Source of the DNA: Spinacia oleracea
Lineage: Eukaryota; Streptophyta; Magnoliopsida; Caryophyllales; Amaranthaceae
Assembly: GCF_020520425.1 (NCBI RefSeq)
Contig: NC_079492.1
Location: 117,215,157 to 117,279,156, forward strand
DNA length: 64,000 nt
Direction of reading: 5' to 3'
Part shown: one piece after another, positions 1-64,000 of the stretch
How the letters are laid out: each line of letters begins with the position of its first letter
Position numbering within the stretch: the stretch's first letter is position 1
Notes under the pieces: model-generated
Told to the model about the DNA's origin: nothing
Seen by the model: the letters and a program-made list of their open reading frames with translations, nothing else
The model's database searches: none
Program-made: the position numbers and the translations under genes

Positions 1-3000
1 TATTGAATGAAGTTCAAGACGATTCCAAGCTAACAAGGTGAAGAAGATTGGATGCTTCAAGACAAAGTTTTGGGCCATAATAGTTCACCAAGTTTATTTA
101 TGCACTATATATATTGTGAATGAATGTATATTATGCATGAATGTTGTTTGTATGCTCGATTAGATTTAGTTCACTAAATAATCGAACCAACATAGAAACA
201 ACTAGGTCCAAAGTAATATTGAGTTTAAAGTTTCCCTTCCAAATCAAGCACTTACAAAAATCTAAGGATCTAACGTAGTAGGTTTCCGCCAAAGCGAGGT
301 GCTATTTTAGTTGACTTAGATGGTATGGTATCCCAAAGGAACACATTGATTATGGTTTTAACTCAAACAACAATGCCATATGTTGTGACAATGGGATAAA
401 TTATGGTATTAATTTATTAACCAAGATTAATTTGGAGATTACTAGCAATAGGTTTTGCTTACCTAGAATCTTAAAAGACTTAAGAAATGCCAAAGGTGCT
501 TAAGGATTTAGGACTTTTAGGGTCTTGGAATCGTTTCATTTAATTTTGGACCATGTTTTGCTTTTGCATGAATGAAATGTTTAATAGCTTTAATGATTGC
601 ATGTTCGCATTTACTTCAAAGTTATTAAAGATTATGAATGGTTATTTATTCCAAATTATTTTCAAATGTAGTAATCAAATGACCGCAAACAATAACAACT
701 CATTCAACCTACGTTCAATTCTCGACAAAGAGAAGTTGAACGACAACAATTTTCTCGACCGACAAAGGAACTTGCAAATAGTTCTAATGCATGAGGAAAA
801 AGAATATGTCCTTGAGGAAGAGTTACCAGAGGCCGCATGGCTGAAGGTGACTCAAGATGCCCTTAACCGTTGGATCCAGGCCAACAGGGATGTCAAATGT
901 GTGATGCTTGCATCCATGAATCCTGAACTTCAGAAAACGTTCATTAACTCGGATGCTTACTAAATTATCTCGTAGTTGAAGAACATGTTTCAGGATCAGG
1001 CCAGAGTCGAAAGATTCGAGACTCAGAGGTTGATCCTTGAGACTAAGCTCAAGAAAGGAGAACTAGTGATCCCGCATGTTCTTAAGATGATTGGAATGTT
1101 TGAGAATATGAGAGTTCTAAATTCCGACGTCTCAAATGAAATAGCCATTGACATCATTCTCTATTCGCTTCATAGTGGATATGATCAGTTCAAGTTGATT
1201 TACAACATGAACATTATGGAGAAAACTCTTACTGAGCTTCACGGTATGATGAAAACCGCTGAAAAGACGCTCAAGCAAGAGAATAAGCATGACGTGCTTA
1301 TGGTGCGTAAGGGCATGGGCTTCAAGAAATCAGGCAAGGGAAAAGGCAAGAAGGGTAAGGGCAAGGCTGCTCCCACACCTAAGTCCAACAGCACTAGTTC
1401 TGGTAAACAGAAAAGGGTGTCTCGTTCTCCTACCGACTCTGAATGCTTCTACTACTAGAATAAGGGGCATAGGAAGAGGGATTGCTTGAAGAGAAAGGAA
1501 GAAAAGAAGGACGGAAACGTCGCTTCTCCTTTAGGTATGTATGTTATACATTGTAATCTTGCAAATTCGACTTCTTGGGTACTGGTTGTGGCTCACACTT
1601 ATATTCCAATTCGCATGGACTAAGGAGAAGTAGAAATCTTGATAAAGGTGAGATGGATATACGTGTGGGAAATGGAGCACGGATTTCTGCATTAGCCGTA
1701 TGATCTTATTTTATATCTTTGCCTAGTGGTTTTGTTTTGGAACTAGAAAACTATTACTATGTTCCTAGTATCACCAGAAACATTATTTCCGTTTCAAGTT
1801 TCGATTCTAAAGGTTTTAGTTTTCAATTTAAAGACAATAGTTGTTCTTTTTCTTTGAATGGAATGTTTTATGGTTCAGCACAACAAGAAAATGGTCTATA
1901 TGTGCTAGATACGAGCAAACACATTTATAACATAAATACCAAAAAGGCTAAAACTGGTGATTCCGATCTCATATATCTGTGGCATTGTGGATTAGGCCAT
2001 ATAAACACAAAACGCATGGAAAGACTTCAAAGGAAGGGAATTCTAGAATCATTCGACTTAGAGAAGATTGATCAATGTGAATCTTGTTTACTTGGCAAAA
2101 TGACAAAGCGACCTTTCTCAAAGGTGGGAGAAAGAGCAATCGAACTACTAGGACTAATACATACGGACGTATGTGGGCCTATGAGTACGAAAGCTAGAGA
2201 TGATTTCAGCTATTTCATAACGTTTACGGACGATTTCAGTAGATATGGCTATATTTACTTAATGAAACACAAGTCTGAATCGTTTGAGATATTCCAAGAA
2301 TTTCAAAATGAAGTAGAGAATCAACATGGCAAGAAAATCAAAGCTCTAAGATCAGACCGAGGAGGTGAATATCTTAGCCACGAGTTTGATGATTATCTAA
2401 AAGAATGCGGTATTCTTTCTGAATTGACTACTCCGGGGACACCTCAATGGAATGGAGTGTCGGAACGGAGAAACATGACCTTACTCGATATGACCAGGTT
2501 AATGATGGGTCAAGCCGAACTTCCTTTACAATTTTGGGGACATGCGTTGCAAACAAAAGTATTCACACTGAATCGTGCTCCGTCAAAATCTGTTGAAAAG
2601 ACTCCATACGAATTATGGATTGGGAAACTTCCAAAGTTATCTTTTCTAAAGATTTGGGGTTGCGAAGCATATGTCAAGCGATTGATTTCGGACAAGCTCG
2701 AACCAAAATATGAAAAATGTTTCTTCGTGGGGTATCCAAAAGAAACAAAGGGGTATTACTTCTACAACAAGTCAGAGAACAAAGTATTCGTTGCTCGTGA
2801 CGGTGCCTTTCTTCTTGGAAAGAAATCATATTTCCAAATTGACAAGTGGAAGAATAATAGACCTCGAAGAGATTCGAGACGAACAACGGACCAAGAACTA
2901 TTTAGAAGAAGTTCAAGGTGAAGAACCTCCAAGGCCTTTAGAAGAGCCAGTGGGAGTAGTTCCTCAACCCGTTGTTGCCCCTCGTAGGTCACATAGAACT

Positions 3001-3465
3001 AAGGTTCAGCCGGACATATGGACAAGCGTCCTCTTGACTGAACACTTAGATGTTCTCATATTAGATAGTGATGAACCTATGACCTACAAGAAAATTATGA
3101 CGATCCCAAGTTCCACTAAATGGTTAGAGGCCATGAAATCTGAGATAGACTCCATGTCTGAAAATCAAGTCTGGGATTTGGTAGATTTACAGGATGGGTT
3201 TACACATACGGATGCAAATGGGTCTTCAAATTGAAGAAACACAAAGATGGAATTGTATACATATACAAGGCTAGATTGGTAGAAAAAGGTTACAGGCAAG
3301 TTCACGGTGTTGACTACGATGAAACCTTTTCTCCAGTTGCTATGCTTAAGTCTATTCGGATAATCCTTGCGATTGCCACATTTCATGACTATGAAATATG
3401 GAAAATGGATGTCAAAACTTACTTCTTGAATGGTGTTCTTGAAACTGTGTTTATGATCCATCCGG
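1..3465 (+). mobile_element. Ty1/Copia retrotransposon fossil (internal region, truncated)
   Basis: Recognisable parts in order on the + strand: a leader (1-550), a gag-like region (about 550-1,460, ending in a Lys/Gly-rich tail), an integrase region (about 1,720-2,920, with GLGHINTKRM, an HTDVCGP-like core and DRGGEYLS) and the beginning of a reverse transcriptase (about 3,100-3,460, with RLVEKGYRQ and KMDVKTYFLNG). The order integrase before reverse transcriptase is diagnostic for Ty1/Copia. The element runs off the left edge of the window and stops at a junction with an unrelated LTR fragment. It is clearly broken, with at least three interruptions, and looks old. No flanking LTR pair can be assigned. 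Confidence 0.85.
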
Positions 3466-4091
3466 CCGGACGAGGCTGTAAGGCGTTGGTCGCGAATACG
3501 AGCCGAGACGAGGCTGCCGGCCCATCGAGCCAAGCGCGCACGCGTGCAAGGCCCAACGAGCCAGCAGCTCGCCTGCAGCGAGGAGCCAGCCCGCAAGGCG
3601 TGGCCGTGTGCGCGCGCGGAGAGCAGCAAGGTAGCAGGCAAAGCAGCGAAGCCCAAGGCCCATGGATTCGATGCCCGCGTGCTGCTCGTGGGCTTGTGGT
3701 GCGTGTGTGTGGCCGGTTGAGGCCTTGTGCCTTGGCCGGTCAGTTTATAACCTTAGGATTATAACACACCACCACACACTTATGTTTTTCCAACCCTAGA
3801 CTATTCTAAAACTACGTAATTTCAGTTTTGCCTCCGTTCATACTGTTCTTCCCAAAAAAGCTAAAAACTCTTGAGCATTGTCTGAGCTACGAATCTCAAG
3901 ACGGATCTGAACGTGTCGGTGAACCAAGTAGAGGAACGACAATTAGAGTTCTTTGTTCGTGTTCGTGAATCGATAAACTAGGGAAAACATGCTTCGAATG
4001 TAAGTTTGCATAATCTATATTTTATACATGCTTCATGGCTTTGCGGATTGTTCAGCACATATTAATATATATTTAACTGTATTCCCCTGCA
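3466..4091 (+). mobile_element. Partial LTR of the same family as the solo LTR at 7,264-8,325
   Basis: This stretch matches the right-hand part of the complete solo LTR further right: a GC-rich block with repeated GCCCAACGAGCCAGCA-type words, then a conserved tail with GTGAACCAAGTAGAGGAACG, and the same terminus ATTCCCCTRCA. The left part of the LTR is absent. It abuts the Copia fossil directly, so it either truncated that element or arrived with a rearrangement. ORFs across it are by-products of its GC-rich composition. Confidence 0.7.
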
Positions 4092-4430
4092 CTTTGTTAT
4101 TCCTCTACATGTTTTTCGGTATCCCTCTACATGTTCTTTGGTATTAATCTACATGACGTTCTTTGGTATTAGTAACAAATCAATCCTACAATTTATGGTA
4201 GATGATTTAATACTAATAACTTATTTATCTTTTTTTTTATATAACTTCTGCCAAGATATTTTAACAAAAAAAAAAGGATTGCATTCCAACTTCCACACTA
4301 AGTATAAGTACAAACTTTTGTATAAGACGATCTTACAAAAAAGACCGCCTTGATGGCAGCCAATATGCCACGTAAAATCTGATGTGGCATGACTCATCAA
4401 CTTTTTTTTTTTTGAAAATATAAATACACA
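4092..4430. other. AT-rich spacer, nothing recognised
   Basis: Low-complexity sequence with three near-repeats of a CTACATGTTCTTTGGTATT-like word (4,105-4,170) and poly-A/poly-T runs. No gene or mobile element boundary could be supported. Confidence 0.5.
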
Positions 4431-5060
4431 TTTTCTTCCCATTTTCATTTGAAAACCTTAATTCCTTTCTCTCTCCTCCAAAGCTCTCTGTCTCTCTCTC
4501 CTTAAACGTCGTCACCCTCTCATCAAAATTAATGACGGAGATAACGAAGGCGGCGGCGGAGCTTATTCCCTTTCCATCGAAGATATTGCGGTGGCCCACG
4601 ACTAGCGCGAGATGAAGGAGAATAGCGTGAAAGAAGCAAGAGCCGCGGGGATTAAAGGCGGCGAGTTTGGCAAGCAGAGGTGTCGGTTCTGTTTTCGACG
4701 CCACGGAGGAGCAGCAGTCTACGCAACTGGTACATTGTCGGCTTCGTCCGTACCTCGCTACCGCCTTTCTCCACCTCCTCATCGTTGTCTCATTTGGTAA
4801 ATATTCCATCTCTCTCCTCCATTATTCTTCAATTCTTTTTGGATTTTTCAAGATCGGGTTGATTTGTTGTTCAGATCGGTGGATCGAAGGAAGGAGAAGA
4901 GTCGCGTTGTCGCCGTCAACATCGAAGCTCCGCCGTTTTCCTTGACGGCTTCGTCGACGGCTTGCTGATGAGGAAACACTGATGATATTCGTACCAAAAT
5001 TGCTCTTGATAATCAGATTCCTAGTACTATTTTTGCCGAATTCTTAGTCTCTGGAAAGGT
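4430..5060 (+). pseudogene. Unrecognised host gene fragment: 5'-UTR-like CT tract plus two exon-like blocks
   Basis: A CT-rich stretch (4,455-4,505) typical of plant 5' UTRs precedes an ATG at about 4,532 and GC-richer sequence up to about 4,797, which ends at a GT donor-like site (TTTG|GTAAAT). A second block (about 4,975-5,058) reads DIRTKIALDNQIPSTIFAEF in one frame and ends at a good donor (GGAAAG|GTAATT). No single frame stays open across the first block, so it looks like a decayed or transduplicated fragment. I do not recognise the family. Whether it is host residue or was carried here by a transposon is unknown; the Gypsy LTR starts about 100 bp downstream. Confidence 0.35.
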
Positions 5061-5160
5061 AATTGAATTGGTTATTTTCTATTGAATTGATGAAGTTCAT
5101 ATTCATTTGGTAGAGTAAGGGGCTTAATTTGGCGATTTCAATTAAATCGCAATATCTAGG

Positions 5161-5608
5161 TGTTCGGGCCCCCCCGTTGGGACCCACATTCAAGGAAATT
5201 ACCAAAATACCCCTCCTATGGAAAATTAATCAAACACCCTCAAACACAAACCCTCTGATGTGCTCAGACCATAATTTCGGGGCTCATATCTCAGCCTTCA
5301 GCAGGCACATGATTTCATACCCCTACAAATTGCTCATATTTACTAATAATTCCATCCGGTATTACTATAAATATGACCCACCTAATCATTACTCGGGTAT
5401 GAAATTATTCCCAAACTCACTCTCTGACTACTTTCTCTCTCTAACAAGACCTGACTTGAGCGTCGGAGAGGGTTTTCTCGGGAACCCCCCGAGCCAGTTT
5501 ACGTTTGCCTTTTTGTAGGAAAAACGACAGCCCTATTGGAGTAAAACAACAACCCTGGTTGACGAGACTTCCCTTATTTTCACACTTATCATTTTCTTTG
5601 CAAAAACA
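5161..5608 (+). repeat. 5' LTR of the Gypsy fossil
   Basis: The block begins TGTTCGGGCC, ends AAAAACA, and lies two bases before the primer-binding-site-like sequence. A TATA box (CTATAAATA, near 5,365) sits mid-LTR as expected for the retroelement promoter. No second copy is visible 3' of the element, so the LTR call rests on position and terminal dinucleotides rather than on an LTR-LTR comparison. Confidence 0.65.
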
Positions 5609-7263
5609 GTTGGCGCCGTCGGTGGGGAAGTCAACTACAAGCCATGGTGTACACTTGGCGAACCAGGCCACACTTCTCCTCTCAACGATCAGAGTCTCAT
5701 CCCAATTACGTGTTAATGCCTACTCCGCGGAACGGAGATGATCACGATGGTGATCAGGAGCATGAGAACCATCCCCATGTCGAGGGTAACCCTGAGAACT
5801 TGGTCACCAAAAAGGACCTGGAGCATATGGCTGCTCAACTCAATAAGGCTATCCGCAACCTCCAAGGAATGAGAGAGGGACCTTCGAAGAAACAGCCAAA
5901 CCGCCCTATCAGCTCACGGGTGAGCACAACATCCCACACCATCCACAGGGCACAACCTCGAAGTGTGATGGAAAGGCTAGGTGAGAGGGGTGGGGCACAA
6001 CCTCGCCCTCACCGACCAAGGGCCAGCCAAGATGCACGCTCGGTGATTGAAGAGCAACAGTTGCACATAGGAGACCTTGATGCTCGAGACCTCTTGCACA
6101 TGAGGCACCTCGAACAAGCCAAAGAGGCCATCAGGAATGATAGGATCACCCGAGGTCTACCCCCCTCTAGTGCTAAGACCACTGCCTCCGCACGAGACCA
6201 CCCTACTCCATCAAGGCAAGTCGATCCAATCGAAGTCAGCTCCCGCAGGACATTTCCCAGGAGGCACTCACCTTCTCCCATAAGGAGATGTCACTCACCC
6301 TCCAGCCGGATCAGAGGTCATTCTCCCCGGACAAGGGCTTCACCCCCCGATCAAAAACCAAGGTCTCATTCATCTCTTCATCGCCCAAGGTACCGTTCAC
6401 CCTCAAGAACGACAAGGAGCCCGCCACGCCGTGAGAGAACATACTCTCCCCTCCGAGAGAGTAAGGTTAGACATACCTCCCCAAGAGGAAGATGGGGCTC
6501 CCCTCCACCAAGAAATGATAGGCGCAAGTACACTTCATCATTATAAGAGGCTCTCACTCCTTTCTCCCAAGAGATAATGAACACCTCTCGTCGGGACAAA
6601 GTGAAGGTCCCTACCATCGAGCCTTTCGATGGAATTACGGATCCGGAAGAGCAAATGGCTACCTATGTGGCCCAAATGAACGTCCAGACTGGGTGTGGAG
6701 CTACTTGGTACAAGTACTTCCCCACCACCTTGAAGGGTCTTGCCCTTATCTGGTTCAACAAGCATGTGTCAAAGGGGAGTATCAAGAGCTACAATGAGCT
6801 TGAAAAGGTGTTCATCAACCAATTCGCTGCAGGTCGAAGACACCAAAAGACAAATGTCAACTTAACGGCGGTCAGACAGGGAGAGACGAAGACCCTTTGC
6901 AACTATATCAAGAGATTCAAGAATAAGTCCTAAAGATACACAATCTCAAGGACGAAACCAAGTTCAGCCATATGACTTCAAATTTGAGTTGATCAAGTCC
7001 GGGGTGTCCAACCTCGAAGAAGCAATGGAGAAGGCCCAAATACACATTCAAGTCCGGGGTGGTGAACGTGGCGAGAAGAAAAAATTGAAGCCCAACTGGG
7101 GGGAAACCTCAAAACCTGACACAAAGAAGAAAGAAAAAGGCAGCCATAAACAAGTTCAACCCCCCCTCAAGAAGTCAGTTATGGTTGATGATCATGGGGA
7201 AGATCCGAGATACAACCGCAACAGGCGGGAGGTTTACCTTGATCTAAAAGGAAAATACATCCT

Positions 7264-8325
7264 TGAAGGAAATATGTCCTTCAACCAAGGTGCATTTAGT
7301 CTAATACCAAGGTTCAGATTAATTGCGAACAATTAATTCAGTGAGATCAAGTGATCGGAACAGCTAGGTGGAGCAATGCTTCTGATCAGTGAGTTCTAAT
7401 GAATACTAAGCTCACAACTTACTCTTGACTGAACCTACAAGGTCACACCAATGGCACGTAACAGATCACCGGATTAAATGAATCGGAAATTCATTTAATA
7501 GGTTTTCGGGATCGGAATTAGTTTTGGAAAAAGTATTATACGATACGACCTTGCATCGGAATCGTATATCGTATCGCGAATATTTGTAAGCTGGGCGACA
7601 CGAATAAATCGTATCGTACGACGGTGATTCGTCGTATACGAAACGATAAATAATATCGGAAAGATATTAATTGCGAATACGAAAGGCATCGGAGTTGCCG
7701 GCCCGTCGAGCCAAGCACGCAAGCGTGCAAGGCCCAACGAGCCAGCAAGCTCGCGAGCAAAGGAGAGCAACCAGCCCGCGTGTGGGCGGGAGCACGCAAC
7801 AGCAGCGCAAGCAATGAGCAGCGACGAGAGAGCAGGCCCATGGCCCAGCTGCTCGGTCGCGCGCGCTGTGGGCTTCGGCCTGCTTTGTGTGTTGCTGGGC
7901 GGTGGGCTGTGGTGTCCGTGTGCTTGGGTGTGGCCGGTCAAGGCTTATTAGTCTTGGCCGGTTACATCATTAATATAATAGGGCTATTGTATTATTCCAC
8001 ACAATTCAGAACACAAAAGTTTCCAAAAACCCTAAACCTAATTTAGAATTACGTTCTTTAGTTTTCTCTCTCTGAGAAAACTGTTCTTCCCAAAAGAAAA
8101 AACTCTTGATTGATTGTCTAAGCTACGGTTATCAAGACGGATCTGATCGTATCGGTGAACCAAGTAGAGGAACGACAAGTGGAGTTCTAAGTTTGTGTTC
8201 GTTGAAAGATTACTAGGGAAAATACGCTTCGAATGTAAGTTTGCTTAATCTGTGCTTTATACATGTTTCCTGGCTTTGGGGATTGTTTCCGCACATGTTA
8301 TTATGTTTAACTGTATTCCCCTACA
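7264..8325 (+). mobile_element. Solo LTR (Copia-type) nested in the Gypsy fossil
   Basis: A 1,062-bp sequence beginning TGAAGGAAATATGTCC and ending ATTCCCCTACA, flanked by the perfect 5-bp direct repeat ATCCT (7,259-7,263 and 8,326-8,330). TG...CA ends plus a 5-bp target duplication and no internal region define a solo LTR, the usual product of recombination between two LTRs of an inserted element. Gag and protease sequence of the host Gypsy element lies on either side. A truncated relative is at 3,466-4,091. Confidence 0.85.
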
Positions 8326-9570
8326 ATCCTCCCTAAGCCACATGGAATCCGTACACCTGAAGCAAAGCGAGACAAGTCACTTTGGTGTGAGTTTCACCAC
8401 GAGTGCGGGTACACCACAAAGACCTATAGGGAGCAGAAAAGGGCACTGGATCACTTGGACGACAAGGGAACGCTGAATGATTACTTAAGGAAGAATCCTC
8501 TCCCAAAAGCAAAAGACAAAGAAAAGGAGTCCCCTAGTGATGATACGGGAGACTACATTGGAGTGATAACCGAAGGCTTGACACCAGGCGGGTCTGTGAG
8601 CAAGGCAAAGGATAGCTTATGGGCACTTGAACATCAAGTCCTAGAAGTGGCATTGACTTCTCAAACAACCTCGGTGATGACATTTGGTGGGAGCACTTGC
8701 CGCCCGATTCAAGAGTCCCATGATGATCCCCTGGTCATCGAGATGAAAGTCGCTAACTCAACAGTAGGGCGGGTGTTAGTGGATAGTGGATCATCCGCCG
8801 ACATCATTACTCTAAAGTGTCTAGAAGGGCTCAAGTATTCCAAAGATGATCTAAAAACCATCTCCCAGCCACTCATTGGGTTCGGAGGTTAAGCCGTCCA
8901 TCCCAAAGGCACTATCAAGCTACCCGTCAGGTTGGGTCCCAAGAACAAAGGAAGGCGACTGCTAGTAAAATTTCTTGTCGTTGATATCTCCGTACCATAC
9001 AACATCATCATGGGTCGGCCTCTACTAAGAAAAATAAAAGTCGCAATTTCTGTATACCAACTCGTCATGCAGTTTGAGTTTGAAGATGGCACCGTGGGAA
9101 AAATCTTCGGGGATCAACAAGTGGGCAGGCGATGTTATGTCAACAGCCACAAGAAATGGACATGCACCCCCTAGCCACTGTCCAAGAAAGCTAAGCCGGA
9201 AGAGACTCGAAAATCCTGAAGGCAAGGATCTCCCTCATCCATGGAACGCCGACAACCTTAGAAGGTTTTATGTTCAATCTCCTAAGTATTTTTTCGCTTT
9301 CTCAAAAGTACTTAGCTTTATAGCTCGCAACCATAGTTTTCAATGATGAAAGTGGGGGCAAGATACATGTAAGCCAGACATAGGCTAAATAACATTTCAT
9401 CACTGTAAACGAATTTTCAAGGCAATAGTAAAGAGCTAGGCGGCTAAAATTACTTAGCAAATTTTTTGTCTTTTTTAGAATGTTGTAAAGTAGAAGCCAA
9501 ACATTGGCCAAGCAAGATCAACATACATCAAAAGGAAAAGACAAGCCAAGTTCAAGCATATGAACCCACT

Positions 9571-10391
9571 CCCATACTTAGAAAAATAATCTAAGTCATT
9601 TTCAAGAATTGTGCATCATCGTTTGCCCAAGCATGGGGCTCCTCAATCCCTTTGGAGAACAGCAACCCATTCCCATACTTAGCAAAATAATCTAAGTCGT
9701 TTTCAAGAATGGTGCCTCATGGTTCGCCCAAGTATGAGGCTCATTAGTGCCTTTGGAGAACAGCAGCTCATTCCCATAATTAGCAAAATAATCTAAGTCA
9801 TTTTCAAGAATGGTGCATCATCGTTCGCCCAAGCAGGGGGCTCATTAGTCCCTTTGGAGAACAACAACCCATTCCCATACTTAGCAAAATAATCTAAGTC
9901 ATTTTCAAAAATGGTGCCTCATCATTCGCCCAATCATGGGGCTCATTAGTCCCTTTGGAGAACAGCAGCCTATTCTCATACTTAGCAAAATAATCTAAGT
10001 CTTTCAAAGCATGGCGCTTCATCGTTCGTCCAAGCATGAGGCTCACTATTGGAGAATAGAATCCCATTCTTATACTTAGAAAAATAATATAAGTCTTTCA
10101 AAGCATGGCGCTTCATCGTTCGCCCAATAATGAGGCTCATTAGTCCCTTATTGGAGAATAGAAGCCCATTCTCATACTTAGCGGAATAATCTAAGCATAG
10201 CGCTTCATTGCTCGCCCAAGCATGGGGCTCATTAGTCCCTTTGGAGAGTAGAAGCTCATCCAATACTTATAATCCAAGCCTTTCAAGAATGACGCATCAT
10301 CGTTCGCCCAAGAATGGGGCTCATAAGTCCCTATTGGAGAATAGAAGTCCATTCTCATACTTAGAAAAATAATCTAAGTCTTTCAAGCTGT
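9571..10391 (+). repeat. Tandem array, about 100-bp period, in the 3' part of the Gypsy fossil
   Basis: Eight to nine diverged copies of a unit containing CCCATACTTAGCAAAATAAT, CTAAGTC, TCAAGAATGG, CGCCCAAGCATGGGGCTCAT and CCCTTTGGAGAA. Unit starts fall near 9,571, 9,672, 9,774 and 9,874; later units are shorter. Tat-lineage Gypsy elements are known to carry variable tandem repeats in this 3' region, and such arrays can seed satellites. Confidence 0.85.
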
Positions 10392-11164
10392 CACCAAAAC
10401 AAATCAGGCGCTGAGAATGTAATGCGCTAGAAATTAACAGCGCTCCTGATCCAAGCGTTGGAAATTTCTAGCGCTGCACAGATCTTAGTCGAAAAACTCA
10501 CATTTCGAAGATTTATCTTATTATGTCCTATTTTACTATAAAAAATTCCGAAAAATAACAGACATTCCTAACCCTAAACCCTAAGCTTAAGTATTGACCG
10601 AACCTTCTCTCTGTCTCGTATTCGTGTGTCTGCCGCATTTAACACTTTGTTAAGCAGACCCTGCCCACACGATCACCTGAATTAGCGCGACTCCTTATTC
10701 CAATGCGTTGCTTTAACTTGACCTAAAATTAGGGAGAAAAAAATCTCTCCAAAGAAAATAGGCAAAGGAAACACAAAGGAATAAGATTTTCTCTAAATGC
10801 AACTATATGTAACTAAACTACGCTAATATGTACACAAAAGAGATTGTAAATGGCTCCTAAAGATGTGCTAATTACAAGCACTTCATGTTGTACTTGTGAA
10901 CTTTTAGTTTCTTAAAGTAAGATTTACTATATGTAAAAAAAAGACAAAAAAATCATGATAAACTCCAATTCTCCTGTAACCTATACTTATATTTTAAAAC
11001 ATAATTAATGTTTTGCTTCCATGTGTCTACTCTTTGATTTTTCTATAATTTTTCTTTTTTAAAATTAGTTTACCCTTGCAATCCTAATTTAACTTTTCTT
11101 TAAACTAAAAATACTCCATGACTCTCCATATAATCTTCATTGAGGTTATTTACATTTAGAGGTG
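10392..11164. other. Intergenic sequence with one short inverted repeat
   Basis: No gene is supported. A 12-bp perfect inverted repeat GCGCTAGAAATT / AATTTCTAGCGC lies at 10,424-10,435 and 10,463-10,474. The rest is AT-rich and unassigned. Confidence 0.5.
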
Positions 11165-11465
11165 ACTAGTGGGTCGGGTTTGACTCAACCCACCTTGACA
11201 CAGCCCATAGTGGGTCACATGGGTCGGACATACTTATGAACCCACCTGACCCAACGGAATCACAACTATCGTAACCCACTAGACCCACCCGACCCGCACA
11301 ACCCACCTTGACCCACGACCCATCATGTATTGTGTCTATTTTTTCAGACACAGCCCACGACTCGACCGACCCTAGTTTGACTAAGGTGAGTCGTGTTCCA
11401 ATTATTCCCGACCCACGGCCCATCAAACCCACCACAACCCTCCCAACCCGCCACGTTGGCCAATT
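11165..11465. repeat. GGGTCGGGT / ACCCGACCC-rich degenerate repeat block
   Basis: About 300 bp dense in GGGTC and GACCC words in both orientations (GTGGGTCGGG, CACCCGACCC, GACCCACGACCCA). Such blocks are common near the ends of plant hAT-type elements, but I could not find terminal inverted repeats or a target duplication here, so the class is a guess. The ORFs on both strands only reflect the repeated triplets. Confidence 0.45.
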
Positions 11466-11660
11466 CATAACATCCTATTTTATGTACGGTAGAACAAATT
11501 GATATTTTTTATAGTTAGAATAAATTTGTCATTAATTCATCGCCCCTTCTACTACTGATTAAAATATATAACCGTGCATAGCACGATCTAAAAATTGTTT
11601 AATTAACCTCATATATTAGTTTTTTCTAAACCACAATAAACCAAATTTACGATATACACA

Positions 11661-11926
11661 CACTACAAGAAATTGTACCATTAACGACGGGAAATCTCGT
11701 CGCTAAAGGCCAATAATCGTTGATTAATGCGAGATTTTCTGTCGCGAAGCCGTCATAAAAGGGGGCCGTCGTTAATGAAAAATTTCGTTGTTAACCCGTC
11801 GTAAAAGACATTTGCGACGGTTGTTCCCGTCTTTGGTTGGTTGTTAGCCCCGTCGCAAAAGGTTTGCGACGGTACTTTTGACCCGTCGTAATTAAGTTGT
11901 CATTAAAGACACAAATTCTTGTAGTG
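11661..11926 (+). mobile_element. Mini-CACTA (En/Spm-type MITE), copy 1
   Basis: Starts CACTACAAGAAATTGT and ends ACAAATTCTTGTAGTG, so the termini are inverted repeats of the CACTA type. It is flanked by the 3-bp duplication ACA (11,658-11,660; 11,927-11,929), the CACTA hallmark. The body consists of CGACGGG / CCCGTCGT words, the subterminal repeat type expected for transposase binding. It is 266 bp long with no coding capacity. Confidence 0.9.
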
Positions 11927-12022
11927 ACATGATCTGAGCTTATTTTGTTGTATAATATCATTACCAATCTTGTCTTGTCTAGTGGTTGAGATCAAATATT
12001 ATGTACCATAAATTTTGACCTA

Positions 12023-12300
12023 CGCTACAAGAAATTGTACTATTAACGACGGGAAATCCCGTCGCGAAAGGACAATAATCGTTGATTAACGACGGGATTT
12101 CCTGTCGCGAACCCGTCATAAAAGGGGGCCGTCGTTAATAGAAATCCCGTCGTAAATTCGTCGTAAACCCGTCGTAAAAGACATTTGCGACGGTTATTCC
12201 CGTCATTGTTTGGTTGTTAGCCCCGTCGCAAAGGCTTTTGCGACGGGATTTTTGACCCGTCGTAATTAGGTTGTCGTTAAAGATACAAATTCTTGTAGTG
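12023..12300 (+). mobile_element. Mini-CACTA (En/Spm-type MITE), copy 2
   Basis: Same family and orientation as the copy 96 bp upstream, 278 bp long, ending ACAAATTCTTGTAGTG and beginning CGCTACAAGAAATTG, with one A-to-G change in the terminal CACTA. It is flanked by the 3-bp duplication CTA (12,020-12,022; 12,301-12,303). Different duplications show two separate insertions rather than a local tandem duplication. Confidence 0.88.
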
Positions 12301-12588
12301 CTAAAGGTTGCGTGTGTAACTCACCATTAGAGATATGATGTAAGGGAAACTATATATTCGTTCAAACTTATTTTAGTTATAAATTGTATGTGCTTGGTCA
12401 ACCATTTTTTTCATGAACTTAACTAAACTTATCTCGACTTTTTTTTGTTTTAAACTAGTGAAAATAAGAGCCTTTAATTAGGATTAAAATTTCCTCAACC
12501 ACTTCCCAAACTATCAAAATAATGGCTACTCCCCGGCTAGAGTAACTAGATCGGAGAATAGTGATTTATTTACTCAGAAAATTAATTA

Positions 12589-12906
12589 CTCCCTTCGTTA
12601 AGAGATATATTTGGCCGGACACGGATATTAAGAAAAATAATTGAATGAAATAAAGTAATAAAACAAGTGGGGTTAGGTAGATATTTTAATAAGTAAAACA
12701 AGTGAGTACCATGTCATTTTAAGGGGTGGGGGGTAAGATGTAGTTATGAAATTATTTGTTTAATAGAGTGGTGGGACATAAGATATATTAGATAGATTAT
12801 TTAATTAGATGGTGATGTTGATAAACTACTAAAAATGACAAGTGTATCTCTTAAATAAATATGACCGAAAAAGGCAAGTATATCCCTTAAATAAATACAG
12901 ATGGAG
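12589..12906. mobile_element. Stowaway-like (Tc1/mariner) MITE, degraded
   Basis: Left end TA|CTCCCTTCGTTAAGAGATA matches the CTCCCTCCGT consensus of plant mariner-type MITEs. The right end contains two successive inverted counterparts (near 12,840-12,870 and 12,873-12,906, ending ATGGAG), as if the right terminus had been locally duplicated. The left TA is present; the right TA is not evident. The interior is AT-rich without genes. Confidence 0.55.
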
Positions 12907-13242
12907 AACAAATTTATCATACTGCAGCATGTTAATTACGGGGTACTACTTAAGTGACGAGTTAATTGAGTATGAAATACGCATTTTTCACGAAATTCTA
13001 AGCTGTAGACAAGCATTTCTCATTTCATTGTCGAAAATCAACATTATTTTTCATGAAATTTTAGGTTGTAGACAAGTATACACTCTGTATCATAATCCAC
13101 AACACTACTTAATCAATATCTACCACAAGTTAACCAGTTCAGCTACATAGATATTCGCTTAAGTCACTATCAAGCATTTCGCATCTGATTGAGATCGACC
13201 CGATGACCTCCAAATCACAAGGTGAGTTCCCCCCATTAACTC

Positions 13243-13427
13243 CAGTGGCGGACCTTGAACGGTTTTATGAGGGGGGCCGGTAGAGAAAAATTAAGCATTA
13301 TACTATATAATTATACAATTATACAATTATACACAAATTTTAGGAGGGCCGTAACTAAAAATACACTACAAAATTTTTCGGCCGGGGGGACCAGGCCCAC
13401 CCCAGCCATCACAAAGATCCGCCACTG
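13243..13427. mobile_element. hAT-type MITE with 8-bp target duplication
   Basis: 185 bp with inverted ends CAGTGGCGGAYC (left CAGTGGCGGACC, right GATCCGCCACTG), flanked by the perfect 8-bp duplication ATTAACTC (13,235-13,242; 13,428-13,435). An 8-bp duplication and CAG-type terminus define the hAT superfamily. There is no coding capacity, so it is mobilised only in trans. Confidence 0.92.
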
Positions 13428-13835
13428 ATTAACTCTATCAACTTATGTTGGTTACATGCATGTTTCTACATATATATGAACCAATTGACCATACGTGAAT
13501 TATTTTAATAAATAATACTCCCTCCGTCCCTTAATACTCGCACCGGTTTGATCGGTGCGGAGTTTAAGGCATTTGAATTGATTTATTAATTTAATGAGTG
13601 TTAGTTGATAGTGAGGTATTTTTTTTAATATAGTTAGTGGGAAATGTGTAAGGGGTGGGGTGGGGTGAGTGGGGGTGTGAATTTTTAAATGATTTTTTGT
13701 AGGGAGTAGGGGTGTAGTTGGGTTAGTAAGTAAGTGTGAGAAATAATGTAATATTGGTAAAAAATTTCATTTATAGAAGCGATGCAAGTATTAAGGGACG
13801 ACCCGAAAAGAAAAGCGGTGCGAGTATTAAGGGAC

Positions 13836-16800
13836 TAATTGCTGACTGCTGTACCCGGGTACAGCCAGCTCTGGCTATACCCCCAAAAACGACGCGCTCA
13901 TATTGTTTGTTCATTCTTGTCGACTGTTTGTTCTTTTTTATTGTACTATTTGTTCATTCTTATTGTACTGATTGTTCTTTCTTGTTGTATTGTTTGTTCT
14001 TTCATGTTGTTTTTTAAATTTATCATCAAATTTTCATAATTGTTGTATTTTTTGTTATTTCTTCTGGAATTTTATGTTCTTTTTTATATTGTTTGTTCTT
14101 TCTTGTTTATTTGTTTGTTTATAATAATCATATGGTTAATGTTCATAATTAAATTCTTCATTAATCTTTTATTCTTTCTTTTTGTATTGTTTGTTCTTTC
14201 TTGTTGTACTGTTTGTTATTTCTTGTTGTTTTTTAAATTCATTCATCAAACTTATTGTTGTATTGTTTGTTCTTTCATGCTGGCTTTAAAATTCATCATA
14301 AAATTGTTCATAATTGTTGTATTGTTTGTTCTTTTTTCTGGAATTTTATGTTCTTTTTTATATTGTTTGTTCTTTTTTGTTGAATTATTTGTTCTTTCTT
14401 GTTTATTTGTTTGTTCATAATAATTATTTGCTTTATTGTTTGTTTTTTCTTGTTGTATTGTTTGTTCTTTCATGTTGGCTTTAAAATTCATCATAAAATT
14501 GTTCATAATTGTTGTATTGTTTGTTCTTTTTTCTGAAATTTTATGTTCTTTTTTATATTGTTTGTTCTTTTTTGTTGAATTATTTGTTTGTTCACAATAA
14601 ATATATGGTTAATGTTCATAATGAAATTGTTCACTTCATTGGTCTTTTATGTTTTTACAAGCGCCTATATTGTTTATTTCTAAATAAATAAATAAATGTT
14701 CATTTCCAAAATAGTAAATGTTCATTCCAAATAAATAAATAAATATTCTTTTCCGAAATAGTAAATGTTCATTTCCGAAATAGTAAATGCTCATTTTTGT
14801 AGTGTATTTCCAAATAAATAAATAAATGTTCATTTCCAAAATAGTAAATGTTCATTCCAAATAAATAAATAAACGTTCATTTTCGAAATAGTAAATGTTC
14901 ATTTTTGTACCAGTATTTGTTCTTTCTTGTTTTATTGTTTGTTCTTTCATGTTGGCTTTAAAATTCATCATAAAATTATTCATAATTGTTGTTTTGGTTG
15001 TTCTTTTTTCTGGAATTTTATGTTCTTTTTTATATTGTTTGTTCTTTTTTGTTGAATTATTTGTTCTTTCTTGTTTATTTGTTTGTTCACAATAAATATA
15101 TGGTTAATGTTCATAATGAAATTGTTCACTTCATTGGTCTTTTATGTTTTTACAAGCGCCTATATTGTTTATTTCCAAATAAATACATAAATGTTCATAT
15201 CCAAAATAGTAAATGTTCATTCCAAATAAATAAATAAATGTTCATTTCCGAAATAGTAAATGCTCATTTTTGTAGTTTATTTCCAAATAAATAAATAAAT
15301 GTTCATTTCCAAAATAGTAAATGTTCATTCCAAATAAATAAATAAATGTTCATTTTCGAAATAGTAAATGTTCATTTTTGTACCAGTATATTAATGTTCA
15401 TTTTAAACAACACAAAACGACATCGTTTTGGATGGGGGTACAGCCAGCTTTGGCTGTACCCGGGTATAGCCAAAAATTTGCGCAATCGCTAATTGCTGTA
15501 CCCGGGTACAGCCAGCTCTGGCTGTACCCCCCAAAAATGACGCGCTCATATTGTTTGTTCATTCCTGTCGACTGTTTGTTCTTTTTTATTGTACTGTTTG
15601 TTCATTCTTATTGTACTGTTTGTTCATTCTTGTTGTACTGTTTGTTCTTTCTTGTTGTATTGTTTGTTCTTTCATGTTGTTTTTTAAATTCATCATCAAA
15701 TTTTCATAATTGTTGTTTTTTTGTTCTTTCTTCTGGAATTTTATGTTATTTTTTATATTGTTTGTTCTTTCTTATTTATTTGTTTGTTTATAATAATCAT
15801 ATGGTTAATATTCATAATTAAACTCTTCATTAATCTTTTATTCTTTCTTTTTGTATGGTTTGTTCTTTCTTGTTGTACTGTTTGTTTTTTCTTGTTGTTT
15901 TTTAAATTCATTCATCAAACTTATTGTTGTATTGTTTGTTCTTTCATGTTGGCTTTAAAATTCATCATAAAATTGTTCATAATTGTTGTATTGTTTGTTC
16001 TTTTTTCTGGAATTTTATGTTCTTTTTTATATTGTTTGTTCTTTTTTCTGGAATTTTATGTTCTTTCTTGTTTATTTGTTTGTTCATGATAATTATCTGC
16101 TTTATTGTTTGTTCTTTCTTGTTGTATTGTTTGTTCTTTCATGTTGGCTTTAAAATTCATCATAAAATTGTTCATAATTGTTGTATTATTTGTTCTTTTT
16201 TCTGGAATTTTATGTTCTTTTTTATATTGTTTGTTCTTTTTTGTTGAATTATTTGTTCTTTCTTGTTTATTTGTTTGTTCATAATAATTATTTGCTTTAT
16301 TGTTTGTTTTTTCTTGTTGTATTGTTTGTTCTTTCATGTTGGCTTTAAAATTCATCATAAAATTGTTCATAATTGTTGTATTGTTTGTTCTTTTTTCTGA
16401 AATTTTATGTTCTTTTTTATATTGTTTGTTCTTTTTTGTTGAATTATTTGTTTGTTCACAATAAATATATGGTTAATGTTCATAATGAAATTGTTCACTT
16501 CATTGGTCTTTTATGTTTTTACAAGCGCCTATATTGTTTTTTTCTAAATAAATAAATAAATGTTCATTTCCAAAATAGTAAATGTTCATTCCAAATAAAT
16601 AAATAAATATTCTTTTCCGAAATAGTAAATGTTCATTTCCGAAATAGTAAATGCTCATTTTTGTAGTGTATTTCCAAATAAATAAATAAATGTTCATTTC
16701 CAAAATAGTAAATGTTCATTCCAAATAAATAAATAAACGTTCATTTTCGAAATAGTAAATGTTCATTTTTGTACCAGTATTTGTTCTTTCTTGTTTTATT

Positions 16801-19800
16801 GTTTGTTCTTTCATGTTGGCTTTAAAATTCATCATAAAATTATTCATAATTGTTGTTTTGGTTGTTCTTTTTTCTGGAATTTTATGTTCTTTTTTATATT
16901 GTTTGTTCTTTTTTGTTGAATTATTTGTTCTTTCTTGTTTATTTGTTTGTTCACAATAAATATATGGTTAATGTTCATAATGAAATTGTTCACTTCATTG
17001 GTCTTTTATGTTTTTACAAGCGCCTATATTGTTTATTTCCAAATAAATACATAAATGTTCATATCCAAAATAGTAAATGTTCATTCCAAATAAATAAATA
17101 AATGTTCATTTCCGAAATAGTAAATGCTCATTTTTGTAGTTTATTTCCAAATAAATAAATAAATGTTCATTTCCAAAATAGTAAATGTTCATTCCAAATA
17201 AATAAATAAATGTTCATTTTCGAAATAGTAAATGTTCATTTTTGTACCAGTATATTAATGTTCATTTTAAACAACACAAAACGACATCGTTTTGGATGGG
17301 GGTACAGCCAGCTTTGGCTGTACCCGGGTATAGCCAAAAATTTGCGCAATCGCTAATTGCTGTACCCGGGTACAGCCAGCTCTGGCTGTACCCCCCAAAA
17401 ATGACGCGCTCATATTGTTTGTTCATTCCTGTCGACTGTTTGTTCTTTTTTATTGTACTGTTTGTTCATTCTTATTGTACTGTTTGTTCATTCTTGTTGT
17501 ACTGTTTGTTCTTTCTTGTTGTATTGTTTGTTCTTTCATGTTGTTTTTTAAATTCATCATCAAATTTTCATAATTGTTGTTTTTTTGTTCTTTCTTCTGG
17601 AATTTTATGTTATTTTTTATATTGTTTGTTCTTTCTTATTTATTTGTTTGTTTATAATAATCATATGGTTAATATTCATAATTAAACTCTTCATTAATCT
17701 TTTATTCTTTCTTTTTGTATGGTTTGTTCTTTCTTGTTGTACTGTTTGTTTTTTCTTGTTGTTTTTTAAATTCATTCATCAAACTTATTGTTGTATTGTT
17801 TGTTCTTTCATGTTGGCTTTAAAATTCATCATAAAATTGTTCATAATTGTTGTATTGTTTGTTCTTTTTTCTGGAATTTTATGTTCTTTTTTATATTGTT
17901 TGTTCTTTTTTCTGGAATTTTATGTTCTTTCTTGTTTATTTGTTTGTTCATGATAATTATCTGCTTTATTGTTTGTTCTTTCTTGTTGTATTGTTTGTTC
18001 TTTCATGTTGGCTTTAAAATTCATCATAAAATTGTTCATAATTGTTGTATTATTTGTTCTTTTTTCTGGAATTTTATGTTCTTTTTTATATTGTTTGTTC
18101 TTTTTTGTTGAATTATTTGTTCTTTCTTGTTTATTTGTTTATTCATAATAATTATTTGCTTTATTGTTTGTTTTTTCTTGTTGTATTGTTTGTTCTTTCA
18201 TGTTGGCTTTAAAATTCATCATAAAATTGTTCATAATTGTTGTATTGTTTGTTCTTTTTTCTGAAATTTTATGTTCTTTTTTATATTGTTTGTTCTTTTT
18301 TGTTGAATTATTTGTTTGTTCACAATAAATATATGGTTAATGTTCATAATGAAATTGTTCACTTCATTGGTCTTTTATGTTTTTACAAGCGCCTATATTG
18401 TTTTTTTCTAAATAAATAAATAAATGTTCATTTCCAAAATAGTAAATGTTCATTCCAAATAAATAAATAAATATTCTTTTCCGAAATAGTAAATGTTCAT
18501 TTCCGAAATAGTAAATGCTCATTTTTGTAGTGTATTTCCAAATAAATAAATAAATGTTCATTTCCAAAATAGTAAATGTTCATTCCAAATAAATAAATAA
18601 ACGTTCATTTTCGAAATAGTAAATGTTCATTTTTGTACCAGTATTTGTTCTTTCTTGTTTTATTGTTTGTTCTTTCATGTTGGCTTTAAAATTCATCATA
18701 AAATTATTCATAATTGTTGTTTTGGTTGTTCTTTTTTCTGGAATTTTATGTTCTTTTTTATATTGTTTGTTCTTTTTTGTTGAATTATTTGTTCTTTCTT
18801 GTTTATTTGTTTGTTCACAATAAATATATGGTTAATGTTCATAATGAAATTGTTCACTTCATTGGTCTTTTATGTTTTTACAAGCGCCTATATTGTTTAT
18901 TTCCAAATAAATACATAAATGTTCATATCCAAAATAGTAAATGTTCATTCCAAATAAATAAATAAATGTTCATTTCCGAAATAGTAAATGCTCATTTTTG
19001 TAGTTTATTTCCAAATAAATAAATAAATGTTCATTTCCAAAATAGTAAATGTTCATTCCAAATAAATAAATAAATGTTCATTTTCGAAATAGTAAATGTT
19101 CATTTTTGTACCAGTATATTAATGTTCATTTTAAACAACACAAAACGACATCGTTTTGGATGGGGGTACAGCCAGCTTTGGCTGTACCCGGGTATAGCCA
19201 AAAATTTGCGCAATCGCTAATTGCTGTACCCGGGTACAGCCAGCTCTGGCTGTACCCCCCAAAAATGACGCGCTCATATTGTTTGTTCATTCCTGTCGAC
19301 TGTTTGTTCTTTTTTATTGTACTGTTTGTTCATTCTTATTGTACTGTTTGTTCATTCTTGTTGTACTGTTTGTTCTTTCTTGTTGTATTGTTTGTTCTTT
19401 CATGTTGTTTTTTAAATTCATCATCAAATTTTCATAATTGTTGTTTTTTTGTTCTTTCTTCTGGAATTTTATGTTATTTTTTATATTGTTTGTTCTTTCT
19501 TATTTATTTGTTTGTTTATAATAATCATATGGTTAATATTCATAATTAAACTCTTCATTAATCTTTTATTCTTTCTTTTTGTATGGTTTGTTCTTTCTTG
19601 TTGTACTGTTTGTTTTTTCTTGTTGTTTTTTAAATTCATTCATCAAACTTATTGTTGTATTGTTTGTTCTTTCATGTTGGCTTTAAAATTCATCATAAAA
19701 TTGTTCATAATTGTTGTATTGTTTGTTCTTTTTTCTGGAATTTTATGTTCTTTTTTATATTGTTTGTTCTTTTTTCTGGAATTTTATGTTCTTTCTTGTT

Positions 19801-20269
19801 TATTTGTTTGTTCATGATAATTATCTGCTTTATTGTTTGTTCTTTCTTGTTGTATTGTTTGTTCTTTCATGTTGGCTTTAAAACATATTCATCATAAAAT
19901 TGTTCATAATTGTTGTATTATTTGTTCTTTTTTCTGGAATTTTATGTTCTTTTTTATATTGTTTGTTCTTTTTTGTTGAATTATTTGTTCTTTTTTGTTT
20001 ATTTGTTTGTTCACAATAAATATATGGTTAATGTTCATAATGAAATTATTCACTTCATTGGTCTTTTATGTTTTTACAAGCGCCTATATTGTTTATTTCC
20101 AAATAAATAATAAATGTTCATTTCCAAAATAGTAAATGTTCATTCCAAATAAATAAATAAATGTTCTTCCGAAATAGTAAATGTTCATTTTTATACCAGT
20201 ATATTAATGTTCATTTTAAACAACACAAAACGACATCGTTTTGGATGGGGGTACAGCCAAAAATTTGCG
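13836..20269. mobile_element. TGTTC-word element (putative Mutator-like, non-coding), tandemly amplified
   Basis: A 6,434-bp insertion flanked by the perfect 9-bp duplication TTAAGGGAC (13,827-13,835; 20,270-20,278), which fits the Mutator-like class. The left end reads TAATTGCTG then CTGTACCCGGGTACAGCC; the right end reads ACAAAACGACATCGTTTTGG then GGGGGTACAGCC and AAAAATTTGCG. The ends are related as imperfect inverted repeats sharing GGCTGTACCCCC. The body is made of TGTTC words (TTGTTTGTTCTTTCTTG, AAATGTTCATTCC) with no plausible protein; its Phe/Leu/Cys-rich ORFs are repeat artefacts. Four head-to-tail units are present: 13,836-15,489, 15,490-17,353, 17,354-19,217 and 19,218-20,269. Confidence 0.8.
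15490..19217 (+). repeat. Two near-identical 1,864-bp tandem units
   Basis: Landmarks recur exactly 1,864 bp apart (for example the junction TAATTGCTGTACCCGGGTAC at 15,490, 17,354 and 19,218). The two full units differ by very few bases; I noticed one G/A difference (16,279 region versus 18,143 region). Within each unit are shorter repeats of TGTTCTTTC words and an AT-rich AAATAAATAAATAAATG block. The first (1,654 bp) and last (1,052 bp) units of the element are shorter variants. Confidence 0.92.
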
Positions 20270-20288
20270 TTAAGGGACGGAGGGAGTA

Positions 20289-20916
20289 TTACTTCGTAAC
20301 ATTTGCAAATAGTTGGATCAGTATAACTATTCTCTTAATTAGTTCACTCATTATTAAACACGCGTTAAATTATTACATCTATGATCTATATCAAAGACGT
20401 ACTATCCAAAAGATAGGAGGAATTCAACAATTTAGAGTTGAATCTCATTTTATAATCCAAAGAATCAGAGCACGTCGACGTTTCTTAGCATCACAAATCA
20501 GACAACAAGCTACCTACCAATTATCCATGTGTTAAAAAATCCATTAAAAACAAGTTTAAAAATTATTGTCTAGACAGCGTCTAAGTTTTATTGTCATCAT
20601 TTTGATAATTACAAATTAACTACCTAACATAGTTTACTTTTTGTATCCTAATTCCAACTTGTTTGCGTCGGTGAATTTATTTGAAGTTTTTTACCGAATA
20701 AATTTTCAGCCGGCGTAGTTTATCGTCAACATCGACGCATCTTGCCAGCTACTAATGATTATGAAAGTGTTATTTGCATTTTAATAAATATATTCGAACA
20801 AAAATGTCCAAATTCATAAAAAGATTAGGTCAATTCGACTTGTTATTAGCAAGGTGGCATCAAATAACGAAGTAATTAAAAATAATAGTAAGACTTGCTC
20901 AACCTAAGGATGACCT
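20289..20916. other. Upstream intergenic region of the extensin-like gene
   Basis: About 630 bp of AT-rich sequence between the Stowaway end and the TATA box. An open frame at 20,161-20,535 straddles the transposon boundary and is not credible. No specific regulatory motif beyond the TATA box could be assigned with confidence. Confidence 0.5.
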
Positions 20917-20924
20917 TATATAAA
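20917..20924 (+). promoter_or_regulatory. TATA box of the extensin-like gene
   Basis: TATATAAA at 20,917-20,924 lies 75 bp before the chosen ATG. A transcription start around 20,948-20,955 (the CCACAACTCACTC context) would give a 5' UTR of about 45-50 bases, normal for a plant cell-wall protein gene. Confidence 0.7.
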
Positions 20925-20998
20925 GCCCTCGTGCAAACTTGATATTCCACAACTCACTCATTTCATCATATTTCCATCGAGAGAAATTTTACAATAAA

Positions 20999-22147
20999 AT
21001 GGCTCTCCAACATGCTTCTTTCTTGTCCTTCCTTCTCTTGGCTTTGCTAACAATTTCAACTGCTAGTGATTCTTATTCTTACAACCCTACTCCATCATAC
21101 AAGACACCAACCTATTCTCCGGTTTACACTCCTTCCCCAGTTTACAAATCTCCTGTTTACACCTCATCTCCAGTGTACAAATCCCCAGTTTACACACCGT
21201 CCCCTATGTACAAATCACCAGTTTACACACCATCCCCTGTGTACAAGTCACCAATTTACAAGTCACCGATTTATACCCCATCCCCGGTTTACAAGTCACC
21301 AGTTTACACTCCATCACCGGTTTACAAGTCACCAGTGTCCACTCCATCCCCCGTATACAAGTCTCCAGTATACACTCCATCGCCCGTATATAAGTCTCCT
21401 GTTTACACCCCATCACCGATTTATAAGTCTCCAGTTTACACTCCATCACCTGTGTACAAGTCACCGATTTACACTCCATCGCCTGTTTACAAGTCTCCAG
21501 TTTACACTCCATCCCCTGTTTATACCCCATCTCCGGTGTACAAGTCTCCAGTTTACACCCCAAGCCCAGTGTACAAATCCCCTATTTACACTCCAAAGCC
21601 GATGTATAAGTCCCCTGTTTATACCCCGTCCCCAGTGTATAAGCCTCCAGTTTACACCCCATCCCCAGTGTACAAGTCTCCAGTTTACACTCCATCTCCG
21701 GTTTACAAGTCTCCAATTTATACCCCATCTCCGGTTTACAAGTCTCCAATTTATACCCCATCCCCAGTTTACAAGTCTCCAGTTTATACCCCATCCCCGG
21801 TTTACAAGTCTCCAGTTTACACCCAATCACCGGTGTACAAGTCTCCAGTTTACACTCCATCGCCGGTTTACAAATCGCCAGTTTACACTCCATCTCCTGT
21901 TTACAAGTCTCCAGTTTACACCACCCCATCACCAGTGTACAAATCACCTGTTTACACTCCATCGCCGATCTACAAGTCACCAGTTTACACTCCATCTCCT
22001 GTTTACAAGTCACCGGTTTACACCCCTTCTCCAGTGTATAAGACTCCTATATACACCCCATCACCGATTTACAAATCTCCTGTTTACTCTCCTTCCCCAG
22101 TTTACAAAGCCCCTGCGTATACTCCAAGTCCTTCATATGGGTATTAA
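20999..22147 (+). CDS. Extensin/PRP-like tyrosine-rich proline-repeat cell-wall protein
   Basis: A single-exon 382-residue protein. The ATG at 20,999 is chosen over an in-frame ATG at 20,939 because it directly begins a signal peptide (MALQHASF... with a Leu-rich core, cleavage near TAS-DSYSY) and lies at a normal distance from the TATA box. After residue 35 the protein is almost entirely an 11-residue repeat, SPVYKSPVYTP, in about thirty copies, with variants such as PIYK, PMYK and PVSTP, ending PSPSYGY. There are no SPPPP blocks, so it is nearer to Lys/Tyr-rich proline-rich proteins than to classical extensins. It is expected to be secreted, hydroxylated on proline and cross-linked in the wall through Tyr and Lys; that is family knowledge. 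It is the only host gene in the window that looks whole. Confidence 0.93.
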   Translation: MALQHASFLSFLLLALLTISTASDSYSYNPTPSYKTPTYSPVYTPSPVYKSPVYTSSPVYKSPVYTPSPMYKSPVYTPSPVYKSPIYKSPIYTPSPVYKSPVYTPSPVYKSPVSTPSPVYKSPVYTPSPVYKSPVYTPSPIYKSPVYTPSPVYKSPIYTPSPVYKSPVYTPSPVYTPSPVYKSPVYTPSPVYKSPIYTPKPMYKSPVYTPSPVYKPPVYTPSPVYKSPVYTPSPVYKSPIYTPSPVYKSPIYTPSPVYKSPVYTPSPVYKSPVYTQSPVYKSPVYTPSPVYKSPVYTPSPVYKSPVYTTPSPVYKSPVYTPSPIYKSPVYTPSPVYKSPVYTPSPVYKTPIYTPSPIYKSPVYSPSPVYKAPAYTPSPSYGY

Positions 22148-22264
22148 GAGGATACTTAGCCAAATAATGGTTTTAGTTTTGTTTGCACAATATTTTAAGT
22201 AACTCAGAATGAGGTTGGGTGAATTGTTGTTCTATTACGTGTTATTGTATTTTACTTCTTTATT

Positions 22265-22300
22265 TATATTCAAATGAATGAATAATTTATTTAATTATCC
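22265..22300 (+). terminator. Possible polyadenylation signal of the extensin-like gene
   Basis: About 130 bp after the stop codon lies an AT-rich stretch with AATGAATAATTT, near-matches to the AATAAA signal. Plant signals are loose, so this is positional inference only. Confidence 0.35.
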
Positions 22301-22526
22301 ATGCATTTTTTTTATTTAGTGCAAACTTAAATTTTTATACGAATAGCATACTACTATAATTGCATACATCCGATCCCCTAGCATTAATTTGTTCGATTTT
22401 ATTGCTTTACACTCCATAATATTCAAAATAATAATCCATAATTACTTTCTTATTTCAAAATTTTCCACTTCGTAATCATATCCACATATGACCACATTAG
22501 CTCTCTCTTCCACGTATTATAATACT

Positions 22527-22557
22527 AGTTTACGGTCCGTGCCTTGCACAGGTCTTT
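22527..22557 (-). mobile_element. Candidate Helitron 3' terminus (minus strand)
   Basis: Read on the minus strand the sequence is a short hairpin (CCTGTGCAAGGCACGG) followed after a few bases by AAACTAG and then T. A hairpin upstream of CTAG inserted before T is the Helitron 3' end pattern. The matching 5' TC end could not be located to the right, so the extent is unknown. Confidence 0.35.
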
Positions 22558-22691
22558 TGCAAATTACATTTCGATCTAATGTTTGTTAATAATATAGTAA
22601 TATACTTCGTATGTGATATCACGTACTGCTATTAAGATTGTCAAGAAATTAACAACGCCATTTCTAACTTAAAAATTGAATTAAATGGGTA

Positions 22692-22775
22692 AAAATTGAA
22701 TTAAAATACCCATTTAAGTACTTACATATTATGAAAATTGAATTAAAATACCCATTTAAGTACTTACATATTATG
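22692..22775 (+). repeat. Perfect 42-bp tandem duplication
   Basis: The unit starting AAAATTGAATTAAAATACCC and ending TTATG is present twice in direct succession (22,692-22,733 and 22,734-22,775) without mismatch. It lies in otherwise featureless intergenic DNA and is a recent local duplication. Confidence 0.9.
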
Positions 22776-23160
22776 AAACTAAATCGTTGGTGCCTACTGT
22801 CTAGTGATAGTAATCTTCTTGAATTTTTTCCATTGCTTTGTTTTCTCGGCTACAAGAGAGATCATAATGGTCTTGTCCTACATGAAATGTTATATGTTAC
22901 GTACATATGTAAAATTAATCACAACTTTAAATAATTTTAAAAAGAAAATTCATCATCTTATAAGGTTGTTGTTACTTAATTTCACATTGTTCGTGTATAT
23001 CTTGCACTCAAAGAGAAGCATAATCCTTCTATCGATATCTTTGTTATTTTCTACTTTTAAAGTGTAATATGTAGTATTATCAATCAAAGAGATAATAAAA
23101 ATATTAACCAGGGAACTACATTGTTAAAGCTATACTTCCTCGCTACATCTCCATTTGTTT

Positions 23161-23308
23161 GCCTTGTAGAGAAAATAGGATAAGACTTGAGCCAAAATTT
23201 TACAAGGAGATGGGATATATTATTTTTTAAACTTGCCTTGTAGAGAAAATAGGATAAGACTTGAGCCAAAATTTTACAAGGAGATGGGATATATTATCTT
23301 TTAAACTT
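23161..23308 (+). repeat. 74-bp tandem duplication
   Basis: The unit starting GCCTTGTAGAGAAAATAGGA occurs at 23,161-23,234 and 23,235-23,308 with one visible mismatch. No gene or transposon end overlaps it. Confidence 0.9.
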
Positions 23309-24454
23309 TCACTTTCAGGAGTGTATGCAAGTATGATAAATGATGGGAACACTACATCAGAAAATGAAACAATTTTTAAGAAAGAGACCATAATAAAATA
23401 CGCGCCAAACAAATAACACAGAGAAAATAACTAAAATCAATTTAAAGAACTTAACACAAAGTATTCAATGCAGATGAAGTATAGAATATACTTCCGATCA
23501 GGTCGTAGCTTTTAATATTCTATAAAGAGTGCGTGCTCTTCAAAGTCATAGAAATTAAGCAGAGCAAATTATCAATAGTCATAAAACTTGTATTATGTAA
23601 TACTTGTATTTTCAAAAAGTGATGATATCAACGAATGTAAGTGACCAAAAAAAATGCAAATTAATGGGAATAGGAATGTTTTGAAACCGTTAATTAAAAA
23701 AAATATAATAGACACAATCTCATGGGGACGTAAATAACTAATTGAGTTGCATCTTCTTTATCAATTTGAATCAACCAATGTGATAACTACTTTTTCATCA
23801 TAGATTCATACCCTTTTCTTGTAAGGACTTGTGGCGCAATATAGCCCGTTGTTCTCGGAGATTTCGGTTGAGAATGAAGCATTGCTGATCATTTAATGGT
23901 TCAGAAACTTATTTGATTATCAGCAAAACACCAAGAAAAAAAGTGGTTCTCTGTATGAATTTCAGCCATAATTACATAGGAAAAATGTCTTATGTGGGAT
24001 TAAGGTCTAGCATGACAAAAACCATACGTTATATAAACATGTAGCCATGTAGGAAACATGTCTGCCGTCTACAGTCTACAAATGTCCAATACTTTTCATC
24101 ATAGAACACGTGTCAAACAAACCAAAAAACAGATGGCTAATACTACAAAATGAAAAGAGAAAGAAAAAAAAAGCAATTGTTAATGAATAAAGCATGGAAA
24201 TTCAGTAATAAACAAAAAATTTGAGGGGTATAGTGGGAAGTGAAAATGACGCAAAACATAAACAATGATTCGGCTTTTTTTAGTTAAAGAAGGATTTTGA
24301 ATTCTAATGAGCCCAGAGTAGTGAATTACTGATCGATCGAGCCTAGGATATACTACGTAGTAGTGTTGTGCAGGCGTCCATGCTTGCTTAATATCAAGGG
24401 TATAGATGTCAACTCCGACATGATTCACTATTCTGTTTATCAGTCTCTTTATTG
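23309..24454. other. Intergenic, nothing recognised
   Basis: AT-rich DNA without credible ORFs, terminal repeats or tandem structure. Confidence 0.5.
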
Positions 24455-24749
24455 GGTATACCATTGAAATGGTATACTAATATTCTGCATTTTTATTTAG
24501 TACCAAACCACATAGTTTGGTACAAGAAAAGTAGTGGTATTTTCTCATGCGATACCAAACAAAATAGTTTGGTAACGTGGTTTCATCTTTATTTGATTCC
24601 AAACAACATAATTTGGGACTCACAAGTTAAAGTTAAATGTTATTTTTCATAGACCAGACTCAATTTATTACTTGAACTTACTATTTAGCCCTTAATATAC
24701 CGACTGAAGTTACTTTTTTACCCTTAGTATACCATTTTAATGGTATACC
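24455..24749. mobile_element. Small inverted-repeat element (unclassified MITE)
   Basis: 295 bp bounded by 26-bp inverted repeats that match at 25 positions: GGTATACCATTGAAATGG... at 24,455-24,480 and its mirror ending AATGGTATACC at 24,724-24,749. Each terminus is itself a palindrome (GGTATACCATT..AATGGTATACY). The interior contains spaced CCAAAC / GTTTGG words. No target duplication could be defined, so the superfamily is open. Confidence 0.6.
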
Positions 24750-24781
24750 TAGTATAGATTCAGAAAACCTCGTCTCTTTTA

Positions 24782-25726
24782 GGAGGCGTTTAGTTGGGGT
24801 CTTATCAAAGGGAAAGGGAAATGATTCCCTTTGTTGTTGTTTGTCAAGCATCTTTTGTCATTCCCTTTACCTGTTTTTCTGATTAATTTTTTTCTTCTAC
24901 TTTGAAACCCTACCCCCCAAGGTATTTCGATTCCCTTTCCTCCCACACCACTCAAAATCGTTGACCACAATTGACCAACATTATAGCATCACCACCACCA
25001 CCACCATCTGAACCACCTTCACCGTCGACCCACTCCACCTTACCCCACCCACCTTTTCCCTCGCCGCGCCACCGCTTCTACCTCCACCTTGCACCCACCT
25101 GATACCACCCCTCACCACCATGCAACCACCCCTGTCACACTAGACGTCACCTAAAACTCTACTCCAACCACCAACCGCCATAAATCGTCCACCAAAACAA
25201 CCCTACCTACCGTCCAAAATACCCCATCGACCATGAAATATTACCTTGTTATCTTAGACCAAATATTAAAACGTTAATTTTTCCCATGAAAATGTGAGAA
25301 AATAATAGGAGTAGAGAGAAATGAAGGGGAAGGCGACAGCGTGAGGGTGAAGAAGGGGAAGGCCGCGGTTCGTCTTCTTCACCGAGCAAGAATTGCGCGA
25401 GGGTGAAGAAAGGGAAGGCGACGCGAGGTTGAAGAAGGGGAAGATGGCGCCACGAGGGTGAAGATGGGGAAGGAGGCGGCGCCGCGAGGGTGTAGATGGG
25501 GAAGACGGCGGCGCTGCGAGGGTCTAGATGGGGATGGCGGTGGCGCTGCGAGAGAAGAATGTCGTGGCTCTCATGTGGAGGAACATGAAGGAAACATGTG
25601 TAATAAGGAGTATTGACAAATGATAACCCAAACAACTTTTTAAATCAAATGCATGGATTTATTTCCATTCTCTTTCTTTTCCTTTCTTGATTTCATTCCT
25701 TTACCCCGTGTGAACCAAACATCCCC
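24782..25726. mobile_element. PIF/Harbinger-type (Tourist-like) non-autonomous element
   Basis: The left end GGAGGCGTTTAGTTGGGG and the right end GTGTGAACCAAACATCCCC are imperfect inverted repeats of the GGGNNTGTTTGGTT type. A TTA duplication (24,779-24,781; 25,727-25,729) fits the TWA preference of PIF/Harbinger. The 945-bp interior is unusual: a CACCACC-rich block (about 24,985-25,120) and a GGTGAAGAAGGGGAAGGCG-type purine-rich block (about 25,325-25,545). No transposase is present. Confidence 0.75.
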
Positions 25727-26095
25727 TTAGCCCCTTCACTGGCCACCTCAGTAATTGTCGCTTCTCTAGAATCGTCTCTAACATATATAATAAATTAAAG
25801 GCCCTATGCTCAATTTAAAAACGAGGACCCAACAAGTTAAAGTTCAAGGAACTAAAGAAAAAAAAAAGTATGCATCTAGATTCGATCCCGAGTGTCATAC
25901 TTCATCAGTCTTATTTACAAGCTAGGAACAATTGGATTTTTCGACACTACTCGATCATACAAGCCAATTTGATTTTCTTTTGTGATTTATACTTAAGGGA
26001 AAAAATACATCGTGTGGGATCTTATAGATTCGTCTCAATAAATATATTTTTTTAAATCAACTTTTTATAATTTTTCTTATCTATAATTGCATATA

Positions 26096-26347
26096 CTTCC
26101 TCCGTTCCTAAATATCGCACCATGGTTGACTTTTACACCTCTAACACATTACTTTAACTCTTAATATCTCAAATTATGTGTAAGTAAAATTATAAAAAAA
26201 ATTAATATTTAGAAAATATATATCGATACGAACCTAACATGACCTCACATGACTACATTATTCTTACGTATGAATCACCAAATATGGCCAAAGTCGTAGT
26301 TTAAAGAGTGTAAAAAAAATGGTACGATATTTACGGGACGGAGGAAG
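26096..26347. mobile_element. Stowaway-type MITE
   Basis: 252 bp with inverted termini CTTCCTCCGTTCCTAAATAT and its mirror ATATTTACGGGACGGAGGAAG, flanked by TA on both sides (26,094-26,095; 26,348-26,349). This is the plant Tc1/mariner MITE signature. Confidence 0.9.
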
Positions 26348-27272
26348 TATTAATTTTTAAAATCGTGCATTGGCAAACGTGCATAAATAATCGTTTCATA
26401 TTAAAAAAATTATGTTGTAAGTGTAATGCTCAACCATTATAGCAAGCATCAGTAACTATTTTTAATGCATTCGTTGGCACTTTTAACTCCTTAATATTCA
26501 TGGGCCATGTATGTCCAGCTTGTATTGATGTTTAGCCGGACCTGCGCCTCTCCCCAAATTTTTGGCTGCATACCTATGCATGCAATTCTGCATGCATATG
26601 AGCTACAAATATTTCGTTTTAGCAGTTTTGTGTGATTTCTCCTTTCTTTTTTTAGTCCATTATCCCGTGTCCTCTTTTTTTTTTTATTGAATTTTGAATT
26701 TTTCTTTTAAAAAAACTTTTTTTATCACACTTGTTTTCCTAAAAAAAATTTGAACATTTGAGTAAGATACAAGAAGCACACATAAAAAACACACAAATGA
26801 ACATTCATGTTTAAAAAATGAACATTTCATTTATTTACTTCTACTTTCAATTTTCTCTTTCTATATGCTTCTAATTTTTCTGCTTCCCAATATAGAAAAC
26901 AAGAGTTCCCCACCTCCTTCAATTCCATGTATAAAATCTCTCTAGGAATCTAGAGTATTTTCCCACGAAAAGTGGGTCTAGGTCTTACTGTTCATTGGAG
27001 ATCAACAAGAACATTCGGCGCCGATTTTATCAGCCAATGAAGTCCATCTATTTTTTTCTAAATCTTGTCAATTTCTCATTGATTAGGAGAACGGTTTAGT
27101 GGACACCTGTTGATCATGCATGATTCTTAGTCAGGCAACCAATCATCTTTGGTTTTGGGTGGAATTCCTTAGCTTTTAAGTCCAAAACCGGCCATTTATT
27201 TCCTTTCTGTTTTATTCCAAACAAACATTCTCAAATTCTCTTTGTCTTTCCTAGTACACTCAATCACTTTCA

Positions 27273-29664
27273 ATGCAATTTAATAATCAACAACAACAGC
27301 AAGGGTGGAGAAACTATAGAATGGGTGTCCTGATTGACCCTCCACCAGCGTATCGTTTGGGACCGGAGATTAACTGGGAAGCTACTGTGATCGGAATGTT
27401 CGTCGGACCGAATCCACCTCCACTTGACATAGTCCAATCTCTTGTTGACAACCGCTGGATCAAGCGTGGTCCAATTCGGGTAAGAAAGATCGGACCGTAC
27501 TTTGTGTTTATTTGTTCTGATATTGGTGATGTTAATGCTTTACTGATCCAACATACTGCAATAAGGGATGGGAGAATTATAACTTTTCGAAAAGGTAATC
27601 GTGACCAAGTTCTTGATAACTATAATTTTAATTCGGTGAAACTATGGGTCAGAGTTTTTGGGTTGCCTTTGAGTCACCTGGACAGGGAATGGGGGATTCA
27701 AGCGCTTCGCCATATAGGGTTTATAGATGTTGTTGATGATGGGGAGGGGATGGAACTCAGAGAACCAGATGTTCGAGCATATGTGCTGCTGGATTTATCT
27801 CAACCTTTGATACCAGGTTGCTATCTTCCTACAGCTCCCGGGGAGGCGGTTTGGGTCTATTTTAGGTATGAAGGGATTTTTAAGTTATGTAAGAAGTGTG
27901 GGGGGGGTGGGTCATTATACCTGTAACTGTCCTTTAGCAGATTATGATGCTAGTAGGAGAATTGGAACCTCACTGGAACGTTTTGAAGCTAGTGACTTAA
28001 GGGTTCTGCGCGGACCTTCGAACTACCCATATTACTCCAACATCATTGAAGGCCTTCCAGATCGTTTCTGCTACAGGAATACAAGGGTGAACTTACTGAA
28101 TTTCTGGGGTCATGAGGGGGATCAGCACTGGAATGATGGCTTCGATGGGGGAGACCAAGGAGATGATAACCATAATGCAAATAATGGGATTCCTCAAAAC
28201 AATTATCATGGTGGCTATGGATATTCAGATGATGATGATGATGGGAACGAAAACGGGGGTTCTGATGGGGGAGGTGCTGACGATGGCCAGAACATGGACA
28301 CAGGGGGTCAGGAGAATGGTGGAACGGACTCAAACTCTAGTGATACATATCACCCAGCGTCGGACTTTCTTTCGGGGGAACCTGATTTTAATGAAGACAT
28401 GTCGGAAGGAACAGGGGAGGGAAGCCACAACACTAACAACAACATGAATACTGATGATATTTATTCACCTTCTGATGAACCAATAACGGCTTACAGTCCA
28501 CCGGAGACGGCAACATTATTACCAGGGGTCAGACTTGGACTTATTGGTGACCCCTATGCTCAATATCTTCCCCGGAATGTGATCGACAGGAATGAGGGGG
28601 GGACTTTTAGAATGAGTGTGGACGAACCGGATCCACCATATTCGACTCTTCAACATGGTTTAAGCTTCTGCCCAGAAAAGAGGGGATCGGTTTTTGAGGT
28701 AGGGGAAACTTCAGCAAACCCTAACCCTAACCCTAATCCTCCTAGGGTTTCTCAAACTCCTGCTATCATGAATATGGCTATGGTGCCGTTATCTCATCCA
28801 CAACACGAACAGAGTCTGGTATTACCTCGATCTTTAGGCTGGGTTGAAGGTCGTCCACAGGTGTTACATGAGGGGATCTTCACCACCATTGCGATACAAC
28901 CACCGTTGCTGATGGGGCCCACATCGATAACAGGTGAGCAGAATAATGGGTCTGTGGTGGGTAGTTTTTTGGGTGTTCTGCACCGGAGGTTGATCGTTCC
29001 TCGAGTTCCGACCCCGTTGACGATACCACCACCTTCACCACTCATAATCTCTTTCTCGCCGGATTCTACATCGAGCAACATCTCCATGCTCTCTGGAGAA
29101 AGATCACCAGGCCCATCAATCTTCGACTCGTCATCGGAGTTTGTCGAGAAGATTTCTTCGGAAGGGGAGTCTTCTTTCGCGCGGGAAAAAATCAAGAGAC
29201 CAAGGCCGCCAGGGATGGGCTCAGATCGTGCAGCTTCAGCAGATTCGACGCCATGTATCAGGTTCAAGGACACTGATTGGAAGCAGAAAAGACGCAGGCT
29301 TGTGTTTAAAAATGTGGAGGCTAAGGGAGGTTACAATTTGTGGGTGAAGATGACCTGTGGTTGGAAGCTGCGATCGAAGTGTATTACTGATATCACTATG
29401 GCAAAGGATTTGGGGGTTGAACCAGGGGACGAGATCAACTCAGCGCTGAAGAACTCTATGGATTCAGGGAGCGTTAATGGAAGAGGGGGGAAGCGTGCTC
29501 TTATACTCGTTATACCAGGAAATTGTAAACGCCCAAAGTCTATCACCTCAGATGATAGTTGTTCGGATGATGATGCTCCAGGAAAGGACATGGATGCTAG
29601 GTTCAATGCAACCAGTGAGTTTGCAAACGTTCAGGCGAGGGATGGGCCCTCTAGGGCCCAATGA
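27273..29664 (+). pseudogene. LINE ORF1: DUF4283-type RNA-binding protein with CCHC zinc knuckle
   Basis: ORF1 of the L1 element, expected to bind the element RNA. The N-terminal half (27,273 to about 27,880) carries the DUF4283-type fold (VRKIGPYFVFICSD, VKLWVRVFGLPLSHL) common in plant L1 ORF1 proteins. A zinc knuckle CKKCGGVGHYTCNC follows at 27,889-27,930. The C-terminal part is long, Gly/Asp/Asn- and Pro/Ser-rich and apparently disordered, ending at 29,664. The reading frame changes within a run of eight G residues (27,900-27,907); seven would keep the knuckle in frame, so there is a one-base insertion, or a sequencing error in the homopolymer. The stop overlaps the ORF2 start as ATGA. 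Confidence 0.8.
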
Positions 29665-32600
29665 AAATCATTTCATGGAACTGCAGGGGATTCAATAACC
29701 CAGAATCGCCAAAGCTGCCGTATGTGTTTTGGTTGCTTTCAGTTTATCGCCCTTCGTTTTTGTTTTTGATAGAGACTAAGTGCTCAGTTGATAAGATAGT
29801 TCAGTTGTTTAAATGCACCCAACCTTCTTTCTTTTGTGGGATAGACTCAGTAGGAGCTAGTGGGGGCTTAGTGGTGCTAGGTTGGGGTTCTCTTTTGGTA
29901 GATTGTATGTATAAGTCGAAAAATGTAATCCTCTGTGATGTACACCAACATAATGATGCTAATATATCTCTAATATTTTGCTACGGGGCACCTAAAGTAG
30001 AGAATAGGAAAGAAGTTTGGGATGAGTTGGTTATGCTTGCTAGAACTAATCCTAATTCCTTGCTCTTAGGTGATATAAACCAAGTTGAGCATTCCTCTGA
30101 TAAATTGGGTGGGTCTCAAATTATAAGGGGTTGGGATGATTTCAATGACTGGCGTGTTAACAAAAAATTTTTAGAAGTTCCCTTCTCTGGTCCGACGTAT
30201 ACCTGGTCTAATAAAAGGGACGAAAATGGGATACTCCTCGAACGTTTAGATAGAGGCTATATATCCAATTCTTGGTTTATTAGGTTTCCGGATAGTAGAA
30301 TTATTAATCAACCTATCGTCGCCTCAGACCATGCGGCTATTGTTTTTGATAATTCAGATTGTTCTAGACGTAATTTCAGGCCCTATCAAATAGAGAACTG
30401 GTGTTTACAGTTCGATGAGGTTCGTAGGCTGATAAGGGATGAGTGGTTGGTAGCTAAATTAGGGTCCCCAATGTTTGTTATGTCTAGAAAGCTGGTTAGT
30501 TTGCGTCCTAAAATTTGCAAATGGTGCTTAGATAATAAGTTATTCTGGGGGATTAATTGGCGCGAGGTGTCGGATTCTTTAGCTTCTCAGGGTTCAAAGG
30601 TTAACAATATGATTCTTGGAGCTGGGTATGTTACAAGGATTAATGAGTCATTTGCGCAAGCCTCGATAAAAAATGCGTTCTGGAGGCAACGCATGAAAGA
30701 GAATTGGATTGCTAAAGGGGATTTACCGACACCCCTTCTCTTTTCTAAAGTTAAACAGCGACAGAAGAAGAATGAGGTTTTAACAATCAAAGATAGTGAG
30801 GGTAACTGGAGACATGGTCAACAGCAGGTGCAAGAGGTTATTCTACACAATCTAAAGAATACCTTTCGCACAGACTTACAGGGCTTACAACACATCACTA
30901 ACACAGATTTGGTGCTTCGGGAGATGGATCTTCCGCAATTATCAGAGGAGAAGAAAGCAATGCTTGGAAGGGCCTTCTTGGACAATGAAATTAGAGCTGC
31001 TATGTTCTCTATTGGTAACTCTAAGTCACCGGGCCCGGACGGGTTTTCAGCTGCATTTTTCAAAGAGAATTGGGAGGTGGTGGGTCAAAGTGTTTGCGTT
31101 TCGGTGAGGAATTTCTTAGAAACGGGGTTCCTTTTAAAAGAATGGAACCACTCTCTAGTGGTTATGATTCCGAAGCGGGAGATTCCAGAGGAGGTAGGTC
31201 ACTTGAGGCCGATAAGTCTCTGTAATACGATATACAAGTGTGCGTCGAAATGTTTGGCCAAGCGGGTTAAAGCAACTCTTCACGATCTTATCTCTCCGTC
31301 TCAGCATGCCTTTATTACTGGAAGGTACATGACAGACAATATCTTGCTAAGTCATGAATTGGTGGATAAAGTGAATAATAGGAGGAGGGGGACGCCACTA
31401 GCAGTTCTCAAAATTGACATGAGTAAGGCCTACGATAGGGTTCACTGGGATTTCCTTTTACGGACGCTAAGAGCTTATGGGTTCCCCTCTCACTGGGTTC
31501 AACTCATTAGCCAGTGTATTTCTACTGTCTCGTACAAGATCCTGGTCAACGGCCAGACGACAGATCAATTTAAGCCTTCATGCGGGATTAGGCAAGGCGA
31601 CCCTTTATCTCCATATTTATTTCTGTTCTGTATGGATATTTTATCTCGTATGTTGCAGCTGGCGTCAGATATAGGGTAGTTTAAGGGGATCAAGGTAAAC
31701 CGGGGTTGCCCGGAAATATCGCATCTATTTTTCGCTGATGATGCGATGCTCTTTTTCAACGCCAATAGGATAAGCTGCAAAAACATAACGGATGTTATTG
31801 CTAGGTTCTGCCATATCTCAGGTCAGCAATTGAATGTGGGAAAATCGCATCTCAAGGTCAGCTCCAATACTTCGATGCAAGAGAAGCAGGAGTTCGTTAC
31901 AATATTAAGGATGCCTATGGTTACTACTCTGGATCACCATCTTGGCTCTCCAATCGATTTGCAGGGGACAAAGTATTCGAATTTTGTGTTTTTGATCGAC
32001 CAGATATCGAAGAAGATTAACGACTGGAACGCGATTCCCTTGTCTCAAACTCAAAAGGTTATTCTTATTAACTCGGTTTTAATTTCTATGGCGTCCCATG
32101 TGATGAGTTGTTTTCATCTACCATCGGCAATCTCTTCGAAAATTGACTCGATGATAGCTCAGTTCTTCTGGGATAACAAAGATAGGAAGGGCATACACTG
32201 GGTCGGTCGGTCGATAATTCACCTTCCTAAAGGGATGGGGGGCCTAGGGATTAGGTCAATGGGGGTGGTGAATAAAGCTTTGCTCATGAAAAGTGTCTGG
32301 CGCATTCACAATAACCCTCAGTCCTTACTGGCTAGGGTCTATACCAAGAGATTTTCCTCCCCTCTCCTAACGGGGAAGCCAACCAGAATCATCAATGGCG
32401 CTTTTTCATGGGGGATGAGAGGGTTAGCTAGGGCGGGGAATATTCTTCTCAAAGGCTGTAATTGGAAAGTCGGGGATGGCAACTCTATCCTGGCTAGCAA
32501 GGACCGTTGGGTTAATGGGACAATACCGGAATTCAAGTCTACTATCACCATGGGCGAGGCAAGGGCTTGGAGAGTGAGTCACTTTATCATGCCGACGGGG

Positions 32601-33779
32601 AAAGACTGGGATCATGGGAAAGTCAACAGGTGTTTTGAATTCGACGACGCTAAACAAATTGTTGGGATGGAGCTGCCGTATAACCAGGCCAAAGATTATC
32701 TATACTGGAAGTATCATAAGGGAGGCAAGTTTACGGTTAAGACGGCGTATGCGATGATTCTCGGAGAAGATTCGAATCACTCTAATGGTTTCGACGGTGA
32801 AAGTCCCTTCTCTTTGTTATGGTCTCTTCGTATGGCTCCGAAGTGGAAACTTTTTATTTGGAAAATTCTTAGGAATGGCCTTGCGACAAAGTGTAATATT
32901 AATCAGAGGGGTTTAAACATCCCTTCTGCTTGTGACTTATGCTTAAACGAGGATGAGGATTACCAATACTTATTTCGCTTTTTCGAAATAGCAAAACAAA
33001 CTTGGAGGAGTGGGTCCTTAGGGATTCACTCAGAATTGCGCAGTGACATTCCTTTTGTGGAATGGATGCTCTCCTATATCCGGCCTTTTCAATGCCAGGA
33101 TGGTCACTTGAGTACTAGAACCATATACTTCATTACCACGTTATGGAGCATATGGGTGGCTAGGAATAACAAGGTTTTCAGAGATGAGAATGTGGATCTT
33201 TCAATGGTAATGGCTCTAATCACTAAAGGTTTGGAGCAACATGATATTACTACAAGTAATAGTTCCGGAGCTCTGAGGTATTTGCATCCACCGGAACAAC
33301 ATCTTTTTCCTCCCGGCTTCTTCGGGGCGACCCTTTCGGACAACGGGGGGAATCCCACCATTACCACCCTCTTGGTGGACGGAGCTTGGAATAAATCGAC
33401 AAAATTATCGGGATTGGCATGGGTCAAGGACAATTTCGGGACGGGTGCAGGTTCTCCACAAGGTGGAGCGACTTTCGGTTATGCGGAATCTGCAATTCAG
33501 GCTGAAGCTCAGGCATGCCTTGCAGGGTTAAGATGGGCGATTCGCTGCGACATGAAGCATATTTTGATTTTGACTGATTCTTATTGTCTTGTGGACATGC
33601 CCCGTGGAGGTGGGTGTGTTGATATGCAGGTCAAATGGACATTGGCTGAAATTGTGGCACGAGCACAGGATTCTGATTACTGCTCCATCAACAAGGTTGA
33701 TAGGGATAGGATTCAGCCGGCTCATGTTCTGGCCACGGGAGCAGCGCGTTCCCTTATTGCTTTTTCTAATGATGTTTAG
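29661..33779 (+). pseudogene. LINE ORF2: endonuclease, reverse transcriptase, zf-RVT, RNase H
   Basis: About 1,372 codons. The apurinic-type endonuclease occupies roughly residues 1-225 (SWNCRG at 5-10, IETK near 38, GDIN near 137, SDH near 222). The reverse transcriptase spans about 380-720 (GPDGFSAAFF near 457, YDRVHW near 590, GIRQGDPLSPYLF near 641, catalytic FADD near 690). A zf-RVT region lies near 1,047-1,115, and a C-terminal RNase H near 1,235-1,350 (VDGAW, EAQA, LTDS). One in-frame TAG at 31,677-31,679, between the QGDP and FADD motifs, is the only evident lesion; the frame is open on both sides. All catalytic residues I can check are present. ORF2 likely relies on reinitiation at the ATGA overlap with ORF1. 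Confidence 0.92.
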
Positions 33780-34059
33780 TTTGTTTTCTTTTAGCTGCTG
33801 TCAAAAAAAAAAAAAAAAAAAATTCTGCTTCCTTCCTTTCGGCTTTCACTTTTTATGTACATCGGTCTCTTTTCTCTTTCTATCTGCGACCTTATTTCCA
33901 GATTCTTTTCTTGTTGCTTCTGCCTTCAATTCTTCTTCAATTCTTACAACATCTCTTCATACCATATCTTCCATTTCTAAATCAATTTTTTTTCTTTCGT
34001 TGCCGCATTCTTATTAACATTTACCTTCCTGCAAGAAAATCATAATGTTTTTAGTTTAG

Positions 34060-35570
34060 CATTATTCTGTTTAAGGTGAATATAAGACTTGAGAAACTGA
34101 ACATCACACAAAAGTGTTTCTTATTTATGAATATATCATAGTTTTATAAGTTGAATTTAGTTGAACATGATTCTTTATAAATTGAACATGAGACTTGAGA
34201 AACTGAACATCACACAAAAATGTTCTTATTTGTGAACTATCATCTTCTATAAGTTGAACATGATGAATTATAAACTGAACATGGAAATTTTTAGACAATG
34301 CCACTTTTGATCTTTTAGTAAAGAATAATGAACATCTGCTTATAAAATCTGAACATTATTAAAGAATATTGAGCACCTACATAAAAAATGCTTTTGAAAA
34401 TATCATACTAGTTTTATAGGTTAAATTTAGTTGTACATAATTCTTTATAAGTTGAACATGAGACTTAAGAAACTGAACATCACACAAAAATATGAACATA
34501 TATTAATTTTATAAGTTAAATTTAGTTGAACATGATTTTGTGTAAATAAAACCTGATTCTTTATGAATTGAACACGACAGTTGAAAAACTGAACATCGCA
34601 CAAAAGTGTTATTATTTGTGAACATCATCTTTTATAAGTTAAAGATGATAAATTATAAATTGAACACAACAAACTCATATTTAATATTCAGCAATAATTA
34701 CCACAAGTACAACCACCAATAACAACAATCCTAACAAACTCATACTTAATTCTTTATAAGTTGAACATGAGACTTGAGAAACTGAACATCACACAACAGT
34801 ATAGAAAATATATTAGTAAGTATTGAACATATCGTTTTATTAGTTGAACATGATTCTTTATAGGTTGAACAAGAGAGTTAAAAAACTGAACATCACTCAA
34901 AAGTGTTATTATTTATTTCATCGACAATATTAATTTGAACATGAAAATTTTAAATCAAATAAGATCTTAATTTGAAGAGTTAGCGATTAGCAGCATTCAA
35001 TCGACAGTGTACAGAAAGCTATCCGCTCATTAAGTGCATTTCCCAGGCTATCAATAGATCAATAATATATCTATATGATTGTCACCACAAGCAAGGAGAT
35101 GAAAGATACTGGAAACTAACAGGAATAGACCAAACCTAACTAAAATTACCCTCGAAAAATCAAATTAGAATTTATAAAAATAAGAGCTTAATTTAATCTT
35201 TAAAGGTTAAAATTGGGAGCAAGAGAATTACGCAAAAAAACAGCGACGATGACGATCGAACAACTATTCGGTATCATATTTTGCGTAAAATTGAACATGA
35301 TTCTTTATAAGTTGAACACGAGAGTTGAAAAACTGAACATCACACAAAAATGTTATTATTTGTGAACATGACTTTTATAAGTTGAATTTAGTCGAACGTG
35401 ATTCTTTATAAGTTGAACACGAGAGTTGAGAAACTGAACATAACACAAAAGTATTGAACATATATTAATTTTACAATTTGAATTTATTTGAACATGATTC
35501 TTTATAAGTTGAACATAAGTTCTGAGAAATTGAACATCACACAAAAAAGGTTCTTATTCGTGAACATTAA
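34060..35570. repeat. Degenerate GAACA-word repeat region
   Basis: Dense TGAACAT words every 20-30 bases within a loose larger unit containing GATTCTTTATAAGTTGAACA, GAGACTTGAGAAACTGAACA and TCACACAAAA. It forms the body of the 26,554-36,550 element and mirrors the TGTTC words of the 13,836-20,269 element on the other strand. A non-repeat stretch interrupts it near 34,960-35,270. Confidence 0.8.
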
Positions 35571-36101
35571 CCGGGATATATTATGTTATTGTAACATTTG
35601 TTAATATCAAAATTCATAGAGTACATGACAATTACCATTCAACAATTTCTGACAGGCACAAACCATAAAAAAGGACAATCCACATTTTTTCTTCTTCTAT
35701 TAGCCACATTACAATAGTAATGAAAAGGAAATGAAAACACAAAGGGATGAAATGTACCATGTGTACTTGAGCACGAACCATAAAGCAACTGAACACAAAA
35801 TTAGATCATTGCATCCTCTGCATCATCTTTTTTGGCTTCTTTACAAAACTAAAATTGTGCTTCCTGAGGTAATTCACGCATCTATGAGATTTATAAATCG
35901 CCGACGATGAATCAGCTCCATAAGCTCAAGAACATCTGACCTAAATCAATATCAAATCATATTCGTTAGCTCATCTCCGTCAATCTCGTGTTCCTTGCTC
36001 TCTGAAAAGATCGAGAGAGCAACAAATGTTCTAACCGGAACGGAAGAGATCCAAACTCCGACAAATAATTACAAAAACCACTAATTAATTTTAGCAAAAA
36101 C

Positions 36102-36353
36102 TCAACAAATTGCAATCGCAGTTTCGGAGAAGGAGAGAGAAAGAGAGATTACAGATGAGGAGGATGAGCTAGCTGCGAGTGCGACCACGGTGAAGGAGGC
36201 GAGAAGGATGAGGAGCGAAAAAGGAAAGGACGAAGAAACATAGAAACATAACGCCGACGATGGAGGTAATTGCTGGGAGAAACCACCGAGAAAATCAATG
36301 TAGCTGGTGATATTATGATGGAGGTGGTGGTGGCGCCGCCGGTGATTTGCCAT
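36102..36353 (-). pseudogene. Captured 5' UTR and first-exon-like fragment, family unknown
   Basis: On the minus strand a CT-rich leader (about 36,440-36,360) precedes an ATG at 36,353. The predicted start MANHRRRHHHLHH is followed by a hydrophobic stretch (FPFSLLILLASFTVVALAA) that could be a membrane segment. The sequence SSSSVISLSLS beyond it runs into a possible intron (GTAATCTC donor near 36,150). It lies inside the GAACA-word element, near its right end, and looks like a captured gene start. I do not recognise the family, and the ORF may be fortuitous. Confidence 0.35.
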
Positions 36354-37346
36354 ATCAGTAAAAAAAATGGAGAGAGAAAATGGAGTTGATGAGAGAGAAG
36401 ATGGTGAGAGGTTAGAGGAGAGAGAAAATGGGTATATGCTGAATTTATGGGTGATATTATGATGGAGGTGGTATTTAATCCAGAAACAACGTCGTTTTAT
36501 CTAGTATGCACGCATAGATGCGTAGATAGGTATCTATATATTAATAATTATGCGCCTCTCCACCAATACCATACCTCTATTTATGCATCTTCACAAGGGA
36601 GGGCTAGGAATTTGAAAGAAAGATGCGTAAAGTGATCGAAGAGTCCGTCTTACAAGGTTTAGTCACCCTCTATGAATTTTAGGATGTACAATCTATACCT
36701 ATCTATACCTATACTAAAAGAGAAGTTCCTCTCTCCTCCTATGTCCACATGTCACTACCTCGATTAATCTCACGATTTTTTTCAATTTTTTTATTTTTTT
36801 TATTTTAATGTGATTTAATTTAATTAGTTGTGTTTACTTATATGATATATTTCCAGATTCTTCTTAATTTAATTAGCACGTATATTATCTTCTAAAATAT
36901 TACATAAGGTTTCAAAGTTGACAAATCTAAAAGATTTGATACCGTTTACTCCATAGTATATTAATGTTTGGCAACTTATGGCAAATCTTTGTTCTACTTT
37001 CCATTATTTTATCAAACCTTACAAATTTATCATAGTAATTATGAAAAGGTTGACTAAGATTTTATTCTTCATTGGAATCCTAAATCAAGACAAGATCTCA
37101 AACAATCTTTTTGAAATTACAGTAGAAGGAATCAAATATTTGATTTACCATATTTTAACAAATTAACAAAATTTGCATCTCACGGTTTTATGACCACGAA
37201 AAATATTATACGGAAGAGAGTACATATCATGCAAATCAACTCGATAAAATTACCTGTTCTCTTCCATATATTATATAAACACGGGAACACAATACAAAAC
37301 ATATATCATACAAACGTGCAACTTGCAAGATATCTCTCTGTTTTTC

Positions 37347-37860
37347 ATGGCTCTTCCAATAACAATGCTCAATGATGTCACTCCCGGAAAAGAAAATTGG
37401 AAAATAGGAGTGCGAATATTAAGGATGTGGGAGGCACCGGATTATTACAAACCGGAAAAACCTGGATCCCTTGAAACCGTTTTGGTAGACGAAAAGGCAT
37501 ATTAAAATCTTTAAACAATTTTATATTATTGGTTTTTGAATTGGTATATTATCTTCTATAATGAATTTATTTTGATTACAAGGATCGAAGATTCAAGCCA
37601 GTATTAGGAGCACACTCATTGACAAATTTTAAAAAGAGTTGAAAGAAGGTGCTACTCGGGTGATTGCTAATTTTGGAGTAGTCGGAAATAAATTTAAACA
37701 TAGAGCGGCATCCAATACTTACAAAATAAACTTTTTCTACAAAACTACAATCAAAGTAAGTGGTGATGATAAACTCCCCTAACATGGGTTTCAAATTGTA
37801 CCTTTTGAGAGGATATTGAAGGAGTTGAGTGACATGTTCTTAGTGGGAGTTAAGCTAATA
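37347..37860 (+). pseudogene. RPA1-like (replication protein A large subunit) fragment, copy 1
   Basis: Exon 1 encodes MALPITMLNDVTPGKENW, then VRILRMWEAPDYYK and ETVLVDEK, the usual start of plant RPA1-like / Helitron RPA proteins (first OB fold). The exon ends before GC rather than GT (GACGAAAAG|GCATAT). An exon-2-like stretch (about 37,583-37,860) reads LKEGATRVIANFGVVGNKFK, YKINFFYKT and HGFQIVPFERI but contains at least one frame change and a stop (CCC TAA). A TATA-like TATTATATAAA lies at 37,266. It is not functional as it stands. Confidence 0.75.
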
Positions 37861-38240
37861 CATGGGGTCTAACCTTTTGGAATTTTTACCATTTGGGACC
37901 TATACCTTTTTTTTTCACCGTTTAGGACCTCATTCCCTTTTTCCGATCAAGTTTAACTAGAGTACTTTAAAAGGTTAGGTCCTTGGGTTAAAAGATTAAA
38001 CTAATTCCAAAGTTTGAGGACTAACATTTTCATTTTTTCACCTTTCAGGACCTAAACTTTTTATTTTTCACCTTTTGAGACCTCATCCATGTAATTCCAA
38101 TGCAATTATTAAACTTCTAATCATTTACATAATAATATGTATAACTTGATTCACAAACTTTGCCCATATAAAAATTGATTTTGGGCATCAAAACATATAT
38201 CACACAAACGTGCAACTTGCAAGATATCTCTCTGTTTTTC

Positions 38241-38755
38241 ATGGCTCTTCCAATAACAATGCTCATTGATGTCACTCCTGGAAAAGAAAATTGGAAAATA
38301 GGAGTTCGAATATTAAGGATGTGGGAGGCACCGGATTATTACAAACCGGAAAAACCTGAATCCCTTGAAACCGTTTTCGTAGACGAAAAGGCATATTAAA
38401 ACCTTTAAACAATTTTATATTATTGGTTTTTGAATTGGTATATTATCTTCTATAATGAATTTATTTTGATTACAAAGATCGAAGATTCAAGCCAGTATTA
38501 GGAGCACGTACACTCATTGACAAATTTTAAAAAGAGTTGAAAGAAGGTGCTACTCGGGTGATTGCTAATTTTGGAGTAGTCGGAAATAAATTTAAACATA
38601 GAGCGGCATCCAATACTTACAAAATAAACTTTTTCTACAAAACTACAATCAAAGTAAGTGGTGATGATAAACTCCCCTAACATGGGTTTCAAATTGTACC
38701 TTTTGAGAGGATATTGAAGAAGGAGTTGAGTGACATGTTCTTATTGGGAGTTAAG
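38241..38755 (+). pseudogene. RPA1-like fragment, copy 2
   Basis: Second unit of the 894-bp array, near-identical to copy 1 with a few substitutions (MLIDVTPG, ESLETVFVDEK). It has the same GC in place of the exon-1 donor and the same frame change and CCC TAA stop in exon 2. The shared lesions show that decay preceded the duplication. It is followed by intron-like sequence that runs into the CACTA at 39,038. Confidence 0.75.
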
Positions 38756-39658
38756 CTAATACATGGGGTCTAACCTTTTGGAATTTTTACTGTTTGGGAC
38801 CTATACCTTTTTTATCACCGTTTAGGACCTCATTCCCTTTTTCTGATCAAGTTTAACTAGAGTACTTTAAAAGGTTCGGTCCCTGGGTTAAAAGATTAAA
38901 CTAATTCCAAAGTTTGAGGACTAACATTTTCATTTTTTCACCTTTCAGGACCTAAACTCTTTTTTTTCACCTTTTGAGACCTCATCCATGTAATCCCAAT
39001 GCAATTATTAAACTTCTAATCATTTACATAATAATATCACTACAAGAAAATGACCATTTAGCGACGGATTTTTGTAACCGTACAAATATCGGTTGCTAAA
39101 TTACTACTAGTCAAGTGTCAGTCGCCACTTTGGTACGGAAGTATTTTCGGTCCCTATTTAGCTTCGGATTATCATTCAGTCACAACAATCTGTAACAAAT
39201 TACCTACCAAGCATACGTTGGTCACTAATTATTTACATAAATAATTTTAGTCACTATTTAATTACCAACAAAATTTCAGTCACAAATTTCAGTCACTAAA
39301 TAGTTACAGAAATACTTTTTAGTCAATATTTTGATATAAAACAATTTCAATCCCCATATAGCGACAAACACGATTTCAGTCGCAATGCGTTAGTCACAAA
39401 ATAAGGACTAGCTAATTTTCTGTCACTTATTAGTTACAGTTAATGTTCTGTCACAAATTCCAGTCGCAATTTTATTACCAACTAAATTTCAGTCACTAAT
39501 TAAACACTGGATAACTTACTGTCCCTATTCCACTACGAAGATAATATTGACTATAATTTTTCGATTGAAATAAGACATGAGTGTGCTTGTACGTACGTAT
39601 AAAATCAATACAAACACGAATTTAACCAAACTATATATTCACGTACGACACGACAAGT

Positions 39659-39660
<2 letters not shown>

Positions 39661-39755
<95 letters not shown>

Positions 39756-39760
39756 ATATG
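39661..39760. repeat. (TA)n microsatellite
   Basis: About 100 bp of almost pure TA repeats with one TTTA interruption near 39,740. The Tyr/Ile ORFs on both strands are artefacts of this repeat. Confidence 0.98.
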
Positions 39761-39952
39761 CAATCTTGTACTTCCTTTGTTACGTTTCTGAAAGTTTTCC
39801 ATTTCTTTGGACACGTACACTTGCCAATGCACATTTTGTAGCGTTAACATCTCTAATTACATGTTAGGAAAAAATATACATTTTTGATATTTTTAAAATA
39901 CTAGCCGAGACGAAATAAACAATACCCACATGATTACAATTTTTCTTACATA

Positions 39953-40898
39953 TCCTATATAATAATAAAAAAAAAAGTCATTGGCTTATGTGAGGCCTCC
40001 AAATCTCCAATGAAGCAATTCTATACACTCCCGCCAAAAGTACATAAATCCCTCCGAAACAACCATCACAAAATTTAAAAATTGAAGAAACAAACTCCCA
40101 TTTAATAATTTCCCAAATAAAACTTAAGTAAAAACAAAAACCACCTAAATTTATGATACACTTTTTTTTCTCTCTCTCTCTCTCTCCTCAATTTGTAAAA
40201 GCTTTATTTGCCCTTTTGTACCATGGTTCACGGCAACACAAGAAAAGTGCACATTCGACATTTCCCGAGGGGGCAAGCTGCATGAAGTTTCTAGGGTTTT
40301 GATTTCAGAAGGTTCAGAACTATATATGTTATCTATCAATCGAATTGCTTTTTTTTATTTTAGATGAAATTTTGTTGTTTGGGGATTAACCGTCTAAGCC
40401 CATGCATGTCGTTGATTGCTACTATATGGGATGGATCGGATTGGGCTACCGATGAGGCCGGTATAATATCAACCACGGATATGATCCGTTTCTGGCCGAA
40501 TTTACCGGAGTTGTGACTCTTGGGTGTGCATTCGACCCAATACAAATTCCATCAGGTTGCGGTGAAATAACACTTGAAGGATTACGAGACTATGAGGAGT
40601 TTAGGAGGCAACAACTGACATACTCCTATTGCAGTGATAAGAAGAGGTATACCACACCTTTGCCTGAGTGTTTGGTTGGTCCAACAGGTGGACTTGCGTA
40701 TTATTAGGCCAAATAAGTTTCTATATGTTTTTTTAAATATTTTCAATTAAGTTATTCATTTGGAGGATTATAATTCATTCTCCATTCATTTGATTCATTC
40801 ATGTTATTGAAAAATAGTTGTAAAAGAGGGACGGATCCAGGAATCCAGTAAAGGGGTGTTTTTATAGGTATCCGTGCAATAGCACGGGCACAAACTAG
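39953..40898 (+). mobile_element. Small non-autonomous Helitron with captured XTH exon
   Basis: The left end A|TCCTATATAATAATAAAA at 39,953 is a standard plant Helitron 5' terminus. The right end has the hairpin CCGTGCAATAGCACGG (40,872-40,887), a spacer and CTAG (40,895-40,898) before T. The length is 946 bp and no target duplication is present, as expected. The cargo is the terminal exon of a xyloglucan endotransglucosylase/hydrolase gene. It is nested in the outer CACTA. Confidence 0.82.
40397..40707 (+). pseudogene. Captured xyloglucan endotransglucosylase/hydrolase (XTH) terminal exon
   Basis: The segment begins SPCMSLIATIWDGSDWATDE, matching the conserved PMS-x-YATIWDGSDWAT block of XTH enzymes (GH16). 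A one-base frame change near 40,464 follows, then YDPFLAEFTGVVTLGC and finally RRQQLTYSYCSDKKRYTTPL before PECLV and a TAG stop at 40,705-40,707. The YSYC..RY..PLPEC ending is the XTH C-terminal extension, closest in style to group III. The catalytic DEIDFEF exon is absent, so it is a gene fragment without enzymatic function. XTH proteins normally act in the cell wall on xyloglucan. Confidence 0.85.
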
Positions 40899-41190
40899 TT
40901 GGAAAGAAATTAAAAGAAATTCACGTACCTACTATATCACTTTCATCTTATTTTAATAAATTCAACTCGCTCTCCGACCTATAACTACGTGTCGGTCAAA
41001 CTGTATCTTTTAATTAAATACAGAGAGAGTAATTTTCAAACATCTATATATACTCACTCTTTTATATATATATCATATTTAACTCCTTAATTAAATTCTT
41101 TAAAGTAGTTTTCCTATGAGATCGCTTGTGCATAAGACTACGTACTAATCATATTATCATTAAGAAACATGACTATATATTGATAAAATG

Positions 41191-41459
41191 TAACCTCCAT
41201 TCCATAATATAATGATTCTCATGTTTAATTATTATTAATTCATATATGGTCAAATTAAATTTTTATGTTTAATTATTAGTATAAATAATAGAAAATTAAT
41301 TTGTGGGATCTCATTGGAATTATTTCAATGTAAATTTTCTAAATTTTCAATATTTTTTTTATAATTTTTACTAATGTAAAATTAAAACTATCAATGTTCA
41401 AAGTAGTGCATTGGAGACCACATATTATAAAAAAGTGAGGAACATTATGGAATGTAGAG
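41191..41459. mobile_element. Possible Stowaway-like MITE
   Basis: CCTCCATTCCATAATATAATG at the left and CATTATGGAATGTAGAG at the right are imperfect inverted repeats bounding about 269 bp of AT-rich DNA. The CTCC(A/C)TTCC start resembles mariner-type MITEs, but the target TA duplication is not clean. Confidence 0.5.
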
Positions 41460-41727
41460 ATTATTTGATTAGAAAGTATAACTAGTTGTTTGATTATGAT
41501 TATTGAACATAACTATTTAATCAGTATGTGTAATTAATTTGAAAATATTACTTGGTAAAAAAAGTTGATTTATATATAAAACCATCAAAATATATAAGTT
41601 AATTTCTTTTAAAATTCTTTAATATGTAAGTATTCACAAGTAATTTCTCCATTTGGTAAACTCTTTGTTTAATATCTAAGACCAAGATAATATTTTTTAT
41701 ACTTAAGGAAGATATCTTAAACTAATA

Positions 41728-41969
41728 CTTCCTCTGTTCATAAATATTCGCAACGTTTGATATTTTGACACTATTCGTATATTCCACTTTGACTATTGTA
41801 TGAAACATAGTCATGCGAGATCTGGTTAGATTCGTCTCAATACATATTTTCAAAAGATCAAATTTTTATAATTTTTGTTTGAAGAAAATTTAAGACATTG
41901 ACGATCTAAAATGTGCATTGACATGCGTGAAAGTGACAAACATTGCGAGTATTTATGAACGGCGGGAAG
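41728..41969. mobile_element. Stowaway-type MITE
   Basis: 242 bp with inverted ends CTTCCTCTGTTCATAAATAT and GAGTATTTATGAACGGCGGGAAG, flanked by TA (41,726-41,727; 41,970-41,971). The internal GTTAGATTCGTCTCAATACA resembles known members. It is nested in the outer CACTA. Confidence 0.88.
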
Positions 41970-42710
41970 TATATCGTTTGCTAAATAACCTAATATACTA
42001 TTGTTTATCCTATTTTTTTAAGTGAAATGACAATTGATTCATGTGATCAATTTATTTCATTAAAGTAAGAAATGAGGATAAATATCACCTCCTATTTAAT
42101 CACCTTTTAAGAAGGGGTTTGTTTTCTTTGTTCTACCTACTTAAACTTTGTTCTATTCTTAGTACTCTGTATATATATTTCACCGTGTTACCCCTTTTAT
42201 CATAATAATTACACATTTCTATCATATATCTTACGTTACCCACTATTGTCCATTATTTTACTACCTCTTTTTATCGATCATATAAACATGAGACTACAAT
42301 AATTGAGTACCTAAAAAACCCGAAGGAAGTATAAATTTCAAAAGAAAATTATTTTTCGGGTAGAATTTGTGAGTCAAATCAAGACTATAGCTAACACAAA
42401 ATATTACTATAAAGTACTCCGTATAAAGTAACAAAAACAAATAATTAAATACTAAATTTACAAATCAAACCCCTTAAAAACTGCATACTCCAACATATTC
42501 TTACCAAAATGGGAGGTTTTCTAAATCTATACTGGATATACCATTAAATTATTAAAATAATATATTAGCATTAAAATAATATTATCTGTTATAGTTGGGC
42601 AAAAACAGTGAAAAAAGAAAAGGAAAAACCAAATTCATGTGAGCGCCAAACAAAGAGTTAGAGAGAGACTGAAATTTTCATTTTGCGCCATCAACCAAAA
42701 CACCAAAAAC

Positions 42711-42893
42711 ATGAGCGCCATAACCAAATCAGTAAATTTGAGTAACCAAATAGTTTCAGCAAAAATCAAAACCATTCATAGGTTTCTCTCTCCTCCTTTG
42801 TTTTCTCTCTTCATAACCAGAAGAAACTTCTCCCTTTCTCTTTCAGATTTGAAGTGCGGTTTTCTTAATAAAATTTATTGGATGCAAACACTG
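42711..42893 (+). pseudogene. Exon-like N-terminus with organelle-targeting look, unrecognised
   Basis: An ATG at 42,711 opens MSAITKSVNLSNQIVSAKIK, continuing with HRF, PPLFSLFITRRNFSLSLS and a stop soon after. It is rich in Ser, Arg and Lys with no acidic residues in the first 40, the composition of a mitochondrial presequence. It lies in the outer CACTA next to other exon-like pieces and may be a captured gene start. The family is not recognised. Confidence 0.35.
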
Positions 42894-42990
42894 TGATTCA
42901 TATCTTATGATAATGGTCCGGATTTTTATTTTTCGACGTTCTTCCAACCCTAATTTTATCTCCCAGTTTAGCGTTTCGAGTAGCTAGTTG

Positions 42991-43152
42991 TTAGGCCGGC
43001 TGACCAGACCGCAATTAGCTAAAGACCCGGTGGTGGTGGAAGCAATCGAGGCCCTCGATTTCTCGGACCCCGATTCGATTCTTCTTCTTCATCGACTTAT
43101 GCTGCTTTCTGCCTCTGACAATCTTCGTCCTCATGGCGCCGCCTCGGTCAAG
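42991..43152 (+). pseudogene. Exon-like fragment, unrecognised, with partial duplicate at 51,491
   Basis: An open stretch with no ATG reads GRLTRPQLAKDPVVVEAIEA, then LDFSDPDSILLLHRLMLLSA and SDNLRPHGAASVK, and ends at a splice donor (GTCAAG|GTCTGT). Codon use and composition look like real coding DNA. A 57-bp piece (43,011-43,067) recurs at 51,491-51,547 on the far side of the inner CACTA. I do not recognise the protein. Confidence 0.5.
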
Positions 43153-43989
43153 GTCTGTAAACTTTTTGGGTCTAGATCTGTTGATTTTAATTGATTTAGC
43201 TGTTTTTATGATCTGTGATTTATTTTTTCTTCACTTTTGTTAAGTGAGTATTGGTTTTTTGGATCTGGGTTTATTGTTATTGATCTGGTTTTGTTTTATT
43301 GTGTTTTTTGTTGGTAAAGTTTTGAACTTTTTGTGTTTTGAATGGTGGATTTTTATGGTGAATACTTTTGAATGGTGAATGAAAACCCTAGTGTTTTCTT
43401 TCAAGCTAAAAAGGGTCTTAGACATGGGGATCCCTTTTCTGTCTGCTCTTGGAATTGATTTTCTATCCAGATTCAAGATTGAAATGAGTGAGAATCGTGA
43501 TTTTTTATTTTCATACTATGCGTGAAAAACTGCAGATTACTATTTTCAAGTAGATTACTAATTTATTTGTTTATGAATAATCGGATAATTTTCTGTAGTG
43601 GTAATACTGTTTCCGTGAGGAGGTAATTTTCAGCTTCATGAAGTTCTCTAAACTCTAAAGCATAAAAGGGACTTGAATTGGACGGACAAAAGCAGTATTT
43701 TATTTACATATGTGGCTTCTATAAACTGTAAGCCTACCATTAGATATGAGAGCCAGATCTTTCTACTCCTAAGGTGCTAAAAGAAGTTCAGAGATTTTGT
43801 CGGACTTGTGTCACTATTGATCAGTCCAAGAGAGCTTTGGTGGCTAAGGATCAACATTGTCTTCGTGAGTCTAAAGAAGTCCAGGAGATTGGGATCTGTT
43901 AGATCTATCTGTTTGGAATGAAGCAGCTATAGGCCGTGGCAATTAAACAAGATAAGGTTTGGATAGGGTGACGTCATTCTTATAATATC

Positions 43990-44250
43990 AGGTTTGATGA
44001 CATTTGGACAATGCCAGTATGGCTGTACCAAATGGTTTGATTTGTTTTCCAAGGTTGTGTTCAGGACGACAAGTTCTCCATCAAGAAGCTATACAAAAGT
44101 TGCATGTTCCTGTTACTTTTGTTCCAGACAAAAAATCTTATGTAATAAACTGGCTAGACCAAAAGGAATTTTTGTAAAATCGTTGACTATCTTGCACAAC
44201 TTTTCTACCAAAGATAAAATGATGTAGTGGAGTATTCAAACTCATGGAGA
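43990..44250 (+). pseudogene. Decayed LINE remnant (zf-RVT-like region)
   Basis: Pieces read NIRFDDIWTMP, LARPKGIFVKSLTILHNFST and KDKMM followed by a stop and WSIQTHGEY. This matches the style of the zf-RVT segment of plant L1 ORF2 proteins (ARPK..F...L...LSTKDRM..WGI). Stops and frame changes are frequent. It is unrelated to the young LINE at 26,888 by eye. Confidence 0.5.
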
Positions 44251-44301
44251 ATATAGAGGATATATTCCTTCGTTGTTGTTTTTCTGGCCTAAGATTTTGC
44301 A

Positions 44302-44380
44302 GGTTCTTAAGCTTGTAAGAGGTTACCTTCCTCATGATCTTGAAGTGCAGCAAGATGCCAAAGCTTATAGGAGAAAAGTA
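44302..44380 (+). pseudogene. Small exon-like block, unrecognised
   Basis: Between a TTTTGCAG acceptor and an AAAAG|TAAAAA donor-like site, the frame reads VLKLVRGYLPHDLEVQQDAK then AYRRKV. It is bounded like an exon and looks coding, but I cannot name the family. It sits just left of the inner CACTA. Confidence 0.35.
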
Positions 44381-45785
44381 AAAAATAACGAGTGTAGAAT
44401 GTGTTTGCATAGACTCTATAGTGGCTTGGGGATGTTTTCAGAATTATTATGTTTAGACTCTATAGTGGCTTGTCGTAGCTCTGAATTTCCTTTAATATTG
44501 TTACATTTCTGTAATTAGCTTCACTCACGAGGTTTCCTTTCTCTCAACCCTTCCTATAACACTAGTAGAAAAAACCCTTATTGCAGCGGGCTTTTAGACC
44601 CCTGTTGCAGCGTACATCGTATGCTGCGACTGGGGGGCCTGCAACAAGTCTGAACTTGTTGCAGCGTACAATGTTCGCTGCTAAAAGTGGTTTTTTGCAG
44701 CTTACATATGTATGTACGCTGCAACAAGTGCCAAAAAATTGGCAAAAATTTGAACTTGTTGCAGCGTACATATATACATATATATGTTCGCTGCAAAAGA
44801 CTCAACTTTTTGCAGCGTACATTTATTTGTACGCTGCAACAAGTCTGGAATTTTGTGAAATTTTTTTCCCTTGTTGCAGCGTACAATATATATGTACGCT
44901 GCAACAAAGCACTTTTGGCGGGAAAATTCTAATTTTGTTTAGGGATACCTAGAGTGCCTTGCACCAAATATAGAAACCTGTCAAAACAATAATAGAATAA
45001 CGCAACCTGTATAACAAATATAAAAACAACAACTGGAGTTTTGTATATATCCCAAAACCAAAGTGTACGTACCACATACAATTAAATATATGTATGTTCC
45101 AATTTCAACGAACGCATACATTTTAATATAAAAGATTGTTCTATAACATCTAAACCAACTCGATCAAGCGCTCATGCCAATAACAAATACTTGCTGGTAA
45201 AAAACTTAGCCCATTGCTCACGAACCACATCAATTTCCTCACTAGCATAAGGCGCATTCCTCGGAGTATATACCTTTACAAAAATAAAAATAAAAATTAA
45301 GCATTAGATTAAATGCAAATTAAATGTCACATTTTTACATTCAAACAACTAATGACAATGTCCTAACAGTCTAGAACACGAATCAAAAGTAAGGAAAATG
45401 TCATTTTAGCAAATGTTGGTACTACGGGAAAACAGATCCAGCAAATGTTGGTGTTGTGAAACCTCTGTATGAAGACCTCAATCTTCAGGTATAATGAATG
45501 AAAAAATTATCCTAGAATAGCATGCACAGTAAGTGCTGATTGTTTTCTCCCTCATTTAACTTTTTTTTTTTGTTTTTGGTGTGATAATGATATGTTTATG
45601 GTAGGGGATCTTTGCTGAGTATGAGAATCTAACAGTCAGCATTGAGATTCATGCTGCTTTGTTTGTGATTATAAAAAAATAACGACAGTCCCACTTTGTG
45701 CTGACTGATCTAAATTGAGAAATGGGAAGTCTGGAAGCAAAGACAGACTATTATGATGATCTGGCTTAGGGTATTTAGAATATAC

Positions 45786-46106
45786 CTTCTTTACTTGCAT
45801 ACGCCCATTTTTATCAGGATATACAACTGCAAATGACAATTTTGCATCTCGTCTTCTGGCAGCTGGAGATACTTCTTTCACCTGAAGGTAATAACAACCA
45901 ATATCACACACATGAAACCTGTGGATACGAGTGAGGGAAGACAGGAGATAAAAATGATGAATAATAATGCGGAGTTCAGGTTTGCAAACATACGAGATCA
46001 GTCATCTCTCTAAGTGTAGCATCCATCCAGGTATAAATTTGAACCTTGTCCTTGGGTTCTCCTTGCCTCTCACTGAAAAATCTTCTTGGGTATGGTGACC
46101 TCCAAT
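45786..46106 (-). pseudogene. Captured SAP18 gene fragment (two exons and intron)
   Basis: SAP18 is a subunit of Sin3/histone deacetylase and exon-junction-associated complexes. Exon A (46,106-45,994) starts after a TTTAG acceptor with GGHHTQEDFSVRGKE and continues QIYTWMDATLREMTDLV, ending at a GTATGT donor. Exon B (45,881-45,786) reads VKEVSPAARRRDAKLSFAVV then YPDKNGRMQVKK and ends at GTATAT. These match the ubiquitin-like core of plant SAP18. A frame change lies between RGKE and PKDKVQ (near 46,055). The first exon and the C-terminus are missing, so no functional protein is expected, though splice sites are kept. Confidence 0.87.
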
Positions 46107-46639
46107 CTAAAGAAGATGAGGAAATTAAATTTAAATTCAGCCAATCTGCAAAATAAACCTGTTTGATAAACCAGGAAATGCATACTAGATACAGAATCAT
46201 TACAAAGCCATTATCATCTCATAATGACAGCACCAACATATTTTAAAGCATTAAAGAAATGGTCACTAAATAAGTGAAAAGACTGTAGTTTGATCTGCTA
46301 GCGCGCAAACGGATAGGAACCTTATGAGAATCATGGCAATCTAAAGAGCTAAAATGCTCACAGGCTAACCATAAGTTATTCAGCAAATGTGCTTTCTCAA
46401 AAACATCTTGAGCTAAAAAAGAAGCAGTAACAGAATGCTTCTTGTCTGATGGATGCTAAAAAAGAAACAGAAAAGATGTGAAAAAGCACCTGCTGCCTAT
46501 AGCTGCATGGTACTGAATAATGAGATGCTCTTCTTGTTCTGTAAAATCTTTATGCTTAAGGTCAGGCCTCAGGTAGTTAGTCCACCTAATCCTGCAACTC
46601 TTCCTACATCTAATCCTGAAATAAAATTTTTGTTACCAA

Positions 46640-47571
46640 TTCATTTTGTTTGTAGCTGCATGGTACTGATGTTGTGATGTTTGGAAGGAGCTGGGGGAAT
46701 TCAAGAAGACAGAGTTTGGTTATTGATGATGAAGAAGATGATGATGAAGTTGAGGGAGGTGCAGTTGTTGTAGAAAATGAAATATCTTGAATTTTAAAAA
46801 TATATTACAACTTACCAATTCAGAGGTTGATGTATTGCAAAATGAGTTGAATTTGATTAAGGAAATGGACAGTAATTTTCATAGAAGTGAAAGCTTGAAG
46901 AACTCTGCTTTGCAGTCCGTCACGGAAGATTTAGAGGCAGCAAGGAAAGAATTAGAGGCTATCAAAGCATAAGGGTTTCAAGTTATGGGTAGTATGGATA
47001 TAATAAGAATTGAGCTGAGTAACATGTCAAAGGAGAGGAGCAAAATTGAGAAAATGGAAGCAGAAACTGAAAATTTGTAAAGAAGCTGAACTCAAAACTT
47101 CTTAGAGAGAAAGACAAGTTGGAAGTTGCCAGGGCATCTGAGGAAAAGGCGAAATCAAAATTGGAGTATGATTATTTAACTGGATGTGCGGCCGGAGCTC
47201 GAGAGATTGCTGACAAGAAAGTGTCAGCAGCTCATGCATGGGTAGAAGCATTAAAGGCCAGTGAGAGAGAGATCAACATAAAACCTGCACTAGTGGAGAG
47301 AAAAATTGGAGAACTTAAGCTAGAAGAAGTAAAGAGGATAGAAGAATCGAAAAACATGGCAGAATCGACAACAGAGGAGCTACAGCAAGAGAGACACCAA
47401 AAAAACAAGAGCTTTCAGGAAAAAAAACAAGAGACCATGAGTATACCTCAACACCAGTAAGTCAACCAAAGTTCTGGAGATCTCTCAACTCTCCTACTAC
47501 AAGACGTATGAGCACTTCAACTTCTTTATCTGTGAAAAGGAGGAGAAATGCAATGCTCAAAGTTGCTTAAT
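46640..47571 (+). pseudogene. Captured PMI2/WEB-family coiled-coil gene fragment
   Basis: The stretch encodes heptad-rich segments: VLQNELNLIKEMDSNF, then QVMGSMDIIRIELSNMSKER, KLEVARASEEKAKSKLEYDY followed by LTGCAAGAREIADKKVSAA and WVEALKASEREI. The YLTG.A.GA.EIADKKV.AA..W.EALKASE block is what I associate with plant WEB-family / PLASTID MOVEMENT IMPAIRED 2 proteins of blue-light chloroplast movement. The tail near 47,460-47,571 reads FWRSLNSPTTRRMSTSTSLS then VKRRRNAMLKVA in a shifted frame. Several stops and at least two frame changes make it a pseudogene. It lies on the opposite strand to the SAP18 piece. Confidence 0.65.
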
Positions 47572-48071
47572 ATTTTTCTAATGAACACACTGAGAATGAC
47601 AAGGCAGACACTCACAATTAATCAGGTTCTCTTATATTTATTCCATAGAATCACATTCAACTGCTATGGGATATACAAACCTGCTTCTTCAGAGTGTATT
47701 TCTTTTTGGAGATTTTGTAGCCAATACAATGATTTAATAACAAAGTTCTACAGTTAATCTTTAGCAAACTTCAAAAGCAGTCTACTCGTACTTTAAAGCC
47801 GATTATAGTAGAAAGCATACCAATCAAAGTTGTACTATACTGCAAGCAGCAAGAGGTGATCAAGCTGACTCCAAACCGAGAATGACCTGTCAAGTCTTCA
47901 GGCCCATCACTCCAATTATCTTCATACGCTTTGCGCCAGATTCATGTTAATACGAATCTCAATTGCATACTGCGCTTTCTGAAATTGCACGGAGAAGTTT
48001 TATAGGTCAAAAACTGTAGAAAGAGAACACACCCAGGGAGAAAAGATGCAGCTCAGAGAGATAGAGAGGAC

Positions 48072-48149
48072 CTCTATAACCGGAAGAGAGGCAAATGTCC
48101 TCTTTGCTTGAGCATTCTTCAAATAATGCGACTCATCTGCTATGACGAC
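48072..48149 (-). pseudogene. Captured single exon of an SNF2 helicase (SMARCAL1/ZRANB3-like)
   Basis: A 78-bp exon bounded by TTTATGCAG acceptor and a GT donor (GAG|GTCCTC) encodes exactly 26 residues, VVIADESHYLKNAQAKRT plus FASLPVIE. DESH is helicase motif II, and DESH.LKN..AKRT is the SMARCAL1/ZRANB3 style of SNF2 ATPase. Neighbouring exons of the gene are not recognisable, so it is a splice-bordered fragment without ATPase function. Confidence 0.8.
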
Positions 48150-48206
48150 CTGCATAAACACAATAGTTCCTAAGACTTTTACCTTGATTTTTATTTGCAA
48201 TTTCAA

Positions 48207-51024
48207 GTAAAACCCATCACTAAATTAAATTCACCAACCACATTTATCAACGAAGAAACAAAAACTAACAAAATTCAGTCAATTGCAAGAGTAGCAGCTA
48301 GATCTGTATTTTATCTATTTCCTCAAAAATATGTTTTTTCTTGCAGGCCAAGGCAAGAAAGGAGCCAAGAAATCAATACCAGGCATCCAGACCAACAGTG
48401 AGACAGAGTGTTGCATTTTGGGAACAGGGAGCAGGTCAGTGATCAGCCAACGAACCAGGTTTAGACAGACAAATATCTGTTCAAATCCAAATCAAATTTT
48501 CACAGACTGAATACAGAAAAGGGATAGTGAACCCTCCTAAGACACTAAATCAGAAAAATACAATTAAAGAAGCGAGCTAGAAAGTCTAAATAAAGCTCAA
48601 TAAGAGAATCAAACAAACAACTTTTCTTGTGGAGATATCCTCTGGAAAATATCCACCACTAGGACTCTCAACTAAATTACACGTGACATAATGCTTCATA
48701 TTTATATTTCTTAAGCCTATAACTAAGGCTATCTACGAAGTAATATCAAGCACCAATATCAACAACACTGGTACAATAAAAAGATCAAGAATTCAACCAG
48801 AAAAGAAAAAAAGAGATCAAGAATGAAGAATCAAATATGGCCATCATCTTTTGGAGGCTGAACTCTGAGTTAGATCCATTTTCAACTCAAAACTGAAACA
48901 ATTCAAGAGCCTGCTGAATCTCACTGTAAGTTTCAGTTCAGTTTTTTCCCAATTTCAATTGTAGAGTTCCCAAAAATGTGAAATTAGTTTCCAGCAAAAC
49001 AAAATCAGCATTGATACCAAAAAAAGACCAAGCAGAATCAATGATGAGCTTCCAAATCTTCATTTGACTCATAAATGCAAGCTAAATTCTTAACAATACG
49101 GCTAAGTAAGTTGAAAGAAAAGACCACTAGCTAAATTTTCTAAACAAAATTACACTCTTAATAAAGCAGCACTCACCTGAAATTTTCTAAACAAAATTAC
49201 AGTCTAAATGACCAAGGTCAACTCAAGCAACCTCCTCAATCACTTTTTATCTCAAGAAAAATAATTAAGGAACACTCTGAAGTCTGAACAGAACAAATGT
49301 AAAACAATGATCAAAGGATGTCAACTTATCTGTTATTAAAAAATGACCACAGTAAATTGGTTCACACTTTCAAGTGATAACCTAGTAAAGTAGTTAGTGT
49401 GAAGACTAAGGCTAATGAGAGTTTTTCAACTATAAATCCTATTTGTGAATGGCCCACTAAGCATTATGCATTAATTATAACTTAATGGTACAAATAGCAT
49501 CACATAAACAAAGTGGCCGATTTAGTGTATATGCTTAAAAAATGTCAGAACATAGAAAGATGAATTTGGTACTGTACATGGTACACAATCCTCAATGACT
49601 GAACTTGACAATCGGATTGGTCTTTGCGTATTTTTACTGAACCCAAATGGTCATTTCACAAAGTAACATAGTTTAACCCAGATCAAAGTAGCAATTTCCG
49701 GACAACAAATAGAGAAGCACGGAAAACTGATAGAAATAGCTTATATGGTGCTGTACATAAAAAAGGACAAGTCCCAGCACCAGTTCCAAACTACACAAAC
49801 GCCCATTTTAACCCAACTACAAATTGCAAATTGCAGCCAATTCAAGGAAGTCAACTCCTAGTAAAATTGGCATTGCAATAGCTAAAATGTATAAAAAAAT
49901 TAAAAACAGTACCCAAATTGCCAAACAAAGAACACCAACAATTATATAATCTGATTATGTCAATCTCTATCAGGTTATCCAATTATGAAAATCTGCTTAA
50001 TTCAACGTATGTGTTAAAATACTTACAAATTTGCAAAATTAAGGAGAAAATTCAACAAACACTAACAAAGAAGAATCATGAGCCGTAAGTTGCAAATCAA
50101 AATAGTAAAGAAAAAATCGAAAATCAATGAAAGCCTAGTCATAACACAAGTTTGACAATCTACAACATAAAACCTAAACCTCAAAATCACAAAATTAAGC
50201 AGAAAATCAAACGAATAACACCGAATCAACAAGGACAGAAGAAAATCACCATAATAGGATGACATACTTTAGTTTGAAGAAGCTCTTTAATATCTTCCCT
50301 AGATTATTTTTAGACAATATCAATGAAATTCATGCACGTATTATCAAACCTGGATGAAAACATTTGATGATGCATACATAAAAACATTTTTTTAGGAGAA
50401 AAAGGAATCATGAAGGACAGATTTCCTCAAAGACCACAACTTCTCTCAAAGTAGCCCTTCAAAAATCACATTTCAATAGTACAATGCAATTAAAAACAGT
50501 CAACCCACCTCCCCTGCTCCACCCCACCACGACCGCCACCACCACCACCACCATTTTCTAATTCCAACACCACCCCATCTTTATCTATGAACAAACCCTA
50601 AAACCGAATTGAACAAACGAATTGAACAAACCCTAAAAACGAATTGAACAAACGAATTGAATCCTAAAAACGAATTGAACAAACGAATAGAACAAACCCT
50701 AAAACGAATTGAACAAACAAATTGAACAAAACCTAAAACGAAGCACAAAACTCAAAAAAACGAATTGAACAAAACGGCACCTGGAGAGGAGGCGAGAAAA
50801 GAGACCCACCGGCGACTGGCGAGGAGGCCAGAACCAACGACGACTCTATGAGGAAGCTCGATTGATGACGCATGAATGGTTTTTTTTTTGAGGGGGCGAC
50901 GCAGGGAAAGCTAAGGGAAGAAAAAGGGAGTTGAGCGCGAGAGCTGAAATTTTGAGATGCTTAATTGTTTTGAATTACTCCGTAGTATTCAACCAACATT
51001 GCAGCTTTTTTTTTTTTTTTTAAT
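48207..51024. other. Intron-like / intergenic interior of the inner CACTA
   Basis: AT-rich sequence without clear exons. Notable pieces are a CCACC-rich stretch (50,505-50,565) and repeated GAATTGAACAAAC words (50,605-50,775) followed by CACCTGGAGAGGAGGCGAGA, which looks like the start region of another captured gene on the minus strand. Nothing could be named. Confidence 0.4.
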
Positions 51025-51388
51025 CCGGGTTATTGCAGGGGGCTTTTAAATGTACGCTGCGATAAAACGGGCTATTGCAGGGGGCTTTTAAAATGTACGC
51101 TGCAACAAACACTTTTGCAGGGAACAATTAAATTGTACGCTGCAACAACCATTTAAATGGTTTGACCCGCGTTGACCGACTGGTTGTTGAAGCGTATTAA
51201 TACATGTACGCTGCAACAAGGGGGTTGCAACAGGGGTTTTTTCTACTAGTGTAAGGTGGGAAGTTAGGTTCAAGTTTTATGGTTCTAATTAGTTGTTCTG
51301 GTGTTTTTGAATTTTCTTAATGTGTGTTCACTCTTTTCTAGATCAGTAATAATACGTCGAAGGTTCCCCACTGCTGCCCCCAGTGGGA

Positions 51389-51547
51389 ATGTGGGATTCC
51401 GAGCTGTATCTCAGTCCCGGCGTAGCTGATCATCTGTATCAGGACCCTTAATTTACTTAAATGTGGAATTCCGAGCTGTATCTCAGTCCCGCAATTAGCT
51501 TAAGACCTGGTGGTGGTGGAAGCAATCGAGGCCCTCAATTTCTTGGA
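51389..51547 (+). repeat. Duplicated segments right of the inner CACTA
   Basis: TTCCGAGCTGTATCTCAGTC occurs twice (about 51,397 and 51,469), and 51,491-51,547 repeats 43,011-43,067 (GCAATTAGCT..GTGGTGGTGGAAGCAATCGA). The same exon piece therefore flanks the inner CACTA at 8.5 kb distance in direct orientation. Confidence 0.8.
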
Positions 51548-51551
51548 ACTC

Positions 51552-52429
51552 ATATTTATAAAAATGTGATCCGAGACCTGTTGTTTGCTTCATCGGCCAT
51601 AGGCCATAGGCTATAGGTATTTTCTTTCTGCTTGCTAAGCTATTTATATCTGCTGTTCCTGGAATTGAAAGTTATGTTTAGTGGGATGCATGTTTTTGTT
51701 ATAGTTCTAGTAACTACATAGTGATAACTAGGTCATTTATGTATTTTATATTTTTATACGGATGATCCTCTTTTACTTTCGCATTTCTTTCTATCAAGGA
51801 AATCTGAAACCACTCTTGCACTTTGCAGCTGAAAAAAGAAGGCAACTGGTGGCTGAAGAAACAATATCCAAGAGTGGGCAATTTACTTTCCTGAATTGAT
51901 TCAATCTAAGCACAAGTACAATAGCTGCCCTGTTAAGGAGAATGTGAAGCTCTATGCTAATAGCTTTTAATTTACTCAGTTAGCCAGGAGCCGAGATACA
52001 ACTCCATTGAGACCGTAAGCCAAACTAAAGTTGCAGGGAAGTAGGGAATTCATAGTAGCTGTTGAAGACTTTATATGTTTTCACAGCAGTTGAAGACCTT
52101 AGTTAAAGACCTTAGTTGAAGACCTTATCTGTTCTGTTTGAGCTCAGGCATTTTTTTTTTTTACCATAGTTGACTATGGTTAACTTTGCTAAGAGTTGTA
52201 TTACCTTTATGGCTTTCAAAGTGTTGTTCGCTAGGTGTTTGTTTGTTTTCGCTTGTACAAACGGCATTTTCTTTGAGTTTAATACAATGATTTTTTTACA
52301 ACAAAAAATAACTCATTGGGTTATATAGAGTAATATATATTGCAAATATCATTATCTTAAAAATTCTTCGTCACCAATAAATTAAGAAAGTGGCTAATTT
52401 GCAATTGACTTTTTTAGTTGCCACATAGG
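51552..52429. other. Outer CACTA interior, little recognised
   Basis: Contains an exon-like stretch after a TTTGCAG acceptor (51,828 on; AEKRRQLVAEETISKSGQ) and a short GAAGACCTTAGTT repeat (52,083-52,125). No gene family was identified. Confidence 0.35.
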
Positions 52430-53080
52430 AACTAATACATTTAGTACCAATTTAGCGACTAAAATCACTTAGTCACTAAACTACGACGGAATTATCTAGT
52501 ACCAATTAGTACCAATTTAGCGACTGCTTAAACGTCTGTTGTTAATTTGTCACTACATGATACAGTTACTAAATTGTCACGATATCGTTGGTTGTTAATT
52601 TGTGACCACATGATACGGTCACTAAATTGCCGCGAAATTGGTGGTCGTTAATTTGTGACTGCGTAATACGGTCACTACATTGTCGCGAAATAACCATCAC
52701 AAGTTAGGCACTAATAAAGTGTCGGTCGCTACATAGTAACTAGAAAATTCGGTCACAAAATAGCGATGATTACTAATCAGTCATCAAATAAACACAAATT
52801 TAGTGGTTACCATATGGTGACTGATAATATTTTCGGTCGCAAAATTGAGACAGTTCAAATTTTGCGACCAGGTCTTTAGTGACGGATCAAATCAGTCACA
52901 AATCCGTCGCTAAAGACGTTTTGCGACTGAATTTTGATGTTTAGCGACTGATTTTTCCGTCGCTAAATGGTCATTTTCTTGTAACTTGATTCACAAACTT
53001 TGCCCATATAAAAATTGATTTTGGGCATCAAAACATATAATATACAAACGTGCAACTTGCAAGATATCTCTCTGTTTTTC

Positions 53081-53595
53081 ATGGCTCTTCCAATAACAAT
53101 GCTCAATGATGTCACTCCTGGAAAAGAAAATTGGAAAATAGGAGTGCGAATATTAAGGATGTGGGAGGCACCAGATTATTACAAACCGGAAAAACCTGGA
53201 TCCCTTGAAACCGTTTTGGTAGACGAAAAGACATATATTAAAACCTTTAAACAATTTTATATTATTGGTTTTTGAATTGGTATATTATCTTCTATAATGA
53301 ATTTATTTTGATTACAAGGATCGAAGATTCAAGCCAGTATTAGGAGCACACTCATTGACAAATTTTAAAAAGAGTTGAAGGTGCTACTCGGGTGATTGCT
53401 AATTTTGGAGTAGTCGGAAATAAATTTAAACATATAGCGGCATCCAATACTTACAAAATAAACTTTTTCTACAAAACTACAATCAAAGTAAGTGATGATG
53501 ATAAACTCCCCTAACATGGGTTTCAAATTGTACCTTTTGAGAAGATATTGAAGAAGGAGTTGAGTGACATGTTCTTAGTGGGAGTTAAGCTAATA
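53081..53595 (+). pseudogene. RPA1-like fragment, copy 3 (first OB fold)
   Basis: Third unit of the 894-bp array, right of the outer CACTA. Exon 1 matches copy 1 (MALPITMLNDVTPGKENW) but the exon-1 donor position reads GACATATA instead of GC. The exon-2 stretch (53,316-53,595) lacks the AAAGA duplication seen in copies 1 and 2, and retains the CCC TAA stop. It is followed in the correct order by second-OB-fold exons at 54,205-54,741, so this is the copy joined to the rest of the gene. Confidence 0.75.
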
Positions 53596-54204
53596 CATGG
53601 GGTCTAACCTTTTGGAATTTTTACCGTTTGGGACCTATACCTTTTTTTTCCACCGTTTAGGACCTCATTCCCTTTTTCCGATCAAGTTTAACTAGAGTAC
53701 TTTAAAAGGTTAGGTCCTTGGGTTAAAAGATTAAACTAATTCCAAAGTTTGAGGACTAACATTTTCATTTTTTCACCTTTCAGGACCTAAACTTTTTTTT
53801 TCACCTTTTGAGATCTCATTCATGTAATTCCAATGCAATTATTAAACTTCTAATCATTTACATAATAATATGTATAACTTGATTCACAAACTTTGCCCAT
53901 ATAAAAATTGATTTGGGCATCAAACAATCTATAGAGTAAAGAGGCAAATAATTATTTACAAGTTCATTGTATTTTATATACTTTATATTCATTAATGCTA
54001 TATAATAGAGGATTGTAAACATTTTTACAAGGAAGACAGTAAAAGAATTAAGCAATATAGTGTGAAATCTCTACAATTATACTTAAACTAAAATACACTA
54101 CGAAATTTTCTGCCTGTGGACCCTGTACGAAATATAGTGTGAAATTCTTTTTATTTTTATTAGCATCACTAAGGGCATCTTGAAATACATGTTATTGCAA
54201 TAAC

Positions 54205-54741
54205 TATATATTTGAATTCGGATGTAATCGGTGAGGTTATCATAATGGGAGATAAAGAAAACATAGCAAAGCAGGATGCTAAGTCAAACTGGAAGTTACA
54301 AATAGAAATGAGAGATTTAAGGTATAATATTTTCTCCATGTTGATTACTTTAAATTCAATTTTTAATTACAAATTCGTATTACTATTTTGTTCACATGTT
54401 TAAATTTTTATTTGTCATTGATAGCAATAACAAATTGAAGTGCGCATTATTTAGGGAGTTTGCTAAGCAAATGTCAAAATATAAGAATCATGAAAGTAAA
54501 GAACGTGTCATTGCTATAATCCGGTTTGCTAAAATAAAGGAATTTAAGGGTAATACACTTTTTTCTTTTTTGTGATATTTTTTCTTTGAGGTCACTTCAG
54601 GATCAAATTTGTTCGACTTTAACTTGACTTTTTCTATTTGAAGGTGAAGTTTCATTGTCAAACTCGCTTTTTGCTACAAAGATATTCATTAATGAAGACA
54701 TACCTGAAATTCATGAGTTCAGGAGCAGGCAGATTCATTAA
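54205..54741 (+). pseudogene. RPA1-like second OB-fold exons
   Basis: Three exon-like blocks with good splice borders. Block 1 (to 54,321) reads DVIGEVIIMGDKENIAKQDA and NWKLQIEMRDLR. Block 2 (about 54,425-54,549) reads LKCALFREFAKQMSKY and ERVIAIIRFAKIKEFKG. Block 3 (54,644-54,741) reads GEVSLSNSLFATKIFINEDI then PEIHEF and a TAA. This is the DBD-B segment of RPA1-like proteins (VIGEV, LKC.LF.E...Q, FA.IK.F.G, N...ATKI.IN.DIPE). RPA1 binds single-stranded DNA; Helitron versions probably assist rolling-circle transposition. The blocks are open, but upstream decay makes a functional product unlikely. Confidence 0.78.
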
Positions 54742-55560
54742 AACTATTACTAATGATTTCTTATAAATACATATTTGACAAAAAATGCCAAAAAATTGAA
54801 CATCGTATAATGTCGAAGGAATATATTTTACAAGAATCTACCACGTATTAAATGTGTTAAAATGGTTGTTTAATTTTAAAACTCGAGAACATTACCTTGT
54901 GGCTGGTGCAAAACAACAAAACAACAACTACGATACAAAGCCAAATGCAAGAACAAATTGTATAAAATTAATAAACTTTCTTAATTTTCAGTTACAAATT
55001 ATTAAATTTGTCAAATTAACTTAAAATGCAAATACTTGGTTCAACTCCGGACAAAAATATTGACACAATTATGAACAAATTAGAATAAACTTAAAGAGTA
55101 AATTCAGAAGAATTAATTGGCAAAAAAGATGTCCAGATTAATAAAATACGGAGTAGATCGTAACAATAGATCAGATTACATTGGAAGATCATATAAAGTT
55201 AATAATTAAATAATCTTGAATGGGAAACCTTTATTATGATGAATGTAAAGACTTACATTGGATCTTACATGAATTTCATCCCAATCAAACAATTTCGTGA
55301 GAAACACCTTCTGATCCTAAAGATGAAGAGGACATAGAAGGTGTTTGATGCTAATTACAAAGATTTCTTTTTACTGGCAAATGATGGAGCTATGAAGCTT
55401 TATCTCTCCTAGATTTTGTGGCTTGGTTACCTTTCTACTGGAATTATTTCTAAGATGGACTACCTTGAAATTGACAATGCTAATGAAAATAATTTTGAGA
55501 GAAGGTATTGAATATTTTGTTAATAATCTTTAATAAGTTATGTTGTGAAACCCAAATTCT
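54742..55560. other. Helitron interior, unassigned
   Basis: AT-rich DNA. A weakly coding-like stretch (55,270-55,500) has several stops. No feature could be supported. Confidence 0.4.
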
Positions 55561-55569
55561 TATATGAGA

Positions 55570-56425
55570 CTGTCACCATTAACTGATGGTAAGACCAGTT
55601 CACACTTGCGAATTTAGGTATGTTACTTCTATAGTTTAGACATGTTATTTTTTACTTTTATAATTTTAGAGGAGTTATTTTTTTTAGTTTAGGTATGTTA
55701 TTTCTATAGTTTATACATGTTACTTTTTTTATACGGAGTAGTTTTAGGGGAGATACCTTCTTAGTTTAGGTATGTTACTTCTATAGTTTAGACATGTTAC
55801 TTTTTTTTTATAATTTTAGAGGAAGTATTTTTTTTTAGTTTAGGTATGTTACTTCTATAGTTTATATATGTTACTTTTTTTATACTGAGAAGTTTTAGGG
55901 GAGATACCTTCTTAGTTTAGGTATGTTACTTCTATAGTTTATACATGTTACTTTTTTTTTAATAATTTTAGAGGAGGTATTTTTTTTTAGTTTAGGTATG
56001 TTACTTCTATAGTTTAGACATGTTACTTTTTTTATATATATAATTTTAGATGAGGTACCTTTTTAGTTTAGGTATCTTACTTCTATAGTTTAGACTTGTT
56101 ACTTTTTTTTATACGGAATAGTTTTAGGGTAGGTGTATTTTTAGTTTGGGTATGTTACTTCTATAGTTTAGACATGTTACTTTTTTTATACGGAATAGTT
56201 TTAGGGTAGGTGTATTTTTAGTTTAGGTATGTTACTTCTATAGTTTAGACATGTTACTTTTATTTTTATATAAATTTTAGAGGAGGTACTTTTTTAGTTT
56301 AGTTATGTTACTTCTATAGTTTAGATCTGTTACTTTTTTTTATAGTTTTAGGGGAGATACACTATTGGTTTCGCGCTCGTCACACCATCAAATTGATGGT
56401 GTAACTGGTCTCACAGGAGACACGC
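55570..56425 (+). repeat. About ten-copy tandem array (73-80 bp) between two palindromic motifs
   Basis: The unit contains TTTAGGTATGTTACTTCTAT, AGTTTAGACATGTTACTTTT and TTTTAGGGGAGRT, with poly-T length variation. Unit starts fall near 55,617, 55,691, 55,769, 55,918, 55,998, 56,150 and 56,226. The array is bracketed by two direct copies of a palindromic block: TGTCACCATTAACTGATGGT at 55,571 and CACACCATCAAATTGATGGTG at 56,381. Confidence 0.85.
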
Positions 56426-57584
56426 TGGCTATGAAATATTGACTTGCTTAACTATAGAGGTTGGCTTGAACGCAAGCTAGGTGATGGAGTTTTGGGCTTC
56501 TGCTTTGTTTCTTTTGTTTGGTTCTGTTTTGGTACTTTGTTGTTTTTGTTCTTATTTCTAGCTTAATGTAGTTTTTCCTTTTCTTTTGGGGTTTATTACC
56601 TCCCTTTTCACACAAAATTAATAATAACAAAAATTATCCTTGTTAGACTTGGACTCATGGGTATACTATACCCAAGTTAAACAAATGCTATAAAATCGAT
56701 AGTATGGGTAAATTTGGACTTTGCATTTTATGCCATTTAATTAAGTGTTAATCTTTTTTTTTTTTACTTGAAACAAATACGGAGTATATAATTTATGATA
56801 AGAAGTAGCATTTTAATTATTCTTTTTATCAAATTCGTAGGATCCTAACAAGCCGATTATATGAATTCGATCATACACCCGACCTCACCGATTCAAAATA
56901 GGATACCTATCTGTGTACGATGTTAATTATCGATATTGGTTCTAGATTGTGCTAAGGTAAAATAATAAAAAGAAAGAAATGACAACTTATGTAAATTACA
57001 TACAATCCGTAACTTTTTAAATGAAAGAATCAGAAAACAGCACTGATTCAAATTATTTAGTACAAACTTATAAAACCGTGCAATTGCACGGGTTCTATAC
57101 TAGTACGAGTTTATTACTTTGGAATAATGGGGGAAAATTAAATCGAGTCAGACATCCTTTTAAATAAAACATGTAACACAAATTCTTATCTACGAGTGGT
57201 ATACAATAAATATCGTACACAGAAGTAAAAATTTACTCAAAATGTTTAAAAGTTACTTTTATATAGGTAAAAATTGTCTATTTTTTAGTGATAAATTTTT
57301 TCATTTTAAGAAAAATTATTTCGTTAAAATCACTAATAATGTATAAAATTAATCATTTAACTACTTAAAATGTTTATCTATCAACTTTGTTTTCATATAA
57401 TATAAAAGTTAATCAAAACATATTAAAAGTTACAAAAAACTAGATAAATTATCATGGTATACAATAATTTATTGCACACCTTGTGCGTGCAAGAGCTTTT
57501 GAACGAATAAAGATATTGAATAACTTTGTACTATCAATAAAAAATACTTTCACATCCCAAAATACATAATAATTTATTTATAAG

Positions 57585-58171
<587 letters not shown>

Positions 58172-58698
58172 AATCCCACTTGTATGGACCCGGTCCACGC
58201 TATAATTAGCATGGACCAGGGTATTTTTGTAAATACGCAGTGATAGACCAGAAGATTTCACGTGACCTCAAATACCAAAAAAAAACGCAGCCCAATTCAA
58301 AGGAAACCCTAAAATTCGAAATCTCTCTCCTTCTACATCTTCTCTTTCAGCTCTAGTTTCTCTCTTCTCTCTCGTAAATAAGCAAGGTTGAAACAAGTGC
58401 TGGGACTGGAAATGGACCAGATCTTGCAACATCAGCAACAGTTACGGCCATTCCATAAACATCCAAGGTCATTGGCATCAATGCCTCCCCAGCGCTAGGT
58501 GACCGACAGATGCACGGATCAAGATTCAAGACAATTTCGATCGTCCTTTAGCCAAATATTTTAATGAATGAATTTTAATGAATGACGAAGCAATACTCTT
58601 GGTCCACTTGGAATGACGAAGAAGAAAATGTAAAAAAGAGTGAAAAAATAACCTTAATGAATGACGAAGAAAAAAAAATGATTTTAATATTATAATTA
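58172..58698. other. Promoter-like sequence and short gene-like remnant
   Basis: AAACCCTAAAATTCGAAATC followed by a CT-rich stretch (58,320-58,375) looks like the 5' leader of a plant gene. The following 150 bp (58,395-58,545) has coding-like composition but no usable frame I can name. Confidence 0.35.
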
Positions 58699-59611
58699 GA
58701 CAAATTTGCCAAAAGTAACCTTTTAAAACCTGTTTTTTTTTGCGAGAAACAACCTTTTAAAAATATTTTTGCGAAAAAAGACCTTAAAGTAAAATAAACT
58801 TGCGAAAGACAACCTATTTGGGTTTTCCGGCGTTGACCAAAAATTTCCGGCCTTGACTTCGCCGGTTTTGCTATTCCCAACCTCTTTCCTTCCATTTTTC
58901 TCCTAAATCCAGCAAAAAAATCCAGCCAAAAGTTTGATCATCTCCTTCAACAACTCTCTTCCCTCCTCTTCCTTCTCCTCCCTCACAAATGCCCCGATAA
59001 CCGCCACACACGTCCCGGAACTCGACTTCATTCCCTTCCCCAACATCTCCAACACATACTCTTTAGCCTCCATAATCATCCCATCTGCAGCAAGCGACTT
59101 GATCAACACACTATAAGTGTAAGCATCGGGAAGAACCCCATATGCCAACATCTTCATAAACACATTGTGAGCTTCCTTGCATTGTCCAGCACCAGCGTAA
59201 GCTTCAATAACAGCAGTGTGGGCCACCACATCGGGCATTTTACCCGTTTCTTTGATCTCCCTGAACATTTCCAACGCTTCGTGGGTTAAACCATTCTTAG
59301 ACATTTCGTCGAACACCTTGACTGCAATGCTAGTTAACCCATTAGTTCTCATTTTACGGAAGACTTCTTTTAAATTTTCGGGATCTTTGGGTTCAACATT
59401 GATGGGTTTGTCGGTAAAGGGGTTGGAAGAGGTTGGGAATAGCAAAATCGGCGAAGTCAAGTCCGGAAATTTTTGGTCAACGTCGGAAAACCCAAATAGG
59501 TTGTCTTTCGCAAGTATATTTTACTTTAAGGTCTTTTTTCGCAAAAATATTTTTAAAAGGTTGTTTTTCGCAAAAATCAGGTTTTAAAAGGTTGTTTTTG
59601 GCAAATTTGCC
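58699..59611. mobile_element. Pack-MULE with long inverted repeats and a captured PPR fragment
   Basis: 913 bp with inverted repeats of about 190 bp (58,699-58,889 and 59,422-59,611), well conserved along their length, and ends GRCAAATTTGCC. It is flanked by a perfect 9-bp duplication TTATAATTA (58,690-58,698; 59,612-59,620). Long inverted repeats and a 9-bp duplication define a Mutator-like element. There is no transposase; the 530 bp between the arms encode part of a pentatricopeptide repeat protein. Confidence 0.93.
58903..59352 (-). pseudogene. Captured pentatricopeptide repeat (PPR) gene fragment
   Basis: About 150 residues from the first ATG at 59,352 to a stop at 58,903, minus strand; the frame is open further upstream into the right inverted repeat but without an ATG. 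Visible P-type PPR units are EALEMFREIKETGKMPDVVA, HTAVIEAYAGAGQCKEAHNV then FMKMLAYGVLPDAYTYSVLI, and AKEYVLEMLGKGM. About three to four 35-residue helix-turn-helix repeats remain, too few for a normal PPR protein, and no targeting peptide is present. The last residues (LLAGFFCWI) derive partly from the left inverted repeat. PPR proteins bind organellar RNA; this piece is likely non-functional but is a clean open frame. Confidence 0.85.
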
Positions 59612-59620
59612 TTATAATTA

Positions 59621-61000
59621 CTAAAATATGTGATATAGTTACTGCGAATATCATATAGTAACTCTTATTTTGATATAGTTATTATAATATTATTATAGTT
59701 ACTCTATAGTTATACAATAACTTTAAATTTATAACTATAAATATATGTGATATAGTTTCTGCATAGATCATATAGTAATACATATATGTAATATAGTTAC
59801 TGGAATATTCATACAACAACGTTAAATTTATAATTATGAATATATGTGATATAGTTTTTGCATAGATCATATAGTAACTCTTATATTGATATAGTTATAC
59901 TTATACGTAATATAGTTACTCAAAGAGTCATAACATTCATACACATTCTTACATATGTAATATAATTAAAATGAGTTATTATATTATCTGGAGGGTAATT
60001 GTAACATTTAAAGAGTAAATATACATAAATTCTTGTTCGCTAAAGTAACTATTATCTGGAGAGTAATTCTAACATTTAAAGAATAACTATTTTATCCAAA
60101 GAGTAACTATATGTTCGGTAAAGTAACTATATCTTCATAATAGTAAGTTGTTAACTATGAAAAAATAATAATATATTCATTCCGATAAGAATAACTATTC
60201 TTTCCAAATAATAACTATATCATTTAGAAAAGTAATTTTAATTGTAGAACAATTACTACGAAGTATATTATAAAATAAATAATATAATATAAAAGTTTAG
60301 AAACTATATGTTATGTAAAGTAACTATATCTTCATAATAGTAACTATGAAAAAATATAGTTATTTCGATAAAAATAACTATTTTATCCAAAGAGTAACTA
60401 TGTTTTCCGTAAAGTAACTATATCTTAAGAATAACTATTCTTTCCAAAGAGTTACTATATCATATAGAAAAGTAATTTTAATTGTAGAACAATTACTATG
60501 AAGTATATTATAAAATAAATAATATAATACTTCGTATAAAAAATTAGAAACTATATGTTCTGTAAAGTAACTATATCTTCATACTAGTAACTATGAAAGA
60601 AAATGTAGTCATTTTGATAAAAATAACTATTTTATCCAAAGAGTAACTATATGTTCGGTAAAGTAACTATATCTTCAGAATAGTAACTATGGAAAAAATA
60701 ATAATATAGCCATTTCGATAATCAATAACTATTATATTCAAAGAGTAACTATATCATATAGAAAAGTAATTTTAATTGTAGAACAATATCTATGAAATAT
60801 ATTATAAAATAAATAATGTAATATAAAAAATTAGAAACTATATGTTCTGTAAAGTAACTATATCTGCATAATAGTAACTACGAAAAAAAAATATATAGTC
60901 ATTTCGATAAGAATAACTATTTTATCCAAAGAGTAACTATATGTTCCCTAAAGTAACTATATCTTCAGAATAGTAACTATGGAAAAAATAATAATATAGC
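59621..61000 (+). repeat. AT-rich tandem array with AGTAACTATAT words
   Basis: The first part (59,621-59,990) has ATATAGTTACT words at short spacing. From about 60,060 a larger unit of 239-290 bp repeats (AAAGTAATTTTAATTGTAGA at 60,232, 60,471 and 60,761), with inner GTAACTATATCTTCATAATA and TCCAAAGAGTAACTAT words. There is no coding content. Confidence 0.85.
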
Positions 61001-61005
61001 CATTT

Positions 61006-61532
61006 CACTACAAAATTAAGTCATTTTAGCAACACCTCAAATTTGTTGCTACTTTGATAAAATCCGTTTCCAAGTCTAGTTAGCAACGGATTGGAAACGA
61101 AAAATAATGGTTACTAAAACGCTGGTTGCCATATGATATTAGCAACCAAATCTCAAATTATTTTGTTGCCATTTTGCATCCTTGAAATATGGTTGCCAAA
61201 TTGGTTTCCATGTGTTGTGAATACGTTGCCAACTATAGCAACAAATTATTAACTTCGGTTGCTAGAAATAGCAACGAAGTATTAAATATTGGTTGCGAAC
61301 ACTGGCAACAAATTGTTGACCTTGGTTTCGAACAATAGCAACGACTTATGAACATTAGTTGCTAAAAATAACAACAAATTTATAATATTAGTTGCTAGCA
61401 ATGGCAATGAAATTTGCGGGATTGGTTTCTGAAAATGGCAACGGATATTTGTTTTAGTTTCTAGTAGATGCAACAAATTTTATATTTGGTTGCTAACATT
61501 AGCTACGGATGATTTATTATAGTTGTAAAAAT
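61006..61532 (+). mobile_element. Left part of a CACTA element (family 3)
   Basis: Starts CACTACAAAATTAAGTCATT and continues with dense TAGCAACAAAT / GTTGCTA words in both orientations, the subterminal-repeat style of CACTA elements. No right end is found in the window; another CACTA start at 61,533 interrupts it. The right part is probably beyond 64,000 or lost. Confidence 0.65.
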
Positions 61533-61991
61533 CACTAGTAGACTAAAGGGGATTTACCGCGAATAGGCTCATTTACTGCATTCCATGGGCGAAAATTGAA
61601 AAATGTCATTTGCCGCGCCAAAAAAATGTGGGCAAAAAAGTCATTTAGCACAATCTTTTCCTAAAAGTGCTGCAAACGAATATATCAATTGCCACACTTC
61701 TTTACAAAAAAGCGTAGCGAATGTATTTGAATTATTTTTGAAAAAGAAATGCAGCTGCAAATTAATATTGCAACATAAAACCACAATAGAACCTACAAAA
61801 TACTATGGAAAATAATATATGTTTCCCAAAATGTGATAGAAATCATATATGTCAATATATATACTTGGCAATTTCCAATTCCAACTTACAACATATTTTC
61901 TCCAAAAAAAAACCCAAAACTGACATGTAAAAATATACAATGGGAATCAAGTGAAACCAAAATGTAGATTGTGTTGACCAAGCAACATTCC

Positions 61992-62076
61992 TTAAATAGA
62001 AGTTCCATTCACTGTCTTTACAGCTGCATTATCAATTGTATCCAATGATTCCTCGACAAGATCGAATTTGAGATGC
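61992..62076 (-). pseudogene. Terminal exon-like block, unrecognised
   Basis: After a GCCAG acceptor the frame reads HLKFDLVEESLDTIDNAAVK and TVNGTSI before a TAA stop (61,992-61,994). It has a real-exon look (28 codons, acidic and well balanced). I do not recognise the family. It lies downstream of the SYP7 fragment on the same strand. Confidence 0.45.
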
Positions 62077-62392
62077 CTGGCATTTCAAAATAAATAGAAT
62101 TAATGAAAGAAAATAGCAATACAATATTACTTGATAACTGGTGTGCCCATCTACGATTGAAAATAACAATTGCGAGCAAATTATGTATTTACGTGGTATG
62201 GCTTCATTCTTCAGAGACAAATACATAACAACTATAGGAGACAAGGCAAGGGTGCATGTATAGATTTATATTTGCATCTAGAAAGATCTGAAAAATTTAA
62301 AAGACGAGTCCACGATATAATTTCTAGGAAATTTTCCATTAAACTATAATCTAAATTGCTTTAAAACATTGAACAAGAGTAATTGATTATCT

Positions 62393-62632
62393 TACTTGTA
62401 CAAATGTGCGTCAATCCAAGAGGTACACAAGAGAACGATATCGTTGCACAAGTTTCGACTTGACCTAAGTCAGAAATAAAAACACTTGCTGGGTTACTAG
62501 CAGGGGAAAATACAAGCCAACAAGGATAGAAAGATTACAGTTGAACAATATGTTTTAATTTTACAACCTGTGTCACTGTGTCCTTGAGTCTGGCATTGGT
62601 GGTCTTGAGATCAGAAGTTCCCTTGTCCTCCT
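62393..62632 (-). pseudogene. Captured SYP7-type Qc-SNARE fragment (last two exons)
   Basis: Exon A (62,632-62,568) reads EDKGTSDLKTTNARLKDTVT and Q, ending at a GTTGTAA donor. Exon B (about 62,466-62,393), after a TTAG acceptor, reads SSRNLCNDIVLLCTSWIDAH and LYK with a TAA stop. This is the end of the SNARE motif and the C-terminal membrane anchor of SYP71-73 proteins (DLK.TN.RLK.TVTQLRSSRNFC.DIVLLC). The anchor is degraded (TSWIDAH in place of a hydrophobic run), and the first half of the gene is not recognised, so it is a captured pseudogene fragment. Confidence 0.75.
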
Positions 62633-62639
62633 TTAAAAT

Positions 62640-64000
62640 ACAGAGAGTAAGTTATGAGTAAATATAAGCTCCACTGGTTGCAGTTCATATATTCCACTAA
62701 GAACAAAATTTATCACGATGACGTCAATCTAATCCATTTATCAATCTCGTGTATTTGGCAGCAAGTGCAAGAAAACAGCAACAACAAAACATAAGGCATA
62801 TCTAAAATACATTACAATTGATATGAAAACGACTGTGAGATTCATTGACAAAAATGAACAAACACATTACAATTTACACACTACACTCTTCACCCTTTTC
62901 TAGTTGAAGGCAAAACAGGTCAGGTCAGGTCAGTCCTAAATTCTGCTCTATGTAACAGTAATACTTAGCATGACCAGGGTTCAGTGGGTTGGTAATACTG
63001 CAGCCACTCCTCTAAAATTATGCTCTAAAATTAAGAAGAACATATAGGGTATCAAGTCGATAAGCAACATCAATGATCAAGACGACGAGTAAGAAATACC
63101 TGGTTGTGAGTCAGAAGTCGCAGATCACACGTTCTGGTGCAAATGCCTCAATAACTGATGAGTGAATGCGTCAAATTAGCCAGTGAGGTTCCGGACAGAG
63201 AGACTGAGAAATTAAAACAATTACCTCTAATATATGCACATACTAATCAATTGATCAATAATTATACAAACCAGTCACACCATGGCACACCATGGATATA
63301 ATTGATTCAGGTATAAAATGTAGATGAGGTAGTAGATGAATAGCAATAGAAGACGAGCAAACACAGAAATGGTATATACCTGATGTTTCTATTATGTATA
63401 GTAGCCAAAGTAATCAGATGGCTTATAATTTTAGGTTCAAAAGCATACACTTGCAGCCACATCATTATTAGAACCAGTAAACACTAAACAGTTTCTATAA
63501 AAAGAACATATAGATTAGAAAATTTTAATCTCTCAGTACAGAATTTAGTCTTGGCTTCGTCCCTAAACCTAGTACTTCATACACAGTAACTTTTTATTCT
63601 TTACTTTTCATCTATAAGCAGGATTTATAAAATTTCATGGACTTTATTCTTAATTAAGCCACTCTATGTCTGTTTAGGGAATTATGCCACTATATAGGAT
63701 AATAAAGGATGAAGTACTTCACGTAGTACAAAGTACATGGTATATATAAATTCTAGAATTAAGGTAGCATATACTACTTGTTTTATTTTAATTCAAATTA
63801 TAAATTGTAAAATTTAATAGAATCAAGGTGATTTTAAAGTAAATACTAGAGGTATATGATTAACTTGCGTAGTTTAATCAAGTAAAACAAGGACTCTTTG
63901 ATAATATCAATACAATTCACACTAAAATATCAATCAACATAATTGCATTCATCTTTTATTATTCCAGAAATGATAGAAACCGTACCCAAGTTTGTCAAAC
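62640..64000. other. AT-rich sequence to the window edge
   Basis: No exon or terminal repeat could be supported. The tract probably belongs to the interior of the CACTA starting at 61,533. Confidence 0.4.

Follow-up and report, generated by a model that had tools for sequence, protein, structure and literature searches.

A head-to-tail transposon tetramer within a single target duplication in spinach, and a possible path by which transposons become mobile tandem arrays

An insertion in the genome of Spinacia oleracea is shown here to consist of four members of one transposon family, arranged head-to-tail within a single 9-bp target duplication. At its joints the 3' end of one parental element, X, abuts the 5' end of another, Y, with no intervening base, and X and Y are different members of the family. 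The insertion lies in a 64,000-bp stretch of DNA (C6:117215157-117279156, hereafter the window), and relatives were sought across 894.2 Mb of genome in 242 contigs. Our best model, to which we assign a probability of roughly 0.55, is that one element inserted in the end of a relative, that the pair was then transposed by its outermost ends, and that unequal exchange lengthened the array. Sister loci elsewhere in the genome suggest that the ends of this family can themselves serve as targets for its elements, and that pairs once fused can jump as one.

The insert body (13836-20269, 6,434 bp) lies between perfect 9-bp copies of TTAAGGGAC (Table 1). As TTAAGGGAC occurs a third time at 13791, within the interrupted MITE, the duplication by itself is little proof of insertion. 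The arms of this MITE, which we take to be Stowaway-like from its CTCCCTCCGT end, lie at 13502-13534 and 20270-20302 (33 nt, 88% complementary); their pairing spans the insert, and the interruption of the MITE is therefore real. The region is thus confirmed as a discrete insertion inside a Stowaway-like MITE, as the original prediction had it, and the accompanying claim that the body carries no transposase is borne out by a longest ATG-initiated ORF of only 129 aa. No Rfam family was found in the window at gathering scores. The same prediction treated the insertion as a single 6.4-kb element, and here only the insertion stands: the best self-period of the body, which had been overlooked, is 1,864 bp, and the region is a tetramer of a family whose paired ends lie a median of 1.58 kb apart.

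Table 1. Coordinates of the array, its joints and the interrupted MITE (window positions).
Feature	Position	Strand	Description	Basis
Left target duplication	13827..13835	+	9 bp, TTAAGGGAC	direct sequence match
Right target duplication	20270..20278	+	9 bp, TTAAGGGAC	direct sequence match
MITE, left part	13517..13835	.	interrupted, Stowaway-like	arms pair across insert
MITE, right end	20279..20288	.	interrupted; GGAGGGAGTA	
U1	13836..15482	+	1,647 bp; complete copy, parent X; ends 5' TAATTGCTGACTG, 3' AAAAATTTGCG	
U2	15483..17346	+	1,864 bp; hybrid, Y 5' part and X 3' part	
U3	17347..19210	+	1,864 bp; 1 base off U2	
U4	19211..20269	+	1,059 bp; parent Y; shortened 3' terminal repeat	
Joint U1/U2	15472..15495	+	zero-base; boundary 15482/15483	
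Joint U2/U3	17336..17359	+	zero-base; boundary 17346/17347	
Joint U3/U4	19200..19223	+	zero-base; boundary 19210/19211	
5' arm	15495..15531	.	37-nt arm of an imperfect terminal inverted repeat; 89% complementarity with 17298-17334	
3' arm	17298..17334	.	imperfect terminal inverted repeat (partner 15495-15531)	
Y-to-X switch interval in U2	15949..16243	.	195-bp stretch absent from U1 starts inside	

The 3' terminus AAAAATTTGCG ends at 15482, 17346, 19210 and 20269, and the 5' terminus CAATCGCTAATTG starts on the very next base after the first three of these. U2 and U3 differ at one of 1,864 bases, while U1 and U2 are 98.8% identical over 1,646 aligned bases and U2 and U4 are 96.2% identical over 1,037. 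These differences are unevenly distributed, with 18 of the 19 mismatches between U1 and U2 falling within the first 445 bp of U1. At 56 informative sites, where U1 differs from U4 and all are present, U2 agrees with U4 at the first 18 and with U1 at the last 38, some of which adjoin an internal deletion of U4 and depend on the alignment. U2 switches from Y to X once, between its bases 467 and 761, and the 195-bp stretch that it carries and U1 lacks is located at this interval. U2 and U3 are thus what would be expected if X and Y underwent unequal exchange and a second duplication then gave U3, and the single clean switch in these hybrids of a U4-like 5' part and a U1-like 3' part indicates that the array grew by unequal exchange. 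A tree built from 19 sequences places U1 with L061 (0.84% apart, support 0.993) and U2-U4 together (0.997). Local damage is ruled out as the source of the short 3' repeat of U4, since L010, L019 and L023 have it too. A homodimer derived from a circle is disfavoured, as U1 and U4 differ.

Searches with the termini uncovered many relatives. CTGTACCCGGGTACAGCC has 232 exact matches in the genome (its reversed control has none), a few of which fall at 3' ends because its inner part is palindromic, and the 3' end GGTAYAGCCAAAAATTTGCG has 327, 16 of them in the C form seen at the right edge of the window. On C1 and C2, 98 3' ends and 80 5' ends among the matches listed form 58 same-strand pairs no more than 30 kb apart; the spacing of these listed pairs has the median given above, 55 of the 58 lie below 4 kb, and the shortest two, at 11 and 248 bp, are probably no whole elements. 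Nineteen insertions were sampled, namely 15 C1 pairs picked by eye, three long C2 copies and the window, and 17 are flanked by a 9-11 bp duplication with at most one mismatch: 13 have 8 or 9 of 9 matches at the nominal ends, and four have such a duplication once length or offset may vary. One of the remainder has 7/9 matches and the other, L053/54, has no duplication. In a mismatched-locus control the best comparison gave 6/9, and none of 342 reached 8/9 or better. The MULE-like duplication claimed in the original prediction is accordingly found both here (9 bp) and in relatives (9-11 bp), and the family that it proposed to seek by its termini exists.

The ends of the family carry a 37-nt imperfect TIR (89%) that begins at base 13. 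Foldback elements have long inverted repeats built of tandem repeats; here the words have a single orientation and the inverted arms are of at most 59 nt. Helitrons make no target duplication, and this family makes duplications of 9-11 bp. Most likely, to judge from its ends and duplications, it is a non-autonomous MULE family with short TIRs, an assignment that rests on the length of the duplications because a transposase was not found in a partial search. The long TIRs of 100-500 bp by which TIR-MULEs are defined (PMC3310237, PMC3903597) are absent, the 37-nt TIR being present instead, and the family at best belongs to the non-TIR, short-TIR subgroup. TIR and non-TIR MULEs, and nested insertions, are described in PMC3903597. 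A survey of spinach recorded 167 MULE-MuDR elements (PMC6337768), and no description of the present family was met in the portions of it that were available. One copy, L069, has a TGTTC-poor internal stretch (element bases ~280-1850) with what appear by eye to be long inverted arms.

The zero-base joint has three exact matches in the genome, all in the window array, and a looser search permitting 5-35 bases ahead of CTGTACCC again returned the window only. Our searches for joints all started from an exact 3' end; any joint in which that end is damaged would escape them and the precision of the 3' side is partly ascertained, and exact patterns may overlook mutated joints. A second type of joint, AAATTTGCG/GTACCCGGGTACAGC, in which the second unit lacks its first 15 bases, has three matches, at C5:56.31 Mb, C4:7.19 Mb and C4:7.25 Mb. 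The three 3.1-kb dimers are 99.78-99.94% identical except for an indel of ~24 bases, whereas the two units within each are 96.3-96.6% alike. The C5 dimer is flanked by the duplication GAGATCAAC, and the two C4 dimers, which are mutually inverted, have the flanks AATTCTAAC and GTCATTAAAG in exchanged positions; the duplications measure 9-10 bp, in both C4 dimers once the inversion is allowed for. The occurrence of one dimer at three unrelated sites shows that head-to-tail dimers of this family move as units. The C4 copies (L086, C4:7191250-7194520; L087, C4:7252800-7256050) are inverted copies of the mobile dimer with swapped flanks, as though they had recombined with each other and thereby inverted ~60 kb.

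Other close associations take different forms. At C2:41.41-41.42 Mb an element lies head-to-head inside the terminal 13 bp of a relative, with an inner duplication, CAGTTAACG, that is 9 bp long only if the inserted element is allowed an atypical first four bases (ATTA) and 13 bp otherwise, and an outer duplication, GTATTCCCC. At C6:122.34 Mb (L073, C6:122336800-122344800) a head-to-tail tandem retains a duplication-like 12-bp spacer, TTAAAAAATGAT, and this pattern has no other match; the second unit of L073 is partial, and a segment is common to both units. At C3:141.49 Mb (L092, C3:141494680-141494960) two members lie tail to tail, with 34 bp between their 3' ends. This pair is one of near neighbours, with no insertion into an end; its left element has the duplication GGCTTCTCT. 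Counting the window, C6:122.34, the C4/C5 dimer, C2 and C3, there are at least five close associations, a lower bound because they were noticed in partial lists, against an expectation of 0.007-0.26 from two crude uniform models that take spans of 50-100 bp and ignore target preference.

Under the model that we favour, a dimer would begin when one element (E1) enters or adjoins the terminus of a relative (E2). With E1 near the 5' end of E2, the joint would consist of the exact 3' end of E1 followed by E2 from base k, where k is 1 in the window and 16 in the C4/C5 dimer; the C6:122 tandem has flanking sequence between its units. For the perfect joint of the window, the 9-bp target would have been exactly the first nine bases of Y or the last nine of X; the nine bases after the C4/C5 joint, GTACCCGGG, could likewise be an old target. 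A transposase, probably that of a MULE from elsewhere, would then act on the outermost ends (5' of E1 and 3' of E2), so that both copies leave together and the pair gains a single outer duplication, one copy of the inner duplication staying behind in a terminal stub. Unequal exchange, aided by internal repeats, would subsequently extend the array. We infer the use of the outermost ends from the products, as the partial search found no transposase or active source. The stub predicted for the C4/C5 dimers (GTACCCGGG followed by the 5' end) has no match in the genome; either loss or mutation has removed it, or the model may not hold for these dimers. The C2 example, which is in place, is head-to-head, whereas the window joints are head-to-tail. 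The C2 locus thus documents insertion into an end, and the C4/C5 dimers movement of a pair.

Several other histories could be proposed for the array. The 3' and 5' ends of excised elements might have been fused by transposase or host repair (or in circles), and the joined intermediate inserted once. Such end joining fits a zero-base joint inside a single duplication and the failure to find the donor stub demanded by the insertion model; circular forms have been reported for IS256, maize Mu1 and a yeast MULE (PMC3942029), and circles have been considered for MULE arrays (PMC5907723). We nonetheless consider it unlikely: the joint couples two different elements rather than one to itself, prokaryotic circles keep a flank of 6-10 bp between their ends (PMC3942029) where the window joint has none, and at C2 an element can be observed still lodged in the end of a relative. 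Alternatively, X could have entered the MITE and Y the last nine bases of X (AAATTTGCG), with a 9-bp collapse and unequal exchange following on the spot, so that no multimer ever moved to the window site. The observed sequence would result exactly, and the ingredients are at hand in the C2 insertion into an end, the unequal exchange within the window and the duplication-like spacer retained in L073. Such growth in situ is distinctly unlikely in our judgement, given the additional collapse that it requires and the mobile dimers shown in the same family. That an assembler falsely extended a repeat would accord with the single base separating U2 from U3 in 1,864, but the one outer duplication, the mosaic units and the dissimilarity of U1 and U4 leave hardly any room for it.

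Insertion into a relative's end and joint transposition of the pair is therefore the reading that we retain. We put forward more tentatively, as rather less likely than not, that a MULE transposase prefers its own termini as targets and repeatedly builds heterodimers that transpose whole and then grow by unequal exchange. With such a preference, if true, a small transposon would of itself give rise to mobile arrays and the seeds of satellites, and tandem-terminus MULEs without an inner duplication would also be accounted for. The candidate steps occur in one genome, as nesting in a terminal 13 bp, a dimer at three sites, and growth from a dimer to four units, and together they make up a concrete, testable path from transposon to mobile tandem array.

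The abundance of TGTTC had led to the suggestion that the whole insertion is one large binding array. The body contains 186 copies of TGTTC and none of GAACA, against 69 and 110 in the remaining 57,566 bp of the window, and no 5-mer of U2 exceeds its expectation by more than TGTTC, with 55 occurrences against 8.5 expected from dinucleotides. Dense motifs in the same orientation are also found in the tandem repeats of non-coding VANDAL DNA (PMC5735166), and a selected array of protein-binding sites, like those bound by VANC proteins in Arabidopsis VANDAL elements and with tandem growth adding sites, would be compatible with the other readings. TGTTC is conserved in 89.3% of cases compared with 85.3% for all words, in a test that took in 18 copies and 147 of their 153 pairs and is weak because dead copies drift. 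It comes third among the 15 words composed of the same letters, but only 14th of 22 among common words (at least 3,500 observations) and 91st of 194 among those with at least 300, and its C varies more than any of its other bases. Furthermore, it stands in seven distinct contexts in U2 (TTGTT has 14 and TTTTT 13), and since seven contexts in one unit compare with 8.5 expected occurrences, its abundance reflects duplication. Nothing in these comparisons clearly singles out TGTTC as selected, and the binding array, which they do not clearly support, appears to us a slim prospect. A word-rich repeat body may, as a caution, mimic a binding array where repeated copying suffices.

A long relative bearing a transposase had also been envisaged, and none emerged from a partial search of the long copies and of PF10551 matches. 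L053/54 and L055 have 27 stretches of 75 aa or longer without a stop, and the search comprised 7 of these (6 of 18 and 1 of 9, respectively), among which there was no transposase, and 150 of 1,960 candidates scored with the PF10551 profile; the closest of the 54 scored on C1-C2 lies 33 kb from a listed exact terminus. One stretch of L053/54, an element that ends without a duplication, matches PADRE at E 4.3e-5, a score short of the curated cut-off, and L055, which has the duplication GTGGGAGAG, gives an ARMC9_LisH match (E 0.022). Both resemblances hint at possible gene capture, as in Pack-MULEs, which have host gene fragments between their ends. Nested inside L056/57 is an LTR retroelement whose LTRs are 99.9% identical. 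The three long C1-C2 copies were set aside as putative autonomous sources, L053/54 having no duplication, L056/57 holding the retroelement and the 7 stretches of L053/54 and L055 yielding no transposase.

Elsewhere in the window, an extensin-like gene at 20999-22147 (+; PF02095, E 6.3e-26, below the curated cut-off) is rich in SPVYKSPVYTP repeats. Its ATG lies 730 bp beyond the end of the insertion, and a TATA-like TATATAAAG lies at ~20918. Retrotransposon remnants, presumably of Copia type, occupy 976-3764 (+), with an ORF at 1719-2921 comprising GAG-pre-integrase, integrase and SH3-like domains. At 27273-33779 (+) is a LINE-like element whose long ORFs contain reverse transcriptase, zf-RVT and RVT_3 domains, and at 58903-59460 (-) a 185-aa fragment of a PPR-repeat protein.

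Finally, the array may be set beside known systems. A limited search of the open-licence literature met no whole-element MULE heterodimers that move as units. In guayule and rice, the SaTar MULE arrays (PMC5907723) are similarly uninterrupted multimers of small non-autonomous MULEs; they mix families, are linked by microsatellites and mostly have no duplications, while the spinach array consists of one family and the joints described here are zero-base or truncated by 15 bp, with 9-bp duplications. The VANDAL elements that carry target motifs for VANC also have non-coding DNA in which short same-strand words are spread by tandem repeats (PMC5735166), and this likeness of TGTTC to VANC motif arrays might serve as a lead; the present family, for its part, is not known to have a VANC gene (DUF1985) or a transposase, and TGTTC bears no clear sign of selection. 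Alternative transposition has been described between two head-to-head VANDAL21 elements (PMC12312487). For the composite Helitrons of Fusarium (PMC5148889), self-insertion was proposed to yield chimeras mobile by their outer termini, much as we propose here, although the present family, unlike those elements, leaves 9-11 bp duplications. Another parallel is with MULEs of tomato, rice, maize and Arabidopsis whose TIRs are in tandem or otherwise multiplied (Ferguson and Jiang 2012, PMC3310237), and which share extra inner termini, one outer 9-11 bp duplication with none recognisable inside, and amplified copies. Their authors took the absent inner duplication to argue against nested insertion, and considered slippage, recombination, or a nested insertion whose duplication had later disappeared, leaving open how duplicated MULE termini arise within a single outer duplication. 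In those MULEs it is the TIRs that are doubled, whereas in spinach whole elements are joined and insertion at a terminus is visible in place.
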